This document shows positions 1-64,000 of a DNA stretch of 64,000 bases, piece by piece. Source of the DNA: Streptomyces sp. ALI-76-A (GTDB lineage: Bacteria; Actinomycetota; Actinomycetes; Streptomycetales; Streptomycetaceae); assembly GCF_030287445.1 (NCBI RefSeq), contig NZ_JASVWB010000002.1, positions 5,270,001 to 5,334,000 of the forward strand. The letters run 5' to 3'. Every line of letters begins with the position of its first letter. The first letter of the stretch is position 1. Both the position numbers and the translations under genes were made by a program. Under the pieces are notes generated by a model. It did not search any database. It saw only the letters and a list, made by a program, of their open reading frames with translations, and had not been told where the DNA came from.

Positions 1-91
1 GCAGGAATCTCCTCCGCTGTCGGTGGCCAGCCAGGAATTGGGTAGGCGGAAGTGAAGTTCGCCACCATCCAGTGGGGACCAACCTTCCTCA

Positions 92-814
92 TCAAAATGG
101 GATAGATGGGAAGTAGCTCCCCTTCTCTTGTGACCAGGATTCCTTCATCCGCAGGTGCCATGGCATGACGACCAGTTCGTAATCGAGGCCAATCCTACGC
201 GGATTTCCGGCCGCACCCCACCCTTTAACGGTCCAACGCCTATAGTGGTCCTGGAGAACTTCAAGCTTGCTTCGCAGGCAGTGCTTACCGAGTGGATGTG
301 TCGGATTCTTGGCCGCCAACGCCTCAGCTAGTTCATCTCGGTCGTAAGGGGCCAGGTTGGGGTGCCCCTCGTTAGCGATAATCCAATCCTGGGCCAGGCT
401 CAGTCTCAGCTCGCGTGTCAGTGCCTTCCAGACCTCCCGCTTTTTTCCGCGTTTTACGTTGGTCAACCAATTCGTGGCTGCGACGACAGGGCCATCCTCG
501 CCGAAATACGCTGCGAGCTCGGCATTCAGTACGTGCAGCCTCTGAAGGGATGACTCCAATAGACCGGAGTGTCTTGTCGTCTCAATCAATCTTTCAAAGC
601 ATGCTTTGGTCTGTGTTACTTCTCCGATCTTGTGATGCAGTACGCCTTGGAGGAAAAGGATATAGGCTCGTTCGTCCCCGTGAGCGTTTTGGAGCAGTGC
701 ATCAAGTTGACTGATGGCTCCCAGGGTATCGCCTCCAGTCGCAGCGCCAAAGGCGCGGTCTACATCTGGACTCGACTGAATGCCGTCGAAATGAAAAGAC
801 GTACCGGGGAAGAG
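92..814 (-). pseudogene. C-terminal half of frameshifted SEFIR protein
   Basis: This reading frame is open from just after a TAA at 815-817 to a TGA at 92-94. It has no convincing start codon at its beginning; a TTG at 589 is the first conventional one. The translation is helical and hydrophilic (QLDALLQNAHGDERAYILFL near its beginning), consistent with a repeat-type helical region, but I do not recognise a family. It begins inside the last codons of the upstream SEFIR frame, so the two most likely formed one protein of about 405 residues now split by a one-base loss between 814 and 763. After the stop, another frame (1-100) stays open to the window edge and reads like protein, which suggests a second frame break at the TTTT run near 92-97. 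Confidence 0.6.
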
Positions 815-1308
815 TTAGGTATTCCCAATTCGCTGGGGAGTTCGCCAGGGTCTCGTAGCAACACGTGTACCAGGCGAGCGATGTCTGCATCTCCCGTTTC
901 TCCGATTACAAACCAACTCGTCAGGTTTAGCGGTGGAGGGATGATGCTTGAGTCCTCAGCGCGAAGGACGACCGGGATGAATTTGGCGCGCTCTCTCCTG
1001 CTGTGATAGAGGTCTGCCGTAATTAGGGCGCCTTCCCATCGGACGCCGGACCCGATGCCTGGCCCCGTTTCTCGGTTGAAGCGCTTCACGTAATTTTCAG
1101 TGATGACCACGATTACGACATCTGACTTTTCGATCTCACGCCGCATCCAGTCGGGCCATGACTCAGGCGGGTTGTGCTCGTCGAACTGGTCTATCCAAGC
1201 GTCGACGCCTGCTTTGCGCAAGCGGTCTGCGAAGCGGCGGATGCTTTCTCTGTGGGCTTCACTGTCATGCGAGTAGGAGATCAGCGTTCGTGTGCTCGAC
1301 TTAGTCAT
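760..1308 (-). CDS. SEFIR (TIR-like) domain protein, truncated
   Basis: The product, 182 residues from the ATG at 1308, starts with a SEFIR domain: RTLISYSHDSEAH forms the first strand and loop, followed by DAWIDQFD, WPDWMRREIEKSD, and a GxGVRWEG-like element (GSGVRWEGALITADLY), ending in FIPVVL. SEFIR domains are TIR relatives; bacterial examples occur in signalling and anti-phage proteins, normally fused to a C-terminal sensor region. Here the frame ends soon after the domain at a TAG (760-762), in a short tail (LFISTAFSRVQM) that looks out of frame, while the neighbouring frame continues for 240 codons. The start at 1308 was preferred to 1332 because it has GGGGGA just upstream and begins at the domain. 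A defence role is inference from the family and from its place on a mobile element. Confidence 0.8.
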   Translation of the reverse strand: MTKSSTRTLISYSHDSEAHRESIRRFADRLRKAGVDAWIDQFDEHNPPESWPDWMRREIEKSDVVIVVITENYVKRFNRETGPGIGSGVRWEGALITADLYHSRRERAKFIPVVLRAEDSSIIPPPLNLTSWFVIGETGDADIARLVHVLLRDPGELPSELGIPNSSPVRLFISTAFSRVQM

Positions 1309-1610
1309 AAGTCCCCCGAGTGAACTGTGCATCGATCACGCAAGGTGAGACGCTCAGTTTATACGTCGGCTAGTTGCGGGTCAGCTACCTAGCTGCCCTC
1401 TCTTTGACACGCGTGTGGGCGGACGGGCAAGAGCTGCGATCGAAGCTACAGCGGCTTACACCTGTTGATCTACCGCAGGTCCCGTCGGTCCTGATCAGGC
1501 CGACCTGCCCAGCACTCGCCCGGACGAGCCGTGGACGGGCGGCAGCGCTGCGACTCGCAACTTCCCTATTTCCGCTGGTCAGCGCGATTCAACGCGCTCA
1601 CTCTTGTGAG
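1309..1610. other. Element terminal region without a gene
   Basis: I see no credible coding frame here. It is the segment between the SEFIR gene start and the tRNA-Tyr fragment. A TTGACA-like hexamer is present near 1404, and a small hairpin (CTCAC/GTGAG, 1597-1610) abuts the tRNA fragment. It would hold the element-side attachment arm sequences if the boundary interpretation is right. Confidence 0.4.
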
Positions 1611-1662
1611 GACTGTAAATCTGCCGGCTCAGCCTTCCCAGGTTCGAATCCTGGCGCCGCCA
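1611..1662 (+). repeat. 3' fragment of tRNA-Tyr (att site)
   Basis: The sequence runs from the anticodon loop (CTGTAAA, anticodon GTA) through the anticodon 3' strand TCTGC, a long variable arm, the T arm (CCAGGTTCGAATCCTGG) and the acceptor 3' strand CGCCGCC with discriminator A at 1662. The anticodon 5' strand, D arm and acceptor 5' strand are missing: upstream bases do not pair. It is therefore not a functional tRNA but the 3' identity segment used as an attachment core. Confidence 0.8.
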
Positions 1663-1672
1663 CACTGGGGAA

Positions 1673-1710
1673 GACCCCCTTCCTCTGCGGAAACGCAGAG
1701 GAAGGGGGTC
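1673..1710 (+). terminator. Intrinsic terminator after the tRNA-Tyr fragment
   Basis: A perfect 17-bp stem (1673-1689 with 1694-1710) closes a GAAA loop and is followed by a T-rich stretch. It sits 10 bases after the tRNA 3' end, as expected for the original chromosomal tRNA-Tyr terminator, which marks this side as the host flank. Confidence 0.8.
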
Positions 1711-1723
1711 TCTTCGTTGTGGC

Positions 1724-2481
1724 TCAGTCGTCGTGGCCAGTTCGATGGCGTGGTCGTCGAGGCGGGTGCCTGGCAGGGGCACCGTGGCGGCCCGGGGCGG
1801 AGTCGGAGAAGGCGTACGTACCGCCGAGGCCGGTCGTGCTGGTGGTGACGACGTTGCCCGCGGCGTCCATCAGGGGGACCAGCCGCGTCGCCCAGCGAGG
1901 CGTCCTGGCCGTGCGCCGTCCCGCACCTCCGCTCCAGGGCGCAGCTCGATCCGCCACTCGATCCGCCACAGGATCGCCACTCGGAAGACCCCGGTGCCGC
2001 CGATCTCGACGGGCAGGGCCAGCGGCCGGTGCTCGGGGGAGTTGACCGCGAGGGTCACGGTTCCCGGCACCAGGCCGGTGGTCGTGAAGGCGCCCAGGTG
2101 TATTGCCCTGGGAGCCGGTATGCAGCCCGCCAGGGCCTCACCGCGGACACCGCGGACGTCGGTCACGATGACCACGGCCTCCGCGGCCGGCGTGCCACCG
2201 CGGCCCCTTTGGGACCGGCGCGCCGCTGTCGGCGGACCCCGCAACGCCGGTGAGCCCGCTGGTGCCGCTCAGCGGCAGGTCGTACGCGACCGGGCTTCCC
2301 CGGCGACGACGAGCATCGAGGCCTGCGGCCGGTAGCCGTCGGCGCCGGCGATCAGGAGGTACGTCCCGGCACCGGGCACGTGCACGCCGTACGACCTGTC
2401 GTCGTGCAGCCCATCGCCGTACGCTCCGTCGCCGCGCGAGACCGACCGGCCGAGCTGCTTCCCGGCGCGTGGGATGGGCGT
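1724..2481 (-). pseudogene. Decayed carboxypeptidase-regulatory-like domain gene
   Basis: No single frame is intact, but recognisable pieces follow each other in order on the minus strand in successive frames: DGAYGDGLHDDRSYGVHVPG, then GTYLLIAGADGYRPQ, then AYDLPLSGTSGLTGV, then TTTGLVPGTVTLAVNSPEHR and ALPVEIGGTGVFRV, then LMDAAGNVVTTSTTG with GGTYAF. These are hallmarks of tandem carboxypeptidase regulatory-like (CarboxypepD_reg) beta-sandwich repeats, often C-terminal to transporters or secreted proteins in Streptomyces. At least three frame changes are needed to join them, and no start for a larger gene is visible, so I call it a remnant. The original full product cannot be told from what is left. 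Confidence 0.6.
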
Positions 2482-2544
2482 GATCGAGCGCCCGCGACGG
2501 GAATCCGTGACCGGAAACGCGCGGGGGCGGGGCACACTGGCCCC

Positions 2545-2757
2545 ATGTCCACGCGCCGCAGACACTGCCCTGAATGTCGTCGCGAGATCGCAGTCGTCGC
2601 CGGACGCTTCGCCCGGCACGACCCGCCCGGCGCACGCGAGAGCGGCCGGCTCGTCTCGTGCCCCGGCTCCCGCCGCCAGGCGGAACTCGGCGCCGCGCAG
2701 CCCGCGTTGGACGGGTACGAGGTTCCCGAGTTCCCGGGGCAGTTGTCCCTGTTCTAG
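2545..2757 (+). CDS. Small Cys-containing conserved protein
   Basis: The 70-residue product begins MSTRRRHCPECRREIAVVAG, contains a third Cys in LVSCPGS, and ends in PEFPGQLSLF. The CPEC pair plus the later Cys suggests a small metal-binding knuckle, though a fourth ligand is not obvious. Short proteins of this pattern are common and uncharacterised in Streptomyces. The ATG at 2545 was chosen because the longer upstream frame lacks protein-like character. It stands alone on the plus strand between minus-strand remnants. Function unknown. Confidence 0.6.
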   Translation: MSTRRRHCPECRREIAVVAGRFARHDPPGARESGRLVSCPGSRRQAELGAAQPALDGYEVPEFPGQLSLF

Positions 2758-3002
2758 GTACGCTCCGCGAGACCACGGCATCCGAGGCGTCCGCGGGCGA
2801 CTCCACCGACGAGGCGCAACCCGCCGGACCGACCGGCCTCCTCAGGCCGCGTACGCCCGCCGGCACCTCGTCAGGGCCGTGCAGCCGGACCGCCACCACG
2901 CACCGCGAGGGGGGAAGCGTCCCGTTCCGCCCGGCGGCGAAGAGCTCGTACATCCGCCGTAGCAGCGCCTCCCGCGCGGCAGGAACTCCTCGGCGGCCGA
3001 AG
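2758..3002. other. Gene-poor stretch
   Basis: A minus-strand frame with an ATG at 2953 (MYELFAAGRNGTLPPSRCVV) looks protein-like for some 50 residues and remains open upstream to about 3000, but then runs into unstructured Arg-rich translation. It could be another remnant. I do not support a gene here. Confidence 0.3.
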
Positions 3003-3659
3003 TCAGTTCCCCGCTACCGACTTGACCGCCACGGACACCGGCGTCGATCCGCCGACCAGCTCCAGGACCAGGCCGGCCGTCGCCGGCGTGTCCAGCAACT
3101 CCGCCAGTACGGCGGCCACGTCGTCGCGCGGGACGGCGCCGCGCCCCGTGTGCGCCTCCAGCCGGACGAGACCGGTGCCGGCGTCGTTCGTCAGGGAGCC
3201 GGGCCGCAGGATCGTCCAGTCCAGGCCCTCCAGACCGCTCACGTAGGCGTCGGCCTCGCCCTTGGCGCGCAGGTACACGTCGAAGACCTCGTCGCCCTGG
3301 TGCGCCGGATCCGCGCCCATCGACGACACGACCACATAGCGCCGTACGCCCGCCCGGACCGCCGCGTCCGCGAACAGCACCGCCGCGCCCCGGTCCACCG
3401 TGTCCTTGCGGGTCACACCGCTGCCCGGACCCGCGCCCGCGGCGAAGACCACCGCGTCCGCACCCCGAAGCCGCTCCGCGACCTCCTCGACCGAGGCCGA
3501 CTCCAGGTCCAGCAGCACCGGTTCGGCACCGGCCTGCCGCAGATCGTCGCCCTGTTCGGCACGGCGGATGATCCCCGCGACCTCGTTCCCGCGCCCGGCG
3601 AGCAACCGCTCCAGCCGCAGCGCGATCTGACCATGACCACCAGCGATGACAATGCGCAT
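3003..3659 (-). CDS. NAD(P)-binding Rossmann-fold protein (atypical SDR)
   Basis: The 218-residue product starts MRIVIAGGHGQIALRLERLL, a GxxGxxG dinucleotide-binding motif, followed by an acidic strand end (LLDLESASVEEV), ADAVVFAAGAGPGSG and RYVVVSSMGAD. This is the pattern of atypical short-chain dehydrogenases of the NAD(P)H-binding (SDR_a5, YwnB/YtfG-like) type, which bind cofactor and reduce or sense flavins or quinones; the substrate is unknown. The start at 3659 was chosen because the preceding 56 codons of open frame are not protein-like and the Rossmann strand normally begins at residue 1-5. It is on the same strand as the amidohydrolase but 214 bp away, so co-transcription is uncertain. 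Confidence 0.8.
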   Translation of the reverse strand: MRIVIAGGHGQIALRLERLLAGRGNEVAGIIRRAEQGDDLRQAGAEPVLLDLESASVEEVAERLRGADAVVFAAGAGPGSGVTRKDTVDRGAAVLFADAAVRAGVRRYVVVSSMGADPAHQGDEVFDVYLRAKGEADAYVSGLEGLDWTILRPGSLTNDAGTGLVRLEAHTGRGAVPRDDVAAVLAELLDTPATAGLVLELVGGSTPVSVAVKSVAGN

Positions 3660-3873
3660 GTTTCCGACCGTACGCCCGGACGGCCGCATTCGCCGCACAA
3701 CTCCGGCCACGCCCCAGGGGTGCACACACAAGGCACACATGTGGGCGGCGCGCAGGACGCGCAGACCAGGCGAACAAGCCCCCGCGCGCACGCCGGGCGC
3801 GATCTCATCACGGAGCGCGGCACCCACGCCCCTCTACAACAACTCCCGCTGACACCCCCCTGCGACACCTCCC

Positions 3874-5157
3874 CTACGACACCTCCCCCCGCCCCCGCCC
3901 CTGCCGCGGCAGCCCCAGCTCCGTCGCCGCGGGGGAGTCGCAGTACTCCCGCACCGCGCTCGTCCGCGCCACCACGCGCCCCCGATGGATCACGATCCGG
4001 CTGTACGCCAGGGACAGCGCCCCCGCGAGCCCGTCACCCCGTACCGCGAGCAACTCGGCCGGGAAGCCCGCCTCCACCCGTACCTCCGGGAGACCCAGCA
4101 CCGCCCGCGCGGACGCGCTCACCGCGTCGTACGCGTCCTCGGGCCGCAGACCGTGCCGGGACACCAGCAGATAGGCGGCTTCCAGGGGATCGCCGCGTCC
4201 CACGGGATTCGACACGTCCCTCAGGGCGCCACTGCCGGCGGCCACCCGCACCCCGGCCGCACGCAGCAGCCGTACCGGAGCCGTGCTCCGACGTTCGACG
4301 CCCCCGCAACCGCCCTGGGGCAGGCACACCACCGCCACGCCGGCCGCCGCGAGCTGGTCGGCGGTCCGGGCGACCACCTCGGCGGGCAACCGGTCCAGTC
4401 CGCCGCACGGCGTGAGCGTCACCCCCGGACGCAGCCCGCCGGCCATCGCGGCGAGCCGGGCCAGGCGGGCCGGATCGGTGGCGTCGGTGTGCAGGTCGAC
4501 CGGGCAGCCGTGTTCGGAGGCGACCTCCAGAGCCGCCTCCACATAACCCGTCGGGTCCGGATCCAGATCCGGACAACCGCCCACCACGGAGGCGCCCATC
4601 TTCACCGCGTCCCGCAGCACCGCGAGCCCGTCTGCGCCGGCCACCCCGGTCAGCATCCTGGGCATCGCCACCGTCGTCACCTCCGTCAGCCCGCGCAGCG
4701 TACGCCGCGCCCGGAGGACGGCGGTCAGCGCGCCGAGCCCCTGCACGTCACCCACGCGCACGTGTGCCCGCAACGCCGTCGCCCCGTGCCCGAGCTGGAG
4801 CAGAGCGGCCTCCGTGGCCCGTCGCTGGACGTCCTCGGTGTCGTACGAGACCGGTCCCTCGGCGTCGGCCGACAGGGCGGTGTCACCGTGGGCGTGCGGC
4901 TCGGCCGGGGCCGGCAGGAGCAGATAGCCGCCGAGGTCGACGCGGACGGCTCGCGCGCGCGAGCCGTCCGCCGTGAGGCTCCCGGCCGTGCCGACCGCCT
5001 CGATGCGCCCGCCGACCAGCCGTACGTCCACCGTCCGGCCGTCGGCGAGCCGCGCCCCGTAGAGCAGCACAGCGGCCCCCTCGGCGGGGGAGGAACCAGA
5101 CGAGGCCGACGAGGAACCCGAGGACGAGTGCGGCGGCTGCGGCTGACTGTCGGGCAT
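3874..5157 (-). CDS. Amidohydrolase-superfamily enzyme (cytosine deaminase-like)
   Basis: This 427-residue protein has a Ser-rich N-terminal leader (residues 10-25), then a small beta-sandwich (LLYGARLADGRTVDVRLVGG) and the barrel entry PAPAEPHAHGDTAL, whose HAH is the first metal-ligand pair of the superfamily. Further barrel features are GGCPDLDPDPTG, VDLHTDATDP and AAGSGALRDVSNPVGRGDP. The composite outer domain returns at the end (GFPAELLAVRGD). The layout resembles cytosine deaminase or related cyclic-amide deaminases. The HxD-like metal site near the end (GSGALRDV) lacks the usual HD order, so the exact substrate and even activity are unsure. No neighbour suggests a pathway. Confidence 0.75.
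   Translation of the reverse strand: MPDSQPQPPHSSSGSSSASSGSSPAEGAAVLLYGARLADGRTVDVRLVGGRIEAVGTAGSLTADGSRARAVRVDLGGYLLLPAPAEPHAHGDTALSADAEGPVSYDTEDVQRRATEAALLQLGHGATALRAHVRVGDVQGLGALTAVLRARRTLRGLTEVTTVAMPRMLTGVAGADGLAVLRDAVKMGASVVGGCPDLDPDPTGYVEAALEVASEHGCPVDLHTDATDPARLARLAAMAGGLRPGVTLTPCGGLDRLPAEVVARTADQLAAAGVAVVCLPQGGCGGVERRSTAPVRLLRAAGVRVAAGSGALRDVSNPVGRGDPLEAAYLLVSRHGLRPEDAYDAVSASARAVLGLPEVRVEAGFPAELLAVRGDGLAGALSLAYSRIVIHRGRVVARTSAVREYCDSPAATELGLPRQGRGRGEVS
4942..4971. repeat. 30-bp perfect palindrome inside the amidohydrolase gene
   Basis: Positions 4942-4956 are exactly complementary to 4957-4971, centred on alternating CG. It encodes the ADGSRARAVR stretch, so it may be a by-product of codon use, but perfect symmetry over 30 bases is noteworthy. 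Confidence 0.75.
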
Positions 5158-5411
5158 CGCGCTCCAAGGGCAGGGGGCTCAGGACGAGGGGCTCAAGTCC
5201 CTGGCGTGGGCTCGGGGACTCAAGGGCGTGATCCGGGGGCTCCGCGAGAGGGCGCAAGATCACGCAGAGTGAGTCGAGCCTAGGGTGACGGCGCGGTTCC
5301 GCCGGGGAGGAGCGCAATAGTCGTACCGGTGTGGTCCGCCGTGGTGGAGGGGGCTCCCGAGGCTCCTGGGACCAGCGCGGAACAGGGCGGGACGGGGGCC
5401 GCGAAACGGAT

Positions 5412-5441
5412 TTGGGCGAACGGCTGCCGAGCGTGTAATGT
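5412..5441 (+). promoter_or_regulatory. Promoter of tRNA-Thr/tRNA-Met
   Basis: A TTGGGC hexamer (5412-5417) and TAATGT (5436-5441) are separated by 18 bp, and the predicted start near 5448 is a few bases before the tRNA-Thr 5' end. Confidence 0.55.
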
Positions 5442-5452
5442 CTTCATCGCTC

Positions 5453-5525
5453 GCCCCAATAGCTCAGTCGGTAGAGCGTCTCCATGGTAAGGAGAAGGTC
5501 TACGGTTCGATTCCGTATTGGGGCT
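5453..5525 (+). tRNA. tRNA-Thr (GGT)
   Basis: Acceptor strands GCCCCAA (5453-5459) and TTGGGGC (5518-5524) pair fully. The D arm AGCTCAGTCGGTAGAGC, an anticodon stem TCTCC/GGAGA around loop ATGGTAA, and a T arm ACGGTTCGATTCCGT are all present. The anticodon is GGT. CCA is not encoded. It is 46 bp upstream of tRNA-Met, probably in one transcript. Confidence 0.95.
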
Positions 5526-5571
5526 CTGGTGTGAAAGGTTCCCGTCGCGAGGCGGGAACCGATCACATCGC

Positions 5572-5644
5572 AGCGGTGTAGCTCAGTCGGTAGAGCAAGC
5601 GGCTCATAATCGCTGTGTCACCGGTTCAAGTCCGGTCACCGCTA
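5572..5644 (+). tRNA. Elongator tRNA-Met (CAT)
   Basis: AGCGGTG (5572-5578) pairs with CACCGCT (5637-5643), discriminator A. The anticodon loop is CTCATAA and the T arm CCGGTTCAAGTCCGG. The full seven-pair acceptor and absence of initiator-type GC triplet in the anticodon stem favour the elongator form. rpmG follows 96 bp downstream. Confidence 0.93.
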
Positions 5645-5740
5645 CTGACAGTAGCCGATTGTGGGGTCGGTCCTTCGATCGGCTACTCTTCATGCGTTGT
5701 ATGCGTTAACCGTCCCATCCGTTCGTCAAGGAGCACTCAC

Positions 5741-5905
5741 GTGGCTGCCACCGACGTCCGCCCGAAGATCACGCTGGCCTGCGTGGAGTGCAAGGAGCGG
5801 AACTACATCACCAAGAAGAACCGGCGTAACAACCCGGACCGACTGGAGATGAAAAAGCACTGCCCGCGTTGCAATGCGCACACCGCGCATCGCGAAACGC
5901 GATAA
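5741..5905 (+). CDS. rpmG: 50S ribosomal protein L33 (zinc type)
   Basis: The 54-residue basic protein carries two zinc-ligand pairs, C14-x2-C17 and C41-x2-C44, with the L33 core [19 protein letters not shown] between them. The GTG at 5741 is preceded by AAGGAG at 5729-5734. It lies after two tRNA genes and before the dehydratase pair, the same order seen around mycobacterial rpmG2-hadABC. Because it keeps its cysteines it is the zinc-containing paralogue; zinc-free forms in Streptomyces are normally elsewhere under Zur control. Confidence 0.97.
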
Positions 5906-5916
5906 AACAGGCTCGT

Positions 5917-5955
5917 ACACGAGGCCGCCCCCGCAGTCGGGGGGCGGCCTCGTGT
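5917..5955 (+). terminator. Terminator after rpmG
   Basis: A 16-bp perfect stem (5917-5932 with 5940-5955) and a seven-base loop start 11 bases after the rpmG stop. Confidence 0.75.
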
Positions 5956-6014
5956 CGTTCCCGGCCCGGTTACCGGCCGGTCAACCGCAGCATGAGATCA
6001 GGAGGTGCCGGGCC

Positions 6015-6467
6015 ATGGCGCTCGACCAGTCCTTCGTGGGGCGGACGTACCCGCCCACCGAGCCCTACGAGGTGGGCCGGGAGAAGATCCGTGAGTTCGC
6101 CGAGGCCGTGGGGGACACCAACCCGGCCTACACGGACCCCGAGGCCGCCAAGGCACTCGGTCACCCCGATGTGATCGCCCCGCCGACCTTCGTGTTCTCC
6201 CTCACCTTCAGGGCGGCGGGACAGGTCGTCCAGGACCCGAGGCTCGGCCTGGACTACAGCCGTGTGGTGCACGGTGACCAGAAGTTCGCCTACGTCCGCC
6301 CCGTGCGCGCCGGCGACCGGCTGACCGTGACCTCGACCATCGAAGCCGTCAAGTCCATGGCGGGCAACGACATCCTGGACATCCGCGGCGAGGTCCACGA
6401 CGAGACCGGCGAGCACGTCGTGACCGCCTGGACCAAGCTGGTCGCCCGCGCGGCCGAGGGAGCGTGA
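6015..6467 (+). CDS. MaoC-like dehydratase subunit (HadA/UPF0336 type)
   Basis: The 150-residue protein is an N-terminal MaoC (FAS1-like) hot-dog domain: MALDQSFVGRTYPPTEPYEV, IREFAEAVGDTNPAY, then APPTFVFSL and HGDQKFAYVRPVRAGDRL. In mycobacteria the matching HadA subunit pairs with HadB to make the (3R)-hydroxyacyl-ACP dehydratase. HadA-type subunits lack the catalytic D-H dyad and provide the acyl tunnel, which agrees with the missing DxNPIH motif here. The ATG at 6015 follows GGAGG at 6001-6005. Only 7 bp separate it from the next gene, so the two are surely translated from one message. Role in Streptomyces fatty-acid or polyketide metabolism is inferred. Confidence 0.88.
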   Translation: MALDQSFVGRTYPPTEPYEVGREKIREFAEAVGDTNPAYTDPEAAKALGHPDVIAPPTFVFSLTFRAAGQVVQDPRLGLDYSRVVHGDQKFAYVRPVRAGDRLTVTSTIEAVKSMAGNDILDIRGEVHDETGEHVVTAWTKLVARAAEGA

Positions 6468-6474
6468 ACATTCG

Positions 6475-6903
6475 ATGACGGCGAAGATCGCTTACGACGA
6501 CGTCGAGGTCGGCACCGAACTGCCCGCCCAGGCCTTCCCGGTGACCCGCGACACCCTGGTCCGGTACGCGGGCGCGTCCGGGGACTTCAACCCGATCCAC
6601 TGGAACGAGAAGTTCGCCAAGGAGGTCGGGCTGCCGGACGTCATCGCGCACGGCATGTTCACCATGGCCGAGGCGATCCGCGTGGTCACCGACTGGACCG
6701 GTGACCCCGGCGCGGTCGTCGAGTACGGCGTCCGCTTCACCAAGCCCGTAGTCGTCCCGAACGACGACCAGGGCGCCACCGTCGAGGTCAGCGCGAAAGT
6801 GGCGGCCAAGCTCGACGACCACACGGTCCGCGTGGACCTCACGGCGACCAGCGCGGGACAGAAGGTGCTGGGGATGTCCCGGGCCGTCGTACGACTGGCC
6901 TGA
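6475..6903 (+). CDS. MaoC-like dehydratase catalytic subunit (HadB type)
   Basis: The 142-residue hot-dog protein contains the hydratase-2 motif GDFNPIHWNEKFAKEVGLPD with the catalytic Asp and His, followed by VIAHGMFTMAEAIR. The C-terminal strand region (VEYGVRFTKPVVVPNDD) matches MaoC folds. With the preceding gene it should form a heterodimeric R-specific 3-hydroxyacyl-thioester dehydratase. The start ATG lies 7 bp after the partner stop. The downstream 343 bp, then murB, is a separate unit. Confidence 0.9.
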   Translation: MTAKIAYDDVEVGTELPAQAFPVTRDTLVRYAGASGDFNPIHWNEKFAKEVGLPDVIAHGMFTMAEAIRVVTDWTGDPGAVVEYGVRFTKPVVVPNDDQGATVEVSAKVAAKLDDHTVRVDLTATSAGQKVLGMSRAVVRLA

Positions 6904-7008
6904 GACGGGACACCGTAGGCGCAGGGGCCTGGAGACTCCGTCCCCAGGCCCCGCTTCGGCTTTCCTGGACCAGCACCACCAGAGGGCCGCTCCCGCGTAC
7001 GGCGGGAA

Positions 7009-7119
7009 GGGGACGGGTCGGGGGTGTCCGCCCGCAGCGGTTGTCGCGTCAACGCAGGGCACGTCGGTGAGCAACCGATTCCGCGACGTTCCGAGGACGG
7101 ACACCCCCGACCCGTCCCC
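7009..7119. repeat. Nested inverted repeats upstream of murB
   Basis: A 22-bp sequence at 7009-7030 is repeated exactly in inverted orientation at 7098-7119, 67 bp apart. Inside, CGGTTG (7038-7043) and CAACCG (7072-7077) form a second pair. The whole can fold as one long arm with an inner hairpin. The gap 6904-7246 contains no credible gene; the rest is C-rich (7110-7230). Confidence 0.8.
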
Positions 7120-7233
7120 GACCCCCCACCCGACCGAACGCGCTACGCGCGCCCCCACCCACCCCCACAGGCCGCCGCAGGCATCACACCCCACACCCCC
7201 GCATGCGCCCCACCCACCCGCACCCCCGTCTCG

Positions 7234-7239
7234 TAGTCT
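7234..7239 (+). promoter_or_regulatory. Leaderless -10 element of murB
   Basis: TAGTCT ends exactly 7 bp before the GTG at 7247, so transcription would begin at the start codon. No ribosome site precedes the GTG, which supports leaderless expression. Confidence 0.55.
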
Positions 7240-7246
7240 TGTGCGC

Positions 7247-8302
7247 GTGCAGGTACTCCACGACGCCCCCCTCGCCCCGCTCACCACCTTCCGGCTGGGC
7301 GGTCCCGCCGCCCGGCTGGTCACCGCGGCGACCGACGCCGAGGTGATCGCCGCCGTCCGCGAGGCCGACGACACCGGCACCCCGCTGCTGATCATCGGCG
7401 GTGGATCGAACCTCGTCATCGGGGACCAGGGCTTCGACGGCACCGCCCTCGTCATCGCCACCAAGGGCTTCGCCCTCGACGGCACCCACCTGGAGCTGGC
7501 CGCCGGCGAAGTGTGGACGGACGCCGTCGCCCGCACCGTCGGCCAGGGACTCGCCGGCGTCGAGTGCCTCGCCGGTATCCCCGGTTCGGCCGGCGCGACC
7601 CCCATCCAGAACGTCGGGGCGTACGGCCAGGAGGTCTCGTCGACGATCACCGAGGTGATCGTCTACGACCGCACCGCCCAGGAGACGGTCACCCTCACCA
7701 ACGAGGAGTGCGCCTTCTCCTACCGGCACAGCCGCTTCAAGGCCGACCCCCAGCGCTACGTCGTCCTGCGCGTCCGCTTCGCCCTGGAGGACGCGGACGG
7801 CCTCTCGGCACCGATCAAGTACGCCGAGACGGCCCGTGCCCTCGGCGTCGAACCCGGTGACCGCGTCCCCCTGGCCGCCGCCCGCGAGACCGTCCTCGAG
7901 CTGCGTTCAGGCAAGGGCATGGTCCTGGACCCCGAGGACCACGACACCTGGTCCGCAGGCTCGTTCTTCACCAACCCCATCCTCACCGAGGAGGAGTTCG
8001 CCGCCTTCCACGCGCGCGTGCGCGACCGCCTCGGCGACGGCGTGCGGCCGCCCGCATATCCGGCGGGGGAGGGCCACACGAAGACCTCCGCCGCCTGGCT
8101 GATCGACAAGGCCGGCTTCGCCAAGGGTTACGGCACCGGCCCCGCCCGCATCTCCACCAAGCACACCCTCGCCCTCACCAACCGGGGCGGGGCCAGCACC
8201 GAGGACCTGCTCGCCTTGGCCCGCGAGGTCGTCACCGGCGTCCACGAAGCCTTCGGAATCACCCTGGTCAACGAGCCGGTGACGGTCGGCGTAAGCCTCT
8301 GA
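7247..8302 (+). CDS. murB: UDP-N-acetylenolpyruvoylglucosamine reductase
   Basis: MurB reduces UDP-GlcNAc-enolpyruvate to UDP-MurNAc with NADPH and FAD in cytoplasmic peptidoglycan precursor synthesis. The 351-residue protein opens with LAPLTTFRLGGPA, has the FAD site IIGGGSNLVIGD, GLAGVECLAGIPGSAGATP with QNVGAYGQEV, the SYRHSRFK segment, and the C-terminal GSFFTNPIL whose Ser is the proton donor, then SAAWLIDKAGFAKG. Type I length and loop content fit actinobacterial MurB. The frame is open further upstream but that part is Pro-rich noise; GTG at 7247 is placed exactly 7 bp after a -10 hexamer (GTG at 7241 is an alternative). Confidence 0.96.
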   Translation: MQVLHDAPLAPLTTFRLGGPAARLVTAATDAEVIAAVREADDTGTPLLIIGGGSNLVIGDQGFDGTALVIATKGFALDGTHLELAAGEVWTDAVARTVGQGLAGVECLAGIPGSAGATPIQNVGAYGQEVSSTITEVIVYDRTAQETVTLTNEECAFSYRHSRFKADPQRYVVLRVRFALEDADGLSAPIKYAETARALGVEPGDRVPLAAARETVLELRSGKGMVLDPEDHDTWSAGSFFTNPILTEEEFAAFHARVRDRLGDGVRPPAYPAGEGHTKTSAAWLIDKAGFAKGYGTGPARISTKHTLALTNRGGASTEDLLALAREVVTGVHEAFGITLVNEPVTVGVSL

Positions 8303-8349
8303 GCCCGGGGCCGGACGCCACCCCCGCCACCTCCCCCCCCCACACCGCC

Positions 8350-9381
8350 CTACGCCGCCAGCCAGTCGTCCACCCCCGCCAGCAGCTTGCTCTTCGTCTC
8401 CTCCGGCGCCGCCGACGCCCGGATCGACTGACGGGCCAGTTCCGCCAGCTCCCGGTCGGTGAAGGCGTGGTACTCCCGCGCGAACTCGTACTGGTCCGCC
8501 AGCCGGGAGCCGAAGAGGAGCGGGTCGTCGGCACCCAGAGCCATCGGCACCCCCGCCTCGAACAGCGTCCGCAGCGGCACGTCCTCCGGCTTCTCGTAGA
8601 CGCCGAGGGCCACGTTCGACGCCGGGCAGACCTCGCAGGTCACCCCCCGGTCCGCCAGCCGCCGCAGCAGCCGCGGGTCCTCCGCCGCCCGCACACCGTG
8701 CCCCAGCCGGTGCGCGTGCAGGTCGTCCAGACAGTCACGCACCGACGCCGGGCCGCCCAGTTCCCCGCCGTGCGGGGCCGACAGCAGCCCTCCCTCCCGT
8801 GCGATGGCGAACGCGCGGTCGAAGTCCCGTGCCATCCCCCGGCGTTCGTCGTTCGACAGGCCGAAGCCGACGACCCCCCGGTCCGCGTATCGCACCGCGA
8901 GGCGGGCCAGTGTGCGCGCGTCCAGCGGGTGCTTCATCCGGTTCGCCGCGACCAGGACGCGCATGCCGAGGCCGGTCTCCCGGGACGTCGACTCCACCGC
9001 GTCGAGGATGATCTCCAGGGCCGGGATCAGACCGCCCATGCGAGGCGCGTACGACGTCGGGTCCACCTGGATCTCCAGCCAGCCGGCCCCGTCCCGCACG
9101 TCCTCCTCCGCGGCCTCCCGGACCAGGCGCCGGATGTCCTCCGGCTCCCGCAGGCACGAGCGGGCGGCGTCGTACAGGCGCTGGAAGCGGAACCAGCCCC
9201 GCTCGTCCGTCGCCCGCAGCTTCGGCGGTTCCCCGCTGGTCAGCGCTTCCGTCAGCGCCTCGGGCAGGCGCACACCGTACTTGTCGGCCAGTTCCAGCAC
9301 GGTGCCGGGTCGCATCGACCCCGTGAAGTGCAGGTGCAGATGGGCTTTGGGCAGCTCAGAGACATCACGTACACGCTCCAT
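8350..9381 (-). CDS. add: Adenosine deaminase
   Basis: The enzyme converts adenosine to inosine in purine salvage. In 343 residues it shows the zinc HxH in LPKAHLHLHFTGSMRPGT, the middle metal region SAPHGGELGG, HRLGHGVRAAEDPRLL, VCPASNVALGVY and the final metal Asp region ALGADDPLLFGS. The order and spacing match adenosine deaminases; adenine or 6-aminodeoxyfutalosine deaminases are related alternatives. The start at 9381 was chosen at the ELPKAHLHLH boundary; CAGGAT lies 6 bp upstream of the ATG, compatible with a leaderless message. It faces murB tail to tail. Confidence 0.88.
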   Translation of the reverse strand: MERVRDVSELPKAHLHLHFTGSMRPGTVLELADKYGVRLPEALTEALTSGEPPKLRATDERGWFRFQRLYDAARSCLREPEDIRRLVREAAEEDVRDGAGWLEIQVDPTSYAPRMGGLIPALEIILDAVESTSRETGLGMRVLVAANRMKHPLDARTLARLAVRYADRGVVGFGLSNDERRGMARDFDRAFAIAREGGLLSAPHGGELGGPASVRDCLDDLHAHRLGHGVRAAEDPRLLRRLADRGVTCEVCPASNVALGVYEKPEDVPLRTLFEAGVPMALGADDPLLFGSRLADQYEFAREYHAFTDRELAELARQSIRASAAPEETKSKLLAGVDDWLAA

Positions 9382-9455
9382 TCCAGGATCCTGCCGTACG
9401 TCCCCCACCCACCGGTAGCGCTTTCCCCGAACGTGGTCTTGCTCGCACAAAGACA

Positions 9456-9489
9456 GGGGACCACCTAGGAACGTTCCTAGGTGGTCCCC
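9456..9489 (-). terminator. 34-bp perfect palindrome between aspC and add
   Basis: The 34 bases are identical to their own reverse complement, centred on AACGTT. It lies 22 bp after the aspartate aminotransferase stop and can form a strong hairpin, so I read it as that gene's terminator. Confidence 0.7.
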
Positions 9490-9511
9490 GGTGACCGTCC
9501 GGTGACGGATG

Positions 9512-10738
9512 TCAGTCCGTGGCCTCCGCCAGCAGCTTCTGGATCCGGCTGACGCCCTCGGCCAGGTCCTCGTCACCCAGCGCGTACGACAGCCGCAGAT
9601 ACCCCGGCGTGCCGAAGGCCTCGCCGGGAACGACCGCGACCTCGGCCTCCTCCAGGATCAGCGCGGCCAACTCGACCGTGTCCCGCGGACGCCTGCCGCG
9701 GATCTCCTTGCCGAGCAGGGCCTTGACCGAGGGGTACGCGTAGAACGCGCCCTCCGGCTCCGGGCAGAGCACGCCGTCGATCTCGTTCAGCATCCGCACG
9801 ATGGTCTTGCGGCGGCGGTCGAAGGCCTCCCGCATCCGCGCGACGGCGTCCAGGTCGCCGGAGACCGCGGCCAGGGCCGCGACCTGCGCGACGTTGGAGA
9901 CGTTCGACGTGGCGTGCGACTGGAGGTTCGTCGCCGCCTTCACGACGTCCTTCGGGCCGATGATCCAGCCGACCCGCCAGCCCGTCATCGCGTATGTCTT
10001 GGCGACACCGTTGACCACGACGCACTTGTCCCGCAGCTCCGGCAGGATCGCGGGCAGCGAGGTGAACGTCGCGTCGCCGTAGACGAGGTGCTCGTAGATC
10101 TCGTCCGTCATCACCCACAGGCCGTGCTCGACGGCCCAGCGGCCGATCGCCTCGGCGTCCTCGGCGCTGTAGACCGCGCCGGTGGGGTTGGAGGGGGAGA
10201 CGAAGAGGACGACCTTGGTGTTCTCGGTGCGGGCGGCCTCCAGCTGCTCCACCGAGACGCGGTAGCCGGTCGTCTCGTCGGCGACGACCTCGACCGGGAC
10301 ACCGCCGGCCAGACGGATCGACTCCGGGTACGTCGTCCAGTACGGCGCCGGGACGATGACCTCGTCGCCCGGGTCGAGGATCGCGGCGAAGGCCTCGTAG
10401 ATGGCCTGCTTCCCGCCGTTGGTGACCAGGATCTGCGAGACGTCCGGCTCGTAGCCCGAGTCGCGCAGCGTCTTCGCGGCGATCGCTGCCTTCAACTCGG
10501 GCAGGCCGCCGGCCGGCGTGTAGCGGTGGTACTTCGGGTTCTTGCAGGCCTCGACCGCGGCCTCGACGATGTAGTCCGGGGTCGGGAAGTCGGGCTCACC
10601 GGCGCCGAAGCCGATCACCGGACGCCCGGCGGCCTTGAGTGCCTTGGCCTTGGCGTCCACGGCGAGGGTGGCGGACTCGGAGATCGCGCCGACTCGGGCG
10701 GAGACCCGGCGCTCGGTGGGAGGGGTTGCAGGGCTCAT
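9512..10738 (-). CDS. aspC: PLP-dependent aspartate aminotransferase
   Basis: This class I aminotransferase of 408 residues transfers the amino group between aspartate and 2-oxoglutarate (or prephenate in some actinobacteria). Features are [15 protein letters not shown] (residues 43-57), the phosphate-loop [33 protein letters not shown] with the Asn that binds [14 protein letters not shown], and [16 protein letters not shown] whose Lys247 should form the Schiff base. RLSYALG carries the substrate carboxylate Arg. It occurs upstream of tRNA-Trp and secE-nusG in Streptomyces. The alternative reading is a related broad-specificity aromatic aminotransferase. Confidence 0.92.
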
Positions 10739-10872
10739 GGGCCCATCGTTTCAGACCGGAAACCTCCCCGGCACGCGGGTTTCACGGACTGAACACCGAC
10801 TGGACAACCGTCCGGATCCGTCGCCCACGCTGGGCGATCTTCCCGAGCGGAGTCCCCCACGGGCGCTTTCTG

Positions 10873-10902
10873 TTCGACGACGGCTCCCGAACCACGTACA
10901 CT
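10873..10902 (+). promoter_or_regulatory. Possible promoter upstream of tRNA-Trp/secE
   Basis: TTCGAC (10873-10878) and TACACT (10897-10902) are 18 bp apart, within the 249-bp gap between the divergent aspC start and tRNA-Trp. Confidence 0.4.
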
Positions 10903-10987
10903 CTCACCTCGTTGGCCTTCAGCGGGCTGCGCTCGACCGGTGCACACCGAGCACTCGGTCGGATGCGGTACGTTGGGGGACGGACAA

Positions 10988-11060
10988 AGGGTCGTAGCTC
11001 AATTGGTAGAGCACTGGTCTCCAAAACCAGCGGTTGGGGGTTCAAGTCCCTCCGGCCCTG
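10988..11060 (+). tRNA. tRNA-Trp (CCA)
   Basis: AGGGTCG (10988-10994) pairs with CGGCCCT (11053-11059) with one G-U, and the discriminator is G, as usual for Trp. The anticodon stem CTGGT/ACCAG encloses CTCCAAA. The T arm is GGGGGTTCAAGTCCCTC. The tRNA-Trp-secE-nusG order is conserved in actinobacteria. Confidence 0.95.
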
Positions 11061-11170
11061 CTACACACACCTTCGCCAGGATGTGTGCACGCATGTACGT
11101 ACAGAAATGCACCGCCGTGCGGCTCAGACCGGGCGCGGCACGGCCACGACCCGGGAACAGGTGAGGACGA

Positions 11171-11458
11171 ATGGCGGACGCCGTGGGCTCCATCGATACG
11201 CCTGATGCCCAGGACGAGGCGCCGGAGTCCCAGAAGAGGACTCGTAAGGGCGGCAAGCGAGCCAAGAAGGGCCCGCTGAAGCGTCTCGCGTTGTTCTACC
11301 GTCAGATCGTCGCGGAGCTCCGCAAGGTCGTCTGGCCGTCGCGCGGCCAGTTGACGACGTACACGACCGTGGTGATCATCTTCGTGATCGTGATGATCGG
11401 CCTGGTGACCTTGATTGACTATGGGCTCGACCACGCCGCCAAGTACGTATTCGGCTGA
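11171..11458 (+). CDS. secE: Preprotein translocase subunit SecE
   Basis: SecE clamps SecY in the membrane. The 95-residue product has a hydrophilic, Lys-rich N-terminus and one C-terminal membrane helix (TTVVIIFVIVMIGLVTLI, roughly residues 66-84) after the conserved amphipathic segment AELRKVVWPSRGQL. This one-helix short form is standard in Gram-positive bacteria. It is 81 bp upstream of nusG and likely co-transcribed with it. Confidence 0.96.
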   Translation: MADAVGSIDTPDAQDEAPESQKRTRKGGKRAKKGPLKRLALFYRQIVAELRKVVWPSRGQLTTYTTVVIIFVIVMIGLVTLIDYGLDHAAKYVFG

Positions 11459-11539
11459 GCACAGAGCGAAGGGCGCCGCGGTTACCGGCGCCCGTTTTCG
11501 CATGTTCCACCCCTATGTATCCAGGAAGAAGCAGCCACC

Positions 11540-12442
11540 GTGTCTGACCAGAACCTGAACGACGCCATCGAGCCACACGGGCAGGACGTCGAGTCCGTGG
11601 AAGACGAGCTCGAGATCGTCGAGGGCGCGGACGAGGACCTGGACGAGGTCGAGGCTGCCGACGCCGAGGCGGGCGAGCCCGCGGAGGAAGCCGCGCTCCA
11701 CGTCGAGGACGAGGAGACGGAAGCCACGGAAGCCGTCGAGGACGAGGCCACCGAGGACGAGGCTGACGCCGAGGCTGACGCCGAAGCCGAGGCCGAGGCC
11801 GAGGAAGAAGAGTCGGCCGAGCCCGTCGACCCCGTCGCCGCCCTGCGCGAGGAGCTGCGCACCCTGCCCGGCGAGTGGTACGTCATCCACACCTACGCCG
11901 GCTACGAGAACCGCGTGAAGACCAACCTCGAGCAGCGCGCCGTCTCGCTGAACGTCGAGGACTTCATCTTCCAGGCCGAGGTGCCCCAGGAAGAGGTCGC
12001 GCAGATCAAGAACGGCGAGCGCAAGACCATCCGTCAGAACAAGCTCCCCGGCTACGTGCTGGTGCGCATGGACCTGACGAACGAGTCCTGGGGTGTCGTC
12101 CGCAACACCCCCGGTGTCACCGGCTTCGTGGGCAACGCCTACGACCCGTACCCGCTGACCCTGGACGAGATCGTCAAGATGCTCGCCCCGGAGGCCGAGG
12201 AGAAGGCCGCCCGTGAGGCCGCCGAGGCCGAGGGCAAGCCGGCTCCGGCTCGCAAGGTCGAGGTCCAGGTCCTGGACTTCGAGGTCGGCGACTCGGTCAC
12301 CGTCACCGACGGCCCGTTCGCCACGCTGCAGGCGACCATCAACGAGATCAACGCCGACTCGAAGAAGGTCAAGGGCCTCGTGGAGATCTTCGGCCGCGAG
12401 ACGCCGGTCGAGCTGTCCTTCGACCAGATCCAGAAGAACTAG
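11540..12442 (+). CDS. nusG: Transcription termination/antitermination protein NusG
   Basis: NusG binds RNA polymerase and links it to Rho or the ribosome. The 300-residue protein has a long acidic N-terminal extension (about residues 1-100, mostly Glu, Asp and Ala), then the NGN domain beginning [16 protein letters not shown] with [13 protein letters not shown] and [10 protein letters not shown], a charged linker, and the C-terminal KOW domain ([20 protein letters not shown]) ending FDQIQKN. The acidic extension is typical of actinobacteria. The GTG start at 11540 follows GGAAGAAG. Confidence 0.96.
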
Positions 12443-12476
12443 AACCGTCACCGGTCTCTTCCTGGACCCACCGCGT

Positions 12477-12527
12477 CCGAGCAGGTCAGAGGGGCTGTCC
12501 AAAGCCCGTCTGACCTGCTCGGTTTTT
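12477..12527 (+). terminator. Intrinsic terminator after nusG
   Basis: A 14-bp stem (12477-12490 with 12509-12522) is followed by TTTTT. It lies between nusG and rplK, so it separates or attenuates the two. Confidence 0.8.
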
Positions 12528-12624
12528 AGCCGCGCATCTATACCCGTTATCGTTGTGCGGTATGCCTTCATCTGGGACGCGACCCAGGTGGGGGTAGACC
12601 CGAATCGAAAGGACCCGGAGAGCA

Positions 12625-13059
12625 ATGCCTCCCAAGAAGAAGAAGGTCACGGGGCTCATCAAGCTCCAGATCCAGGCCGGTGCCGCCAACCCGGCTCCGC
12701 CGGTCGGCCCGGCGCTGGGTCAGCACGGCGTCAACATCATGGAGTTCTGCAAGGCCTACAACGCCGCGACCGAGTCGCAGCGTGGCTGGGTCATCCCGGT
12801 GGAGATCACGGTCTACGAGGACCGCTCCTTCACCTTCATCACCAAGACGCCGCCGGCCGCCAAGATGATCCTCAAGGCCGCGGGCGTGGAGAAGGGCTCC
12901 GGCGAGCCGCACAAGACCAAGGTCGCCAAGATCACCCAGGCTCAGGTCCGCGAGATCGCCGAGACCAAGATGCCCGACCTCAACGCCAACGACCTGGACG
13001 CCGCCGCGAAGATCATCGCTGGTACCGCGCGTTCCATGGGCGTCACGGTCGAGGGCTGA
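12625..13059 (+). CDS. rplK: 50S ribosomal protein L11
   Basis: L11 forms the GTPase-associated stalk base with 23S rRNA and is where thiostrepton acts. The 144-residue sequence has the N-terminal domain with the Pro-rich linker motif [20 protein letters not shown] and the C-terminal RNA-binding domain [16 protein letters not shown] ending in [13 protein letters not shown]. Length and residues are typical. It is followed by rplA after 93 bp, the classical L11 operon. Confidence 0.98.
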
Positions 13060-13152
13060 ACCCCACCTTCGTAGAATCTGCGGCCCCGGCCGCGCGTGGC
13101 AGGGCCTGCTCGGCCCGTACCACGACTCCTTTCAGAACACACAGGAGCAGTT

Positions 13153-13878
13153 GTGAGCAAGCGCAGCAAGTCTCTCCGCGCTGCGGACGCCAAGATCGAC
13201 CGGGAGAAGCTCTACGCCCCGCTCGAGGCCGTCCGTCTCGCCAAGGAGACCTCCACGTCCAAGTTCGACGGCACCGTCGAGGTCGCCTTCCGTCTGGGTG
13301 TCGACCCGCGCAAGGCCGACCAGATGGTCCGTGGCACCGTGAACCTTCCGCACGGCACCGGTAAGACCGCCCGGGTCCTGGTCTTCGCGACCGGTGACCG
13401 TGCCGAGGCCGCTCGTGCCGCGGGCGCCGACATCGTCGGCGCCGACGAGCTCATCGACGAGGTGGCGAAGGGCCGTCTGGACTTCGACGCCGTCGTCGCC
13501 ACCCCGGACCTCATGGGCAAGGTCGGTCGCCTCGGCCGCGTGCTCGGTCCCCGTGGTCTCATGCCGAACCCCAAGACCGGCACCGTGACCCCGGACGTCA
13601 CCAAGGCTGTCACCGAGATCAAGGGTGGCAAGATCGAGTTCCGCGTCGACAAGCACTCGAACCTGCACTTCATCATCGGCAAGGCGTCCTTCGACGACAC
13701 CAAGCTGGTGGAGAACTACGGCGCGGCCCTGGAGGAGATCCTCCGTCTGAAGCCGTCCGCCGCCAAGGGCCGCTACATCAAGAAGGCCGCGATCAGCACC
13801 ACGATCGGCCCCGGCATTCCGATCGACCCGAACCGCACGCGCAACCTCCTCGTCGAGGAGGACCCGGCCACCGTCTGA
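13153..13878 (+). CDS. rplA: 50S ribosomal protein L1
   Basis: L1 builds the mobile L1 stalk and can repress its own operon. The 241-residue protein shows [27 protein letters not shown], the signature [20 protein letters not shown] and [11 protein letters not shown]. The open frame extends upstream to 13096 but the GTG at 13153, with AGGAG at 13142, begins the normal [10 protein letters not shown]-terminus. Confidence 0.98.
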
Positions 13879-13902
13879 GCCTGACGGCTCGACCGGTCGA
13901 CG

Positions 13903-13936
13903 ACGGGCCCCGCACCTTCCGAGGTGCGGGGCCCGT
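13903..13936 (+). terminator. Terminator of the rplK-rplA operon
   Basis: A 15-bp perfect stem (13903-13917 with 13922-13936) has a four-base loop and sits 24 bp after the rplA stop. Confidence 0.85.
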
Positions 13937-13998
13937 TCCCGTGTGCGGCGCCGCGCCCTGGGTTAGCGTGCGGGCACGGCAACGGCACAGGGGGACGT

Positions 13999-14859
13999 AT
14001 GAAGCGCACCAACGGGCGGGGGGTCGTCCTCGCGGTCGCGCTGGCCCTCGTGCTGACCGGGGCGGCCGGCTGTACGTCCTCCGAGTCCCCCCGCGAGCCC
14101 GGGAAGGACCGCGGGGCGAGCACCGGGTCCCGTGCGGCCCTGCTGTCCGCCGAGCGGTCCACCGACCACGCCGCGTCGGCCCGGGTGCGGTCCACGACCG
14201 TCATGGGCACCCAGCTGTCCCTCAAGGCCGACGGCGCCATCGGCTGGGGCGACAGCCTCACCGGCACCCTGACCATCACGTACACCGGCGGCCCGACGGC
14301 CGAGACGATGCGCGCGCTCGGCATCACCTCGATGCAGGCCCGCTATCTGGCCGACGCCTACTACGCGCGGATGGGCGACACGTTCGCCCGGAAGACCGGC
14401 GGCAAGCACTGGATCAAGTACGCCTACGACGACCTCAAGGACCTCGCGGGCGGCGCCGGCGCGACCTTCGCCGACCAGATGCGCAACACCGCGCCGAACC
14501 AGTCGGTGAGGCTGCTGCTGGACGCCGAGGAGGTGCGCGAGGTCGGCCGGGAGAAGGTCGGCGGACGTACGGCCACGCACTACTCCGGCACGGTGCTGGT
14601 GCCCGACGTCACCGACGCGCGGCTGAGGACCCAGCTCGAACAGGCCGACGTCACCAGCGAGACCGTCGACCTCTGGGTCGACGACCGGGACCTGCTGGTC
14701 AAGAAGGTCGAGAAGGGCCGTACGGCGAGCGGGGAGCTGACCCAGACCGCGTACTACACCGACTACGGCGTCGCGGTCTCCGTCGCCGAGCCCCCGGCCG
14801 ACGACACCCAGGACTTCGCGGAACTGCTGGAGCGGCAGCAGGGCGGCTCCGCCTCCTGA
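13999..14859 (+). CDS. Secreted lipoprotein (LppX/LprG-like fold possible)
   Basis: The 286-residue product has a lipoprotein signal: basic MKRTNGR, a hydrophobic core, then the lipobox LTGAAGC with Cys at about residue 26. The mature part includes [40 protein letters not shown] and [14 protein letters not shown], an alternating pattern seen in beta-rich lipid-binding lipoproteins of the LolA/LppX kind. It shares several of these landmarks with the next gene, so they are paralogues. Function is unknown; lipid or envelope carriage is inference. It has GGGGGA just before the ATG. Confidence 0.75.
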
Positions 14860-14948
14860 GCCCCGGGAAAACCAGAGATCCGCTCCGCCTCCTGGGATAC
14901 GCTCTCCGCCTTGCTGTGAACAGTCCATGTGTTCCTTGGGGGGAATCG

Positions 14949-15800
14949 ATGGTGTCGTCCATACGTGCTTCCGTACGCCGCAGATCCACAGGTGCCGGCC
15001 TTGCCGCCCTGTTCCTCGCCGCCGGTGCGGTGAGCTGCGGTACGGAGCAGTCGCCGAGCATGACGCCGGCTGCGGCGGTCGCGAAGGCGGCGAAGAACAC
15101 GGAGGACATCACGTCCTTCCGGTACCGCATGACCGGCCGGACCCCCGAGGAGGGGCGGATCAAGGCCGAGGCGTCGATGCGTACCAAGCCGACCGTGGCC
15201 ATGACCATGAAGATGACGGCGCTCGACCAGGGCGAGGACGGCACCGCGGAGATCCGGCTCGTCGACAAGGCCATGTACATCGGCGGGGGAGCCGCGGCGG
15301 CCGAGGAGATGGACGGCAAGAGCTGGATCAAGTTCGACATGTCCGCGCTGGGCGAGGAGGGCCTCGGCGCCGAGGGCGCGCCGGGCCCGGGCCAGGCCGA
15401 CCAGAACCCGGCGACCGAGTCCACCTTCCTCACCGGCGCCAAGGACGTGAAGAAGGTCGGCACCGAGACCGTCGACGGGGTCGAGACCACCCGCTACTCG
15501 GGTGTCGTCACCCTCGCCGACCTCGAGGCCTCCCTGAAGGACGAGGACAAGGCCACCCGCGAGCGGCGCCAGAAGAGCGTCGAGCAGTACGAGAAGCTCG
15601 GCGTCGACAAGCTCACGATGGACATGTGGGTCGACGGCGACGACCACACCAAGCAGTTCCGCATGCGCGGCGACGCCGACAAGGGTCCGCTGGACATGAC
15701 CATCACCTTCCTCGACCTCAACAAGCCGGTGACCGTGACGGCTCCGCCCGCCAAGGACACGATGGACCTCGCCGAGATGATGCAGGAAGCCCAGAGCTGA
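14949..15800 (+). CDS. Secreted lipoprotein, paralogue of the preceding gene
   Basis: The 283-residue product has an Arg-rich n-region (RASVRRRS), a hydrophobic stretch and lipobox AGAVSC around residue 32. The mature domain shows [49 protein letters not shown] and [18 protein letters not shown], matching the [17 protein letters not shown] and DLWVDDRD landmarks upstream. The order of elements suggests the same LolA-like fold. It lies 89 bp after the first copy and before the rplJ promoter. Confidence 0.75.
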
Positions 15801-15818
15801 GCCCCGTATCGACCGGAT

Positions 15819-15848
15819 TTGCCTGCCGGCGATCCGGTCGCGTACTCT
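15819..15848 (+). promoter_or_regulatory. Promoter of rplJ-rplL
   Basis: TTGCCT (15819-15824) and TACTCT (15843-15848) are 18 bp apart. Transcription from about 15855 gives a leader of some 230 nt. Confidence 0.6.
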
Positions 15849-15944
15849 CCTACAGAAGCCAAAGACCGCTGGTCGTCGCCGTGCGCTCGTGAGAGGGCCC
15901 GGTGGCCGAAGGATCCGCTGATATCCGCGGACGACCCGCGCAGG

Positions 15945-16034
15945 TGACTGTGGAGAGTTCCCGGAGTTCGCAGCTGGCGCTGCGAGATGCCGGTCGAGCT
16001 ACGCCCCGTGCACCTGTGCCGGGGCGTTTCGTTT
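15945..16034 (+). ncRNA. L10(L12)4-type leader with attenuator
   Basis: The leader of rplJ contains a structured region (GGAGTTCGCAGCTGGCGCTG and GAGATGCCGG) resembling the L10-L12 binding leader, then an attenuator-like hairpin (16001-16008 with 16020-16027) followed by TTTCGTTTGT. L10 with L12 typically binds such a leader to hold down its own synthesis. The hairpin is seen; the protein binding is inferred. Confidence 0.5.
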
Positions 16035-16085
16035 GTCCCAGCCCCTTCCGAGCGGTCGTCAACACCCGGAAGGAGGCCGACGCTC

Positions 16086-16616
16086 ATGGCAAGGCCCGAC
16101 AAGGCTGCCGCGGTGGCCGAGCTCGCGGAGCAGTTCCGCAGCTCGAACGCCGCCGTGCTGACCGAGTACCGGGGTCTCACCGTGGCGCAGCTCAAGACGC
16201 TGCGCCGTTCGCTCGGTGAGAACGCCCAGTACGCCGTGGTGAAGAACACGCTGACCAAGATTGCGGCCAACGAGGCCGGGATCTCGACGCTCGACGACCT
16301 GTTCAACGGTCCGACGGCAGTTGCCTTCGTCACCGGTGACCCGGTGGAGTCGGCGAAGGGTCTTCGTGACTTCGCCAAGGACAACCCGAACCTCGTCATC
16401 AAGGGCGGTGTCCTTGACGGCAAGGCGCTGTCCGCCGACGAGATCAAGAAGCTCGCGGACCTCGAGTCCCGCGAGGTTCTGCTCTCCAAGCTGGCGGGTG
16501 CCTTCAAGGGCAAGCAGACTCAGGCTGCTCAGGTCTTCCAGGCGCTCCCGTCGAAGCTCGTCCGCACCGTGGACGCTCTTCGCGCCAAGCAGGACGAGCA
16601 GGGCGGTGCCGAGTAA
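16086..16616 (+). CDS. rplJ: 50S ribosomal protein L10
   Basis: L10 anchors the L12 stalk to 23S rRNA. The 176-residue protein begins [17 protein letters not shown] and shows [28 protein letters not shown] and [13 protein letters not shown], ending in an alpha-helical L12-binding tail. ATG at 16086 is preceded by GGAAGGAG. rplL follows after 124 bp. Confidence 0.98.
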
Positions 16617-16740
16617 TTCGGCTCGCGCAGTGACCGCCGCCTGAGGCAGCCCGCCTGAGCGGTGGTCGTAGCGGGCCGAACGTACGCCCGCCAGACATGT
16701 ACATCCGGCACCTGCCGAAAAAGTGGAAGGATCGCCCATC

Positions 16741-17124
16741 ATGGCGAAGCTCAGCCAGGAAGACCTGCTCGCGCAGTTCGAGGAGATGACCCTCATCGAG
16801 CTCTCCGAGTTCGTGAAGGCCTTCGAGGAGAAGTTCGACGTCACCGCCGCCGCCGCGGTCGCCGTCGCCGGTCCCGCCGGCCCGGCTGCCCCGGCCGAGG
16901 CCGCTGAGGAGCAGGACGAGTTCGACGTCATCCTCACCGGTGCGGGCGAGAAGAAGATCCAGGTCATCAAGGTCGTGCGTGAGCTGACCTCCCTGGGCCT
17001 CAAGGAGGCCAAGGACCTCGTGGACGGCGCCCCGAAGCCCGTCCTCGAGAAGGTCGCCAAGGAGGCCGCCGAGAAGGCCGCCGAGTCCCTCAAGGGCGCC
17101 GGCGCCTCCGTCGAGGTCAAGTAG
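16741..17124 (+). CDS. rplL: 50S ribosomal protein L7/L12
   Basis: This 127-residue stalk protein has the N-terminal dimerisation helices ([20 protein letters not shown]), an Ala/Pro hinge ([14 protein letters not shown], about residues 40-58), and the factor-binding C-terminal domain ([35 protein letters not shown]). It recruits EF-Tu and EF-G. Confidence 0.98.
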
Positions 17125-17195
17125 TCCCACGGAGTCCGCGAGGACTCCTGTGCCGGCTGACACGGCTCCCGCGAGAGGGCTGTAACGCTGACGCA

Positions 17196-17233
17196 CCGAA
17201 GAGCGATCATCCATCCGGGTGGTCGCTCTTCGG
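17196..17233 (+). terminator. Terminator/attenuator between rplL and rpoB
   Basis: A 17-bp stem with two G-U pairs (17196-17212 with 17217-17233) stands 71 bp after rplL. The gap 17125-17738 has no gene; it holds this hairpin and the rpoB promoter. Confidence 0.75.
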
Positions 17234-17525
17234 CGTTCAGGGGAGCCGCGTGGCGACCGCCGTGCACCGGTGTTCGCGCGGAGTATGGTGATCTTCGTCG
17301 TGTCCCCGGGCGCCCGGTGCAGGCGGCACGTGACGAGCGCGGCACCCGGTTCGGGCAAGGGGGGCCTTGACGAACCGCACGCAGCGCGCAATTCTCAGGA
17401 CGCGTCGTCACAAGGATCCGAATCCGAGGCATGGATCGGCGACGAAGAGGGCAGTATCAACGTGCGTTGAGGACGTGGGCTTGCCGAAGGTGTTGAGAGC
17501 AACGAGGGTCTTCAAAAACCCGGAC

Positions 17526-17554
17526 TGGACATCAGTGTGCCAAGTGGCTACACT
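17526..17554 (+). promoter_or_regulatory. Promoter of rpoB-rpoC
   Basis: TGGACA (17526-17531) is 17 bp from TACACT (17549-17554), giving a start near 17561 and a leader of about 180 nt. A weaker TTGACG (17367) lies upstream. Confidence 0.6.
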
Positions 17555-17738
17555 GACCCTTTGCGCTGCCTGTTAGCTGTCCCCTGCCCGTCACCAGGGG
17601 CATGCCCTCACTTGAGCACCGATGATCAGACCGTCCCCGACCTGGCCCCTTCGGCCGGACAGGGAAACGGCTGCCTCTGTGTCCGGGAGAGGGACCGGTA
17701 CGCGCGTAGTGAGTCCGAGCCCTCGGAAGGACCCCCTC

Positions 17739-20700
17739 TTGGCCGCCTCGCGCACTGCCTCGACCGCGAATACGAACAACGGCGCCAGCACCGCCCCGCT
17801 GCGCATCTCCTTTGCAAAGATCAAGGAGCCCCTCGAGGTTCCGAACCTTCTCGCGCTGCAAACCGAGAGCTTTGACTGGCTGCTCGGCAACGACGCGTGG
17901 AAGGCTCGCGTCGAGGCGGCTCTGGAATCCGGTCAGGACGTCCCCACCAAGTCCGGTCTGGAAGAGATCTTCGAGGAGATCTCTCCGATCGAGGACTTCT
18001 CCGGGTCGATGTCGCTGACTTTCCGCGACCACCGTTTCGAGCCGCCGAAGAACAGCATCGACGAGTGCAAGGAGCGCGACTTCACGTACGCGGCTCCGCT
18101 CTTCGTGACGGCCGAGTTCACCAACAATGAGACCGGCGAGATCAAGTCCCAGACGGTCTTCATGGGCGACTTCCCGCTCATGACCAACAAGGGCACCTTC
18201 GTCATCAACGGCACCGAGCGTGTCGTGGTGTCGCAGCTGGTCCGTTCGCCGGGCGTCTACTTCGACTCCTCGATCGACAAGACGTCCGACAAGGACATCT
18301 TCTCCGCCAAGATCATCCCGTCCCGGGGTGCCTGGCTGGAGATGGAGATCGACAAGCGTGACATGGTCGGTGTGCGCATCGACCGCAAGCGCAAGCAGTC
18401 CGTGACCGTTCTCCTCAAGGCTCTCGGTTGGACCACCGAGCAGATCCTGGAGGAGTTCGGCGAGTACGAGTCCATGCGCGCCACCCTGGAGAAGGACCAC
18501 ACCCAGGGCCAGGACGACGCGCTGCTCGACATCTACCGCAAGCTGCGTCCGGGCGAGCCCCCCACCCGGGAGGCCGCGCAGACGCTCCTGGAGAACCTCT
18601 ACTTCAACTCGAAGCGCTACGACCTCGCCAAGGTCGGCCGCTACAAGGTGAACAAGAAGCTCGGCGGGGACGAGCCGCTGGACGCCGGTGTGCTCACCAC
18701 CGACGACATCATCGCCACCATCAAGTACCTGGTGAAGCTGCACGCCGGTGAGACCGAGACGGTCGGCGAGTCCGGTCGCTCGATCATGGTCGAGACCGAC
18801 GACATCGACCACTTCGGCAACCGCCGTATCCGCAACGTGGGCGAGCTGATCCAGAACCAGGTCCGTACGGGTCTCGCCCGTATGGAGCGGGTCGTGCGTG
18901 AGCGCATGACCACCCAGGACGTCGAGGCGATCACGCCGCAGACCCTGATCAACATCCGGCCGGTCGTCGCCTCCATCAAGGAGTTCTTCGGCACCAGCCA
19001 GCTGTCGCAGTTCATGGACCAGAACAACCCGCTGTCGGGCCTGACGCACAAGCGTCGTCTCAACGCGCTCGGCCCGGGTGGTCTGTCCCGTGAGCGGGCC
19101 GGCTTCGAGGTCCGTGACGTGCACCCCTCGCACTACGGCCGCATGTGCCCGATCGAGACGCCGGAAGGACCGAACATCGGTCTGATCGGTTCGCTCGCCT
19201 CCTACGGCCGGATCAACCCGTTCGGTTTCATCGAGACGCCCTACCGCAAGGTCGTCGAGGGCCAGGTCACCGACGAGGTCGACTACCTGACCGCCGACGA
19301 GGAGGACCGCTTCGTCATCGCGCAGGCCAACGCCCTGCTGAACGACGAGTTCCGGTTCGAGGAGGCCCGCGTCCTGGTCCGCCGTCGTGGCGGCGAGGTC
19401 GACTACGTCCCCGGTGACGACGTCGACTACATGGACGTCTCCCCGCGCCAGATGGTGTCGGTCGCGACCGCGATGATCCCGTTCCTCGAGCACGACGACG
19501 CCAACCGTGCCCTCATGGGCGCGAACATGATGCGGCAGGCCGTGCCGCTCATCAAGTCCGAGGCTCCGCTCGTCGGCACCGGCATGGAGTACCGCTCCGC
19601 CGTCGACGCCGGCGACGTGGTCAAGGCCGAGAAGGACGGTGTGGTCCAGGAGGTCTCCGCGGACTACATCACCACCGCCAACGACGACGGCACGTACATC
19701 ACGTACCGCCTGGCCAAGTTCTCGCGCTCCAACCAGGGCACCTCGGTCAACCAGAAGGTCATCGTCAACGAGGGTGACCGGATCATCGAGGGCCAGGTGC
19801 TCGCGGACGGTCCGGCCACCGAGAACGGCGAGATGGCGCTGGGCAAGAACCTGCTCGTGGCGTTCATGCCGTGGGAGGGTCACAACTACGAGGACGCGAT
19901 CATCCTGTCGCAGCGCCTCGTGCAGGACGACGTCCTCTCCTCGATCCACATCGAGGAGCACGAGGTCGACGCCCGTGACACCAAGCTCGGCCCGGAGGAG
20001 ATCACCCGGGACATCCCGAACGTCTCCGAGGAGGTCCTCGCCGACCTCGACGAGCGCGGCATCATCCGGATCGGTGCCGAGGTCGTCGCCGGCGACATCC
20101 TGGTCGGCAAGGTCACGCCCAAGGGCGAGACCGAGCTGACCCCGGAGGAGCGCCTGCTGCGCGCCATCTTCGGTGAGAAGGCCCGTGAGGTCCGTGACAC
20201 CTCGCTGAAGGTCCCGCACGGCGAGATCGGCAAGGTCATCGGCGTCCGCGTCTTCGACCGCGAGGAGGGCGACGAGCTTCCCCCCGGTGTGAACCAGCTG
20301 GTGCGCGTGTACGTGGCGCAGAAGCGCAAGATCACCGACGGTGACAAGCTCGCCGGCCGGCACGGCAACAAGGGCGTCATCTCGAAGATCCTGCCGATCG
20401 AGGACATGCCGTTCCTGGAGGACGGCACCCCGGTCGACATCATCCTCAACCCGCTGGGTGTCCCGTCCCGGATGAACCCGGGACAGGTTCTGGAGATCCA
20501 CCTCGGCTGGCTCGCCAGCCGCGGCTGGGACGTCTCCGGCCTCGCCGAGGACTGGGCGCAGCGCCTCCAGGTGATCGGCGCGGACCAGGTCGACCCGGGC
20601 ACGAACGTCGCGACCCCCGTCTTCGACGGTGCGCGTGAGGACGAGCTCGCGGGTCTGCTCCAGCACACCATCCCGAACCGCGACGGCGAGCGCATGGTGC

Positions 20701-21224
20701 AGCCGACCGGTAAGGCGAGGATGTTCGACGGCCGCTCCGGCGAGCCGTTCCCGGAGCCGATCTCGGTCGGTTACATGTACATCCTCAAGCTGCACCACCT
20801 GGTCGACGACAAGCTGCACGCGCGTTCGACCGGTCCGTACTCGATGATCACCCAGCAGCCGCTGGGTGGTAAGGCCCAGTTCGGTGGCCAGCGGTTCGGC
20901 GAGATGGAGGTGTGGGCGCTGGAGGCCTATGGCGCCGCGTACGCCCTCCAGGAACTGCTGACCATCAAGTCCGACGACGTCACCGGCCGCGTGAAGGTCT
21001 ACGAGGCCATCGTCAAGGGCGAGAACATCCCTGAGCCCGGCATCCCCGAGTCCTTCAAGGTGCTCATCAAGGAGATGCAGTCCCTGTGCCTCAACGTGGA
21101 GGTGCTGTCCTCGGACGGCATGTCCATCGAGATGCGCGACACCGACGAGGACGTCTTCCGCGCTGCGGAAGAGCTCGGCATCGACCTGTCCCGGCGCGAG
21201 CCGAGCAGCGTCGAAGAGGTCTGA
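17739..21224 (+). CDS. rpoB: RNA polymerase beta subunit
   Basis: The 1161-residue beta subunit is complete: N-terminal lobes ([20 protein letters not shown]), rifampicin pocket ([20 protein letters not shown]), catalytic-face [12 protein letters not shown] and [10 protein letters not shown], and C-terminal clamp ([20 protein letters not shown]). The TTG at 17739 was chosen: GGAAGGA sits 8 bp upstream and it gives the length usual for Streptomyces; the longer frame to 17622 is not protein-like. Residue 442, equivalent to E. coli Ser531, is Asn while His437 (E. coli 526) is kept. rpoC follows after 97 bp. Confidence 0.98.
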
Positions 21225-21321
21225 CGGGAGTCCGGCGGGGCCTTTCCACCGAAGGCCCCGCCGACCCCGCGACCCCCGTTTCAGACCACAGACTTACAAC
21301 CCTGAGAGGGATTGACGCATA

Positions 21322-25221
<3,900 letters not shown>

Positions 25222-25245
25222 GGCGTAGGCGTGTGAAGTGCGGGA

Positions 25246-25271
25246 GGGCGGTCATCCTCGGATGGCCGCCC
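25246..25271 (+). terminator. Terminator after rpoC
   Basis: A 12-bp stem (25246-25257 with 25260-25271, one G-U) starts 24 bp after the rpoC stop; the innermost pairs must open to make a loop. Confidence 0.65.
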
Positions 25272-25442
25272 TTCGGCGTGGCGGGCGTCGGCGTGGCGCG
25301 GCGAGGCCCGCTCGGCGCGGCGTTCCGCGGCCCGCTCGGGCACCGGGAGGGCGGGAATCGGCCACTGTGGCCGGTTCGCGGCTGTCACCGATGGAGGGTG
25401 GTGGCGCATCATGGAGGGACTCGGGGGTTCGGGAGGTGTTCC

Positions 25443-25985
25443 GTGACGCATCCTTCATGGCGGCCCTGGCAGCCGGGGCAGGGTCTTCCCCAGCCCTGGC
25501 AGGGCGCCGGCAGCCCGGCGATGCTCGCCTCGCACGCAGACCGGGAGCGGGCCGTGGACGTGCTCAGAGCCGGGTTCGGCGAGGGGCGGCTGGAGAAGGC
25601 GGAGTTCGACCAGAGGGTCGCCAGGGCCTACGCGGCCCGTACGGTGGGTGAGCTGGCTCTGCTGGTCGCCGACCTGCCCACGGGGCCCGTACCGCAGCCT
25701 GCGGCCGTCGTGGGGGTGCCGCAGACGTTCCTGCCCCTGCCGCGCCCGCGGACGAACGGGAAGGCCGTGGCCGCCGCCGTGTGCGGGCTGCTGTGCGTGC
25801 CGACCTTCGGGCTCACCGGGCTGCCGGCGATCATCCTCGGGCATGTGGCGCGTGGGGAGATCAACCGCACCGGGGAGGGCGGCGACGGGCTCGCCATCAC
25901 CGGACTGGTCCTCGGCTGGCTGTCCACCGGGGGGTGGGCGCTCGTCATGACCCTGATGGTTCTGGTGGGGCTGGCGACCGGGTGA
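25443..25985 (+). CDS. DUF1707/DUF4190 membrane protein
   Basis: The 180-residue product has a short Pro/Gln-rich start, then a DUF1707 (SHOCT-like) helix set: LASHADRERAVDVLRAGF, GRLEKAEFDQRVARAYAART and LALLVADLP. After a linker come two hydrophobic segments (AAAVCGLLCVPTFGLTGLPA and LVLGWLSTGGWALVMTLMVL) flanking AIILGHVARGEINR, the DUF4190 pattern. Such proteins are frequent in actinobacterial membranes with unknown role. The GTG at 25443 has GGAGG 7 bp upstream; longer upstream frame is rejected. Confidence 0.75.
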   Translation: MTHPSWRPWQPGQGLPQPWQGAGSPAMLASHADRERAVDVLRAGFGEGRLEKAEFDQRVARAYAARTVGELALLVADLPTGPVPQPAAVVGVPQTFLPLPRPRTNGKAVAAAVCGLLCVPTFGLTGLPAIILGHVARGEINRTGEGGDGLAITGLVLGWLSTGGWALVMTLMVLVGLATG

Positions 25986-26102
25986 GGGGCCGTGGGCGCG
26001 GGAAGTGCCCCCGCGACTCGGCCGGAACGTGCTTTTGAAGATCATTCGCGGTGCGGGGGCTTGACATGTTCTGCCTGGTGAGCCGGGTGCGGCCCATTTG
26101 TT

Positions 26103-26131
26103 TTGACCGCAGCGAATGAGCTAGGTACGCT
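26103..26131 (+). promoter_or_regulatory. Promoter of the str operon
   Basis: TTGACC (26103-26108) and TACGCT (26126-26131) are 17 bp apart, giving a leader near 190 nt. A second TTGACA at 26061 has no clear -10. The gap 25986-26325 holds these and the leader hairpin, no gene. Confidence 0.65.
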
Positions 26132-26250
26132 CAGACCTTGTGCCTGGGGTGTGCCCTGGCTCTCGTGCGTGCCTTCACACCGCATAGCGAGCCGTCACTG
26201 GCCACCGTAATCTGCGCCCTTTTCGCCTCGCGGCGAGAGTCTGCCGGATT

Positions 26251-26275
26251 CGACACACCCGACCGCGTGGGTCGG
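26251..26275 (+). promoter_or_regulatory. Shared leader hairpin, str copy
   Basis: CGACACACCCGACC is followed by GCGT and GGGTCGG, forming a stem of six or seven GC-rich pairs 50 nt before rpsL. A 25-nt copy with one mismatch lies before rpsJ (32686-32710). Confidence 0.7.
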
Positions 26276-26325
26276 CGACGTTCCAGGTTAGCTTCACCAT
26301 TCGGCACACAGAAACCGGAGAAGTA

Positions 26326-26697
26326 GTGCCTACGATCCAGCAGCTGGTCCGGAAGGGCCGGCAGGACAAGGTCGAGAAGAACAAGACGCCCGCACTCGAG
26401 GGTTCCCCTCAGCGCCGCGGCGTCTGCACGCGCGTGTTCACGACCACCCCGAAGAAGCCGAACTCGGCCCTGCGTAAGGTCGCGCGTGTGCGTCTGACCA
26501 GCGGGATCGAGGTCACCGCTTACATTCCGGGTGAGGGACACAACCTGCAGGAGCACTCCATCGTGCTCGTGCGTGGTGGCCGTGTGAAGGACCTGCCGGG
26601 TGTTCGCTACAAGATCATCCGCGGTTCCCTTGACACCCAGGGTGTGAAGAACCGCAAGCAGGCCCGCAGCCGCTACGGCGCCAAGAAGGAGAAGTAA
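26326..26697 (+). CDS. rpsL: 30S ribosomal protein S12
   Basis: S12 guards decoding accuracy. The 123-residue sequence contains [17 protein letters not shown] and [13 protein letters not shown]. Lys43 and Lys88, where streptomycin-resistance changes occur, are wild type. GTG at 26326 overlaps no other gene; rpsG starts 2 nt after the stop. Confidence 0.98.
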
Positions 26698-26699
26698 GA

Positions 26700-27170
26700 A
26701 TGCCTCGTAAGGGCCCCGCCCCGAAGCGCCCGGTCATCATCGACCCGGTCTACGGTTCTCCTCTTGTCACCTCCCTGATCAACAAGGTGCTGCTGAACGG
26801 CAAGCGCTCCACCGCCGAGCGCATCGTGTACGGCGCCATGGAGGGCCTGCGCGAGAAGACCGGCAACGACCCGGTCATCACGCTGAAGCGCGCTCTGGAG
26901 AACATCAAGCCGACCCTCGAGGTCAAGTCCCGCCGTGTCGGTGGCGCCACCTACCAGGTGCCGGTCGAGGTCAAGCCCGGCCGCGCCAGCACCCTGGCGC
27001 TGCGCTGGCTGGTCGGTTACTCCCGCGCCCGTCGCGAGAAGACCATGACCGAGCGTCTGCTCAACGAGCTTCTCGACGCCTCCAACGGCCTCGGTGCCGC
27101 TGTGAAGAAGCGTGAGGACACCCACAAGATGGCCGAGTCCAACAAGGCCTTCGCGCACTACCGCTGGTAG
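26700..27170 (+). CDS. rpsG: 30S ribosomal protein S7
   Basis: S7 nucleates the head of the small subunit. The 156-residue product has [20 protein letters not shown] and the signature [16 protein letters not shown] region ([20 protein letters not shown]) and ends NKAFAHYRW. In many bacteria S7 represses the str operon. It follows rpsL by 2 nt. Confidence 0.98.
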
Positions 27171-27209
27171 TCGTAACCCACATCGAGACCGAGAGAAGAC
27201 TGAAGCCTT

Positions 27210-29336
27210 ATGGCTACCACTTCACTTGACCTGGCCAAGGTCCGCAACATCGGGATCATGGCCCACATCGACGCGGGCAAGACGACCACCACCGAGCGGA
27301 TCCTGTTCTACACCGGCGTCTCGTACAAGATCGGTGAGGTCCACGACGGCGCCGCCACGATGGACTGGATGGAGCAGGAGCAGGAGCGTGGCATCACGAT
27401 CACGTCTGCTGCGACCACCTGTCACTGGCCGCTCGAGGACAACGACTACACCATCAACATCATCGACACCCCGGGGCACGTCGACTTCACCGTCGAGGTG
27501 GAGCGCTCCCTGCGCGTGCTCGACGGTGCCGTGACGGTGTTCGACGGTGTCGCCGGTGTCGAGCCGCAGTCCGAGACGGTGTGGCGTCAGGCCGACCGCT
27601 ACGGCGTTCCCCGCATCTGCTTCGTCAACAAGCTGGACCGTACCGGCGCCGAGTTCCACCGCTGCGTGGACATGATCAAGGACCGGCTCGGTGCCGTGCC
27701 GATCGTCATGCAGCTCCCCATCGGTGCCGAGATGGACTTCAAGGGCGTTGTGGACCTGGTCCGCATGAAGGCGCTCGTGTGGTCCGCCGAGGCGGCGAAG
27801 GGCGAGATGTACGACGTCGTCGACATCCCCGCCACGCACGCCGAGGCTGCCGAGGAGTACCGCGGCCGGCTGGTCGAGACCGTCGCGGAGAACGACGACG
27901 AGATCATGGAGCTGTTCCTGGAGGGCCAGGAGCCCACCGAGGAGCAGCTGTACGCCGCGATCCGTCGTATCACCATCGCGTCCGGCAAGTCGGACGGCGT
28001 CACGGTCACCCCGGTGTTCTGCGGTACCGCGTTCAAGAACAAGGGCGTCCAGCCCCTGCTCGACGCGGTCGTGCGCTACCTGCCGACCCCGCTCGACGTC
28101 GAGGCCATCGAGGGCCACGACGTCAAGGACCCCGAGGTCGTCGTCAAGCGCAAGCCGTCCGACGAGGAGCCGCTGTCCGCCCTCGCCTTCAAGATCATGA
28201 GCGACCCGCACCTGGGCAAGCTCACCTTCGTCCGGATCTACTCCGGCCGTCTGGAGTCCGGCACCGCGGTGCTGAACTCGGTCAAGGGCAAGAAGGAGCG
28301 CATTGGCAAGATCTACCGTATGCACGCGAACAAGCGTGAGGAGATCGAGTCGGTGGGCGCCGGCGACATCGTCGCCGTCATGGGCCTCAAGCAGACCACC
28401 ACCGGTGAGACGCTGAGCGACGACAAGAACCCGGTCATCCTGGAGTCCATGGACTTCCCGGCGCCGGTCATCCAGGTCGCCATCGAGCCCAAGTCCAAGG
28501 GCGACCAGGAGAAGCTGGGTGTCGCCATCCAGCGCCTGGCCGAGGAGGACCCGTCCTTCCAGGTCCACTCGGACGAGGAGACCGGCCAGACCATCATCGG
28601 CGGTATGGGCGAGCTGCACCTCGAGGTGCTGGTCGACCGGATGCGCCGTGAGTTCAAGGTCGAGGCCAACGTCGGTAAGCCGCAGGTCGCGTACCGTGAG
28701 ACGATCCGCAAGACCGTCGAGCGCGTGGACTACACCCACAAGAAGCAGACCGGTGGTACCGGTCAGTTCGCCAAGGTGCAGATCGCGATCGAGCCGATCG
28801 AGGGCGGCGACGCCTCCTACGAGTTCGTGAACAAGGTGACCGGTGGTCGTATCCCGAAGGAGTACATTCCTTCGGTCGACGCCGGTGCGCAGGAGGCCAT
28901 GCAGTTCGGCATCCTCGCCGGCTACGAGATGACGGGCGTCCGCGTCACGCTTCTCGACGGCGCCTACCACGAGGTCGACTCCTCCGAGCTCGCCTTCAAG
29001 ATCGCCGGTTCGCAGGCGTTCAAGGAGGCCGCGCGCAAGGCCAGCCCCGTGCTGCTCGAGCCGATGATGGCCGTCGAGGTCACCACGCCCGAGGACTACA
29101 TGGGTGAGGTCATCGGCGACATCAACTCCCGCCGTGGCCAGATCCAGGCCATGGAGGAGCGGGCCGGTGCCCGTGTCGTGAAGGGCCTCGTGCCTCTTTC
29201 GGAGATGTTCGGCTACGTCGGAGACCTCCGCAGCAAGACGTCGGGTCGCGCAAGCTACTCGATGCAGTTCGACTCCTACGCCGAGGTTCCGCGGAACGTC
29301 GCCGAGGAGATCATCGCGAAGGCCAAGGGCGAGTAA
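27210..29336 (+). CDS. fusA: Elongation factor G
   Basis: EF-G drives ribosomal translocation using GTP. The 708-residue protein shows the G1 motif [15 protein letters not shown], switch motif [21 protein letters not shown] and NKLD, followed by domains II to V ([36 protein letters not shown]). It sits 39 bp after rpsG in the str operon. This is the housekeeping form; fusidic-acid-resistant paralogues are not suggested. Confidence 0.98.
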
Positions 29337-29379
29337 CGCACCGCGTTCACACGCCGTAGGCTTGACTCCGGAGCCTCGC

Positions 29380-29414
29380 GGGGCATTCCGCCGCAACAGC
29401 GGAGGGAATGCCCC
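29380..29414 (+). terminator. Hairpin between fusA and tuf
   Basis: A 10-bp stem (29380-29389 with 29405-29414) has an inner CCGC/GCGG pair. It may lower read-through from fusA; tuf has further sequence upstream (TTGACT at 29363) that might serve as its own -35. Confidence 0.55.
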
Positions 29415-29493
29415 GGGGATCCGGGCCATCCAGCAAAGATCACCTGGCGCCGATGAAGTAAGGCGTACCAGAACCACTCCCAGGAGGACCCCA

Positions 29494-30687
<1,194 letters not shown>

Positions 30688-30735
30688 GCTTGTCGATCTG
30701 ACCTGGTAGCTCCAGCGTGAGCTGAGCTCCTGAAG

Positions 30736-30768
30736 GGGCCCGTACGACTTCGGTCGTACGGGCCCTTT
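30736..30768 (+). terminator. Terminator of the str operon
   Basis: A 13-bp perfect stem (30736-30748 with 30753-30765) with a TTCG tetraloop and TTT tail stands 48 bp after tuf. The remaining gap to 30993 shows no gene of its own. Confidence 0.9.
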
Positions 30769-30993
30769 CGCGTGCCTGCGGCGGGGCCGGCGGAGGCGGT
30801 CGCGCCGCAGGGGTCAAGTGAAGTGTCCGGGAACTCTGGGCGGCGTCCCGGCGAGCGTTGCGGCAACTCCCCGGCGTCCGCGGGGGATTGTTCTTGTCTG
30901 TTCGCCGTGGGGCGACCGGGCGGCCGTAGCGTGAGCGGGTCCGGTGACCGCCCCGGCCCGGACTGCCTCGTGAGGACGGACGGACAGGTGTCG

Positions 30994-32202
30994 ATGCACG
31001 GCACGGACAGCAGGACGTCGATACCGCGACGGGTCGTCGGCGGCCCGCGGCAGCCACTGCCCCCGCTCGCCGTGCCCGGGCAGAAGCCGCCGAGGGCCGC
31101 CCAGATGCCCCGCCACGGCGCCGTACGGGAACGGGTGGGCCGCCGGCTGTACGCCATCGACGGGATCCGTCTGCTGGCCGCCCTGATGGTCGCCGTGCAC
31201 CACTACGCCGGCACCCACCGGGTCGACCGGCCGGGCAACGTGATCTGGGACCGGCCGGTGTCCGACATCATGCCCACGGTGTTCCGGTTCGCCGCCTACG
31301 GCTGGATCGGCGTCGAGATCTTCTTCGTCATCAGCGGCTTCGTGATCTGCATGTCGTGCTGGGGGCGCACCCCGCGGCAGTTCTTCGTGTCGCGGGTGAT
31401 CCGGCTGTACCCGGCGTACTGGTTCGCGGTGCTGTTCACGACGGGCGTGCTGGTGGCCGTGCCGGGCGTGTGGGAGCGGCTGCCGCTGCGGGAGGTGCTG
31501 CTCAACCTCACGATGCTCCAGTCCGGTTCGGGCGTGGCCGACGTCGACGGTGTGTACTGGACGCTCTGGGCAGAGCTGCGCTTCTACCTGCTGTTCCTGG
31601 TCGTCGTCGCCACCGGGCTCACGTACCGCAAGGTGGTGGTCTTCTGCTGTGTGTGGGGCGCGGCCGCGATGCTGGCGCCGGTGTCGGAGCTGCCGCTGCT
31701 GGAACTGGTCGCCAACCCGGACGGCGCCTGGTACTTCATCGCGGGGCTGGCGCTGTACCTCATGCACCGGTTCGGGCAGGACCTGCTGCTGTGGGGCATC
31801 CTCGCGATGGCCTGGCTGATGGGACAGCTGGAACTGGGCCGGCGGATCGACGAGGTCGAGCACGTGTCCGGGTGGCGGGGGAGCGTGCTGATCTTCACCG
31901 TGTTCCTGCTGGTGATGGTGGCGATCGCACTCGGCGCGACGGACGGCGTCCGGTGGCGATGGCTGGTGACGGCAGGGGCTCTGACGTATCCGCTCTACCT
32001 GATCCACTACGCGGCCGGCACGGCGGTCATCAACAGGCTGCGGGACACGATGGACGCGCGACTGCTGGTGGCGGTGGTGCTGGCCGGCTTCCTGGCCCTG
32101 AGCTGGCTGGTGCACCGGTTCCTGGAGCGGCCGCTGGCGGGGGTGCTGAAGCGGGGGTTGGACACGTCGTTCGCTCGGATGCGCAATGCGCGGGTGGGCT
32201 GA
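30994..32202 (+). CDS. Acyltransferase-3 family membrane protein
   Basis: The 402-residue protein begins with a 50-residue Pro/Arg-rich cytoplasmic tail, then RLYAIDGIRLLAALMVAVHH, the acyltransferase-3 signature with its conserved His, followed by EIFFVISGFVICMSCWG, SRVIRLYPAYWFAVL and about ten membrane helices, ending SWLVHRFLERPL. The family O-acylates sugars, exopolysaccharides, macrolides or lipids at the membrane. Its acceptor here is unknown and neighbours (str and S10 operons) give no clue. The ATG at 30994 is preferred; GTG at 30988 is possible. Confidence 0.88.
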   Translation: MHGTDSRTSIPRRVVGGPRQPLPPLAVPGQKPPRAAQMPRHGAVRERVGRRLYAIDGIRLLAALMVAVHHYAGTHRVDRPGNVIWDRPVSDIMPTVFRFAAYGWIGVEIFFVISGFVICMSCWGRTPRQFFVSRVIRLYPAYWFAVLFTTGVLVAVPGVWERLPLREVLLNLTMLQSGSGVADVDGVYWTLWAELRFYLLFLVVVATGLTYRKVVVFCCVWGAAAMLAPVSELPLLELVANPDGAWYFIAGLALYLMHRFGQDLLLWGILAMAWLMGQLELGRRIDEVEHVSGWRGSVLIFTVFLLVMVAIALGATDGVRWRWLVTAGALTYPLYLIHYAAGTAVINRLRDTMDARLLVAVVLAGFLALSWLVHRFLERPLAGVLKRGLDTSFARMRNARVG

Positions 32203-32400
32203 GAGGTACGGAGGCCGGCCCGGCGGGGTGGAGGGGCGCGGGTTCGGTGAAGGTTTCCGGGGTGAGTGCTGTCACGTCGGTGCCGACGCCTCTTCTGCGC
32301 GTCGCGATACCGTCGGAGCGCAGCTGCCTGTGCGCGCGTGTGCTGGACGCGGGCGCCTGGTTTGAGCTATGTCACTCTCCGGGTATTGTCTCCGGCCCGA

Positions 32401-32431
32401 TTGGCCAGGCTCCTGCCCCGTATGGCAGACT
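32401..32431 (+). promoter_or_regulatory. Candidate S10-operon promoter
   Basis: TTGGCC (32401-32406) and CAGACT (32426-32431), 19 bp apart, lie in the 567-bp gap before rpsJ (32203-32769). Alternatives such as TTGTCT at 32385 exist. No gene is seen in this gap. Confidence 0.4.
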
Positions 32432-32685
32432 GTCGGAGTTGCTCGGTCGAGTGTTGATGCTGCGCGCCTCCCGCCGGGAGGACCGGAAGCGAGTCCCACA
32501 GTACTCGTCGCCCCAACTGCCACACGGCAGCGCTGAGGCGGACGTACGGGAATCTTTCGGGAAGTGTCAGTGCGGCACCGGCCAGGCACCCGGTGGCCTT
32601 CTGGTCCCGGTCTGCGGTTCCGGAAGGGCCGTGTTCATTCCCTGGAGGGATGTTCGAACAAGGGACATCTGTGTCAGCGGAAGAG

Positions 32686-32710
32686 CGACACGCCCGACCG
32701 CGTGGGTCGG
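32686..32710 (+). promoter_or_regulatory. Shared leader hairpin, S10 copy
   Basis: CGACACGCCCGACC, GCGT, GGGTCGG repeats the element in front of rpsL with one change in 25 nt, 59 nt before rpsJ. The surrounding bases differ between the two leaders. Confidence 0.7.
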
Positions 32711-32769
32711 ACAGAAGGGCTGGAGCGCCGGGTTCCAGAGCGTTACGAGAGACAGGACTACTAGTAGCC

Positions 32770-33078
32770 ATGGCGGGACAGAAGATCCGCATCCGGCTCA
32801 AGGCCTACGACCACGAGGTCATCGACAGCTCGGCGAAGAAGATCGTCGAGACGGTGACGCGTACTGGTGCGTCGGTCGCGGGCCCGGTGCCGCTGCCCAC
32901 TGAGAAGAACGTGTACTGCGTCATCAAGTCGCCGCACAAGTACAAGGACTCGCGCGAGCACTTCGAGATGCGCACGCACAAGCGCCTGATCGACATCCTC
33001 GACCCGACTCCCAAGACCGTTGACTCTCTGATGCGACTCGACCTCCCGGCCGGTGTCGACATCGAGATCAAGCTCTGA
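32770..33078 (+). CDS. rpsJ: 30S ribosomal protein S10
   Basis: S10 is a head protein of the 30S subunit and also NusE, the antitermination partner of NusG. The 102-residue sequence has [39 protein letters not shown] and ends GVDIEIKL. It opens the S10 cluster; rplC follows after 16 nt. Confidence 0.98.
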
Positions 33079-33094
33079 GGCCGGTGATCTGAAG

Positions 33095-33739
33095 ATGACC
33101 AAGCAGATCAAGGGCATCCTGGGCGAGAAGCTCGGCATGACGCAGGTGTGGGACGCGAACAACCGCGTCGTCCCGGTCACCGTCGTCAAGGCCGGCCCCA
33201 ACGTCGTCACCCAGGTCCGTACGAACGACACCGACGGCTACGAGTCGGTCCAGATCGCCTTCGGCGAGATCGACCCGCGCAAGGTGAACAAGCCCCTCAA
33301 GGGTCACTTCGCCAAGGCCGACGTCACTCCCCGCCGCCACCTCGTCGAGATCCGTACCGCTGACGCCAGCGAGTACACCCTCGGCCAGGAGATCACCGCC
33401 GAGGTGTTCGAGGCCGGCATCAAGGTCGACGTGACCGGCAAGAGCAAGGGCAAGGGCTTCGCCGGTGTCATGAAGCGTCACAACTTCAAGGGCCTCGGCG
33501 CCGGACACGGCACCCAGCGCAAGCACCGCTCTCCCGGTTCCATCGGTGGCTGCGCCACCCCGGGCCGCGTGTTCAAGGGCCTCCGCATGGCGGGTCGCAT
33601 GGGCAACGAGCGGGTCACCACCCAGAACCTGACCGTCCACGCCGTTGACGCGGAGAAGGGTCTGCTGCTCATCAAGGGCGCGGTTCCCGGTCCGAACGGC
33701 GGCCTCGTCCTGGTCCGCACCGCGGCCAAGGGGGCCTGA
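33095..33739 (+). CDS. rplC: 50S ribosomal protein L3
   Basis: L3 helps assemble and shape the peptidyl-transferase centre. The 214-residue product starts [20 protein letters not shown] and has the signature [20 protein letters not shown] with a Gln for methylation. ATG at 33095 with GGTGATCTGAAG upstream is chosen over an in-frame ATG 42 nt earlier. Confidence 0.98.
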
Positions 33740-33743
33740 GGTA

Positions 33744-34400
33744 ATGAGCACTGTTGACATCCTTTCGCCGGCGGGCGACAAGGCCGGTTCCGTCGAACTC
33801 CCCGCGGAGATCTTCGACGTCGAAAAGATCAGCATCCCGCTGATCCACCAGGTCGTCGTCGCACAGCTGGCCGCTGCCCGTCAGGGCACGCACAAGACCA
33901 AGACGCGTGGCGAGGTCCGCGGTGGCGGCAAGAAGCCGTACCGCCAGAAGGGCACCGGTCGTGCCCGCCAGGGTTCGACCCGCGCGCCGCAGTTCGCCGG
34001 TGGTGGCGTCGTGCACGGTCCCGTGCCGCGTGACTACTCGCAGCGGACCCCGAAGAAGATGAAGGCCGCGGCCCTGCGCCACGCCCTCACCGACCGGGCC
34101 CGCCACAACCGCATCCACGTCGTCTCCGGCGTCGTCGAGGGTGAGAACCCGTCGACGAAGGCCGCCCGGACGCTGTTCGGCAAGATCTCGGAGCGCAAGA
34201 ACCTGCTCCTGGTCGTCGACCGCGCCGACGAGGCCGCGTGGCTGTCCGCCCGCAACCTGCCCCAGGTCCACATCCTGGAGCCGGGCCAGCTGAACACGTA
34301 CGACGTTCTCGTCTCGGACGACGTGGTCTTCACCCAGGCCGCGTTCGAGTCCTTCGTGTCTGGCCCCCAGGCCGCTGACACCGAAGGGAGCGAAGCCTGA
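33744..34400 (+). CDS. rplD: 50S ribosomal protein L4
   Basis: L4 lines the exit tunnel and in proteobacteria represses the S10 operon. The 218-residue product has [20 protein letters not shown] and the extended-loop region [17 protein letters not shown]. It starts 4 nt after rplC and its stop overlaps the rplW start. Confidence 0.98.
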
Positions 34401-34819
34401 TGGCTACGCGTCACCCGAGCATCGCCTCGAAGGCCGCCAAGGCCAAGAAGGTCGCGCGCGTCGCCAAGGCGCGCCGCCACGAGGCCGAGGGCAAGAACAC
34501 CGTCGAGACGCCGATGAGCAAGGCCTTCACGGACCCCCGTGACGTGCTGCTCAAGCCGGTCGTCTCCGAGAAGAGCTACGCGCTGCTCGACGAGGGCAAG
34601 TACACCTTCGTCGTCGACCCGCGGGCCAACAAGACCCAGATCAAGCAGGCCGTCCAGGCGGTCTTCTCGGTCAAGGTCACCGGGGTCAACACGATCAACC
34701 GTCAGGGCAAGCGCAAGCGGACCAAGACGGGCTTCGGCAAGCGTGCGGACAGCAAGCGCGCGATCGTGACCCTCGCTGAGGGCGACCGTATCGACATCTT
34801 CGGCGGTCCGACCTCCTGA
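34400..34819 (+). CDS. rplW: 50S ribosomal protein L23
   Basis: L23 sits at the tunnel exit and docks trigger factor and SRP. The 139-residue form has an N-terminal Ala/Lys-rich extension of about 40 residues before the core ([20 protein letters not shown]), a typical Streptomyces feature. A shorter start (MSKAFTDPR) is possible but would lose the one-base coupling to rplD. Confidence 0.95.
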
Positions 34820-34859
34820 CGGAGGTCCGGATCGTCCGATATCGGACGAGGACTGAGAA

Positions 34860-35696
34860 ATGGGAATCCGCAAGTACAAGCCGACTACGCCGGGCCGTCG
34901 CGGCTCCAGCGTCGCCGACTTCGTCGAGGTCACGCGGTCCACGCCGGAGAAGTCGCTGGTTCGCCCGCTGCACAGCAAGGGCGGCCGTAACAATTCCGGT
35001 CGTGTGACCGTTCGCCACCAGGGTGGCGGACACAAGCGCGCCTACCGCGTGATCGACTTCCGTCGTCACGACAAGGACGGCGTGCCGGCGAAGGTCGCGC
35101 ACATCGAGTACGACCCCAACCGCACCGCGCGCATCGCGCTGCTGCACTACGCGGACGGCGAGAAGCGCTACATCCTCGCCCCGCGCAACCTCCAGCAGGG
35201 TGACCGCGTCGAGAACGGTCCCGGGGCCGACATCAAGCCGGGCAACAACCTGGCGCTGCGCAACATCCCGGTCGGTACCACGATCCACGCGATCGAGCTC
35301 CGTCCCGGTGGCGGTGCCAAGTTCGCCCGCTCCGCCGGTGCCTCCGTGCAGCTGCTCGCGAAGGAGGGCCAGATGGCCCACCTCCGCATGCCGTCCGGTG
35401 AGATCCGCCTGGTCGACGTGCGCTGCCGCGCCACCGTCGGCGAGGTCGGCAACGCCGAGCAGAGCAACATCAACTGGGGCAAGGCCGGCCGTAAGCGTTG
35501 GCTGGGTGTCCGCCCGACCGTCCGCGGTGTGGCGATGAACCCGGTCGACCACCCGCACGGTGGTGGTGAGGGCAAGACCTCCGGTGGTCGCCACCCGGTC
35601 TCCCCGTGGGGTCAGAAGGAGGGTCGTACTCGTTCGCCGAAGAAGGCTTCGAACAAGTACATCGTCCGCCGCCGCAAGACGAACAAGAAGCGCTAG
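34860..35696 (+). CDS. rplB: 50S ribosomal protein L2
   Basis: L2 bridges the subunits and supports peptidyl transfer. The 278-residue sequence has [24 protein letters not shown] basic start ([20 protein letters not shown]), the core [20 protein letters not shown], and the signature [16 protein letters not shown] with the conserved His. Confidence 0.98.
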
Positions 35697-35708
35697 GAGC
35701 GGGTTTAG

Positions 35709-35990
35709 ATGCCGCGCAGTCTCAAGAAGGGGCCCTTCGTCGACGACCACCTGATCAAGAAGGTGGACGCCCAGAACGAAGCCGGTTCCAAGAACGTCAT
35801 CAAGACCTGGTCCCGTCGCTCGATGATCGTCCCGGCCATGCTGGGCCACACGATCGCGGTGCACAACGGCAAGACCCACATTCCGGTGTTCGTCACCGAG
35901 TCGATGGTCGGCCACAAGCTCGGCGAGTTCTCGCCGACGCGCACCTTCCGGGGTCACGTCAAGGACGACCGGAAGTCGAAGCGCCGCTAG
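35709..35990 (+). CDS. rpsS: 30S ribosomal protein S19
   Basis: S19 pairs with S13 in the 30S head. The 93-residue product begins [20 protein letters not shown] and has the signature [16 protein letters not shown]. It starts 12 nt after rplB. Confidence 0.98.
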
Positions 35991-36031
35991 GCGGGGTGGA
36001 ATCGACTATGACTAACACCGAAGGGACAACC

Positions 36032-36379
36032 ATGGAAGCCAGGGCCCAGGCGCGGTACATCCGCGTCACGCCCATGAAGGCCCGCCGAGTGGTGGACCTC
36101 ATCCGTGGCATGGACGCCACGGAGGCTCAGGCGGTCCTGCGTTTCGCCCCGCAGGCCGCGAGCGTGCCGGTCGGCAAGGTGCTGGACAGCGCCATCGCCA
36201 ACGCCGCGCACAACTACGACCACACCGATGTCGACAGCCTGGTCATCACCGAGGCGTACGTCGACGAGGGCCCGACCCTGAAGCGGTTCCGTCCGCGTGC
36301 CCAGGGCCGTGCCTACCGGATCCGCAAGCGGACCAGCCACATCACCGTGGTCGTCAGCAGCAAGGAAGGAACCCGGTAA
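36032..36379 (+). CDS. rplV: 50S ribosomal protein L22
   Basis: L22 lines the exit tunnel near the macrolide site. The 115-residue product begins [20 protein letters not shown] and ends in the loop and tail [23 protein letters not shown] at 36032 is preceded by GAAGGGA; ATG at 36008 would add eight residues and is the alternative. Its stop overlaps the rpsC start by one base. Confidence 0.96.
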
Positions 36380-37212
36380 TGGGCCAGAAGGTTAACCCGC
36401 ATGGGTTCCGGCTCGGCATCACCACGGACTTCAAGTCCCGTTGGTACGCCGACAAGCTGTACAAGGACTACGTCAAGGAAGACGTCGCCATCCGCCGGAT
36501 GATGACGTCCGGCATGGAGCGCGCCGGCATCTCCAAGGTGGAGATCGAGCGCACCCGTGACCGCGTCCGCGTCGACATCCACACCGCGCGTCCGGGCATC
36601 GTCATCGGCCGCCGCGGCGCCGAGGCCGACCGCATCCGCGGTGACCTCGAGAAGCTGACCGGCAAGCAGGTCCAGCTGAACATCCTCGAGGTCAAGAGCC
36701 CGGAGACGGACGCTCAGCTGGTGGCCCAGGCCGTCGCCGAGCAGCTGTCCTCCCGCGTCTCCTTCCGTCGCGCCATGCGCAAGAGCATGCAGGGCACGAT
36801 GAAGGCCGGCGCCAAGGGCATCAAGATCCAGTGCGGTGGCCGCCTCGGTGGCGCCGAGATGTCCCGCTCGGAGTTCTACCGCGAGGGCCGTGTGCCCCTG
36901 CACACGCTCCGCGCGAACGTGGACTACGGCTTCTTCGAGGCCAAGACGACCTTCGGCCGCATCGGCGTGAAGGTCTGGATCTACAAGGGCGATGTCAAGA
37001 ACATCGCCGAGGTCCGCGCCGAGAACGCCGCTGCCCGCGCCGGCAACCGTCCGGCCCGTGGTGGCGGCGGCGCCGACCGCCCGGCCCGTGGTGGCCGTGG
37101 CGGCGAGCGTGGCGGTCGCGGTCGCAAGCCGCAGCAGGCTCCCGCTGCCGAGGCCCCCAAGGCCGACGCTCCGGCTGCCGCTCCGGCTGAGAGCACCGGA
37201 ACGGAGGCCTGA
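36379..37212 (+). CDS. rpsC: 30S ribosomal protein S3
   Basis: S3 shapes the mRNA entry path. The 277-residue sequence has [20 protein letters not shown], the KH-domain motif [20 protein letters not shown] and the C-terminal domain [19 protein letters not shown]. After residue 215 comes an actinobacterial Gly/Arg- and Ala/Pro-rich tail of about 60 residues. Confidence 0.98.
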
Positions 37213-37217
37213 CCGAC

Positions 37218-37637
37218 ATGCTGATCCCCCGTAGGGTCAAGCACCGCAAGCAGCACCACCCCAAGCGCCGCGGTGAGGCCAAGGGTGGTACGACGGTCGC
37301 GTTCGGCGAGTACGGCATTCAGGCCCTCACGCCGGCGTACGTGACCAACCGCCAGATCGAGGCGGCCCGTATCGCGATGACCCGCCACATCAAGCGTGGC
37401 GGCAAGGTCTGGATCAACATCTACCCGGACCGCCCGCTCACGAAGAAGCCCGCCGAGACCCGCATGGGTTCCGGTAAGGGTTCGCCGGAGTGGTGGATCG
37501 CGAACGTGCACCCGGGACGGGTCATGTTCGAGCTGTCCTACCCCAACGAGAAGATCGCCCGTGAGGCCCTCACTCGCGCAGCCCACAAGCTGCCGATGAA
37601 GTGCCGGATCGTCAAGCGCGAGGCAGGTGAAGCGTGA
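37218..37637 (+). CDS. rplP: 50S ribosomal protein L16
   Basis: L16 positions the A-site tRNA. The 139-residue protein has [40 protein letters not shown] and the Arg-rich end of the family. It starts 5 nt after rpsC and shares one base with rpmC. Confidence 0.98.
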
Positions 37638-37861
37638 TGTCGGCCGGTACCAAGGCGTCCGAGCTGCGCGAACTGGGTGACGAGGAGCTTCTCGCGAAGC
37701 TCCGCGAAGCCAAGGAAGAGCTGTTCAACCTCCGCTTCCAGGCGGCGACGGGTCAGCTCGAGAACCACGGTCGGCTCAAGGCCGTCCGTAAGGACATCGC
37801 GCGGATCTACACCCTGATGCGTGAGCGCGAGCTGGGCATCGAGACGGTGGAGAGCGCCTGA
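37637..37861 (+). CDS. rpmC: 50S ribosomal protein L29
   Basis: L29 lies beside the exit tunnel. The 74-residue two-helix protein has [20 protein letters not shown] and [20 protein letters not shown], the family signature. ATG at 37637 overlaps the rplP TGA. Confidence 0.98.
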
Positions 37862-38148
37862 TGAGCGAGAGCAACGTGACTGAAGAGACCAAGACGGACC
37901 GCGGTTTCCGCAAGACCCGTGAGGGTCTCGTCGTCAGCGACAAGATGGACAAGACCGTCGTCGTCGCCGTCGAGGACCGTGTCAAGCACGCGCTGTACGG
38001 CAAGGTCATCCGCCGTACGAACAAGCTCAAGGCCCACGACGAGCAGAACGCCGCGGGCGTCGGCGACCGTGTCCTCCTGATGGAGACCCGGCCGCTGTCC
38101 GCGACGAAGCGCTGGCGCGTCGTCGAGATCCTCGAGAAGGCCAAGTAA
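37861..38148 (+). CDS. rpsQ: 30S ribosomal protein S17
   Basis: S17 binds the 5' domain of 16S rRNA. The 95-residue OB-fold product has an acidic N-terminus, then [40 protein letters not shown] and [20 protein letters not shown]. It is translationally coupled to rpmC and is the last gene before two hairpins. Confidence 0.98.
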
Positions 38149-38150
38149 TT

Positions 38151-38218
38151 CCTGCGGGGCAGACCCCGCAGGACAGTTCCGCCAGGCTCCAACGGGGCTG
38201 ATCATTCAGCCCCGTTGG
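38151..38218 (+). terminator. Tandem hairpins between rpsQ and rplN
   Basis: The first stem is 9 bp (38151-38159 with 38164-38172). The second is 13 bp (38189-38201 with 38206-38218) with a four-base loop. They mark the S10/spc border and could terminate or attenuate. Confidence 0.7.
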
Positions 38219-38246
38219 GGAACCGGCAGACAATCAGGAGATAGAC

Positions 38247-38615
38247 GTGATCCAGCAGGAGTCGCGACTGCGTGTCGCCGACAACACTGGTGCGAAGGAG
38301 ATCCTTTGCATCCGTGTGCTCGGTGGCTCCGGTCGCCGCTACGCGGGCATCGGTGACGTCATCGTCGCCACCGTCAAGGACGCGATCCCCGGTGGCAACG
38401 TGAAGAAGGGTGACGTCGTCAAGGCGGTCATCGTTCGCACCGTCAAGGAGCGCCGCCGTCCGGACGGCTCGTACATCCGCTTCGACGAGAACGCCGCTGT
38501 CATTCTGAAGAACGACGGCGACCCTCGCGGCACCCGTATCTTCGGCCCGGTGGGTCGTGAGCTGCGCGAGAAGAAGTTCATGAAGATCATCTCGCTCGCG
38601 CCGGAGGTGCTGTAA
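38247..38615 (+). CDS. rplN: 50S ribosomal protein L14
   Basis: L14 contacts the 30S subunit and ribosome silencing factor. The 122-residue product has [40 protein letters not shown] and the signature [23 protein letters not shown] at 38247 follows CAGGAG. Confidence 0.98.
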
Positions 38616-38617
38616 GC

Positions 38618-38941
38618 ATGAAGATCAAGAAGGGCGACCTGGTCCAGGTCATCACCGGTAAGGACAAGGGCAAGCAGGGCAAGGTCATCGCGGCCTACCC
38701 CCGCGAGGACCGTGTCCTGGTCGAGGGTGTCAACCGGGTCAAGAAGCACACCAAGGCCGGTCCCACGGCTCGTGGTTCGCAGGCCGGCGGCATCGTCACC
38801 ACCGAGGCCCCTGTCCACGTGAGCAACGTTCAGCTCGTCGTGGAGAAGGACGGCAACAAGGTCGTGACCCGCGTCGGTTACCGCTTCGACGACGAGGGCA
38901 ACAAGATCCGCGTTGCCAAGCGGACGGGTGAGGACATCTGA
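38618..38941 (+). CDS. rplX: 50S ribosomal protein L24
   Basis: L24 is an early assembly initiator with a KOW motif: [20 protein letters not shown]. The 107-residue protein continues [12 protein letters not shown] and ends in a basic tail. It is two bases from rplN and overlaps rplE by one. Confidence 0.98.
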
Positions 38942-39498
38942 TGGCTACCACCACCACTCCGCGTCTCAAGACGAAGTACCGCGAGGAGATCCAGGCCAAG
39001 CTGCAGGAGGAGTTCTCGTACGAGAACGTCATGCAGATCCCCGGCCTGGTCAAGATCGTGGTCAACATGGGTGTCGGCGACGCCGCCCGTGACTCGAAGC
39101 TCATGGACGGTGCCGTCCGTGACCTGACCACCATCACCGGTCAGAAGCCGGCCGTCACCAAGGCCCGCAAGTCCATCGCGCAGTTCAAGCTGCGTGAGGG
39201 TCAGCCGATCGGTGCCCACGTCACGCTCCGTGGCGACCGCATGTGGGAGTTCCTGGACCGCACCCTGTCGCTGGCGCTCCCGCGCATCCGCGACTTCCGC
39301 GGCCTGTCCCCCAAGCAGTTCGACGGCCGTGGCAACTACACCTTCGGTCTCACGGAGCAGGTCATGTTCCACGAGATCGACCAGGACAAGATCGACCGCA
39401 CCCGGGGTATGGACATCACCGTGGTGACCACGGCGACCAACGACGCTGAGGGCCGCGCGCTCCTTCGTCACCTCGGCTTCCCCTTCAAGGAGGCGTGA
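38941..39498 (+). CDS. rplE: 50S ribosomal protein L5
   Basis: L5 binds 5S rRNA. The 185-residue product has the signature [40 protein letters not shown] and [20 protein letters not shown]. Confidence 0.98.
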
Positions 39499-39503
39499 GC
39501 GAG

Positions 39504-39689
39504 ATGGCGAAGAAGGCTCTGATTGCCAAGGCTGCTCGTAAGCCCAAGTTCGGCGTACGTGGCTACACGCGCTGCCAGCGCTGCGGCCGTCCGCACTCCG
39601 TGTACCGCAAGTTCGGCCTGTGCCGCGTGTGCCTTCGTGAGATGGCCCACCGTGGCGAGCTGCCGGGCGTGACCAAGAGCTCCTGGTAA
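39504..39689 (+). CDS. rpsN: 30S ribosomal protein S14, zinc type
   Basis: The short 61-residue form carries zinc ligands C24, C27, C40 and C43 ([14 protein letters not shown] and [13 protein letters not shown]). It is the zinc-dependent type Z S14, as expected for the housekeeping spc copy; the zinc-free 101-residue paralogue is normally elsewhere. ATG at 39504 is chosen over GTG/ATG three codons earlier. Confidence 0.97.
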
Positions 39690-39900
39690 TCCTGTACTTC
39701 AGGATTCCTGGAACTCTCGGTAAGTAAAGGGCGATGTCAGGCGCCCACCCCTTCATGCCGTAGGCTAGGAGGGTTGGGCGCCTGGACGTCCATACGACTT
39801 ACTACGCCGTAGGTCCACCGCGCCGCACCCGTCCCGTCTCGGATCGGGGAGAGGGATGGCGCACCAGGAAACCCCGGCGAGAGAGGCCGAAGGCCAATTC

Positions 39901-40299
39901 ATGACCATGACTGATCCGATCGCAGACATGCTTACGCGTCTGCGGAACGCGAACTCGGCATACCACGACTCCGTGACGATGCCGGCATCGAAGATCAAGT
40001 CTCACATCGCGGAGATCCTCCAGCAGGAGGGCTTCATCACGGGCTGGAAGGTCGAGGACGCCGAGGTCGGCAAGAACCTCGTCCTGGAGCTGAAGTTCGG
40101 CCCCAACCGTGAGCGCTCCATCGCGGGCATCAAGCGGATCTCCAAGCCCGGTCTCCGGGTGTACGCGAAGTCCACCAACCTGCCGAAGGTGCTCGGCGGC
40201 CTGGGCGTGGCGATCATCTCCACGTCGCACGGGCTTCTCACCGACAAGCAGGCCGGCAAGAAGGGCGTAGGCGGAGAAGTCCTCGCCTACGTCTGGTAG
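39901..40299 (+). CDS. rpsH: 30S ribosomal protein S8
   Basis: S8 binds helix 21 of 16S rRNA and is the spc-operon repressor in E. coli. The 132-residue sequence has [20 protein letters not shown] and the C-terminal signature [22 protein letters not shown] at 39901 or 39907 are both possible. The preceding gap (39690-39900) contains TAGGCT at 39761 that could be a promoter element. Confidence 0.97.
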
Positions 40300-40323
40300 C
40301 GGAAGGGAACGGAGGAAACAGCT

Positions 40324-40863
40324 ATGTCGCGCATTGGCAAGCTCCCCATCACGGTTCCCGCCGGCGTGGACGTCACCATCGACGGCCAGACGGTCTCGGT
40401 CAAGGGCCCCAAGGGCTCGCTGACCCACACCGTCGTGGCGCCGATCGAGATCGCCAAGGGTGAGGACGGCGTGCTGAACGTCACCCGCCCCAACGACGAG
40501 CGTCAGAGCAAGGCCCTGCACGGCCTGTCCCGCACGCTGGTGGCGAACATGATCACCGGCGTGACCGAGGGTTACGTGAAGAAGCTCGAGATCAGCGGTG
40601 TCGGTTACCGCGTTCAGGCCAAGGGATCGAACCTCGAGTTCGCTCTGGGCTACAGCCACCCGATCACCGTCGAGGCGCCCGAGGGAATCACCTTCAAGGT
40701 GGAGACCCCGACCCGCTTCCAGGTCGAGGGCATCGACAAGCAGAAGGTCGGCGAGGTTGCGGCCAACATCCGCAAGCTGCGCAAGCCCGACCCGTACAAG
40801 GCCAAGGGTGTCAAGTACGAGGGCGAAGTCATCCGCCGCAAGGTCGGAAAGGCGGGTAAGTAA
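40324..40863 (+). CDS. rplF: 50S ribosomal protein L6
   Basis: L6 has two similar domains; [20 protein letters not shown] starts the first and the second ends [19 protein letters not shown], the family signature near the sarcin-ricin loop. 179 residues. Confidence 0.98.
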
Positions 40864-40866
40864 GCC

Positions 40867-41250
40867 ATGGCATACGGACAGAAGATCCTCAAGGGCGACG
40901 CCTACAAGCGCGCCGCGATCAAGCGCCGCCACATCCGGATCCGCAAGTCGATCAACGGTACGGCGGAGCGTCCTCGTCTGGTCGTGACCCGCTCGAACCG
41001 CCACATCGTGGCCCAGGTGATCGACGACCTCAAGGGTCACACCCTTGCGTCGGCGTCCACCCTGGACACCTCGATCCGCGGTGCGGAGGGCGACAAGTCC
41101 TCGCAGGCCAAGCAGGTCGGCGCCCTGGTCGCCGAGCGTGCCAAGGCCGCCGGTGTCGAGGCTGTCGTATTCGACCGTGGTGGCAACCAGTACGCCGGGC
41201 GCATCGCTGCCCTGGCGGACGCCGCCCGCGAAGCCGGACTGAAGTTCTGA
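40867..41250 (+). CDS. rplR: 50S ribosomal protein L18
   Basis: L18 binds 5S rRNA with L5. The 127-residue product has [40 protein letters not shown] and [20 protein letters not shown]. It is three bases after rplF. Confidence 0.98.
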
Positions 41251-41291
41251 GCCGGTTCCGTAGCTAGCGGAAACAGAGAGAGGTAATTCCA

Positions 41292-41900
41292 ATGGCTGGA
41301 CCCCAGCGCCGCGGTGGCGGTGCCGGTGGCGGCGAGCGGCGGGACCGGAAGGGCCGTGACGGCGGCGCAGCTGCCGCCGAGAAGACCGCTTATGTTGAGC
41401 GCGTTGTCGCGATCAACCGCGTCGCCAAGGTTGTGAAGGGTGGTCGTCGCTTCAGCTTCACCGCGCTGGTCGTGGTGGGCGACGGTGACGGCACCGTGGG
41501 TGTCGGTTACGGCAAGGCCAAGGAGGTGCCGGCCGCCATCGCCAAGGGTGTTGAGGAGGCCAAGAAGCACTTCTTCAAGGTCCCCCGTATCCAGGGCACC
41601 ATCCCGCACCCGATCACGGGCGAGAAGGCCGCGGGCGTCGTCCTGCTCAAGCCTGCTTCCCCCGGTACCGGCGTCATCGCCGGTGGCCCGGTGCGTGCCG
41701 TGCTCGAGTGCGCGGGCGTGCACGACATCCTGTCGAAGTCGCTCGGCTCGTCGAACGCGATCAACATCGTGCACGCGACCGTGGCGGCCCTGAAGGGCCT
41801 GCAGCGTCCCGAGGAGATCGCGGCTCGCCGTGGTCTGCCCCTCGAGGACGTCGCTCCCGCGGCTCTGCTGCGTGCGCGTGCCGGGGCTGGTGCTGCGTAA
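41292..41900 (+). CDS. rpsE: 30S ribosomal protein S5
   Basis: S5 helps decoding and contains the spectinomycin loop. The 202-residue product has a Gly/Arg N-terminus, [20 protein letters not shown] with the conserved Lys-rich loop intact, and [20 protein letters not shown]. The last gene-specific strand is followed by an Ala-rich tail. Confidence 0.98.
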
Positions 41901-42082
41901 TGGCTCAGCTCAAGATCACGCAGACGAAGTCGTACATCGGCAGCAAGCAGAACCACCGTGACACCCTGCGCTCCCTTGGTCTCAAGGGCATCAACACGCA
42001 GGTCGTCAAGGAGGATCGTCCCGAGTTCCGCGGCATGGTGCACACCGTCCGCCACCTCGTGACGGTCGAGGAGGTCGACTGA
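41900..42082 (+). CDS. rpmD: 50S ribosomal protein L30
   Basis: The 60-residue L30 has [20 protein letters not shown] and [20 protein letters not shown]. It overlaps rpsE by one base and is two bases from rplO. Confidence 0.98.
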
Positions 42083-42084
42083 TC

Positions 42085-42540
42085 ATGGCGGAGAACAACC
42101 CGCTCAAGATCCACAACCTCCGTCCCGCTCCGGGCGCCAAGACCGCCAAGACCCGTGTGGGTCGTGGTGAGGCGTCGAAGGGCAAGACGGCTGGTCGTGG
42201 TACCAAGGGCACGAAGGCCCGCTACCAGGTTCCGGAGCGCTTCGAGGGCGGGCAGATGCCCCTCCACATGCGTCTCCCGAAGCTGAAGGGCTTCAAGAAC
42301 CCGTTCAAGACCGAGTACCAGGTCGTGAACCTCGACAAGCTGGGCGCGCTGTACCCGGAGGGTGGCGAGGTCACCGTCGAGGGACTCGTCGCCAAGGGTG
42401 CCGTTCGCAAGAACAGCCTCGTCAAGGTCCTCGGCCAGGGCGAGATCTCCGTGGCGCTGCAGGTGACGGTCGACGCCGTCTCCGGCTCCGCCAAGGAGAA
42501 GATCACCGCCGCCGGCGGTACCGTCACCGAGCTCGTCTGA
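42085..42540 (+). CDS. rplO: 50S ribosomal protein L15
   Basis: L15 has a long basic N-terminal extension ([20 protein letters not shown]) that enters rRNA and a globular end ([20 protein letters not shown]). The 151-residue length is normal. Confidence 0.98.
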
Positions 42541-42576
42541 ACACCACAGGCGTCTTGATGACTTGAGCGATCCCGA

Positions 42577-42608
42577 CCGGGGATACCCCACAAATGGGGT
42601 ATCCCCGG
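42577..42608 (+). terminator. Terminator between rplO and secY
   Basis: A 14-bp perfect stem (42577-42590 with 42595-42608) with loop CAAA. A second hairpin (42667-42675 with 42684-42692) follows, and secY begins at 42786. Confidence 0.8.
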
Positions 42609-42785
42609 TTGGTCGTTCCTAGGGTGGCGGTCCCGCCGGTAAGGTGACCTGCACTGCCCACTTTCACAAGGTGCCTCCCATGGGGCACCTTGGGCGGCAG
42701 TCGACCGTTAAACCTGTCGTTGTTCTTATTGGACCTTCAAGACCGTCACCCTTGACGCAGTTGCGCGGGGGTCGCAGGAGGCACC

Positions 42786-44099
42786 GTGCTCACCGCGTTC
42801 GCCCGGGCGTTCAAGACGCCCGACCTGCGCAAGAAGCTGCTCTTCACGCTCGGGATCATCGTGGTCTACCGGGTCGGTACCCACGTCCCGATCCCCGGCG
42901 TCGACTACACGTCCGTTCAGCAGTGCGTCGACGAGGCGTCCGGCAACCAGGGCCTGTTCGGTCTCGTCAACATGTTCAGCGGCGGCGCGCTGCTCCAAAT
43001 CACGATCTTCGCGCTCGGCATCATGCCGTACATCACGGCGAGCATCATTCTCCAGCTGCTGACCGTCGTGATCCCGCGCCTGGAAGCCCTCAAGAAGGAG
43101 GGCCAGGCCGGTACGGCGAAGATCACTCAGTACACGCGCTACCTGACCGTGGCACTCGCCATCCTGCAGGGCACCGGCCTGGTGGCCACCGCCCGCAGCG
43201 GCGCCCTGTTCTCCGGCTGCACCGTCGCCGGGAGCATCGTTCCGGACCGCGCGATCTTCACCACCATCGTCATGGTCATCACCATGACCGCCGGCACGGC
43301 CGTCGTCATGTGGCTCGGTGAGCTCATCACCGACCGCGGCATCGGCAACGGCATGTCGATCCTGATGTTCATCTCGATCGCCGCGACCTTCCCGTCCGCG
43401 CTGTGGGCCATCAAGACCCAGGGCTCGCTGGCCGACGGCTGGATCGAGTTCGGCACGGTCATCCTCGTCGGCCTGGTCATGGTCGGCCTGGTGGTCTTCG
43501 TCGAGCAGGCACAGCGCCGCATCCCGGTCCAGTACGCGAAGCGGATGATCGGCCGCCGTTCCTACGGCGGTACGTCGACCTACATCCCGCTCAAGGTGAA
43601 CCAGGCGGGTGTGATCCCCGTTATCTTCGCCTCGTCGCTGCTCTACATCCCGGCCCTGGTCGCGCAGTTCTCCAGCGGGACCTCGGGGTGGAAGACCTGG
43701 ATCGAGGCCCACCTCGTCAAGGGGGACCACCCGTACTACATCACCCTGTACTTCTTCCTCATCGTTTTCTTCGCGTTCTTCTACGTGGCGATCTCCTTCA
43801 ACCCCGAAGAAGTCGCCGACAACATGAAGAAGTATGGTGGCTTCATCCCGGGCATCCGGGCTGGCCGACCGACCGCTGAGTACCTGTCGTACGTGCTCAA
43901 CCGGATCACCTGGCCGGGTTCGCTGTACTTGGGGCTGATCGCTCTCGTGCCGACGATGGCGTTGGCTGGTTTCGGGGCAAACCAGAACTTCCCGTTCGGC
44001 GGGACCAGCATCCTGATCATCGTGGGTGTGGGTCTCGAGACGGTGAAGCAGATCGAGAGTCAGCTTCAGCAGCGCAATTACGAAGGGTTCCTCCGCTGA
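42786..44099 (+). CDS. secY: Preprotein translocase subunit SecY
   Basis: SecY is the membrane channel for secreted and inserted proteins. The 437-residue product has about ten membrane helices; recognisable are VYRVGTHVPIPGVDY, the plug region GLVNMFSGGALLQITIFALG, MPYITASIILQLLTVVIPRL and the cytoplasmic loop RRIPVQYAKRMIGRRSYGGT that contacts the ribosome. GTG at 42786 follows AGGAG. adk overlaps its stop. Confidence 0.98.
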   Translation: MLTAFARAFKTPDLRKKLLFTLGIIVVYRVGTHVPIPGVDYTSVQQCVDEASGNQGLFGLVNMFSGGALLQITIFALGIMPYITASIILQLLTVVIPRLEALKKEGQAGTAKITQYTRYLTVALAILQGTGLVATARSGALFSGCTVAGSIVPDRAIFTTIVMVITMTAGTAVVMWLGELITDRGIGNGMSILMFISIAATFPSALWAIKTQGSLADGWIEFGTVILVGLVMVGLVVFVEQAQRRIPVQYAKRMIGRRSYGGTSTYIPLKVNQAGVIPVIFASSLLYIPALVAQFSSGTSGWKTWIEAHLVKGDHPYYITLYFFLIVFFAFFYVAISFNPEEVADNMKKYGGFIPGIRAGRPTAEYLSYVLNRITWPGSLYLGLIALVPTMALAGFGANQNFPFGGTSILIIVGVGLETVKQIESQLQQRNYEGFLR

Positions 44100-44761
44100 T
44101 GCGTATCGTCCTCGTCGGGCCGCCGGGCGCCGGTAAGGGAACGCAGGCCGCGTTTCTCGCTCGCAACCTGTCGATCCCGCACATCTCCACGGGCGACCTG
44201 TTCCGGGCCAACATCAGCAAGCAGACGGAACTCGGCAAGCTGGCGAAGTCCTTCATGGACGCCGGTAACCTCGTCCCCGACGAGGTCACCATCGGCATGG
44301 CCAAGGACCGCATGGAGCAGCCCGACGCGGACAACGGCTTCCTGCTCGACGGCTTCCCGCGCAACGTCTCGCAGGCCGAGGCGCTGGACGAGATGCTGCA
44401 CTCCGAGGGCATGAAGCTGGATGCGGTGCTGGACCTGGAGGTACCGGAGGCGGAGGTCGTGAAGCGGATCGCCGGCCGGCGCATCTGCCGCAACGACTCG
44501 GCGCACGTCTTCCACGTGTCGTACAAGGCGCCCAGGCAGGCGGACGTCTGCGACGTCTGCGGCGGGGAGCTGTACCAGCGCGACGACGACTCCGAGGAGA
44601 CCGTCCGCAAGCGGCTGGAGGTCTACCACACGCAGACCGAGCCGATCATCGACTACTACAAGGCGCAGGGCCTGGTGGTCACGATCTCCGCGCTCGGCAA
44701 GGTGGAGGACGTCACCGCGCGCGCCATGGAGGCGCTCCAGCGTGAGGGCGACGCCGCCTAG
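44099..44761 (+). CDS. adk: Adenylate kinase
   Basis: The enzyme converts ATP plus AMP to two ADP. The 220-residue product starts MRIVLVGPPGAGKGTQAAFL (P-loop at residues 7-15), has LLDGFPRNVSQAEALDEML, and a long LID with CRNDSAHVFH and CDVCGGELYQRDDD, suggesting a metal-binding LID. It overlaps secY by one base. Confidence 0.97.
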   Translation: MRIVLVGPPGAGKGTQAAFLARNLSIPHISTGDLFRANISKQTELGKLAKSFMDAGNLVPDEVTIGMAKDRMEQPDADNGFLLDGFPRNVSQAEALDEMLHSEGMKLDAVLDLEVPEAEVVKRIAGRRICRNDSAHVFHVSYKAPRQADVCDVCGGELYQRDDDSEETVRKRLEVYHTQTEPIIDYYKAQGLVVTISALGKVEDVTARAMEALQREGDAA

Positions 44762-44790
44762 CGTTCCTCGTGGTCGTTCCGTACGTCGTC

Positions 44791-44824
44791 GCAGCCGCGG
44801 TTCCCTTCCGGGGGCCGCGGCTGC
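44791..44824 (+). terminator. Hairpin between adk and map
   Basis: GCAGCCGCGG (44791-44800) pairs with CCGCGGCTGC (44815-44824), with a further weak inner pairing. Confidence 0.65.
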
Positions 44825-44891
44825 TGCGTGGGTGCACGTATCGTTGAAGGCACCCGTCCCTCTCCCCGGTCCGAGAAAGGCTTCCGCCGCC

Positions 44892-45728
44892 ATGGTGCAG
44901 ATCAAGACCCCCGAGCAGATCGCCAAGATGCGTGAGGCGGGGCTGGTCGTCGCCGCCATCCACGCGGCGACGCGTGAGGCTGCGGTCCCCGGGGCCACGA
45001 CCAGGGACCTGGACCAGGTCGCCCGCAAGGTGCTCGCGGAGCACAACGCGAAGCCGAACTTCCTCGGCTACGGCGGGTTCCCGGCGACGATCTGCACCTC
45101 GGTCAACGAGGTCGTCGTGCACGGCATCCCGTCCGACGAGGTCGTCCTCAAGGACGGGGACGTCATCTCCATCGACTGCGGCGCGATCATCGACGGCTGG
45201 CACGGTGACGCGGCCTACACGGCCTTCGTGGGATCCGGTCACGCCCCGGAGCTGATCGAGCTCTCCCGGGTGACCGAGGAGTCGATGTGGGCCGGCATCG
45301 CGGCCATGAAGCAGGGCAACCGGCTGGTGGACGTCTCCCGCGCCATCGAGACGTACATCCGCCGCCAGCCCAAGCCCGGCGGCGGCCGCTACGGCATCAT
45401 CGAGGACTACGGCGGCCACGGCATCGGCACCGAGATGCACATGGACCCGCACCTGCTGAACTACGTCGACCGCCGCCGCGGCAAGGGCCCCAAGCTGGTC
45501 CCCGGCTTCTGCCTCGCCATCGAGCCGATGGTCTCCCTGGGCACCCCGAAGACCGAGGTCCTCCCGGACGACTGGACGGTCATCACGACCGACGGCACGT
45601 GGTCGTCCCACTGGGAGCACTCGGTCGCGCTGACGGAGGAGGGCCCGCTGGTCCTGACCGCTCCGGACGGCGGCAGGGCGAAGCTCGCGGAGCACGGGAT
45701 CACGGCGGCGCCGGATCCGCTCGCCTGA
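44892..45728 (+). CDS. map: Methionine aminopeptidase, type I
   Basis: It removes the initiator Met from new proteins. The 278-residue protein shows CTSVNEVVVHGIPSDEVVLK, the metal ligands in SIDCGAIIDGWHGDAAYT (two Asp), GGHGIGTEMHMDPHLLNY with the metal His, and LAIEPMVSLGTPKTE with the metal Glu; the last Glu is in WEHSVALTEEGP. ATG at 44892 is chosen because the longer frame is Arg/Ala noise. Confidence 0.96.
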   Translation: MVQIKTPEQIAKMREAGLVVAAIHAATREAAVPGATTRDLDQVARKVLAEHNAKPNFLGYGGFPATICTSVNEVVVHGIPSDEVVLKDGDVISIDCGAIIDGWHGDAAYTAFVGSGHAPELIELSRVTEESMWAGIAAMKQGNRLVDVSRAIETYIRRQPKPGGGRYGIIEDYGGHGIGTEMHMDPHLLNYVDRRRGKGPKLVPGFCLAIEPMVSLGTPKTEVLPDDWTVITTDGTWSSHWEHSVALTEEGPLVLTAPDGGRAKLAEHGITAAPDPLA

Positions 45729-46031
45729 GCGCGCTCTCGGCCCCTGGGGCCCTCCGCACGACCGCCGCGGGGGGTGGTGGGGGACGCCGGCGCTCTTCCC
45801 GGCGCATCTCCCCGCGCATGTCCGCGCGCCCTTCAGGGCGCCCGGCGCCGGGCTGGGTCGACGGCCGACGTGTGCTTAGAGATCTCCGGCCCGGGGCAGA
45901 CTCTCTCGATTCGTCTTTCCGGGTGCGCTGACGTAGACTGACTCGTCGGCTCTCGTGCACCCGCATGTCCGCATGCGCCCGTAAGGGAAGCAAAGGGAGT
46001 CGATCAAGGTAGTCGATTCGAAGGGCGAAGC
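45729..46031. other. Gap before infA with a likely promoter
   Basis: No gene is seen. Short GC-rich inverted sequences lie at 45770-45850. TCGTCT (45911-45916) and TAGACT (45934-45939), 17 bp apart, could drive the infA-rpmJ-rpsM-rpsK-rpoA-rplQ set. Confidence 0.45.
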
Positions 46032-46253
46032 GTGGCCAAGAAGCAAGGTGCCATCGAGATCGAGGGCACTGTCGTCGAGTCTCTTCCGAACGCCATGTTC
46101 AAGGTCGAGCTCCAGAACGGCCACCAGGTCCTGGCGCACATCAGCGGCAAGATGCGTATGCACTACATCCGTATCCTCCCTGACGACCGGGTCGTGGTGG
46201 AGCTGTCTCCGTACGACCTGACGCGTGGCCGGATCGTCTACCGGTACAAGTAG
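46032..46253 (+). CDS. infA: Translation initiation factor IF-1
   Basis: IF-1 blocks the A site during initiation. The 73-residue OB-fold has [40 protein letters not shown] and [20 protein letters not shown] at 46032 follows GAAGGG. Confidence 0.98.
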
Positions 46254-46311
46254 ATCTTGCCGGTGCCCCGTTTCGGCGGGGTGGTGGCACTGACCCGGAG
46301 AACCTCACCCC

Positions 46312-46425
46312 ATGAAGGTCAAGCCGAGCGTCAAGAAGATCTGCGACAAGTGCAGGGTGATCCGCCGTCACGGCCGGGTCATGGTCATCTGCGAGAACCC
46401 GCGCCACAAGCAGCGCCAGGGCTGA
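46312..46425 (+). CDS. rpmJ: 50S ribosomal protein L36, zinc type
   Basis: A 37-residue product ([14 protein letters not shown] at the start, [13 protein letters not shown] at the end) has zinc ligands C11, C14, C27 and H32. The short gene starts 58 bp after infA, its normal place. Like rpmG and rpsN here, it is the zinc-containing form. Confidence 0.97.
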
Positions 46426-46522
46426 CGCACGACCACCCTCTGCGACTTCGCAGAACTTCGCGCGACGCGAGCTGTATTTCGTTCATACGCGGAACCCAGG
46501 CATCACACGTGATCGCCTGACA

Positions 46523-46545
46523 CCCCCGGTTCGGAGGCCGGGGAC
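46523..46545 (+). promoter_or_regulatory. Leader hairpin before rpsM
   Basis: CCCCGG and CCGGGG form a 6-bp stem preceded by TGACAC, resembling the start of the shared str/S10 element (GACAC then C-rich stem). It lies about 75 nt before rpsM. Confidence 0.4.
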
Positions 46546-46618
46546 CCAGTTCGTACCTGGTACGGCGGCTGGGAGCCGGTTCTGTGGAAGACCTCCGAAG
46601 ATCAACTGGAGCCATTGA

Positions 46619-46999
46619 ATGGCACGCGTTTCCGGTGTTGACATTCCGCGCGAAAAGCGCGTGGAGATCGCCCTCACCTACGTGTTCGGCATCGGCCGGA
46701 CTCTCTCGCAGCAGACGCTCGCTGCCACGGACGTGGACCCGAACACCCGTGTTCGCGACCTCTCCGAGGAACAGCTCGTCGCGATCCGCGAGTACGTCGA
46801 CAACAACATCAAGACCGAGGGTGACCTCCGTCGCGAGATCCAGGCCGACATCCGCCGCAAGGTCGAGATCGGTACCTACCAGGGTCTGCGTCACCGCCGC
46901 GGTCTGCCTGTCCGCGGTCAGCGCACCAGCACGAACGCCCGTACCCGCAAGGGCCCGCGTCGCGCCATCGCCGGCAAGAAGAAGCCGGGCAAGAAGTAG
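46619..46999 (+). CDS. rpsM: 30S ribosomal protein S13
   Basis: S13 contacts the P-site tRNA. The 126-residue product has [40 protein letters not shown] and a basic tail [17 protein letters not shown]. Confidence 0.98.
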
Positions 47000-47063
47000 T
47001 CCTCAGCGGACGCTTATCAGCGGTCTTCGCTGTAGGACCGACCACCTCCCGTAGGAGTTATAG

Positions 47064-47468
47064 ATGCCCCCCAAGGGTCGTCAGGGCGCTGCCAAGAAGG
47101 TGCGCCGCAAGGAAAAGAAGAACGTCGCTCACGGGCACGCGCACATCAAGAGCACGTTCAACAACACCATCGTCTCGATCACGGACCCCTCGGGCAACGT
47201 GATCTCCTGGGCCTCCGCCGGCCACGTCGGCTTCAAGGGCTCGCGCAAGTCGACCCCCTTCGCCGCGCAGATGGCCGCCGAGTCGGCCGCCCGCCGCGCG
47301 CAGGAGCACGGCATGCGCAAGGTGGACGTGTTCGTCAAGGGCCCGGGTTCCGGTCGTGAGACCGCCATCCGTTCGCTCCAGGCGACCGGTCTCGAGGTCG
47401 GCTCCATCCAGGACGTCACGCCGACCCCGCACAACGGCTGCCGTCCGCCCAAGCGCCGCCGCGTCTGA
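47064..47468 (+). CDS. rpsK: 30S ribosomal protein S11
   Basis: S11 lies at the platform and the mRNA exit. The 134-residue product has [40 protein letters not shown] and the signature [18 protein letters not shown]. Confidence 0.98.
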
Positions 47469-47616
47469 CCCGACGCACGGCTGCCTGGTCTGAGGTTCTC
47501 GGGCGGTATGGCTCTTCGGGGCCGTATCGCCCGTACCGTTGCACGTAGCACCATCGGGCCTGGCCCGGTGCATCAGGGCGTCAAATAGCGGGCGCCCCTG
47601 ACAGAAGGAACACCCC

Positions 47617-48639
47617 ATGCTGATTGCTCAGCGTCCGTCCCTGACCGAAGAGGTCGTCGACGAGTTCCGCTCCCGGTTCGTGATCGAGCCGCTGGAGCCG
47701 GGCTTCGGCTACACCCTCGGCAACTCCCTGCGTCGTACGCTCCTCTCCTCGATCCCGGGTGCGGCGGTCACGTCCATCCGTATCGACGGTGTCCTGCACG
47801 AGTTCACCACCGTGCCGGGCGTCAAGGAGGACGTCACCGACCTGATCCTCAACATCAAGCAGCTGGTCGTCTCCTCGGAGCACGACGAGCCGGTCGTGAT
47901 GTACCTGCGCAAGCAGGGCCCGGGTCTGGTCACCGCCGCCGACATCGCGCCCCCGGCCGGTGTCGAGGTGCACAACCCCGACCTCGTCCTGGCCACGCTC
48001 AACGGCAAGGGCAAGCTGGAGATGGAGCTGACGGTCGAGCGCGGCCGCGGTTACGTCTCCGCCGTGCAGAACAAGCAGGTGGGCCAGGAGATCGGCCGTA
48101 TCCCGGTCGACTCCATCTACAGCCCGGTGCTGAAGGTCACGTACAAGGTCGAGGCGACCCGTGTCGAGCAGCGCACCGACTTCGACAAGCTGATCGTCGA
48201 CGTCGAGACCAAGCAGGCCATGCGTCCCCGTGACGCCATGGCGTCCGCCGGCAAGACGCTGGTGGAGCTGTTCGGTCTGGCGCGCGAGCTCAACATCGAC
48301 GCCGAGGGCATCGACATGGGCCCGTCCCCCACGGACGCCGCCCTCGCCGCCGATCTCGCGCTGCCGATCGAGGAGCTGGAGCTCACCGTCCGGTCGTACA
48401 ACTGCCTCAAGCGCGAGGGCATCCACTCGGTGGGCGAGCTCGTGGCCCGTTCCGAGGCGGACCTGCTGGACATCCGCAACTTCGGCGCGAAGTCCATCGA
48501 CGAGGTCAAGGCGAAGCTCGCCGGCATGGGCCTCGCGCTCAAGGACTCGCCTCCCGGGTTCGACCCGACCGCCGCCGCCGACGCGTTCGGCGCGGACGAC
48601 GACGCGGACGCGGGCTTCGTGGAGACCGAGCAGTACTAA
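47617..48639 (+). CDS. rpoA: RNA polymerase alpha subunit
   Basis: The 340-residue protein has an N-terminal assembly domain ([51 protein letters not shown]), a linker, and the DNA- and activator-binding C-terminal domain ([40 protein letters not shown]), then an acidic tail. A hairpin (47500-47512 with 47521-47533) precedes it. Confidence 0.98.
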
Positions 48640-48687
48640 GAGCTCGGGCCATCCGGTCCGTACTCGGGTGTGGGAGCGCTGCGGCTT

Positions 48688-48710
48688 GTCGCGCAGCTCC
48701 CCGCGCCCCT
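48688..48710 (+). repeat. Dispersed intergenic repeat, copy 1
   Basis: The core GTCGCGCAGCTCCCCGCGCC plus CCT sits between rpoA and rplQ. Close copies lie at 49379-49400 and 55495-55588. Confidence 0.7.
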
Positions 48711-48821
48711 TCCGGGAACGCCCCTTCGGGGGCTGCTCCCGGATCTTCGACGGGCGACCGCCCGCTCGGATACTGACTCCGGTACCTGATACGGCCGGGG
48801 CAGACACTGAGGAGAAAGACC

Positions 48822-49328
48822 ATGCCGAAGCCCACCAAGGGTGCCCGTCTGGGCGGCAGTGCCGCGCACGAGAAGCTGCTCCTCGCGAACCTCGCGAAGT
48901 CGCTCTTCGAGCACGGCAAGATCACGACCACCGAGGCGAAGGCGCGCAAGCTGCGCCCGTACGCCGAGCGTCTGGTCACCAAGGCGAAGAAGGGCGACCT
49001 TCACAACCGCCGTCAGGTGCTCCAGGTGATCACGGACAAGAGCATCGTGCACACGCTCTTCACCGAGATCGGCCCGCGCTACGAGAACCGTCCGGGTGGT
49101 TACACCCGTATCACCAAGATCGGTAACCGCCGTGGCGACAACGCGCCCATGGCTGTCATCGAGCTGGTCGAGGCGCTGACGGTGGCGCAGGAGGCGACCG
49201 GCGAGGCCGAGGCCGCCACCAAGCGTGCCGCCAAGGACGCCGAGGCTCCGGCCGCCGAGGAGACCAAGGTCGACACGACCAAGGCCGACGAGGACGCGGC
49301 TCCGGCCGAGGAGTCCAAGGACGCGTAA
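48822..49328 (+). CDS. rplQ: 50S ribosomal protein L17
   Basis: The 168-residue protein has the core [40 protein letters not shown] and [15 protein letters not shown], then an Ala/Glu/Asp-rich C-terminal extension from about residue 120, an actinobacterial trait. It closes the alpha cluster. Confidence 0.98.
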
Positions 49329-49378
49329 GCGTTCTGCCGGGGACTGATCCGTGGGCGGGTGCGGCTTCGTCGTGGCTC

Positions 49379-49400
49379 GTCGCGCAGTTCCCGCGCCCCT
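49379..49400 (+). repeat. Dispersed intergenic repeat, copy 2
   Basis: GTCGCGCAGTTCCCGCGCCC plus CT lies between rplQ and truA, one C shorter than the 55495 copy. Confidence 0.7.
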
Positions 49401-49469
49401 CGGGGCGTTGGCGGGTCCGTTCCTTCCGGGGGGCGGGCCCGCTTCTGTGTGTGCTGAGAGGATCTCTGG

Positions 49470-50327
49470 GTGAGTGACGAAGTCGAGGCCGGGTTCGTGC
49501 GGGTGCGGTTGGACCTCTCGTACGACGGGACCGCCTTCTCCGGGTGGGCCAAGCAGGCCGGGGGACGGCGGACCGTGCAGGGGGAGATCGAGGACGCCCT
49601 GCGGACCGTGACGCGGTCGAACGACACCACGTACGAGCTGACCGTGGCCGGGCGGACCGATGCCGGGGTGCACGCGCGCGGGCAGGTGGCCCATGTCGAC
49701 CTGCCCGGCGAGCTGTGGGCCGAGCACCGGGAGAAGCTGCTCAAGCGGCTCGCCGGGCGGCTCTCCAAGGACGTGCGGGTGTGGTCCCTCGCCGAGGCCC
49801 CCGACGGCTTCAACGCCCGTTTCTCGGCCGTCTGGCGGCGGTACGCGTACCGCGTCACCGACCATCCCGGTGGCGTGGACCCGCTGCTGCGCGGCCATGT
49901 GCTCTGGCACGACTGGCCGCTGGACGTCGACGCCATGAACGAGGCCGCGCGCGGGCTGCTCGGGGAGCACGACTTCGCCGCCTACTGCAAGCGGCGGGAG
50001 GGGGCGACCACCATCCGGACGCTCCAGGAGCTGAGCCTGCGCAGGGACGACGACGGGATCATCACCGCCACCGTCCGCGCCGACGCCTTCTGCCACAACA
50101 TGGTGCGCTCGCTCATCGGGGCGCTGTTGTTCGTGGGGGACGGCCACCGCGGGCCCGACTGGCCGGCGAAGGTGCTGGCGGCCGGCGTGCGGGACTCGGC
50201 CGTGCATGTCGTACGGCCGCACGGGCTGACGCTGGAGGAGGTCGGCTACCCGGCCGACGGACTGCTGGCCGCGCGCAACAAGGAGGCGCGGAACAAGCGG
50301 TCGCTGCCCGGGGCCGGCTGCTGCTGA
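49470..50327 (+). CDS. truA: tRNA pseudouridine synthase A
   Basis: TruA makes pseudouridine at tRNA positions 38-40. The 285-residue product has [20 protein letters not shown], the catalytic Asp64 in [33 protein letters not shown] and [22 protein letters not shown] at 49470 lacks a ribosome site and GAGGAT lies 6 bp upstream, hinting at a leaderless start. It is converging on the next gene 19 bp away. Confidence 0.96.
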
Positions 50328-50346
50328 ACCGGCCCCCGGACGCGCG

Positions 50347-51234
50347 CTACTCGCTCGCCGCGGCGGACGCCTGGGCCTCGCCGCGACGGCGGATCTGACG
50401 GAACGTGAACTCGGCCAGGTCGTCGCCGGTGGAGAAGACCGCCGTGTCCTTCGTCGTCACGTCCTTGCCGTTGGTGAAGCCGGCGATGGTGAAGTAGGCG
50501 TACCGGCCGTAGGAGTTGGTGGTCGAGCGGCAGACGGCCGAGTTGCAGAAGGCCTTGACGCCGCCGCCGGCCAGCGAGGCGACGATGCTCTTCTCGTCCG
50601 CCTGGCCCTTGGCCTTGAGCGCCGCCGCCTCCGTGTCGAAGACCGCGACGCCGACCGTCACCGCGACGCCGTCCTTGGTGTAGGTGACGCGCAGCAGGCG
50701 GGTGCAGCCGTTGTCGTTGAGGACTTTCGCCAGGGTGCCCTTGGCGGCCGTCGCGCAGCTCGTGGTGTCGGCCTTCGGGCCCTTCTTGTAGACGGTCGTG
50801 CCCATGGTCAGCTGCGTGCCCGGGAACAGGATGTCCGGGGCGAGCGGAGCCGTGTCCTTGGCCTTGCTGGCGACGAACTCCTTCGGATCCAGCGGGGGCG
50901 GGGCGCTGGTCGGCGCGAACGACGGGGCGCCGGTGCCGGATCCGCTCGGGATGTCCGCGGTCGGCGGCAGCTGGGAGTTCGGCTTGTTCGACGACTCGTC
51001 GTTGCCGTTGGCCGACACCACGGCCATGGCCACGGCCGTGCCGATCGCCATCGTGGCGAGCGCGCCGCCGCCGATCAGCAACAGCCGGCGCCGCTTGTTG
51101 CGCGTCTCGGACGCCTCGGCGAGCGCGGCCCAGTCCGGCCCCTGCCCGGCGCCGCCGTCCCACGGCTGCTGCTGGGATTGCGGTTTCCAGGGATCCCACT
51201 GGGACGGGGGTCCCCCCTGCTGCCCAAAGCTCAT
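50347..51234 (-). CDS. Membrane-anchored extracytoplasmic protein
   Basis: The 295-residue product has a Gln/Pro-rich cytoplasmic start (FGQQGGPPSQWDPWKPQ), RNKRRRLLLIGGGALATMAI leading into one membrane helix (residues 60-80), a Pro/Ser linker and an outside domain with two or three Cys (TTSCATAAKG, NGCTRLLRVTYT, KAFCNSAVCRS) and FTFRQIRRRGEAQ. I do not recognise the domain. The start at 51234 gives TAAGAT 6 bp upstream, consistent with a leaderless message. Confidence 0.75.
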   Translation of the reverse strand: MSFGQQGGPPSQWDPWKPQSQQQPWDGGAGQGPDWAALAEASETRNKRRRLLLIGGGALATMAIGTAVAMAVVSANGNDESSNKPNSQLPPTADIPSGSGTGAPSFAPTSAPPPLDPKEFVASKAKDTAPLAPDILFPGTQLTMGTTVYKKGPKADTTSCATAAKGTLAKVLNDNGCTRLLRVTYTKDGVAVTVGVAVFDTEAAALKAKGQADEKSIVASLAGGGVKAFCNSAVCRSTTNSYGRYAYFTIAGFTNGKDVTTKDTAVFSTGDDLAEFTFRQIRRRGEAQASAAASE

Positions 51235-51308
51235 GGGGCGCATCTTAGACGGGGTGAGCGGTGTGCCGGTCCGTCTCAAGGAGCTCTGGAGCCCCTAGCG
51301 TTCAGACG
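51235..51308. promoter_or_regulatory. Divergent leaderless promoters
   Basis: On the minus strand TAAGAT ends 6 bp before the ATG at 51234; on the plus strand TAGCGT (51296-51301) ends 7 bp before the ATG at 51309. The two transcripts start back to back 75 bp apart. Confidence 0.5.
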
Positions 51309-52499
51309 ATGAGCGACCGCAAAAGCGACATCTCCGGGTGGTTGGTACGAAGGGCGAGCCGGCATCTGTGGGCGGCGCTCGTGGCCGTGCTGGGCGCGAC
51401 GGCGGTGCGCACGGCACGGCTGACCTCGGACGGAGGGATGGACAACGCGATCGTGGTGCGGGCCGCGCGCACCTGGCTGGCCGGGGGCTCCCCGTATGAC
51501 GATCCGCACTTCCTCTATCTGCCGAGCGCCGTGCTCGCGGCGGCTCCGCAGGCCCTGCTGCCGTCGGGGGTGCTGCGCGTCCTGGTGCCGTTCGCGGTGA
51601 CCGGCTGCCTCGTCCTCGGCTGGGTCTGCGCCCTGCGGCTGTACCGGGTGCCGCTGGACAGCCGTTTCGCCGCACTGGGCCTGGCCGCGCTGGCGGTGGG
51701 CTTCGCGCCCTTCGGCCATCTGGTCCTGCTGGGCAACTGGACCGCGACGGCCGCGCTGGCCCTGCCGCTGGCCCTGCTGCTGGCGGGCCGGGGCCGGTGG
51801 GTGGCGGCGGGCGCGGTGATCGGCGCGGCCGTCGCGCTGAAGCCGCTGCTCGCCCCGCTGGCGCTGCTGTTCCTGTTCGCGCGCCGCTGGCGGGCCCTCG
51901 CGGCCCTGATCGCGGTGCCGGCGCTCGCGTCCACCGTCTGTGCCCTGCTGCTGCCCGACCCGGCGGGCTTCTTCACCCGCACCCTGCCGTTCCTGCTGCA
52001 CGGCGACGACGGCTTCGTACGGCTCTACGAGGCCTCCCCGGCGGCCGTGCTGTCCCGGCTGGGGGTGCCGGGGCCGGTGGCCGGGCTGCTGGCGCTGCCG
52101 GCCGCGGCTGCGGGGGTGCTGTGCGCGTACCGGCGCTGGTGCCGCCCGGGCCCGGGCCCGGAGCCGCTGCGGCTGACGGAGACGGCGGCGGCCCTGATGC
52201 TGTCGGCGTTCCTGGTCTCCCGGCCGTCGTACGACCACTACCTGCTGGTCGTCGTCCCGCTGCTGCTCGCCGGGCTCCCGTGCCCGGGCTCGGTCGCCCG
52301 CCGTCCCTGGTTCTGGCTGGCGCTGCTGCCCCAGGTGCCGGGCCTGAGCTGGCCGTATCTGGAGCCGCTGCGGCGCCGGGCGTTCAAGGACTCCTTCACG
52401 CTGTGTGTCCTGACGTTCACCGTCGTGCGGCACGGGTGGGCGGGGGAGCGCCGGATGCCAGTAGAATCGACTCGGCCAACGGCAGTGACCTCGTTTTGA
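51309..52499 (+). CDS. GT87-like (DUF2029) polyprenyl-phosphate mannosyltransferase
   Basis: The 396-residue multi-pass protein shows the GT-C pattern: an early Asp-containing outside loop (DGGMDNAIVVRAARTWLAGG and YDDPHFLYLPSAVL), then eight or more hydrophobic helices (LALPLALLLAGRGRWVAAGA) and the YDHYLLVVVPLLLAG region. Family members in actinobacteria add mannose or arabinose from polyprenyl phosphate outside the membrane. The substrate here is not shown. The ATG at 51309 is fixed by the -10 hexamer 7 bp upstream. Confidence 0.8.
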   Translation: MSDRKSDISGWLVRRASRHLWAALVAVLGATAVRTARLTSDGGMDNAIVVRAARTWLAGGSPYDDPHFLYLPSAVLAAAPQALLPSGVLRVLVPFAVTGCLVLGWVCALRLYRVPLDSRFAALGLAALAVGFAPFGHLVLLGNWTATAALALPLALLLAGRGRWVAAGAVIGAAVALKPLLAPLALLFLFARRWRALAALIAVPALASTVCALLLPDPAGFFTRTLPFLLHGDDGFVRLYEASPAAVLSRLGVPGPVAGLLALPAAAAGVLCAYRRWCRPGPGPEPLRLTETAAALMLSAFLVSRPSYDHYLLVVVPLLLAGLPCPGSVARRPWFWLALLPQVPGLSWPYLEPLRRRAFKDSFTLCVLTFTVVRHGWAGERRMPVESTRPTAVTSF

Positions 52500-52525
52500 C
52501 CCATCTGGGGCAGCGCGGGTATCCT
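52496..52525 (+). promoter_or_regulatory. Promoter of rplM-rpsI
   Basis: TTGACC (52496-52501) and TATCCT (52520-52525) are 18 bp apart and overlap the end of the upstream gene. The leader would be about 170 nt. Confidence 0.65.
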
Positions 52526-52704
52526 GCATGTTCGTTGTGTATTGGCTTGCTCATTCTCACGGGACGGGCCCTTACACCGGTCCACCGGGCCGATGACCAG
52601 CGACCCCACGTACGCGGTATGCGTCGCCGCAGTGCGGTCCAGGCTGTCGTGATCGTTTCGGTGACCTTGTCAGGACCATTCACTCGAAGCGAAGGCTACG
52701 AACC

Positions 52705-53148
52705 GTGCGTACGTACAGCCCCAAGCCCGGCGATGTGACGCGCCAGTGGCACGTCATCGACGCTCAGGACATCGTCCTGGGTCGTCTCGCCACCACCGCC
52801 GCCACCCTTCTGCGGGGCAAGCACAAGCCGATCTACGCGCCTCACGTCGACACCGGTGACTTCGTCGTCATCATCAACGCCGACAAGGTGCACCTCTCCG
52901 GCAACAAGCGCACCCAGAAGCTGGCGTACCGCCACTCCGGTTACCCGGGTGGTCTGCGCTCCGTCCGTTACGACGAGCTGCTCGACAAGAACCCCGAGAA
53001 GGCCATCGAGAAGGCCGTCAAGGGCATGCTCCCCAAGAACACCCTGGGCCGCCAGATGCTGTCGAAGCTGAAGGTCTACAGGGGCGACCAGCACCCGCAC
53101 GCTGCCCAGCAGCCGGTGCCGTTCGAAATCACCCAGGTCGCGCAGTAA
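52705..53148 (+). CDS. rplM: 50S ribosomal protein L13
   Basis: L13 binds 23S rRNA early in assembly. The 147-residue product has [40 protein letters not shown] and [23 protein letters not shown] start. rpsI follows after 42 nt. Confidence 0.98.
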
Positions 53149-53190
53149 GTCCGGCCACCCCCTAAGACTGAACAGAATCTGAGGAGAATC

Positions 53191-53706
53191 GTGGCCGAGA
53201 CCACTGCCGAGCAGCCGCTCGACGAGACCGTCGACATCGACAGCTACACCACCGAGTCCGAGGTGCCCGTCGAGGGCGAGTACACCTCGGAGTCCATGGC
53301 TTCCCGCTTCGGCGACCCGCAGCCGGCCGCCGGCCTGGGCCGTCGCAAGAACGCCATCGCCCGCGTCCGGATCGTTCCGGGCTCCGGCAAGTGGAAGATC
53401 AACGGTCGCACCCTTGAGGACTACTTCCCCAACAAGGTGCACCAGCAGGAAGTCAACGAGCCCTTCAAGGTGCTCGAGCTCGAGGGCCGCTACGACGTCA
53501 TCGCCCGCATCGCCGGTGGCGGCGTCTCCGGCCAGGCCGGTGCGCTCCGTCTCGGTGTCGCCCGCGCGCTGAACGAGGCGGACGTCGACAACAACCGTGG
53601 CGCCCTGAAGAAGGCCGGCTTCCTCCGTCGCGACGACCGTGCGGTCGAGCGCAAGAAGGCCGGTCTCAAGAAGGCCCGCAAGGCCCCGCAGTACAGCAAG
53701 CGCTAA
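53191..53706 (+). CDS. rpsI: 30S ribosomal protein S9
   Basis: S9 reaches the P site with its C-terminal tail. The 171-residue form has an acidic actinobacterial N-terminal extension of about 45 residues, then [40 protein letters not shown] and the tail [12 protein letters not shown]. Confidence 0.98.
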
Positions 53707-53752
53707 GCTTCGCTGCCTGCTCGTACGCATACGAGCTCGCTCGTACGTACTC

Positions 53753-53797
53753 CGAACGCCCCGGCGGCACGCCATTGTGCCGCCGGGGCGTTCGTTT
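53753..53797 (+). terminator. Terminator of rplM-rpsI
   Basis: An 18-bp perfect stem (53753-53770 with 53777-53794) is followed by TTTA. Confidence 0.9.
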
Positions 53798-53960
53798 ATC
53801 ACCCAGCTTTGGGCGTATAACGGCACAAGGTGCTCAAAGGCTTGTGTGATCGGATGTTCAGGCATGGAATGCCTGGGATGCGGGAGCCGTGGCGGTGTCC
53901 TTGGACGAAGGCGCGCCGCCGGGAACGGCTCCCGTCACTGACGCTTCCTCAGGAGGACAA

Positions 53961-55319
53961 GTGGGACGACTCTTCGGCACGGACGGCGTGCGCGGTGTCG
54001 CCAACGCGGATCTGACGGCGGAGATGGCCCTCGGCCTCTCCGTCGCCGCGGCGCACGTACTGGCCGAGGCGGGCACCTTCGCGGGCCACCGGCCGATCGC
54101 CGTGGTCGGACGGGACCCGCGCGCGTCCGGGGAGTTCCTGGAGGCCGCGGTGGTCGCGGGCCTCGCCAGCGCGGGCGTGGACGTCCTGCGCGTGGGTGTG
54201 CTGCCGACGCCCGCCGTGGCGTACCTCACGGCCGCACTCAGCGCCGATCTCGGCGTGATGCTGTCCGCCAGCCACAACGCCATGCCCGACAACGGCATCA
54301 AGTTCCTCTCCCGCGGCGGCCACAAGCTCGACGACGAGCTGGAGGAGCGGATCGAGGCGGTCTACGAGGAGCACCGCACCGGCGCCCCGTGGGACCGGCC
54401 GACCGGTGCGGGTGTGGGACGCGTGCGCGCGTACGAGGAAGGGCTCGACCAGTACGTCGCCCACCTCGTCGGGGTGCTGCCCAACCGGCTCGACGGGCTG
54501 AGGATCGTCCTCGACGAGGCGCACGGCGCGGCCTCCCTGGTCTCGCCCGAGGCGTTCACGCGGGCCGGCGCCGAGGTCGTCACGATCGGTGCCGACCCGA
54601 ACGGGCTCAACATCAACGACGGCTGCGGGTCCACCCACCTCGGCCTGCTGAAGGCCGCGGTCGTCGAGCACGGCGCCCACTTCGGCATCGCGCACGACGG
54701 GGACGCGGACCGGTGCCTGGCCGTCGACCACACCGGTGAGGAAGTGGACGGCGACCAGATCATGGCCGTCCTCGCGCTGGCCATGCGGGAGCGTGGAGCG
54801 CTGCGCGCCGACACGGTCGTCGCCACCGTCATGTCCAACCTGGGCTTCAAGCTGGCGCTGGAGCGCGAGGGGCTCAAGATCGTCCAGACGGCCGTGGGGG
54901 ACCGGTACGTGCTGGAGGAGATGAAGGAGCACGACTACGCGCTCGGCGGGGAGCAGTCCGGGCATGTGATCATCTCGGATCACGCGACCACGGGTGACGG
55001 CACGCTGACCGGGCTGCTGCTGGCGGCGCGGGTCGCGGAGAGCGGGCGGTCGCTGCGGGAGCTGGCGGCGGTGATGGAGCGGCTGCCGCAGGTCCTGGTC
55101 AACGTTCCCGATGTCGACCGGTCCCGGGTCGGGACGTCCGCGGAACTCGCGACGGCCGTCGCGGACGCGGAGCGGGAGCTCGGTGAGACCGGGCGGGTGC
55201 TGTTGCGGCCGTCGGGGACGGAGCCGTTGGTGCGGGTGATGGTGGAGGCGGCGGATATCGACCAGGCTCGGTCTGTGGCGGGGCGGTTGGCTGACGTGGT
55301 GAAGTCGGCGTTGGGGTAG
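53961..55319 (+). CDS. glmM: Phosphoglucosamine mutase
   Basis: GlmM turns glucosamine-6-phosphate into glucosamine-1-phosphate for UDP-GlcNAc. The 452-residue product starts [20 protein letters not shown], has the phosphoserine site [15 protein letters not shown] (Ser104), the Mg loop [14 protein letters not shown], the sugar loop GGEQSGHVI and the phosphate-binding [15 protein letters not shown] at 53961 is preceded by AGGAGG. glmS lies 2.4 kb downstream. Confidence 0.97.
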
Positions 55320-55362
55320 GTGGGGGGTGGGGTCCCGGTGCGGGGCCCGGTGCGGGGGGTCC

Positions 55363-55434
55363 GGGTGGCCCCGGTGGCCCGGGTGGCCCCGGTGGCCCGG
55401 GTGGCCCCGGTGGCCCGGGTGGCCCGGTGGGCCT
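55363..55434 (+). repeat. Tandem 18-bp repeat after glmM
   Basis: GGGTGGCCCCGGTGGCCC occurs three times exactly (55363-55416) and a fourth degenerate time to 55434; each unit is itself two 9-mers. The gap 55320-55599 has no gene. Confidence 0.85.
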
Positions 55435-55494
55435 GGTCCGCCGGGTTCGGGGTGGGGGTGCTGTAGGGGGCGGGGTGCGGGCTCGTTGTGGCTG

Positions 55495-55588
55495 GTCGCG
55501 CAGTTCCCCGCGCCCCTTGGGGGGAGGCTGGTTGCGGGGTTGCCCGCGCTCCTGGGGGGAGGCCGGTCGCGTGGTTCCTCGCGCCCCT
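55495..55588 (+). repeat. Dispersed repeat, three direct copies
   Basis: Copies at 55495-55517, 55531-55553 and 55566-55588 resemble GTCGCGCAGTTCCCCGCGCC plus CCT, spaced about 35 bp. The first is exact; the others carry several changes. Confidence 0.65.
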
Positions 55589-55599
55589 GGGAGGGCGGT

Positions 55600-56535
55600 C
55601 TAGGAAGCTGATCGTTTGCGTTGGGCGGTCCAGAGGGACTTCTGGAGGAGGAGGGTGAGGGTGCCGGCCAGGATGATGCCCAGGAGGTTCAGCAGGAGTT
55701 GTTCTGTTGAGCGCCAGGCCTGGTTGGTGTCGGTGTAGATGAGGGCCACGGCCGCGTTGGCGGCGGCGGGGACCGTGGTCACCGAGATGGCCACGCCGAC
55801 CAGGGCGCCGGACTTGGCGGAGGTCAGGGAGAGGGTGCCGGCGGCTCCGGCGAGCACCGCCACGACGAAGGAGAACCAGTCGGGGGCGTAGATGAAGCCG
55901 GTGTTGGGCCGGTCGGCTTCCAACTTGTCCTCGGTGAACAGGCCGACGGCGTCCATGAAGAGGCTGAAGCCGACCGTCACCACCATCGCCACGGCGAAGC
56001 CCACCAGCAGGGCGATCAGTGAGCGCAGCGCCAGGCGCGGCGCGCGCTGCACGGCCGCCGTGCAGATGCCCGCCAGCGGGCCGAACTCCGGGCCCACCGC
56101 CATCGCGCCCACGATCAGGACCGCGTTGTCCAGCACCACACCGCAGGCCGCGATCATCGTGGCCAGCGTGATGAACGCGAGGTAGGTGACGGAGAGGGTC
56201 GACTCCTCGTGGGTCGCCTCGGTCAGGTGCTCCCACAGGACCGCGTCCGCGCCCTCACCGGGTGCGTCCGCCTCGGCCTGGTCGGCGCGCTTGGACAGCG
56301 AGAGGTCTATGTTCTCCACGGCGATGGAGCCGCTGCTGTCGAGACCCAACTTCTGTAGCCCGCTGAGGAGTTCGTCACCGGCCTCACGGGCTACGTCGCA
56401 CATCACCACGTCGCCGGCCGGGTTGCGGGCGGCGCCCGGCATGACGACGAGGTGAGTGGTGCCGACCGTCTCCTCGATCAGGTGGACCACTTCGTCGGTC
56501 TTGCCGGACGGAGTGATGAGGCGCAGATGCAGCAT
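55600..56535 (-). CDS. DUF389 membrane protein
   Basis: The 311-residue protein has a cytoplasmic N-terminal domain (LHLRLITPSGKTDEVVHLIE) and a membrane part of about six helices containing the DUF389 signature AVLIVGAMAVGPEFGPLAGI and GALVGVAISVTTVPAAANAA. The family has no agreed function. It is 16 bp upstream in order from the coaA stop on the same strand, so may share its transcript. Confidence 0.85.
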   Translation of the reverse strand: MLHLRLITPSGKTDEVVHLIEETVGTTHLVVMPGAARNPAGDVVMCDVAREAGDELLSGLQKLGLDSSGSIAVENIDLSLSKRADQAEADAPGEGADAVLWEHLTEATHEESTLSVTYLAFITLATMIAACGVVLDNAVLIVGAMAVGPEFGPLAGICTAAVQRAPRLALRSLIALLVGFAVAMVVTVGFSLFMDAVGLFTEDKLEADRPNTGFIYAPDWFSFVVAVLAGAAGTLSLTSAKSGALVGVAISVTTVPAAANAAVALIYTDTNQAWRSTEQLLLNLLGIILAGTLTLLLQKSLWTAQRKRSAS

Positions 56536-56551
56536 GGCCGCAGACTAGCGG

Positions 56552-57541
56552 TCACAACTTCCGCAGGCTCAGGCGCTGTACCTTGTGGTCCGCTCCCTTG
56601 CGGATGATGAGGGTGGCGCGGCCGCGGGTGGGGGCCACGTTCTCCACGAGGTTGGGCCGGTTGATCGTCCGCCAGGTCGTGCGAGCGTAGTCGAGGGCCT
56701 CCTCCTCGGAGACCTGGGTGTACTTGCGGAAGTACGAGGACGGGTTCTGGAAGGCCGTCGCGCGCAGCTTCTTGAAGCGGTTGAGGTACCAGCGCTCGAT
56801 GTCCTCGACGCGGGCGTCGACGTACACGCTGAAGTCGAAGTAGTCGGCGAGACCGACCCGGGTGCGGCCGTCCTTGCCGGGCAGGGCGGGTTGCAGGACG
56901 TTCAGGCCCTCGACGATCAGGATGTCGGGGCGGCGGACCGCGAGGCGCCGGTCCGGGACGATGTCGTAGATGAGGTGGGAGTAGACGGGTGCCGTGACCT
57001 CTTCCTTGCCCGCCTTGATGTCGGCGACGAAGCGGGTGAGCGCGCGGCGGTCGTAGGACTCGGGGAAACCTTTCCGCGACATCAGGCCGCGGGCTTCCAG
57101 TTCCCTGGTGGGCAGCAGGAAGCCGTCCGTGGTGACGAGTTCGACGCGCGGGTGCTCGGGCCAGCGGGAGAGCAGGGCCTGGAGAAGACGGGCCACCGTG
57201 GACTTCCCCACGGCGACGGAGCCGGCCACTCCTATGACGAACGGGGTGCCGGACTGGGAGCCCTGTTCGCCGAGGAAGGTGTTCAGCGCGCCTCTGAGAC
57301 CGTCCGTCGCGCCGACGTAGAGGTTGAGGAGCCGGGACAGCGGGAGGTAGATGTCCCGCACCTCGTCGAGGTCGATGACGTCACCGAGGCCGCGCAGCTT
57401 CTCGACCTCCTCGGCGGTCAGCGGCAGGGGCGTCTTCTCGCGCAGCACACTCCACTCTGCTCGGGTGAGATCGACGTAGGGAGTCGCCTCCGGCCTCTGC
57501 CGGTGGGCGCTCCGGGGCATCGGGGAGACCGGAGAGATCAC
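56552..57541 (-). CDS. coaA: Pantothenate kinase, type I
   Basis: CoaA phosphorylates pantothenate, the first step to CoA. The 329-residue protein has [20 protein letters not shown], the P-loop [67 protein letters not shown] and the regulatory-site [13 protein letters not shown] at 57541 is taken; ATG at 57520 is the alternative. It is divergent from glmS by 164 bp. Confidence 0.96.
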
Positions 57542-57692
57542 AGTCCATTGTTAACGGAGTTTGAACGGGGCGGCGGGTGGGGTCCGTCACCCTCGGCCTT
57601 TCGTGGGCAGCGCGCGTGTCGGGGGGTTCGTACGACGGTGGGAATTTCCGATTCCGGGCACGCGGGAGCCCTTTCGGGCCGGACGGCGTGCG

Positions 57693-57698
57693 TAGGCT
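57693..57698 (+). promoter_or_regulatory. Leaderless -10 element of glmS
   Basis: TAGGCT ends 7 bp before the ATG at 57706. The enzyme needs the N-terminal Cys directly after Met, so this start is certain. Confidence 0.6.
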
Positions 57699-57705
57699 GC
57701 CGCCC

Positions 57706-59553
57706 ATGTGCGGAATCGTGGGATACGTGGGGTCGCAGTCGGCGCTCGATGTCGTGATGGCCGGACTGAAGCGACTGGAATACCGGGGGTACGACTCGGC
57801 GGGCGTCGCCGTGCTCGCCGACGGCGGGCTGGCGGCGGCGAAGAAGGCCGGGAAGCTGGTGAACCTGGAGAAGGAGCTGGCCGACCGGCCGCTGCCGGCC
57901 GGGACGACCGGTATCGGGCACACGCGGTGGGCCACGCACGGCGGGCCGACGGACGCGAACGCACATCCGCATCTCGACAACGCGGGCCGGGTCGCCGTCG
58001 TGCACAACGGGATCATCGAGAACTTCGCCGCGCTGCGGGCCGAGCTGGCGGAGCGCGGGCACGCGCTGGGCTCCGAGACGGACACCGAGGTGGTGGCGCA
58101 TCTGCTCGCCGAGGAGTTCTCCTCCTGCGCCGACCTGGCGGAGGCGATGCGGCTGGTGTGCGGACGGCTGGAGGGCGCGTTCACCCTGGTCGCCGCGCAC
58201 GCGGACGAGCCGGACGTGGTCGTGGGGGCCCGGCGGAACTCGCCGCTCGTGGTGGGCGTCGGGGACGGCGAGTCCTTCCTCGCCTCGGACGTCGCCGCGT
58301 TCATCGCCCACACCCGGTCGGCGATCGAGCTGGGCCAGGACCAGGTGGTGGAGCTGCGCCGGGACGGGGTGACGGTGACCGACTTCGACGGCGGCCCGGC
58401 CGACGTGCGCGCGTATCACGTCGACTGGGACGCGTCGGCCGCCGAGAAGGGCGGCTACGACTACTTCATGCTCAAGGAGATCGCCGAGCAGCCCAAGGCG
58501 GTCGCCGACACGCTGCTGGGGCGCATCGACGCGGCCGGTTCGCTGACGCTGGACGAGGTCCGGATCCCCCTCGGGGAGCTGCGGGAGATCGACAAGGTCG
58601 TCGTCGTCGCGTGCGGTACGGCCTTCCACGCCGGGCTGATCGCCAAGTACGCCATCGAGCACTGGACCCGGATCCCCTGCGAGGTGGAGCTGGCGAGCGA
58701 GTTCCGCTACCGCGACCCCATCCTCGACGCGCGGTCCCTGGTGATCGCCATCTCGCAGTCCGGCGAGACCATGGACACCCTGATGGCGCTGCGGCACGCC
58801 CGCGAGCAGGGCTCCAAGGTGCTGGCGATCTGCAACACCAACGGTTCGACGATCTCCCGCGAGTCGGACGCGGTGCTGTACACCCACGCGGGCCCGGAGG
58901 TCGCGGTCGCCTCGACCAAGGCGTTCCTGACGCAGCTGGTCGCCTGCTATCTGGTCGCGCTGTATCTGGGGCAGGTGCGGGGCACGAAGTGGGGCGACGA
59001 GATCGGGGCGGTGATCCGGGACCTGTCACAGATCTCCGGCGAGGTCGAGCGGGTCCTGGAGACGATGGAGCCGGTACGGGCCCTGGCGCGGTCGCTCGCC
59101 GCGAAGGACACGGTGCTGTTCCTGGGGCGGCACGTGGGGTATCCGGTCGCGCTGGAGGGCGCGCTGAAGCTGAAGGAACTCGCCTACATGCACGCCGAGG
59201 GCTTCGCGGCGGGCGAGCTGAAGCACGGGCCGATCGCGCTGATCGAGGACGACGTGCCGGTGGTGGTGGTCGTGCCGCCGGCGCGGGGACGGTCCGTGCT
59301 CCACGACAAGATCGTGTCCAACATCCAGGAGATCCGGGCGCGGGGGGCGCGGACGATCGTCATCGCGGAGGAGGGCGACGAGGCGGTGGTGCCGTACGCC
59401 GACCACCTGATCCGGATCCCGGCCACGCCGACCTTGTTGCAGCCGCTGGTGGCGACGGTGCCGTTGCAGGTCTTCGCCTGTGAGCTGGCGACGGCCCGGG
59501 GCAACGAGGTGGATCAGCCGCGGAACCTGGCGAAGTCGGTGACGGTGGAGTAG
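57706..59553 (+). CDS. glmS: Glutamine-fructose-6-phosphate aminotransferase
   Basis: GlmS makes glucosamine-6-phosphate from fructose-6-phosphate and glutamine. The 615-residue protein starts MCGIVGYVGSQSALDVVMAG with nucleophile Cys2, has HTRWATHGGPTDANAHPH and GRVAVVHNGIIENF in the glutaminase domain, and two SIS domains (CGTAFHAGLIAKY, SQSGETMDTLMALRHAREQG, FLGRHVGYPVALEGALKLKE) ending with KSVTVE. It also needs no riboswitch: none is visible upstream. Its last 40 bases overlap the convergent DUF397 gene. Confidence 0.98.
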   Translation: MCGIVGYVGSQSALDVVMAGLKRLEYRGYDSAGVAVLADGGLAAAKKAGKLVNLEKELADRPLPAGTTGIGHTRWATHGGPTDANAHPHLDNAGRVAVVHNGIIENFAALRAELAERGHALGSETDTEVVAHLLAEEFSSCADLAEAMRLVCGRLEGAFTLVAAHADEPDVVVGARRNSPLVVGVGDGESFLASDVAAFIAHTRSAIELGQDQVVELRRDGVTVTDFDGGPADVRAYHVDWDASAAEKGGYDYFMLKEIAEQPKAVADTLLGRIDAAGSLTLDEVRIPLGELREIDKVVVVACGTAFHAGLIAKYAIEHWTRIPCEVELASEFRYRDPILDARSLVIAISQSGETMDTLMALRHAREQGSKVLAICNTNGSTISRESDAVLYTHAGPEVAVASTKAFLTQLVACYLVALYLGQVRGTKWGDEIGAVIRDLSQISGEVERVLETMEPVRALARSLAAKDTVLFLGRHVGYPVALEGALKLKELAYMHAEGFAAGELKHGPIALIEDDVPVVVVVPPARGRSVLHDKIVSNIQEIRARGARTIVIAEEGDEAVVPYADHLIRIPATPTLLQPLVATVPLQVFACELATARGNEVDQPRNLAKSVTVE

Positions 59554-59729
59554 GGGCCGCGCTTGAGGGCGTCCACGAAGGTGGTGAAGGCCTCGGTGGG
59601 GAAGGCGAGGGTGGCTCTGGCCGGGGTCTTCGAGTCGCGGATGGCTATGTGGGTGGGGGAGGTCGCGATCTCCACGCACTCGTTGCCGTCGCCCGCGCCT
59701 GAGTAGGAGGACTTCCGCCAGTTGTCCAT
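59514..59729 (-). CDS. DUF397 protein
   Basis: The 71-residue product begins MDNWRKSSYSGAGDGNECVE and has AIRDSKTPARATLAF and FTTFVDALKRG, the DUF397 signature. These small proteins accompany XRE/DUF5753 regulators in Streptomyces (WhiJ-type loci). The final PYSTVTDFARFRG is read antisense to the end of glmS and is unusual for the family. ATG at 59729 has GAGG 7 bp upstream; GTG at 59741 would overlap the regulator stop. Confidence 0.88.
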   Translation of the reverse strand: MDNWRKSSYSGAGDGNECVEIATSPTHIAIRDSKTPARATLAFPTEAFTTFVDALKRGPYSTVTDFARFRG

Positions 59730-59737
59730 TGGGTGCC

Positions 59738-60574
59738 TCACAGCTCTTTCGTCAGCTTGTGGATGAGTTCGCGTGACCGTTCGGGATCGAGTGCAGAGGC
59801 CTCTACGGCACGGAAAGTCGTTCGGTAGGTGTTGAGTTGGGCTTCGGAGTCGATCAGGACTGAGCCATGGGGTGCGTCACGCACGACTGTGTCCAGTTTG
59901 GCAACGGGACCACCGACGTACGTCATGGTGCTCCCGGCAGTGGCGAAGCCGTCTACGTCGAACGGGATGACGCGCAAGGTGACGTGGTCTGCTTCGGAGA
60001 GCTCAAGGAGCCGGGTGAGCTGAGCATACGAGGTGGCTCGATCGCTGACCCTGATCCGAAGTGCCGCCTCGTGGATGACCACTTCGTGCGGGATCCTGAT
60101 GCTCTGGCGGGCCATTCGGTGCTGGATGCGCAACTCGATCTCCTGCCTGGTGAGTTCAGGAAGCCTTGACTGGAACACCGCGCGCGCATAAGCCTCCGTC
60201 TGCAGCAGGCCAGGCACATACAGGACGGAAACCTGGCGTTCGAACCGAGCATGGTGCTCCAGCTCGGACAGGTCCAGGAACGGGGTGGGCAGCAAACCCC
60301 GGTATTCCTCCCACCAACCCCGTGTTCGATCGGTGGCCATCGCGACCAGCGCGTCGATGAACTCCTCATCCGTGCAGGCGTAGTGGGATGCGAGGCGGCG
60401 TAGGCGCTCTTCGCTCACCCCTGAGGAGCCGGACTCGATGTGGCTCAGCTGCACGGGGTTCACGCCGAGCAGCGCTGCTGCCTCGCGGGCGCTGAGACCT
60501 GCGGCGTCACGGAGTCGCCGAAGTTCGACCGCCAGGCGCAGCTGACGGGCCGTTGGTTCACGCCTGGTCGTCAT
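59738..60574 (-). CDS. XRE-family regulator with DUF5753 domain
   Basis: The 278-residue protein has an N-terminal helix-turn-helix (LRRLRDAAGLSAREAAALLG and NPVQLSHIESGSSGVSEERL, residues 18-58) followed by a DUF5753 ligand or partner domain (YVPGLLQTEAYARAVF, RMARQSIRI, VIHEAALRIRV, VIPFDVDGFATAGSTMTYV). It is the typical partner of the DUF397 gene downstream and of the divergent ATPase gene, a set linked to developmental control in Streptomyces. Its target is not known. Confidence 0.93.
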   Translation of the reverse strand: MTTRREPTARQLRLAVELRRLRDAAGLSAREAAALLGVNPVQLSHIESGSSGVSEERLRRLASHYACTDEEFIDALVAMATDRTRGWWEEYRGLLPTPFLDLSELEHHARFERQVSVLYVPGLLQTEAYARAVFQSRLPELTRQEIELRIQHRMARQSIRIPHEVVIHEAALRIRVSDRATSYAQLTRLLELSEADHVTLRVIPFDVDGFATAGSTMTYVGGPVAKLDTVVRDAPHGSVLIDSEAQLNTYRTTFRAVEASALDPERSRELIHKLTKEL

Positions 60575-60776
60575 CGATTGCTCCTCCTCGTGGGAGGCAG
60601 ATTACGCGATCGACTTGCCCAACCGAAAGATTAACCCCTACCGTCAGTGATGCGACGCACACGCTGCGGAACAGCCGGGATCCCGGAAGCGCACCGCCCC
60701 GTCCTGCCATGACGGTGACGGCACTGCCACCGCCCGCCGGCCTCAACCCCCCCCATCATGTGAACGGAGTTCACGC

Positions 60777-61205
60777 ATGCCCGAGAGTGAAAGCGAGAGC
60801 GGGACCGAGTCGTGGGAGTACTGCCTGTACATCCCGAACGACCTCCGGGCCGTCACCGTCAGCCGCCGTACCCTCCGCCTGATCCTGACGATGCACGGGC
60901 TGATCGGCCTGGTCGACGTCGCGGAGCTGCTCGCCACCGAGCTGGTCTCCAACGCCGTACGGCACACCAAAGGCCCGGCCGCGCTCCGGGTGCGCTGGTC
61001 GGCGGGGGTGCTGCGGATCGGGGCCTGGGACGCGGATCCGGAACCGCCCGAGCCGCCCCGGGCGTTGGAGCAGCTCGGCGAGTCGGAGCAGGGGCGGGGA
61101 CTCGCGCTGGTGCGGGCCTGCGCCGACCTGTGGGGATGGCATCCGCTGGCCAGGCACGGCAACCGGGGCAAGTACGTGTGGTGCGAGCTGATCTCGGCGG
61201 CGTGA
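60777..61205 (+). CDS. HATPase (anti-sigma/serine-kinase-like) protein
   Basis: The 142-residue product has a GHKL ATP-binding fold: the N box LLATELVSNAVRHT, a G1-like loop WDADPEPPEPP, and the G2 box GESEQGRGLALVRACAD. Proteins of this class are often RsbW-like kinases or regulators. It is divergent from the XRE gene by 202 bp and completes the usual trio. GGAG precedes the ATG at 60777. Confidence 0.88.
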   Translation: MPESESESGTESWEYCLYIPNDLRAVTVSRRTLRLILTMHGLIGLVDVAELLATELVSNAVRHTKGPAALRVRWSAGVLRIGAWDADPEPPEPPRALEQLGESEQGRGLALVRACADLWGWHPLARHGNRGKYVWCELISAA

Positions 61206-61405
61206 ACGTGTGTCGCCGCTCGATCTTGTTCGTGCTGGAGGTGCGCGGCATTCCCGTGTCGGACAGTGTGCGCGAACGCATCACCACCTGCACCGATCTC
61301 GACCGCATGGACGCCTGGCTGGAGCGCTCCCGCACGGTCGAGCGGGCCGAGGACCTGTTCGTCGAGGACCCGGAGGTTCCGGGGGCCAGTCCGGAACAGG
61401 ACTGA
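61202..61405 (+). CDS. Short protein, Rpn-type C-terminal motif
   Basis: The 67-residue product (GTG at 61202 overlapping the ATPase stop) contains SILFVLEVRGIPVSDSVRER, TTCTDLDRMDAWLERS and RAEDLF, a pattern typical of the C-terminal helices of Rpn/PD-(D/E)XK-family transposase-like proteins in Streptomyces. No nuclease motif is present, so it is a detached piece or an independent small protein. Confidence 0.55.
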   Translation: MNVCRRSILFVLEVRGIPVSDSVRERITTCTDLDRMDAWLERSRTVERAEDLFVEDPEVPGASPEQD

Positions 61406-61408
61406 GCG

Positions 61409-61900
61409 TTGGCCGGTCAGCAAGGCGGTCAGCAAGACGACCCGCAGGGAAGGCCACCGGACGAGCCGCCGGAGTTGCTCGATCTCTACCGGTTCTCGAC
61501 CACGTGCCTTGCGTTGGGCATCCCTGAGGACAAGGTGGCCGGTGACTTCCTGTTCGGGCTGGAGGGACTCAGGCAGCGCGGAGTTCTGCGCGTCGAGGAC
61601 GTGGCGCGGGTGCGCGCCGACGCGGTGGGCGAGGGTGAGGAACCCGCGCAGTGGGCCGCGGGCTTCGCCGCCGGGTACCTCTCGGCCTGGGCGGCGGCGG
61701 TACTGCGGGTCCTGGACACGCGCGGTGTCGGGTTCTCCAAGGAACTGCACCGGGGCGTCAGTCTGTGTGGCGACGCGGATCTGCTGACCCGTTTTCTGGA
61801 TCGTGCCCTCACCGCGGCCCATCAGGCCGATCTGGTCACGTCTGGTCACGGGGGAGACGAGCCCGCGATCGGCGGACGGATCGTAGGGTGCTCGGCATGA
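61409..61900 (+). CDS. Hypothetical protein sharing the same motif
   Basis: This 163-residue ORF (TTG at 61409) has [20 protein letters not shown], then [40 protein letters not shown] and [18 protein letters not shown], which parallels the motif of the preceding ORF (VLEVRGIPVSDSVRERITTC). No catalytic residues stand out. The TTG start is uncertain. It overlaps the acpS start by four bases. Confidence 0.5.
61884..61889 (+). promoter_or_regulatory. Leaderless -10 element of acpS
   Basis: TAGGGT ends 7 bp before the ATG at 61897, in the same arrangement as murB and glmS. Confidence 0.5.
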
Positions 61901-62268
61901 GCATCATCGGGGTCGGTATCGACGTGGCGGAGATCGACCGGTTCCGGGCGTCGCTGGAGCGTACGCCCGGCATGGCGCAGCGGCTGTTCCTGGAGAGCGA
62001 GTTGCTGCTGCCCAGTGGGGAGCGGCGGGGTGTCGCCTCGCTCGCCGCGCGGTTCGCCGCGAAGGAGGCGCTCGCCAAGGCGCTGGGCGCCCCGGCCGGT
62101 CTGCACTGGACCGACGCCGAGGTCTACGTCGAGGACAGCGGGCAGCCGCGGCTGCGGGTCACCGGGACGGTCGCGGCACGGGCGGCGGAACTCGGGGTGC
62201 GGTCCTGGCACGTCTCGCTCAGCCATGACGCGGGGGTGGCGTCGGCGGTGGTGATCGCGGAGGGGTGA
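61897..62268 (+). CDS. acpS: Holo-[acyl-carrier-protein] synthase
   Basis: AcpS moves 4'-phosphopantetheine from CoA to ACP. The 123-residue product begins [20 protein letters not shown] (metal Asp in [10 protein letters not shown]), has [14 protein letters not shown] and ends [20 protein letters not shown], the family signature. It lies upstream of nnrD as in other streptomycetes, though a secreted-protein gene now separates them. Confidence 0.96.
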
Positions 62269-62322
62269 GGTGCCGCGCTGGTGGTGTTGTCTCCCGGTAC
62301 CGGGGGCAGGCGCTGAGAGCGA

Positions 62323-62360
62323 GCCGCCGCCCGGGCCGGGGCCCGGGCGGCGGGGATTTT
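62323..62360 (+). terminator. Terminator after acpS
   Basis: A GC-rich stem of about 14 bp (62323-62337 with 62340-62353) is followed by a TTTT tract. Confidence 0.8.
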
Positions 62361-62367
62361 GTCGACG

Positions 62368-62523
62368 ATGACGCTGGGGGTGCCGGTGATCGGCGTAGTG
62401 GTGACGTCGGCCGACGGGAAGTACGCTCCCGTCGACAACGGGCAGGACGCGCTGGTGTTTGTCGCAGTCTTCGCCGTGATCGTCGCCGTGCTCTGTGTCG
62501 TGTTGCGTGCTCGGCGCAAGTGA
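62368..62523 (+). CDS. Possible 51-residue membrane peptide
   Basis: ATG at 62368 to TGA at 62521-62523 reads MTLGVPVIGVVVTSADGKYA, an acidic turn, then a membrane helix (LVFVAVFAVIVAVLCVV) and RARRK. Topology is that of a small single-pass protein. It starts 8 bp after a terminator and has no clear ribosome site, so the call is weak. Confidence 0.35.
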   Translation: MTLGVPVIGVVVTSADGKYAPVDNGQDALVFVAVFAVIVAVLCVVLRARRK

Positions 62524-62542
62524 GCGGTCGAGGTCGCCCGCG

Positions 62543-63721
62543 TCAGCAGATCGACTGGGTGCTGTTGACCAGGGTGTTGTTGCGGAACGTGGTGTTCGTG
62601 CCGCAGGGGTTCTCGCGGATCGCGGAGTTGGTCACCCTCAGGTTCTGGATCGTGATGTCGGAGTTGTTCGGGAACTCCGAGCGGGCCGCCAGCCGGATCT
62701 CGCCGCCGCCGGTGACCGTGCCGCTCTGGGCGGCGATGTTCACGTTGTAGCAGTTCTCGACCAGGATCGCGTTGTTGCCGGTGTTGGAGAGGTTCACCCG
62801 GTCGATGACCGCGCCGCCGCTCTCGGACACGCAGAACACGCCGCGTCCGCCGCCGCGGGCGATGACCTCGCCCACGCGGATGTTGGTGGGGTACGAGCTG
62901 CCGACCCGGCCGTTGCGGTTGGCCATGCGGAAGGCCGCGTAACCGGTGCCGGCACCCGCGCCGTCCGCGTCGACCTTGGTGACCGTGGCGTTGACGGTCT
63001 GGTTGAGCAGCAGGCCCGACTCGCCCACGTTGCGTGCCGTGACCGTGCCGACGGTGAGGCCGTCGACGCCGTACGTCTCCACCGCGTGGCTGGAGGCCCC
63101 GGAGACGTAGACGTTGTCGATACGGACGTTGCGCGTCCACTGGCTGGTGTCGCCCCGGTTGTCGATGCGGACGCCGAGACCGCGTGACAGGCGCATGTCG
63201 AGCTGACCGAGGACCACGTTCTGCACGTTGCGCAGGAAGACGCCGTACAGCGGACTGCCGGTGAGGTTGAGGTGCTGGACCTCGATGTCCCGGGTGCCGC
63301 GGGAGTAGACCGGGGCCTGGTCGCCGGAGCCGGTGCCGGTGACGTTGATGGTGCCGCATACGTCGAGGGCGGTGTAGCTCGGCAGGGATATGCGCGAGCC
63401 GGCGGACATCGAGCCCGAGCCGCGGACCACGACGCGTTCCTTGGCGGTGCGGCCGGCGGTGAGGCTGTTGACGGCCGCCTGGACGGCGGCGCGCAGGTCG
63501 GTGCCGGTGTAGACGGTGCCGCTGCCGCGGCGGGCGGTCCAGGTACTGCCGCTGAGGACCGCCTCGGCCTGGTAGGAACCCTCGCCGCAGGCGGCTGCCG
63601 CGCCGACGGGGGCCGCGGGCGCGGTGGGGGCCGCGGTGGCGATGCTGGGCGCGGTGAGGGCGCCGGTGGCGAGGAGGGCGACGGTGCCGGAGGCGGCGAT
63701 GAGTGCGGCTCTGCGTCCCAT
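62543..63721 (-). CDS. Secreted right-handed beta-helix protein
   Basis: The 392-residue product has a Sec signal (GRRAALIAASGTVALLATGA, cleavage near TAAPTAPA), a Cys-containing start (ACGEGSYQAEAVLSG) and repeated beta-helix turns: NLTGSPLYGVFLRNVQNVVL, IDNRGDTSQWTRNVRI, YVSGASSHAVETYGVDGLTV, NLSNTGNNAILVENC. It resembles secreted pectate-lyase-like or polysaccharide-degrading proteins, but the catalytic residues cannot be placed. LacI-type operators upstream support sugar control. It is preceded by GGACGG-like RBS. Confidence 0.85.
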   Translation of the reverse strand: MGRRAALIAASGTVALLATGALTAPSIATAAPTAPAAPVGAAAACGEGSYQAEAVLSGSTWTARRGSGTVYTGTDLRAAVQAAVNSLTAGRTAKERVVVRGSGSMSAGSRISLPSYTALDVCGTINVTGTGSGDQAPVYSRGTRDIEVQHLNLTGSPLYGVFLRNVQNVVLGQLDMRLSRGLGVRIDNRGDTSQWTRNVRIDNVYVSGASSHAVETYGVDGLTVGTVTARNVGESGLLLNQTVNATVTKVDADGAGAGTGYAAFRMANRNGRVGSSYPTNIRVGEVIARGGGRGVFCVSESGGAVIDRVNLSNTGNNAILVENCYNVNIAAQSGTVTGGGEIRLAARSEFPNNSDITIQNLRVTNSAIRENPCGTNTTFRNNTLVNSTQSIC

Positions 63722-63733
63722 GGGGTCCGTCCT

Positions 63734-63764
63734 GTCGTCGAAACGATTCGACTGAATCGATTCA
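63734..63764 (-). promoter_or_regulatory. LacI-type double operator
   Basis: A perfect 12-bp palindrome TGAATCGATTCA (63753-63764) is followed by a near-palindrome TCGAATCGTTTCGA (63737-63750, minus strand). Both have the central CG typical of LacI-family sites, in front of the beta-helix gene. Confidence 0.55.
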
Positions 63765-63913
63765 TGTGTGGGGGGCCGTGAGTGTGGCAACGGGGCGGCA
63801 CCGCGTCAATGGCTGTGGCGTGAGCGGCCTTTCACGTCGGTGACGGGACTTCGATCGGGGGTGGGTCCCTGATGTCCTGTCCGGGCCCGCGCCTGCGTCA
63901 GCGCGTTCTGCGG

Positions 63914-63919
63914 CAGACT
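63914..63919 (+). promoter_or_regulatory. Leaderless -10 element of nnrD
   Basis: CAGACT ends 7 bp before the ATG at 63927. Confidence 0.45.
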
Positions 63920-63926
63920 CGAACGC

Positions 63927-64000
63927 ATGCGTACTGCGTACAGCGTGGAGACGGTAAGGGCGGCCGAGCGGGAGCTGATGGGACGGCTTCCGGACGGGGC
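63927..64000 (+). CDS. nnrD: NAD(P)H-hydrate repair enzyme, N-terminus
   Basis: The visible 24 codons read MRTAYSVETVRAAERELMGR and continue past the window edge. This is the start of the bifunctional NAD(P)H-hydrate epimerase/dehydratase that repairs damaged NAD(P)H and usually follows acpS in Streptomyces. The rest, including the substrate-binding domains, is outside the window. Confidence 0.7.
   Translation, partial: MRTAYSVETVRAAERELMGRLPDG

Follow-up and report, generated by a model that had tools for sequence, protein, structure and literature searches.

The 64,000-nucleotide stretch of Streptomyces DNA analysed here (the window; G000:C2:5270001-5334000) begins with the pieces of a broken SEFIR/TIR-domain gene, followed by the 3' part of a tRNA-Tyr gene, a terminator, and a chromosomal segment. 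The DNA to its left was read from an overlapping region of the same contig (L004; C2:5252501-5272500), in which a window position equals the L004 position minus 17,500 (Table 1).

Table 1. Features at the tRNA-Tyr locus, given in window coordinates unless L004 is stated.
Feature	Coordinates	Strand	Evidence or remark
C-terminal piece of the broken SEFIR/TIR gene, third frame	1..161	-	47% to G215 protein residues 382-436; extends beyond the window's left edge
Middle piece of the same gene, other frame	92..808	-	36% to G215 protein residues 195-382; three-frame translation
N-terminal piece of the same gene (bSEFIR-type)	760..1308	-	PADLOC, Pfam, structure match, G215 homologue
attR-proximal, right-hand end of the integrated element (16.67 kb)	1..1610	.	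between both 55-bp repeat copies; remainder at G000:C2:5254941-5270000, to the left
attR copy of the 55-bp direct repeat	1611..1665	+	identical to L004 2441-2495
Displaced tRNA-Tyr 3' part, from just 5' of the anticodon loop to the discriminator base	1611..1662	+	sequence; complete gene at attL
Original tRNA-Tyr terminator, stranded at attR	1672..1711	+	hairpin; equivalent one in L039, 3' of its uninterrupted tRNA-Tyr
Chromosome right of the site: tRNA-Thr, tRNA-Met, rpmG, MaoC-type gene, murB, adenosine deaminase, tRNA-Trp, secE, nusG, rplK	1666..13059	.	ARAGORN, Pfam
int, tyrosine integrase	L004 2646-4016	-	PF00589, 27.4 bits vs cut-off 27.1; barely passes
xis-like HTH	L004 4007-4216	-	HTH_17
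493-aa protein beside Prim-Pol, Rep-like candidate	L004 4673-6154	-	Walker-type motif by eye
Prim-Pol	L004 6151-6996	-	PF09250, 1.3e-9, 39.2 bits vs cut-off 22.8
Methyltransferase-like	L004 6993-7685	-	best Pfam match under cut-off
Small proteins	L004 7775-8704	-	
tra, FtsK-type	L004 8846-11026	-	family profile
RRQRL zinc-binding protein	L004 11266-11619	-	
ORF	L004 11601-12458	-	
ORF	L004 12455-12799	-	
PycTM-like membrane protein	L004 12796-13245	-	PF18967, 6e-13
DUF6284	L004 13242-13511	-	
HTH protein	L004 14423-15196	+	weak DUF5919 match
NUDIX	L004 15199-15672	+	Pfam
HD	L004 15660-16289	-	Pfam
GntR	L004 16228-16689	-	Pfam
PDC-M50A small membrane protein, low-G+C cargo	L004 17058-17423	-	just outside the window
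Broken SEFIR gene, low-G+C cargo	L004 17431-18808	-	

ARAGORN calls three tRNA genes in the window (Thr, Met and Trp) and no tRNA-Tyr. A second copy of the tRNA-Tyr piece is present on the same strand of the same genome (C2:5254941-5254998; 58 bp, 98% identity), and it is covered by a complete tRNA-Tyr (GTA) gene (L004 2411-2493, ARAGORN) that lies 16.67 kb upstream of the fragment. A preliminary description of this DNA had taken positions 1611-1662 for a tRNA-Tyr 3' piece without a 5' half, a reading that the complete upstream copy bears out to the base; the second copy of 1611-1662 that it had called for exists, and the exact direct repeat extends 3 bp beyond 1662 and comprises 55 bp (L004 2441-2495 and window 1611-1665, same strand, spacing 16,670 bp). 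When the whole 9.69-Mb genome is searched by pattern with up to three mismatches, the tRNA-Tyr 3' half occurs at these two places only, which excludes a chance origin of the repeat; the tRNA-Tyr at attL is the only such gene of the host that is detectable by its 3' half. The terminator described downstream of the fragment is indeed present, with a stem of 18 bp rather than 17 and a folding energy of -44.2 kcal/mol for positions 1664-1716, and a hairpin of -43.3 kcal/mol lies inside the element 3' of the attL tRNA-Tyr. Since hairpins follow both the attL tRNA-Tyr and the stranded attR copy, a terminator has been retained on each side.

On the left, the chromosomal flank carries a DUF520 gene and a gene for a transglycosylase-associated protein (Pfam). 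On the right, the genes rpmG-murB-secE-nusG-rplK, previously placed just downstream of the tRNA fragment, were all recovered by Pfam, at a greater distance than that wording implies: the boundary is about 4 kb away from rpmG and 9.5 kb away from secE. This is also the gene order that we take to follow the SLP1 insertion site in S. coelicolor. A segment of about 0.8 kb immediately right of attR (window 1712-2527) contains overlapping, degraded-looking ORFs and is missing in several empty-site relatives; the one ORF examined in it (1870-2244) matches no Pfam family at 1e-5.

The joined flanks of the element align without a break in 17 of 29 loci from relatives (L038-L066, BLASTN). At least one of these 17, L057, is nevertheless occupied, as an int gene adjoins the tRNA in its genome (G061) and a second copy follows 15 kb further on; because this occupied locus also aligns across the join, a short match past the repeat is by itself no proof of emptiness. 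In nine of the 17 (L039, L040, L041, L049, L053, L054, L058, L064, L066), the next matching chromosomal stretch lies about 60-130 bp from the tRNA (BLASTN), and these nine loci prove an uninterrupted tRNA-Tyr site. The preliminary description had assigned everything left of position 1610 to an integrated element, and had named what ought then to be found: a complete tRNA-Tyr to the left, an integrase and an excisionase gene beside it, a second att copy within 30 kb, and strains that lack the element. The 55-bp repeats that bound the DNA, the integrase gene and the excisionase-like gene beside attL, the second att copy 16.67 kb away, and the joined sites of the relatives agree with that assignment in every respect, and the contrary findings that it had listed (a complete tRNA-Tyr in place of the fragment, or no integrase or second att copy within about 30 kb) were not encountered.

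The G+C content of the 16.67-kb element is 54-58% in L004 17001-19000, compared with mostly 65-75% elsewhere in it. The int gene ends about 150 bp inside attL and adjoins the complete tRNA-Tyr. The 493-aa protein encoded beside Prim-Pol matches no Pfam, NCBIfam or PADLOC model; it is a candidate Rep by virtue of its position and a Walker-type motif seen by eye. A profile built from 16 homologues of the Tra protein matches FtsK structures at 1.2e-12, PF01580 is found in 11 of these 16, and the Walker-type residues are invariant in the family; the element's own Tra, compared singly, stays below the PF01580 threshold and matches FtsK/TraB/EccC models and structures at 5e-6 to 2e-3, so that its assignment is clear only by the family profile. 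A membrane protein of the PycTM (Pycsar effector) type sits in the transfer/spread region of the element, left of the window; such a protein is encoded in nine of 41 regions, the present one included (tblastn), and Pfam scans of the element's proteins found no cyclase for it.

According to the accessible part of a published survey (PMC3218068), AICEs are recognized by Int, Rep and Tra genes within one region and by an int gene that adjoins the att site; their replication genes are of the RepSA, RepAM or Prim-Pol type, and their transfer protein is of the FtsK/SpoIIIE type. At the present locus, int (L004 2646-4016) adjoins an attL (2441-2495) in the 3' end of a tRNA gene, the replication gene is of the Prim-Pol type (PF09250), and the transfer protein belongs to an FtsK/SpoIIIE-type family. 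It is thus highly probable, in our judgement, that window positions 1-1665 represent the attR end of an integrated 16.67-kb AICE at the site used by SLP1, with the mechanism and the cargo proposed here. By analogy with known AICEs, the integrase would have recombined a circular attP, equipped with a tRNA-Tyr 3' half and terminator, with the chromosomal tRNA-Tyr; in this way the one tRNA-Tyr found in the genome would owe its present 3' half and terminator to the element, and the native versions of both would have been displaced to attR. Excision would be carried out by Int together with Xis, replication of the circle by Prim-Pol and the neighbouring Rep-like protein, and the transfer of double-stranded DNA between hyphae by the FtsK-type Tra, and the GntR, NUDIX and HD proteins may serve regulation or exclusion. 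The attR-proximal 2.4 kb would constitute accessory cargo, made up of the broken SEFIR/TIR gene and the small membrane-protein gene of a defence-candidate family.

Judged from its open backbone frames, the element is probably still mobile. That it is instead a decaying AICE, no longer transmissible, with intact ends and some function lost in a way that reading frames do not reveal, appears rather unlikely to us. The twofold break in the cargo gene would fit such decay, as would the short form at the same site in L172 (10.5 kb between the copies), the remnants at the site in G040 with int fragments just past the second copy, and the AICE decay and frequent cargo pseudogenes reported in the accessible part of PMC9513070; the open frames from int to GntR and the identity of the att repeats speak against it.

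The 3' ends of tRNA genes serve many phages as integration sites, and in four of 30 int loci a tRNA-Ser gene stands beside int instead; both facts would suit a prophage, a phage satellite or a non-conjugative integrative element at the same tRNA-Tyr. We regard this as very improbable, since an FtsK-type Tra is present together with Prim-Pol, NUDIX, HD and GntR modules, and Pfam scans of 20 element proteins found no structural phage gene. Lower still, at a level that we consider negligible, stands the idea that 1611-1662 is an old partial tRNA duplication in which no integrated element was ever involved: probable tRNA gene remnants at att sites are mentioned in the accessible part of the AICE survey (PMC3218068), yet the partner copy, the adjacent integrase and the empty sites in relatives argue against it. 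This last candidate was rejected on account of the second att copy with its adjacent integrase.

The N-terminal piece of the broken cargo gene matches the PADLOC model bSEFIR (1.5e-38; model positions 39-185 of 412), the Pfam families TIR_2 (3.1e-17) and SEFIR (2.2e-14), and the solved SEFIR-domain protein 5y8e (9.5e-9), and it shares 46% identity with an intact protein from the genome G215 (residues 3-163); for the two later pieces, no PADLOC model gives a match. The G215 homologue comprises 455 aa from its likely start and is directly followed by an M50A homologue. Along this protein the three pieces fall one after another (residues 3-163, 195-382, 382-436), every one in a frame of its own, and an intact SEFIR-domain protein is not encoded here; because the in-order pieces lie in three frames, the gene has either been broken twice or the assembly contains two indels. 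The open frames of the backbone speak for a real pseudogene, and in one Streptomyces population pseudogenes were reported at 42% for AICE cargo versus 7% for the core genome (PMC9513070, accessible part). Likeness to the bSEFIR anti-phage system, to which the PADLOC model refers, lies in the SEFIR domain, whereas the broken frame and the small membrane protein that follows set the present locus apart. The right-end cargo has no nucleotide BLAST match among loci L007-L146, and in the 40 other fetched regions tblastn (1e-5) detects SEFIR in none and M50A in one, L176. A limited search of open-licence papers found none that joins bSEFIR and Streptomyces.

TIR- or SEFIR-type genes occur close to M50A homologues in at least nine further loci (L176, L190, L195, L202, L210, L211, L212, L213, L216), mostly read by eye among the matches listed; several additional copies have a HIT-family gene nearby instead. 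The genome studied here possesses a second M50A homologue (G000:C2:7713498-7713821; 45% identical) far from the element.

The variability of the attR end was assessed across 38 elements by counting, for each 50-bp bin, the other elements that share it. These 38 were profiled from 41 oriented regions (L169, L172 and L179 were dropped), nine of them anchored at attR only, and the same-contig pairs G172, G065 and G182 were left out of the comparison. In elements complete at both ends, the bins 0.5-1.5 kb from attL are common to 29 of the 37 others on average, a conservation that is partly built in because the elements were collected through Int; the telling contrast is that between the attR end and the middle of the elements. 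At 0.5-2 kb from attR, mean sharing in elements complete at both ends is 1.4-1.5, with 78-82% of the bins common to at most one other element, as compared with 14-24% at 8-12 kb from attR. Toward attR, the G+C content drops to 0.59-0.61 from a level of about 0.70. The median length of the private right segment is 3.6 kb (range 0.3-10.7); in the present element, the 1.5-kb stretch between 15.0 and 16.5 kb after attL is common to no other profiled element, and in L159 and L163 there is almost no private segment (about 0.3 kb), from which no frame was obtained.

Cargo frames were picked by length and codon-position bias, a procedure that may include false frames, and 87 of 121 right-end frames, two of them from the present element, were scanned with PADLOC at 1e-5. 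The controls consisted of 87 of 220 mid-element frames, a few of which derive from long right-end segments (e.g. L167:8062-9672, L171:7734-8888, L152:10792-11814), and of 56 chromosomal ORFs from the window, a set rich in ribosomal genes. The right-end frames matched 290 PADLOC models, the mid-element frames 77 and the chromosomal ORFs three. These figures refer to models rather than to frames with a match, and related models inflate them, a single ATPase having matched 87. Among the 25 of the 77 mid-element models listed, methyltransferase models prevail, headed by mad8 (11 frames) and SspH (4). Twenty right-end frames were also scanned singly, namely the largest per element in the first 20 elements by number that gave a frame, the present one excluded; some of these lie 4-8 kb from attR. 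Ten of them have no PADLOC match, three match HTH-type or control-protein models only, and seven match other models, two of these weakly (L155, L166) and five below 1e-15: PtuA/PDC-M01A (4e-204, L148), HEC-01A (8.5e-28, L149), PDC-M32A/B (1e-165, L150), PDC-S39 (2e-16, L151) and a type IV restriction enzyme (1e-104, L157). SLP1's own restriction gene stands 'near attR' (PMC3009677, accessible part). Taken together, the shared-bin profile, the PADLOC scans and the position of the SLP1 gene make the attR bay look like a pattern of the group and not the quirk of one element; from the sequence comparisons, its content looks like defence-type genes in good part, though not in all. The bay lies at the end opposite int, where, as we infer, insertions may cost the element least.

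A more far-reaching reading, to which we would assign even chances, connects these observations. The AICEs at tRNA-Tyr would possess a fixed bay at attR, opposite the integrase, that is refilled in almost every element with a different low-G+C, often defence-type cassette, so that a single att site would deliver exchangeable immunity. In the present element, the cassette would consist of a SEFIR/TIR sensor and PDC-M50A, paired for TIR-type signalling through a membrane effector; its SEFIR half would since have been inactivated. Within the accessible text of open-licence papers, no report of a fixed cargo position in AICEs was found.

The preliminary description had called the element SLP1-like, which holds for the site, the regeneration of the tRNA at attL, the size and the Prim-Pol/Tra gene plan; it is not thereby shown to be SLP1 itself. 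In the accessible parts of the literature, SLP1 (Gi-11, SCO4615-SCO4631) occupies the Tyr-tRNA GTA site of S. coelicolor A3(2) with a repeat of 112 bp (PMC1934918), and it restores tRNA-Tyr at attL and leaves behind a repeat at attR; its excision is precise, and its sco4631 lies near attR (PMC3009677). The element described here likewise resides in tRNA-Tyr (GTA), with a regenerated tRNA at attL and a direct repeat at attR, and the two are further alike in size (17.1 kb for SLP1 versus 16.7 kb), in a Prim-Pol gene adjoined by another gene of replication type, and in an anti-foreign-DNA gene near attR (PMC3009677, PMC1934918, PMC3218068). They differ in the repeat (112 bp in SLP1, PMC1934918, versus 55 bp here) and in the gene near attR, which is the methyl-directed restriction gene ScoMcrA in SLP1 as described and a SEFIR/TIR pseudogene with a small membrane-protein gene here. 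Among plasmid records, nine contain relatives of int, all below 60% identity (best 50% over 98% of the query). Among the best 80 of 155 loci, from which S. coelicolor A3(2) is absent, the nearest named relative is that of S. cellulosae NRRL B-2687 (L067/L166), which also has a complete tRNA-Tyr beside int and whose Int and Xis are each 99% and regulatory genes 81-98% identical; this element differs in having another type of transfer module (Tra 26%) and a different attR cargo gene with a weak DzbB match. The element of G011 shares the site, an Int of 80% identity and a membrane protein of the M50A family near attR, and differs in its 20.2 kb between copies and in a different TIR-like gene near M50A (read by eye).

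An AICE at the SLP1 site is of a kind already known, and AICE phage-resistance cargo, frequent cargo pseudogenization and the presence of different elements at one site have been published (PMC9513070, accessible part). What is new is modest: a further member of the AICEs, cargo composed of a broken SEFIR gene and the adjacent membrane-protein gene, and an attR bay that can be measured across 38 elements. The boundary between chromosome and mobile element is now fixed for this genome, the host's only detectable tRNA-Tyr gene ends in element-supplied sequence, and the 2-4 kb before attR at the tRNA-Tyr site are a suggested place to seek new Streptomyces defence genes.

Integrases of this broad family occur in 98 of 150 genomes of the genus (E <= 1e-30), and the tRNA-Tyr query with its upstream flank is matched in 149 of the 150, the genome studied here being included in both counts. 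In the 30 int loci fetched, again including the present one, tRNA-Tyr (GTA) was called in 16, tRNA-Ser in four and no tRNA in ten, among them L009 (71% Int; tRNA copy 1.9 kb away), L010 (68% Int) and L019 (55% Int). The tRNA 3' half is present in all 53 genomes searched for it, which were chosen for possessing such an integrase; counted from the listing, at least two same-strand copies lie on one contig in 41 genomes, copies lie on different contigs only in eight, and a single copy is found in four. Three copies on one contig in G154, G157, G162 and G173 may be read as signs of tandem insertion or of remnants, and three copies are spread over contigs in G151 and G168. At L161 (G040:C1:6242400-6262390), the int fragments just past the second copy are a sign of tandem accretion at tRNA-Tyr. 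The extended att repeat measures 51-75 bp in 27 of 31 two-copy regions and 101-118 bp in the other four, one of which is L154, where the match extends over the hairpin 3' of the tRNA; owing to these long repeats, the 112 bp published for SLP1 fall within the range of the group. Whole-genome matches to Prim-Pol in G000 number eleven, the element's own included, which suggests that the strain harbours additional AICEs or elements related to them. In L177 (G098), 2.0 kb rather than 0.3 kb separate int and the tRNA, and cargo may thus be insertable on the attL side as well.
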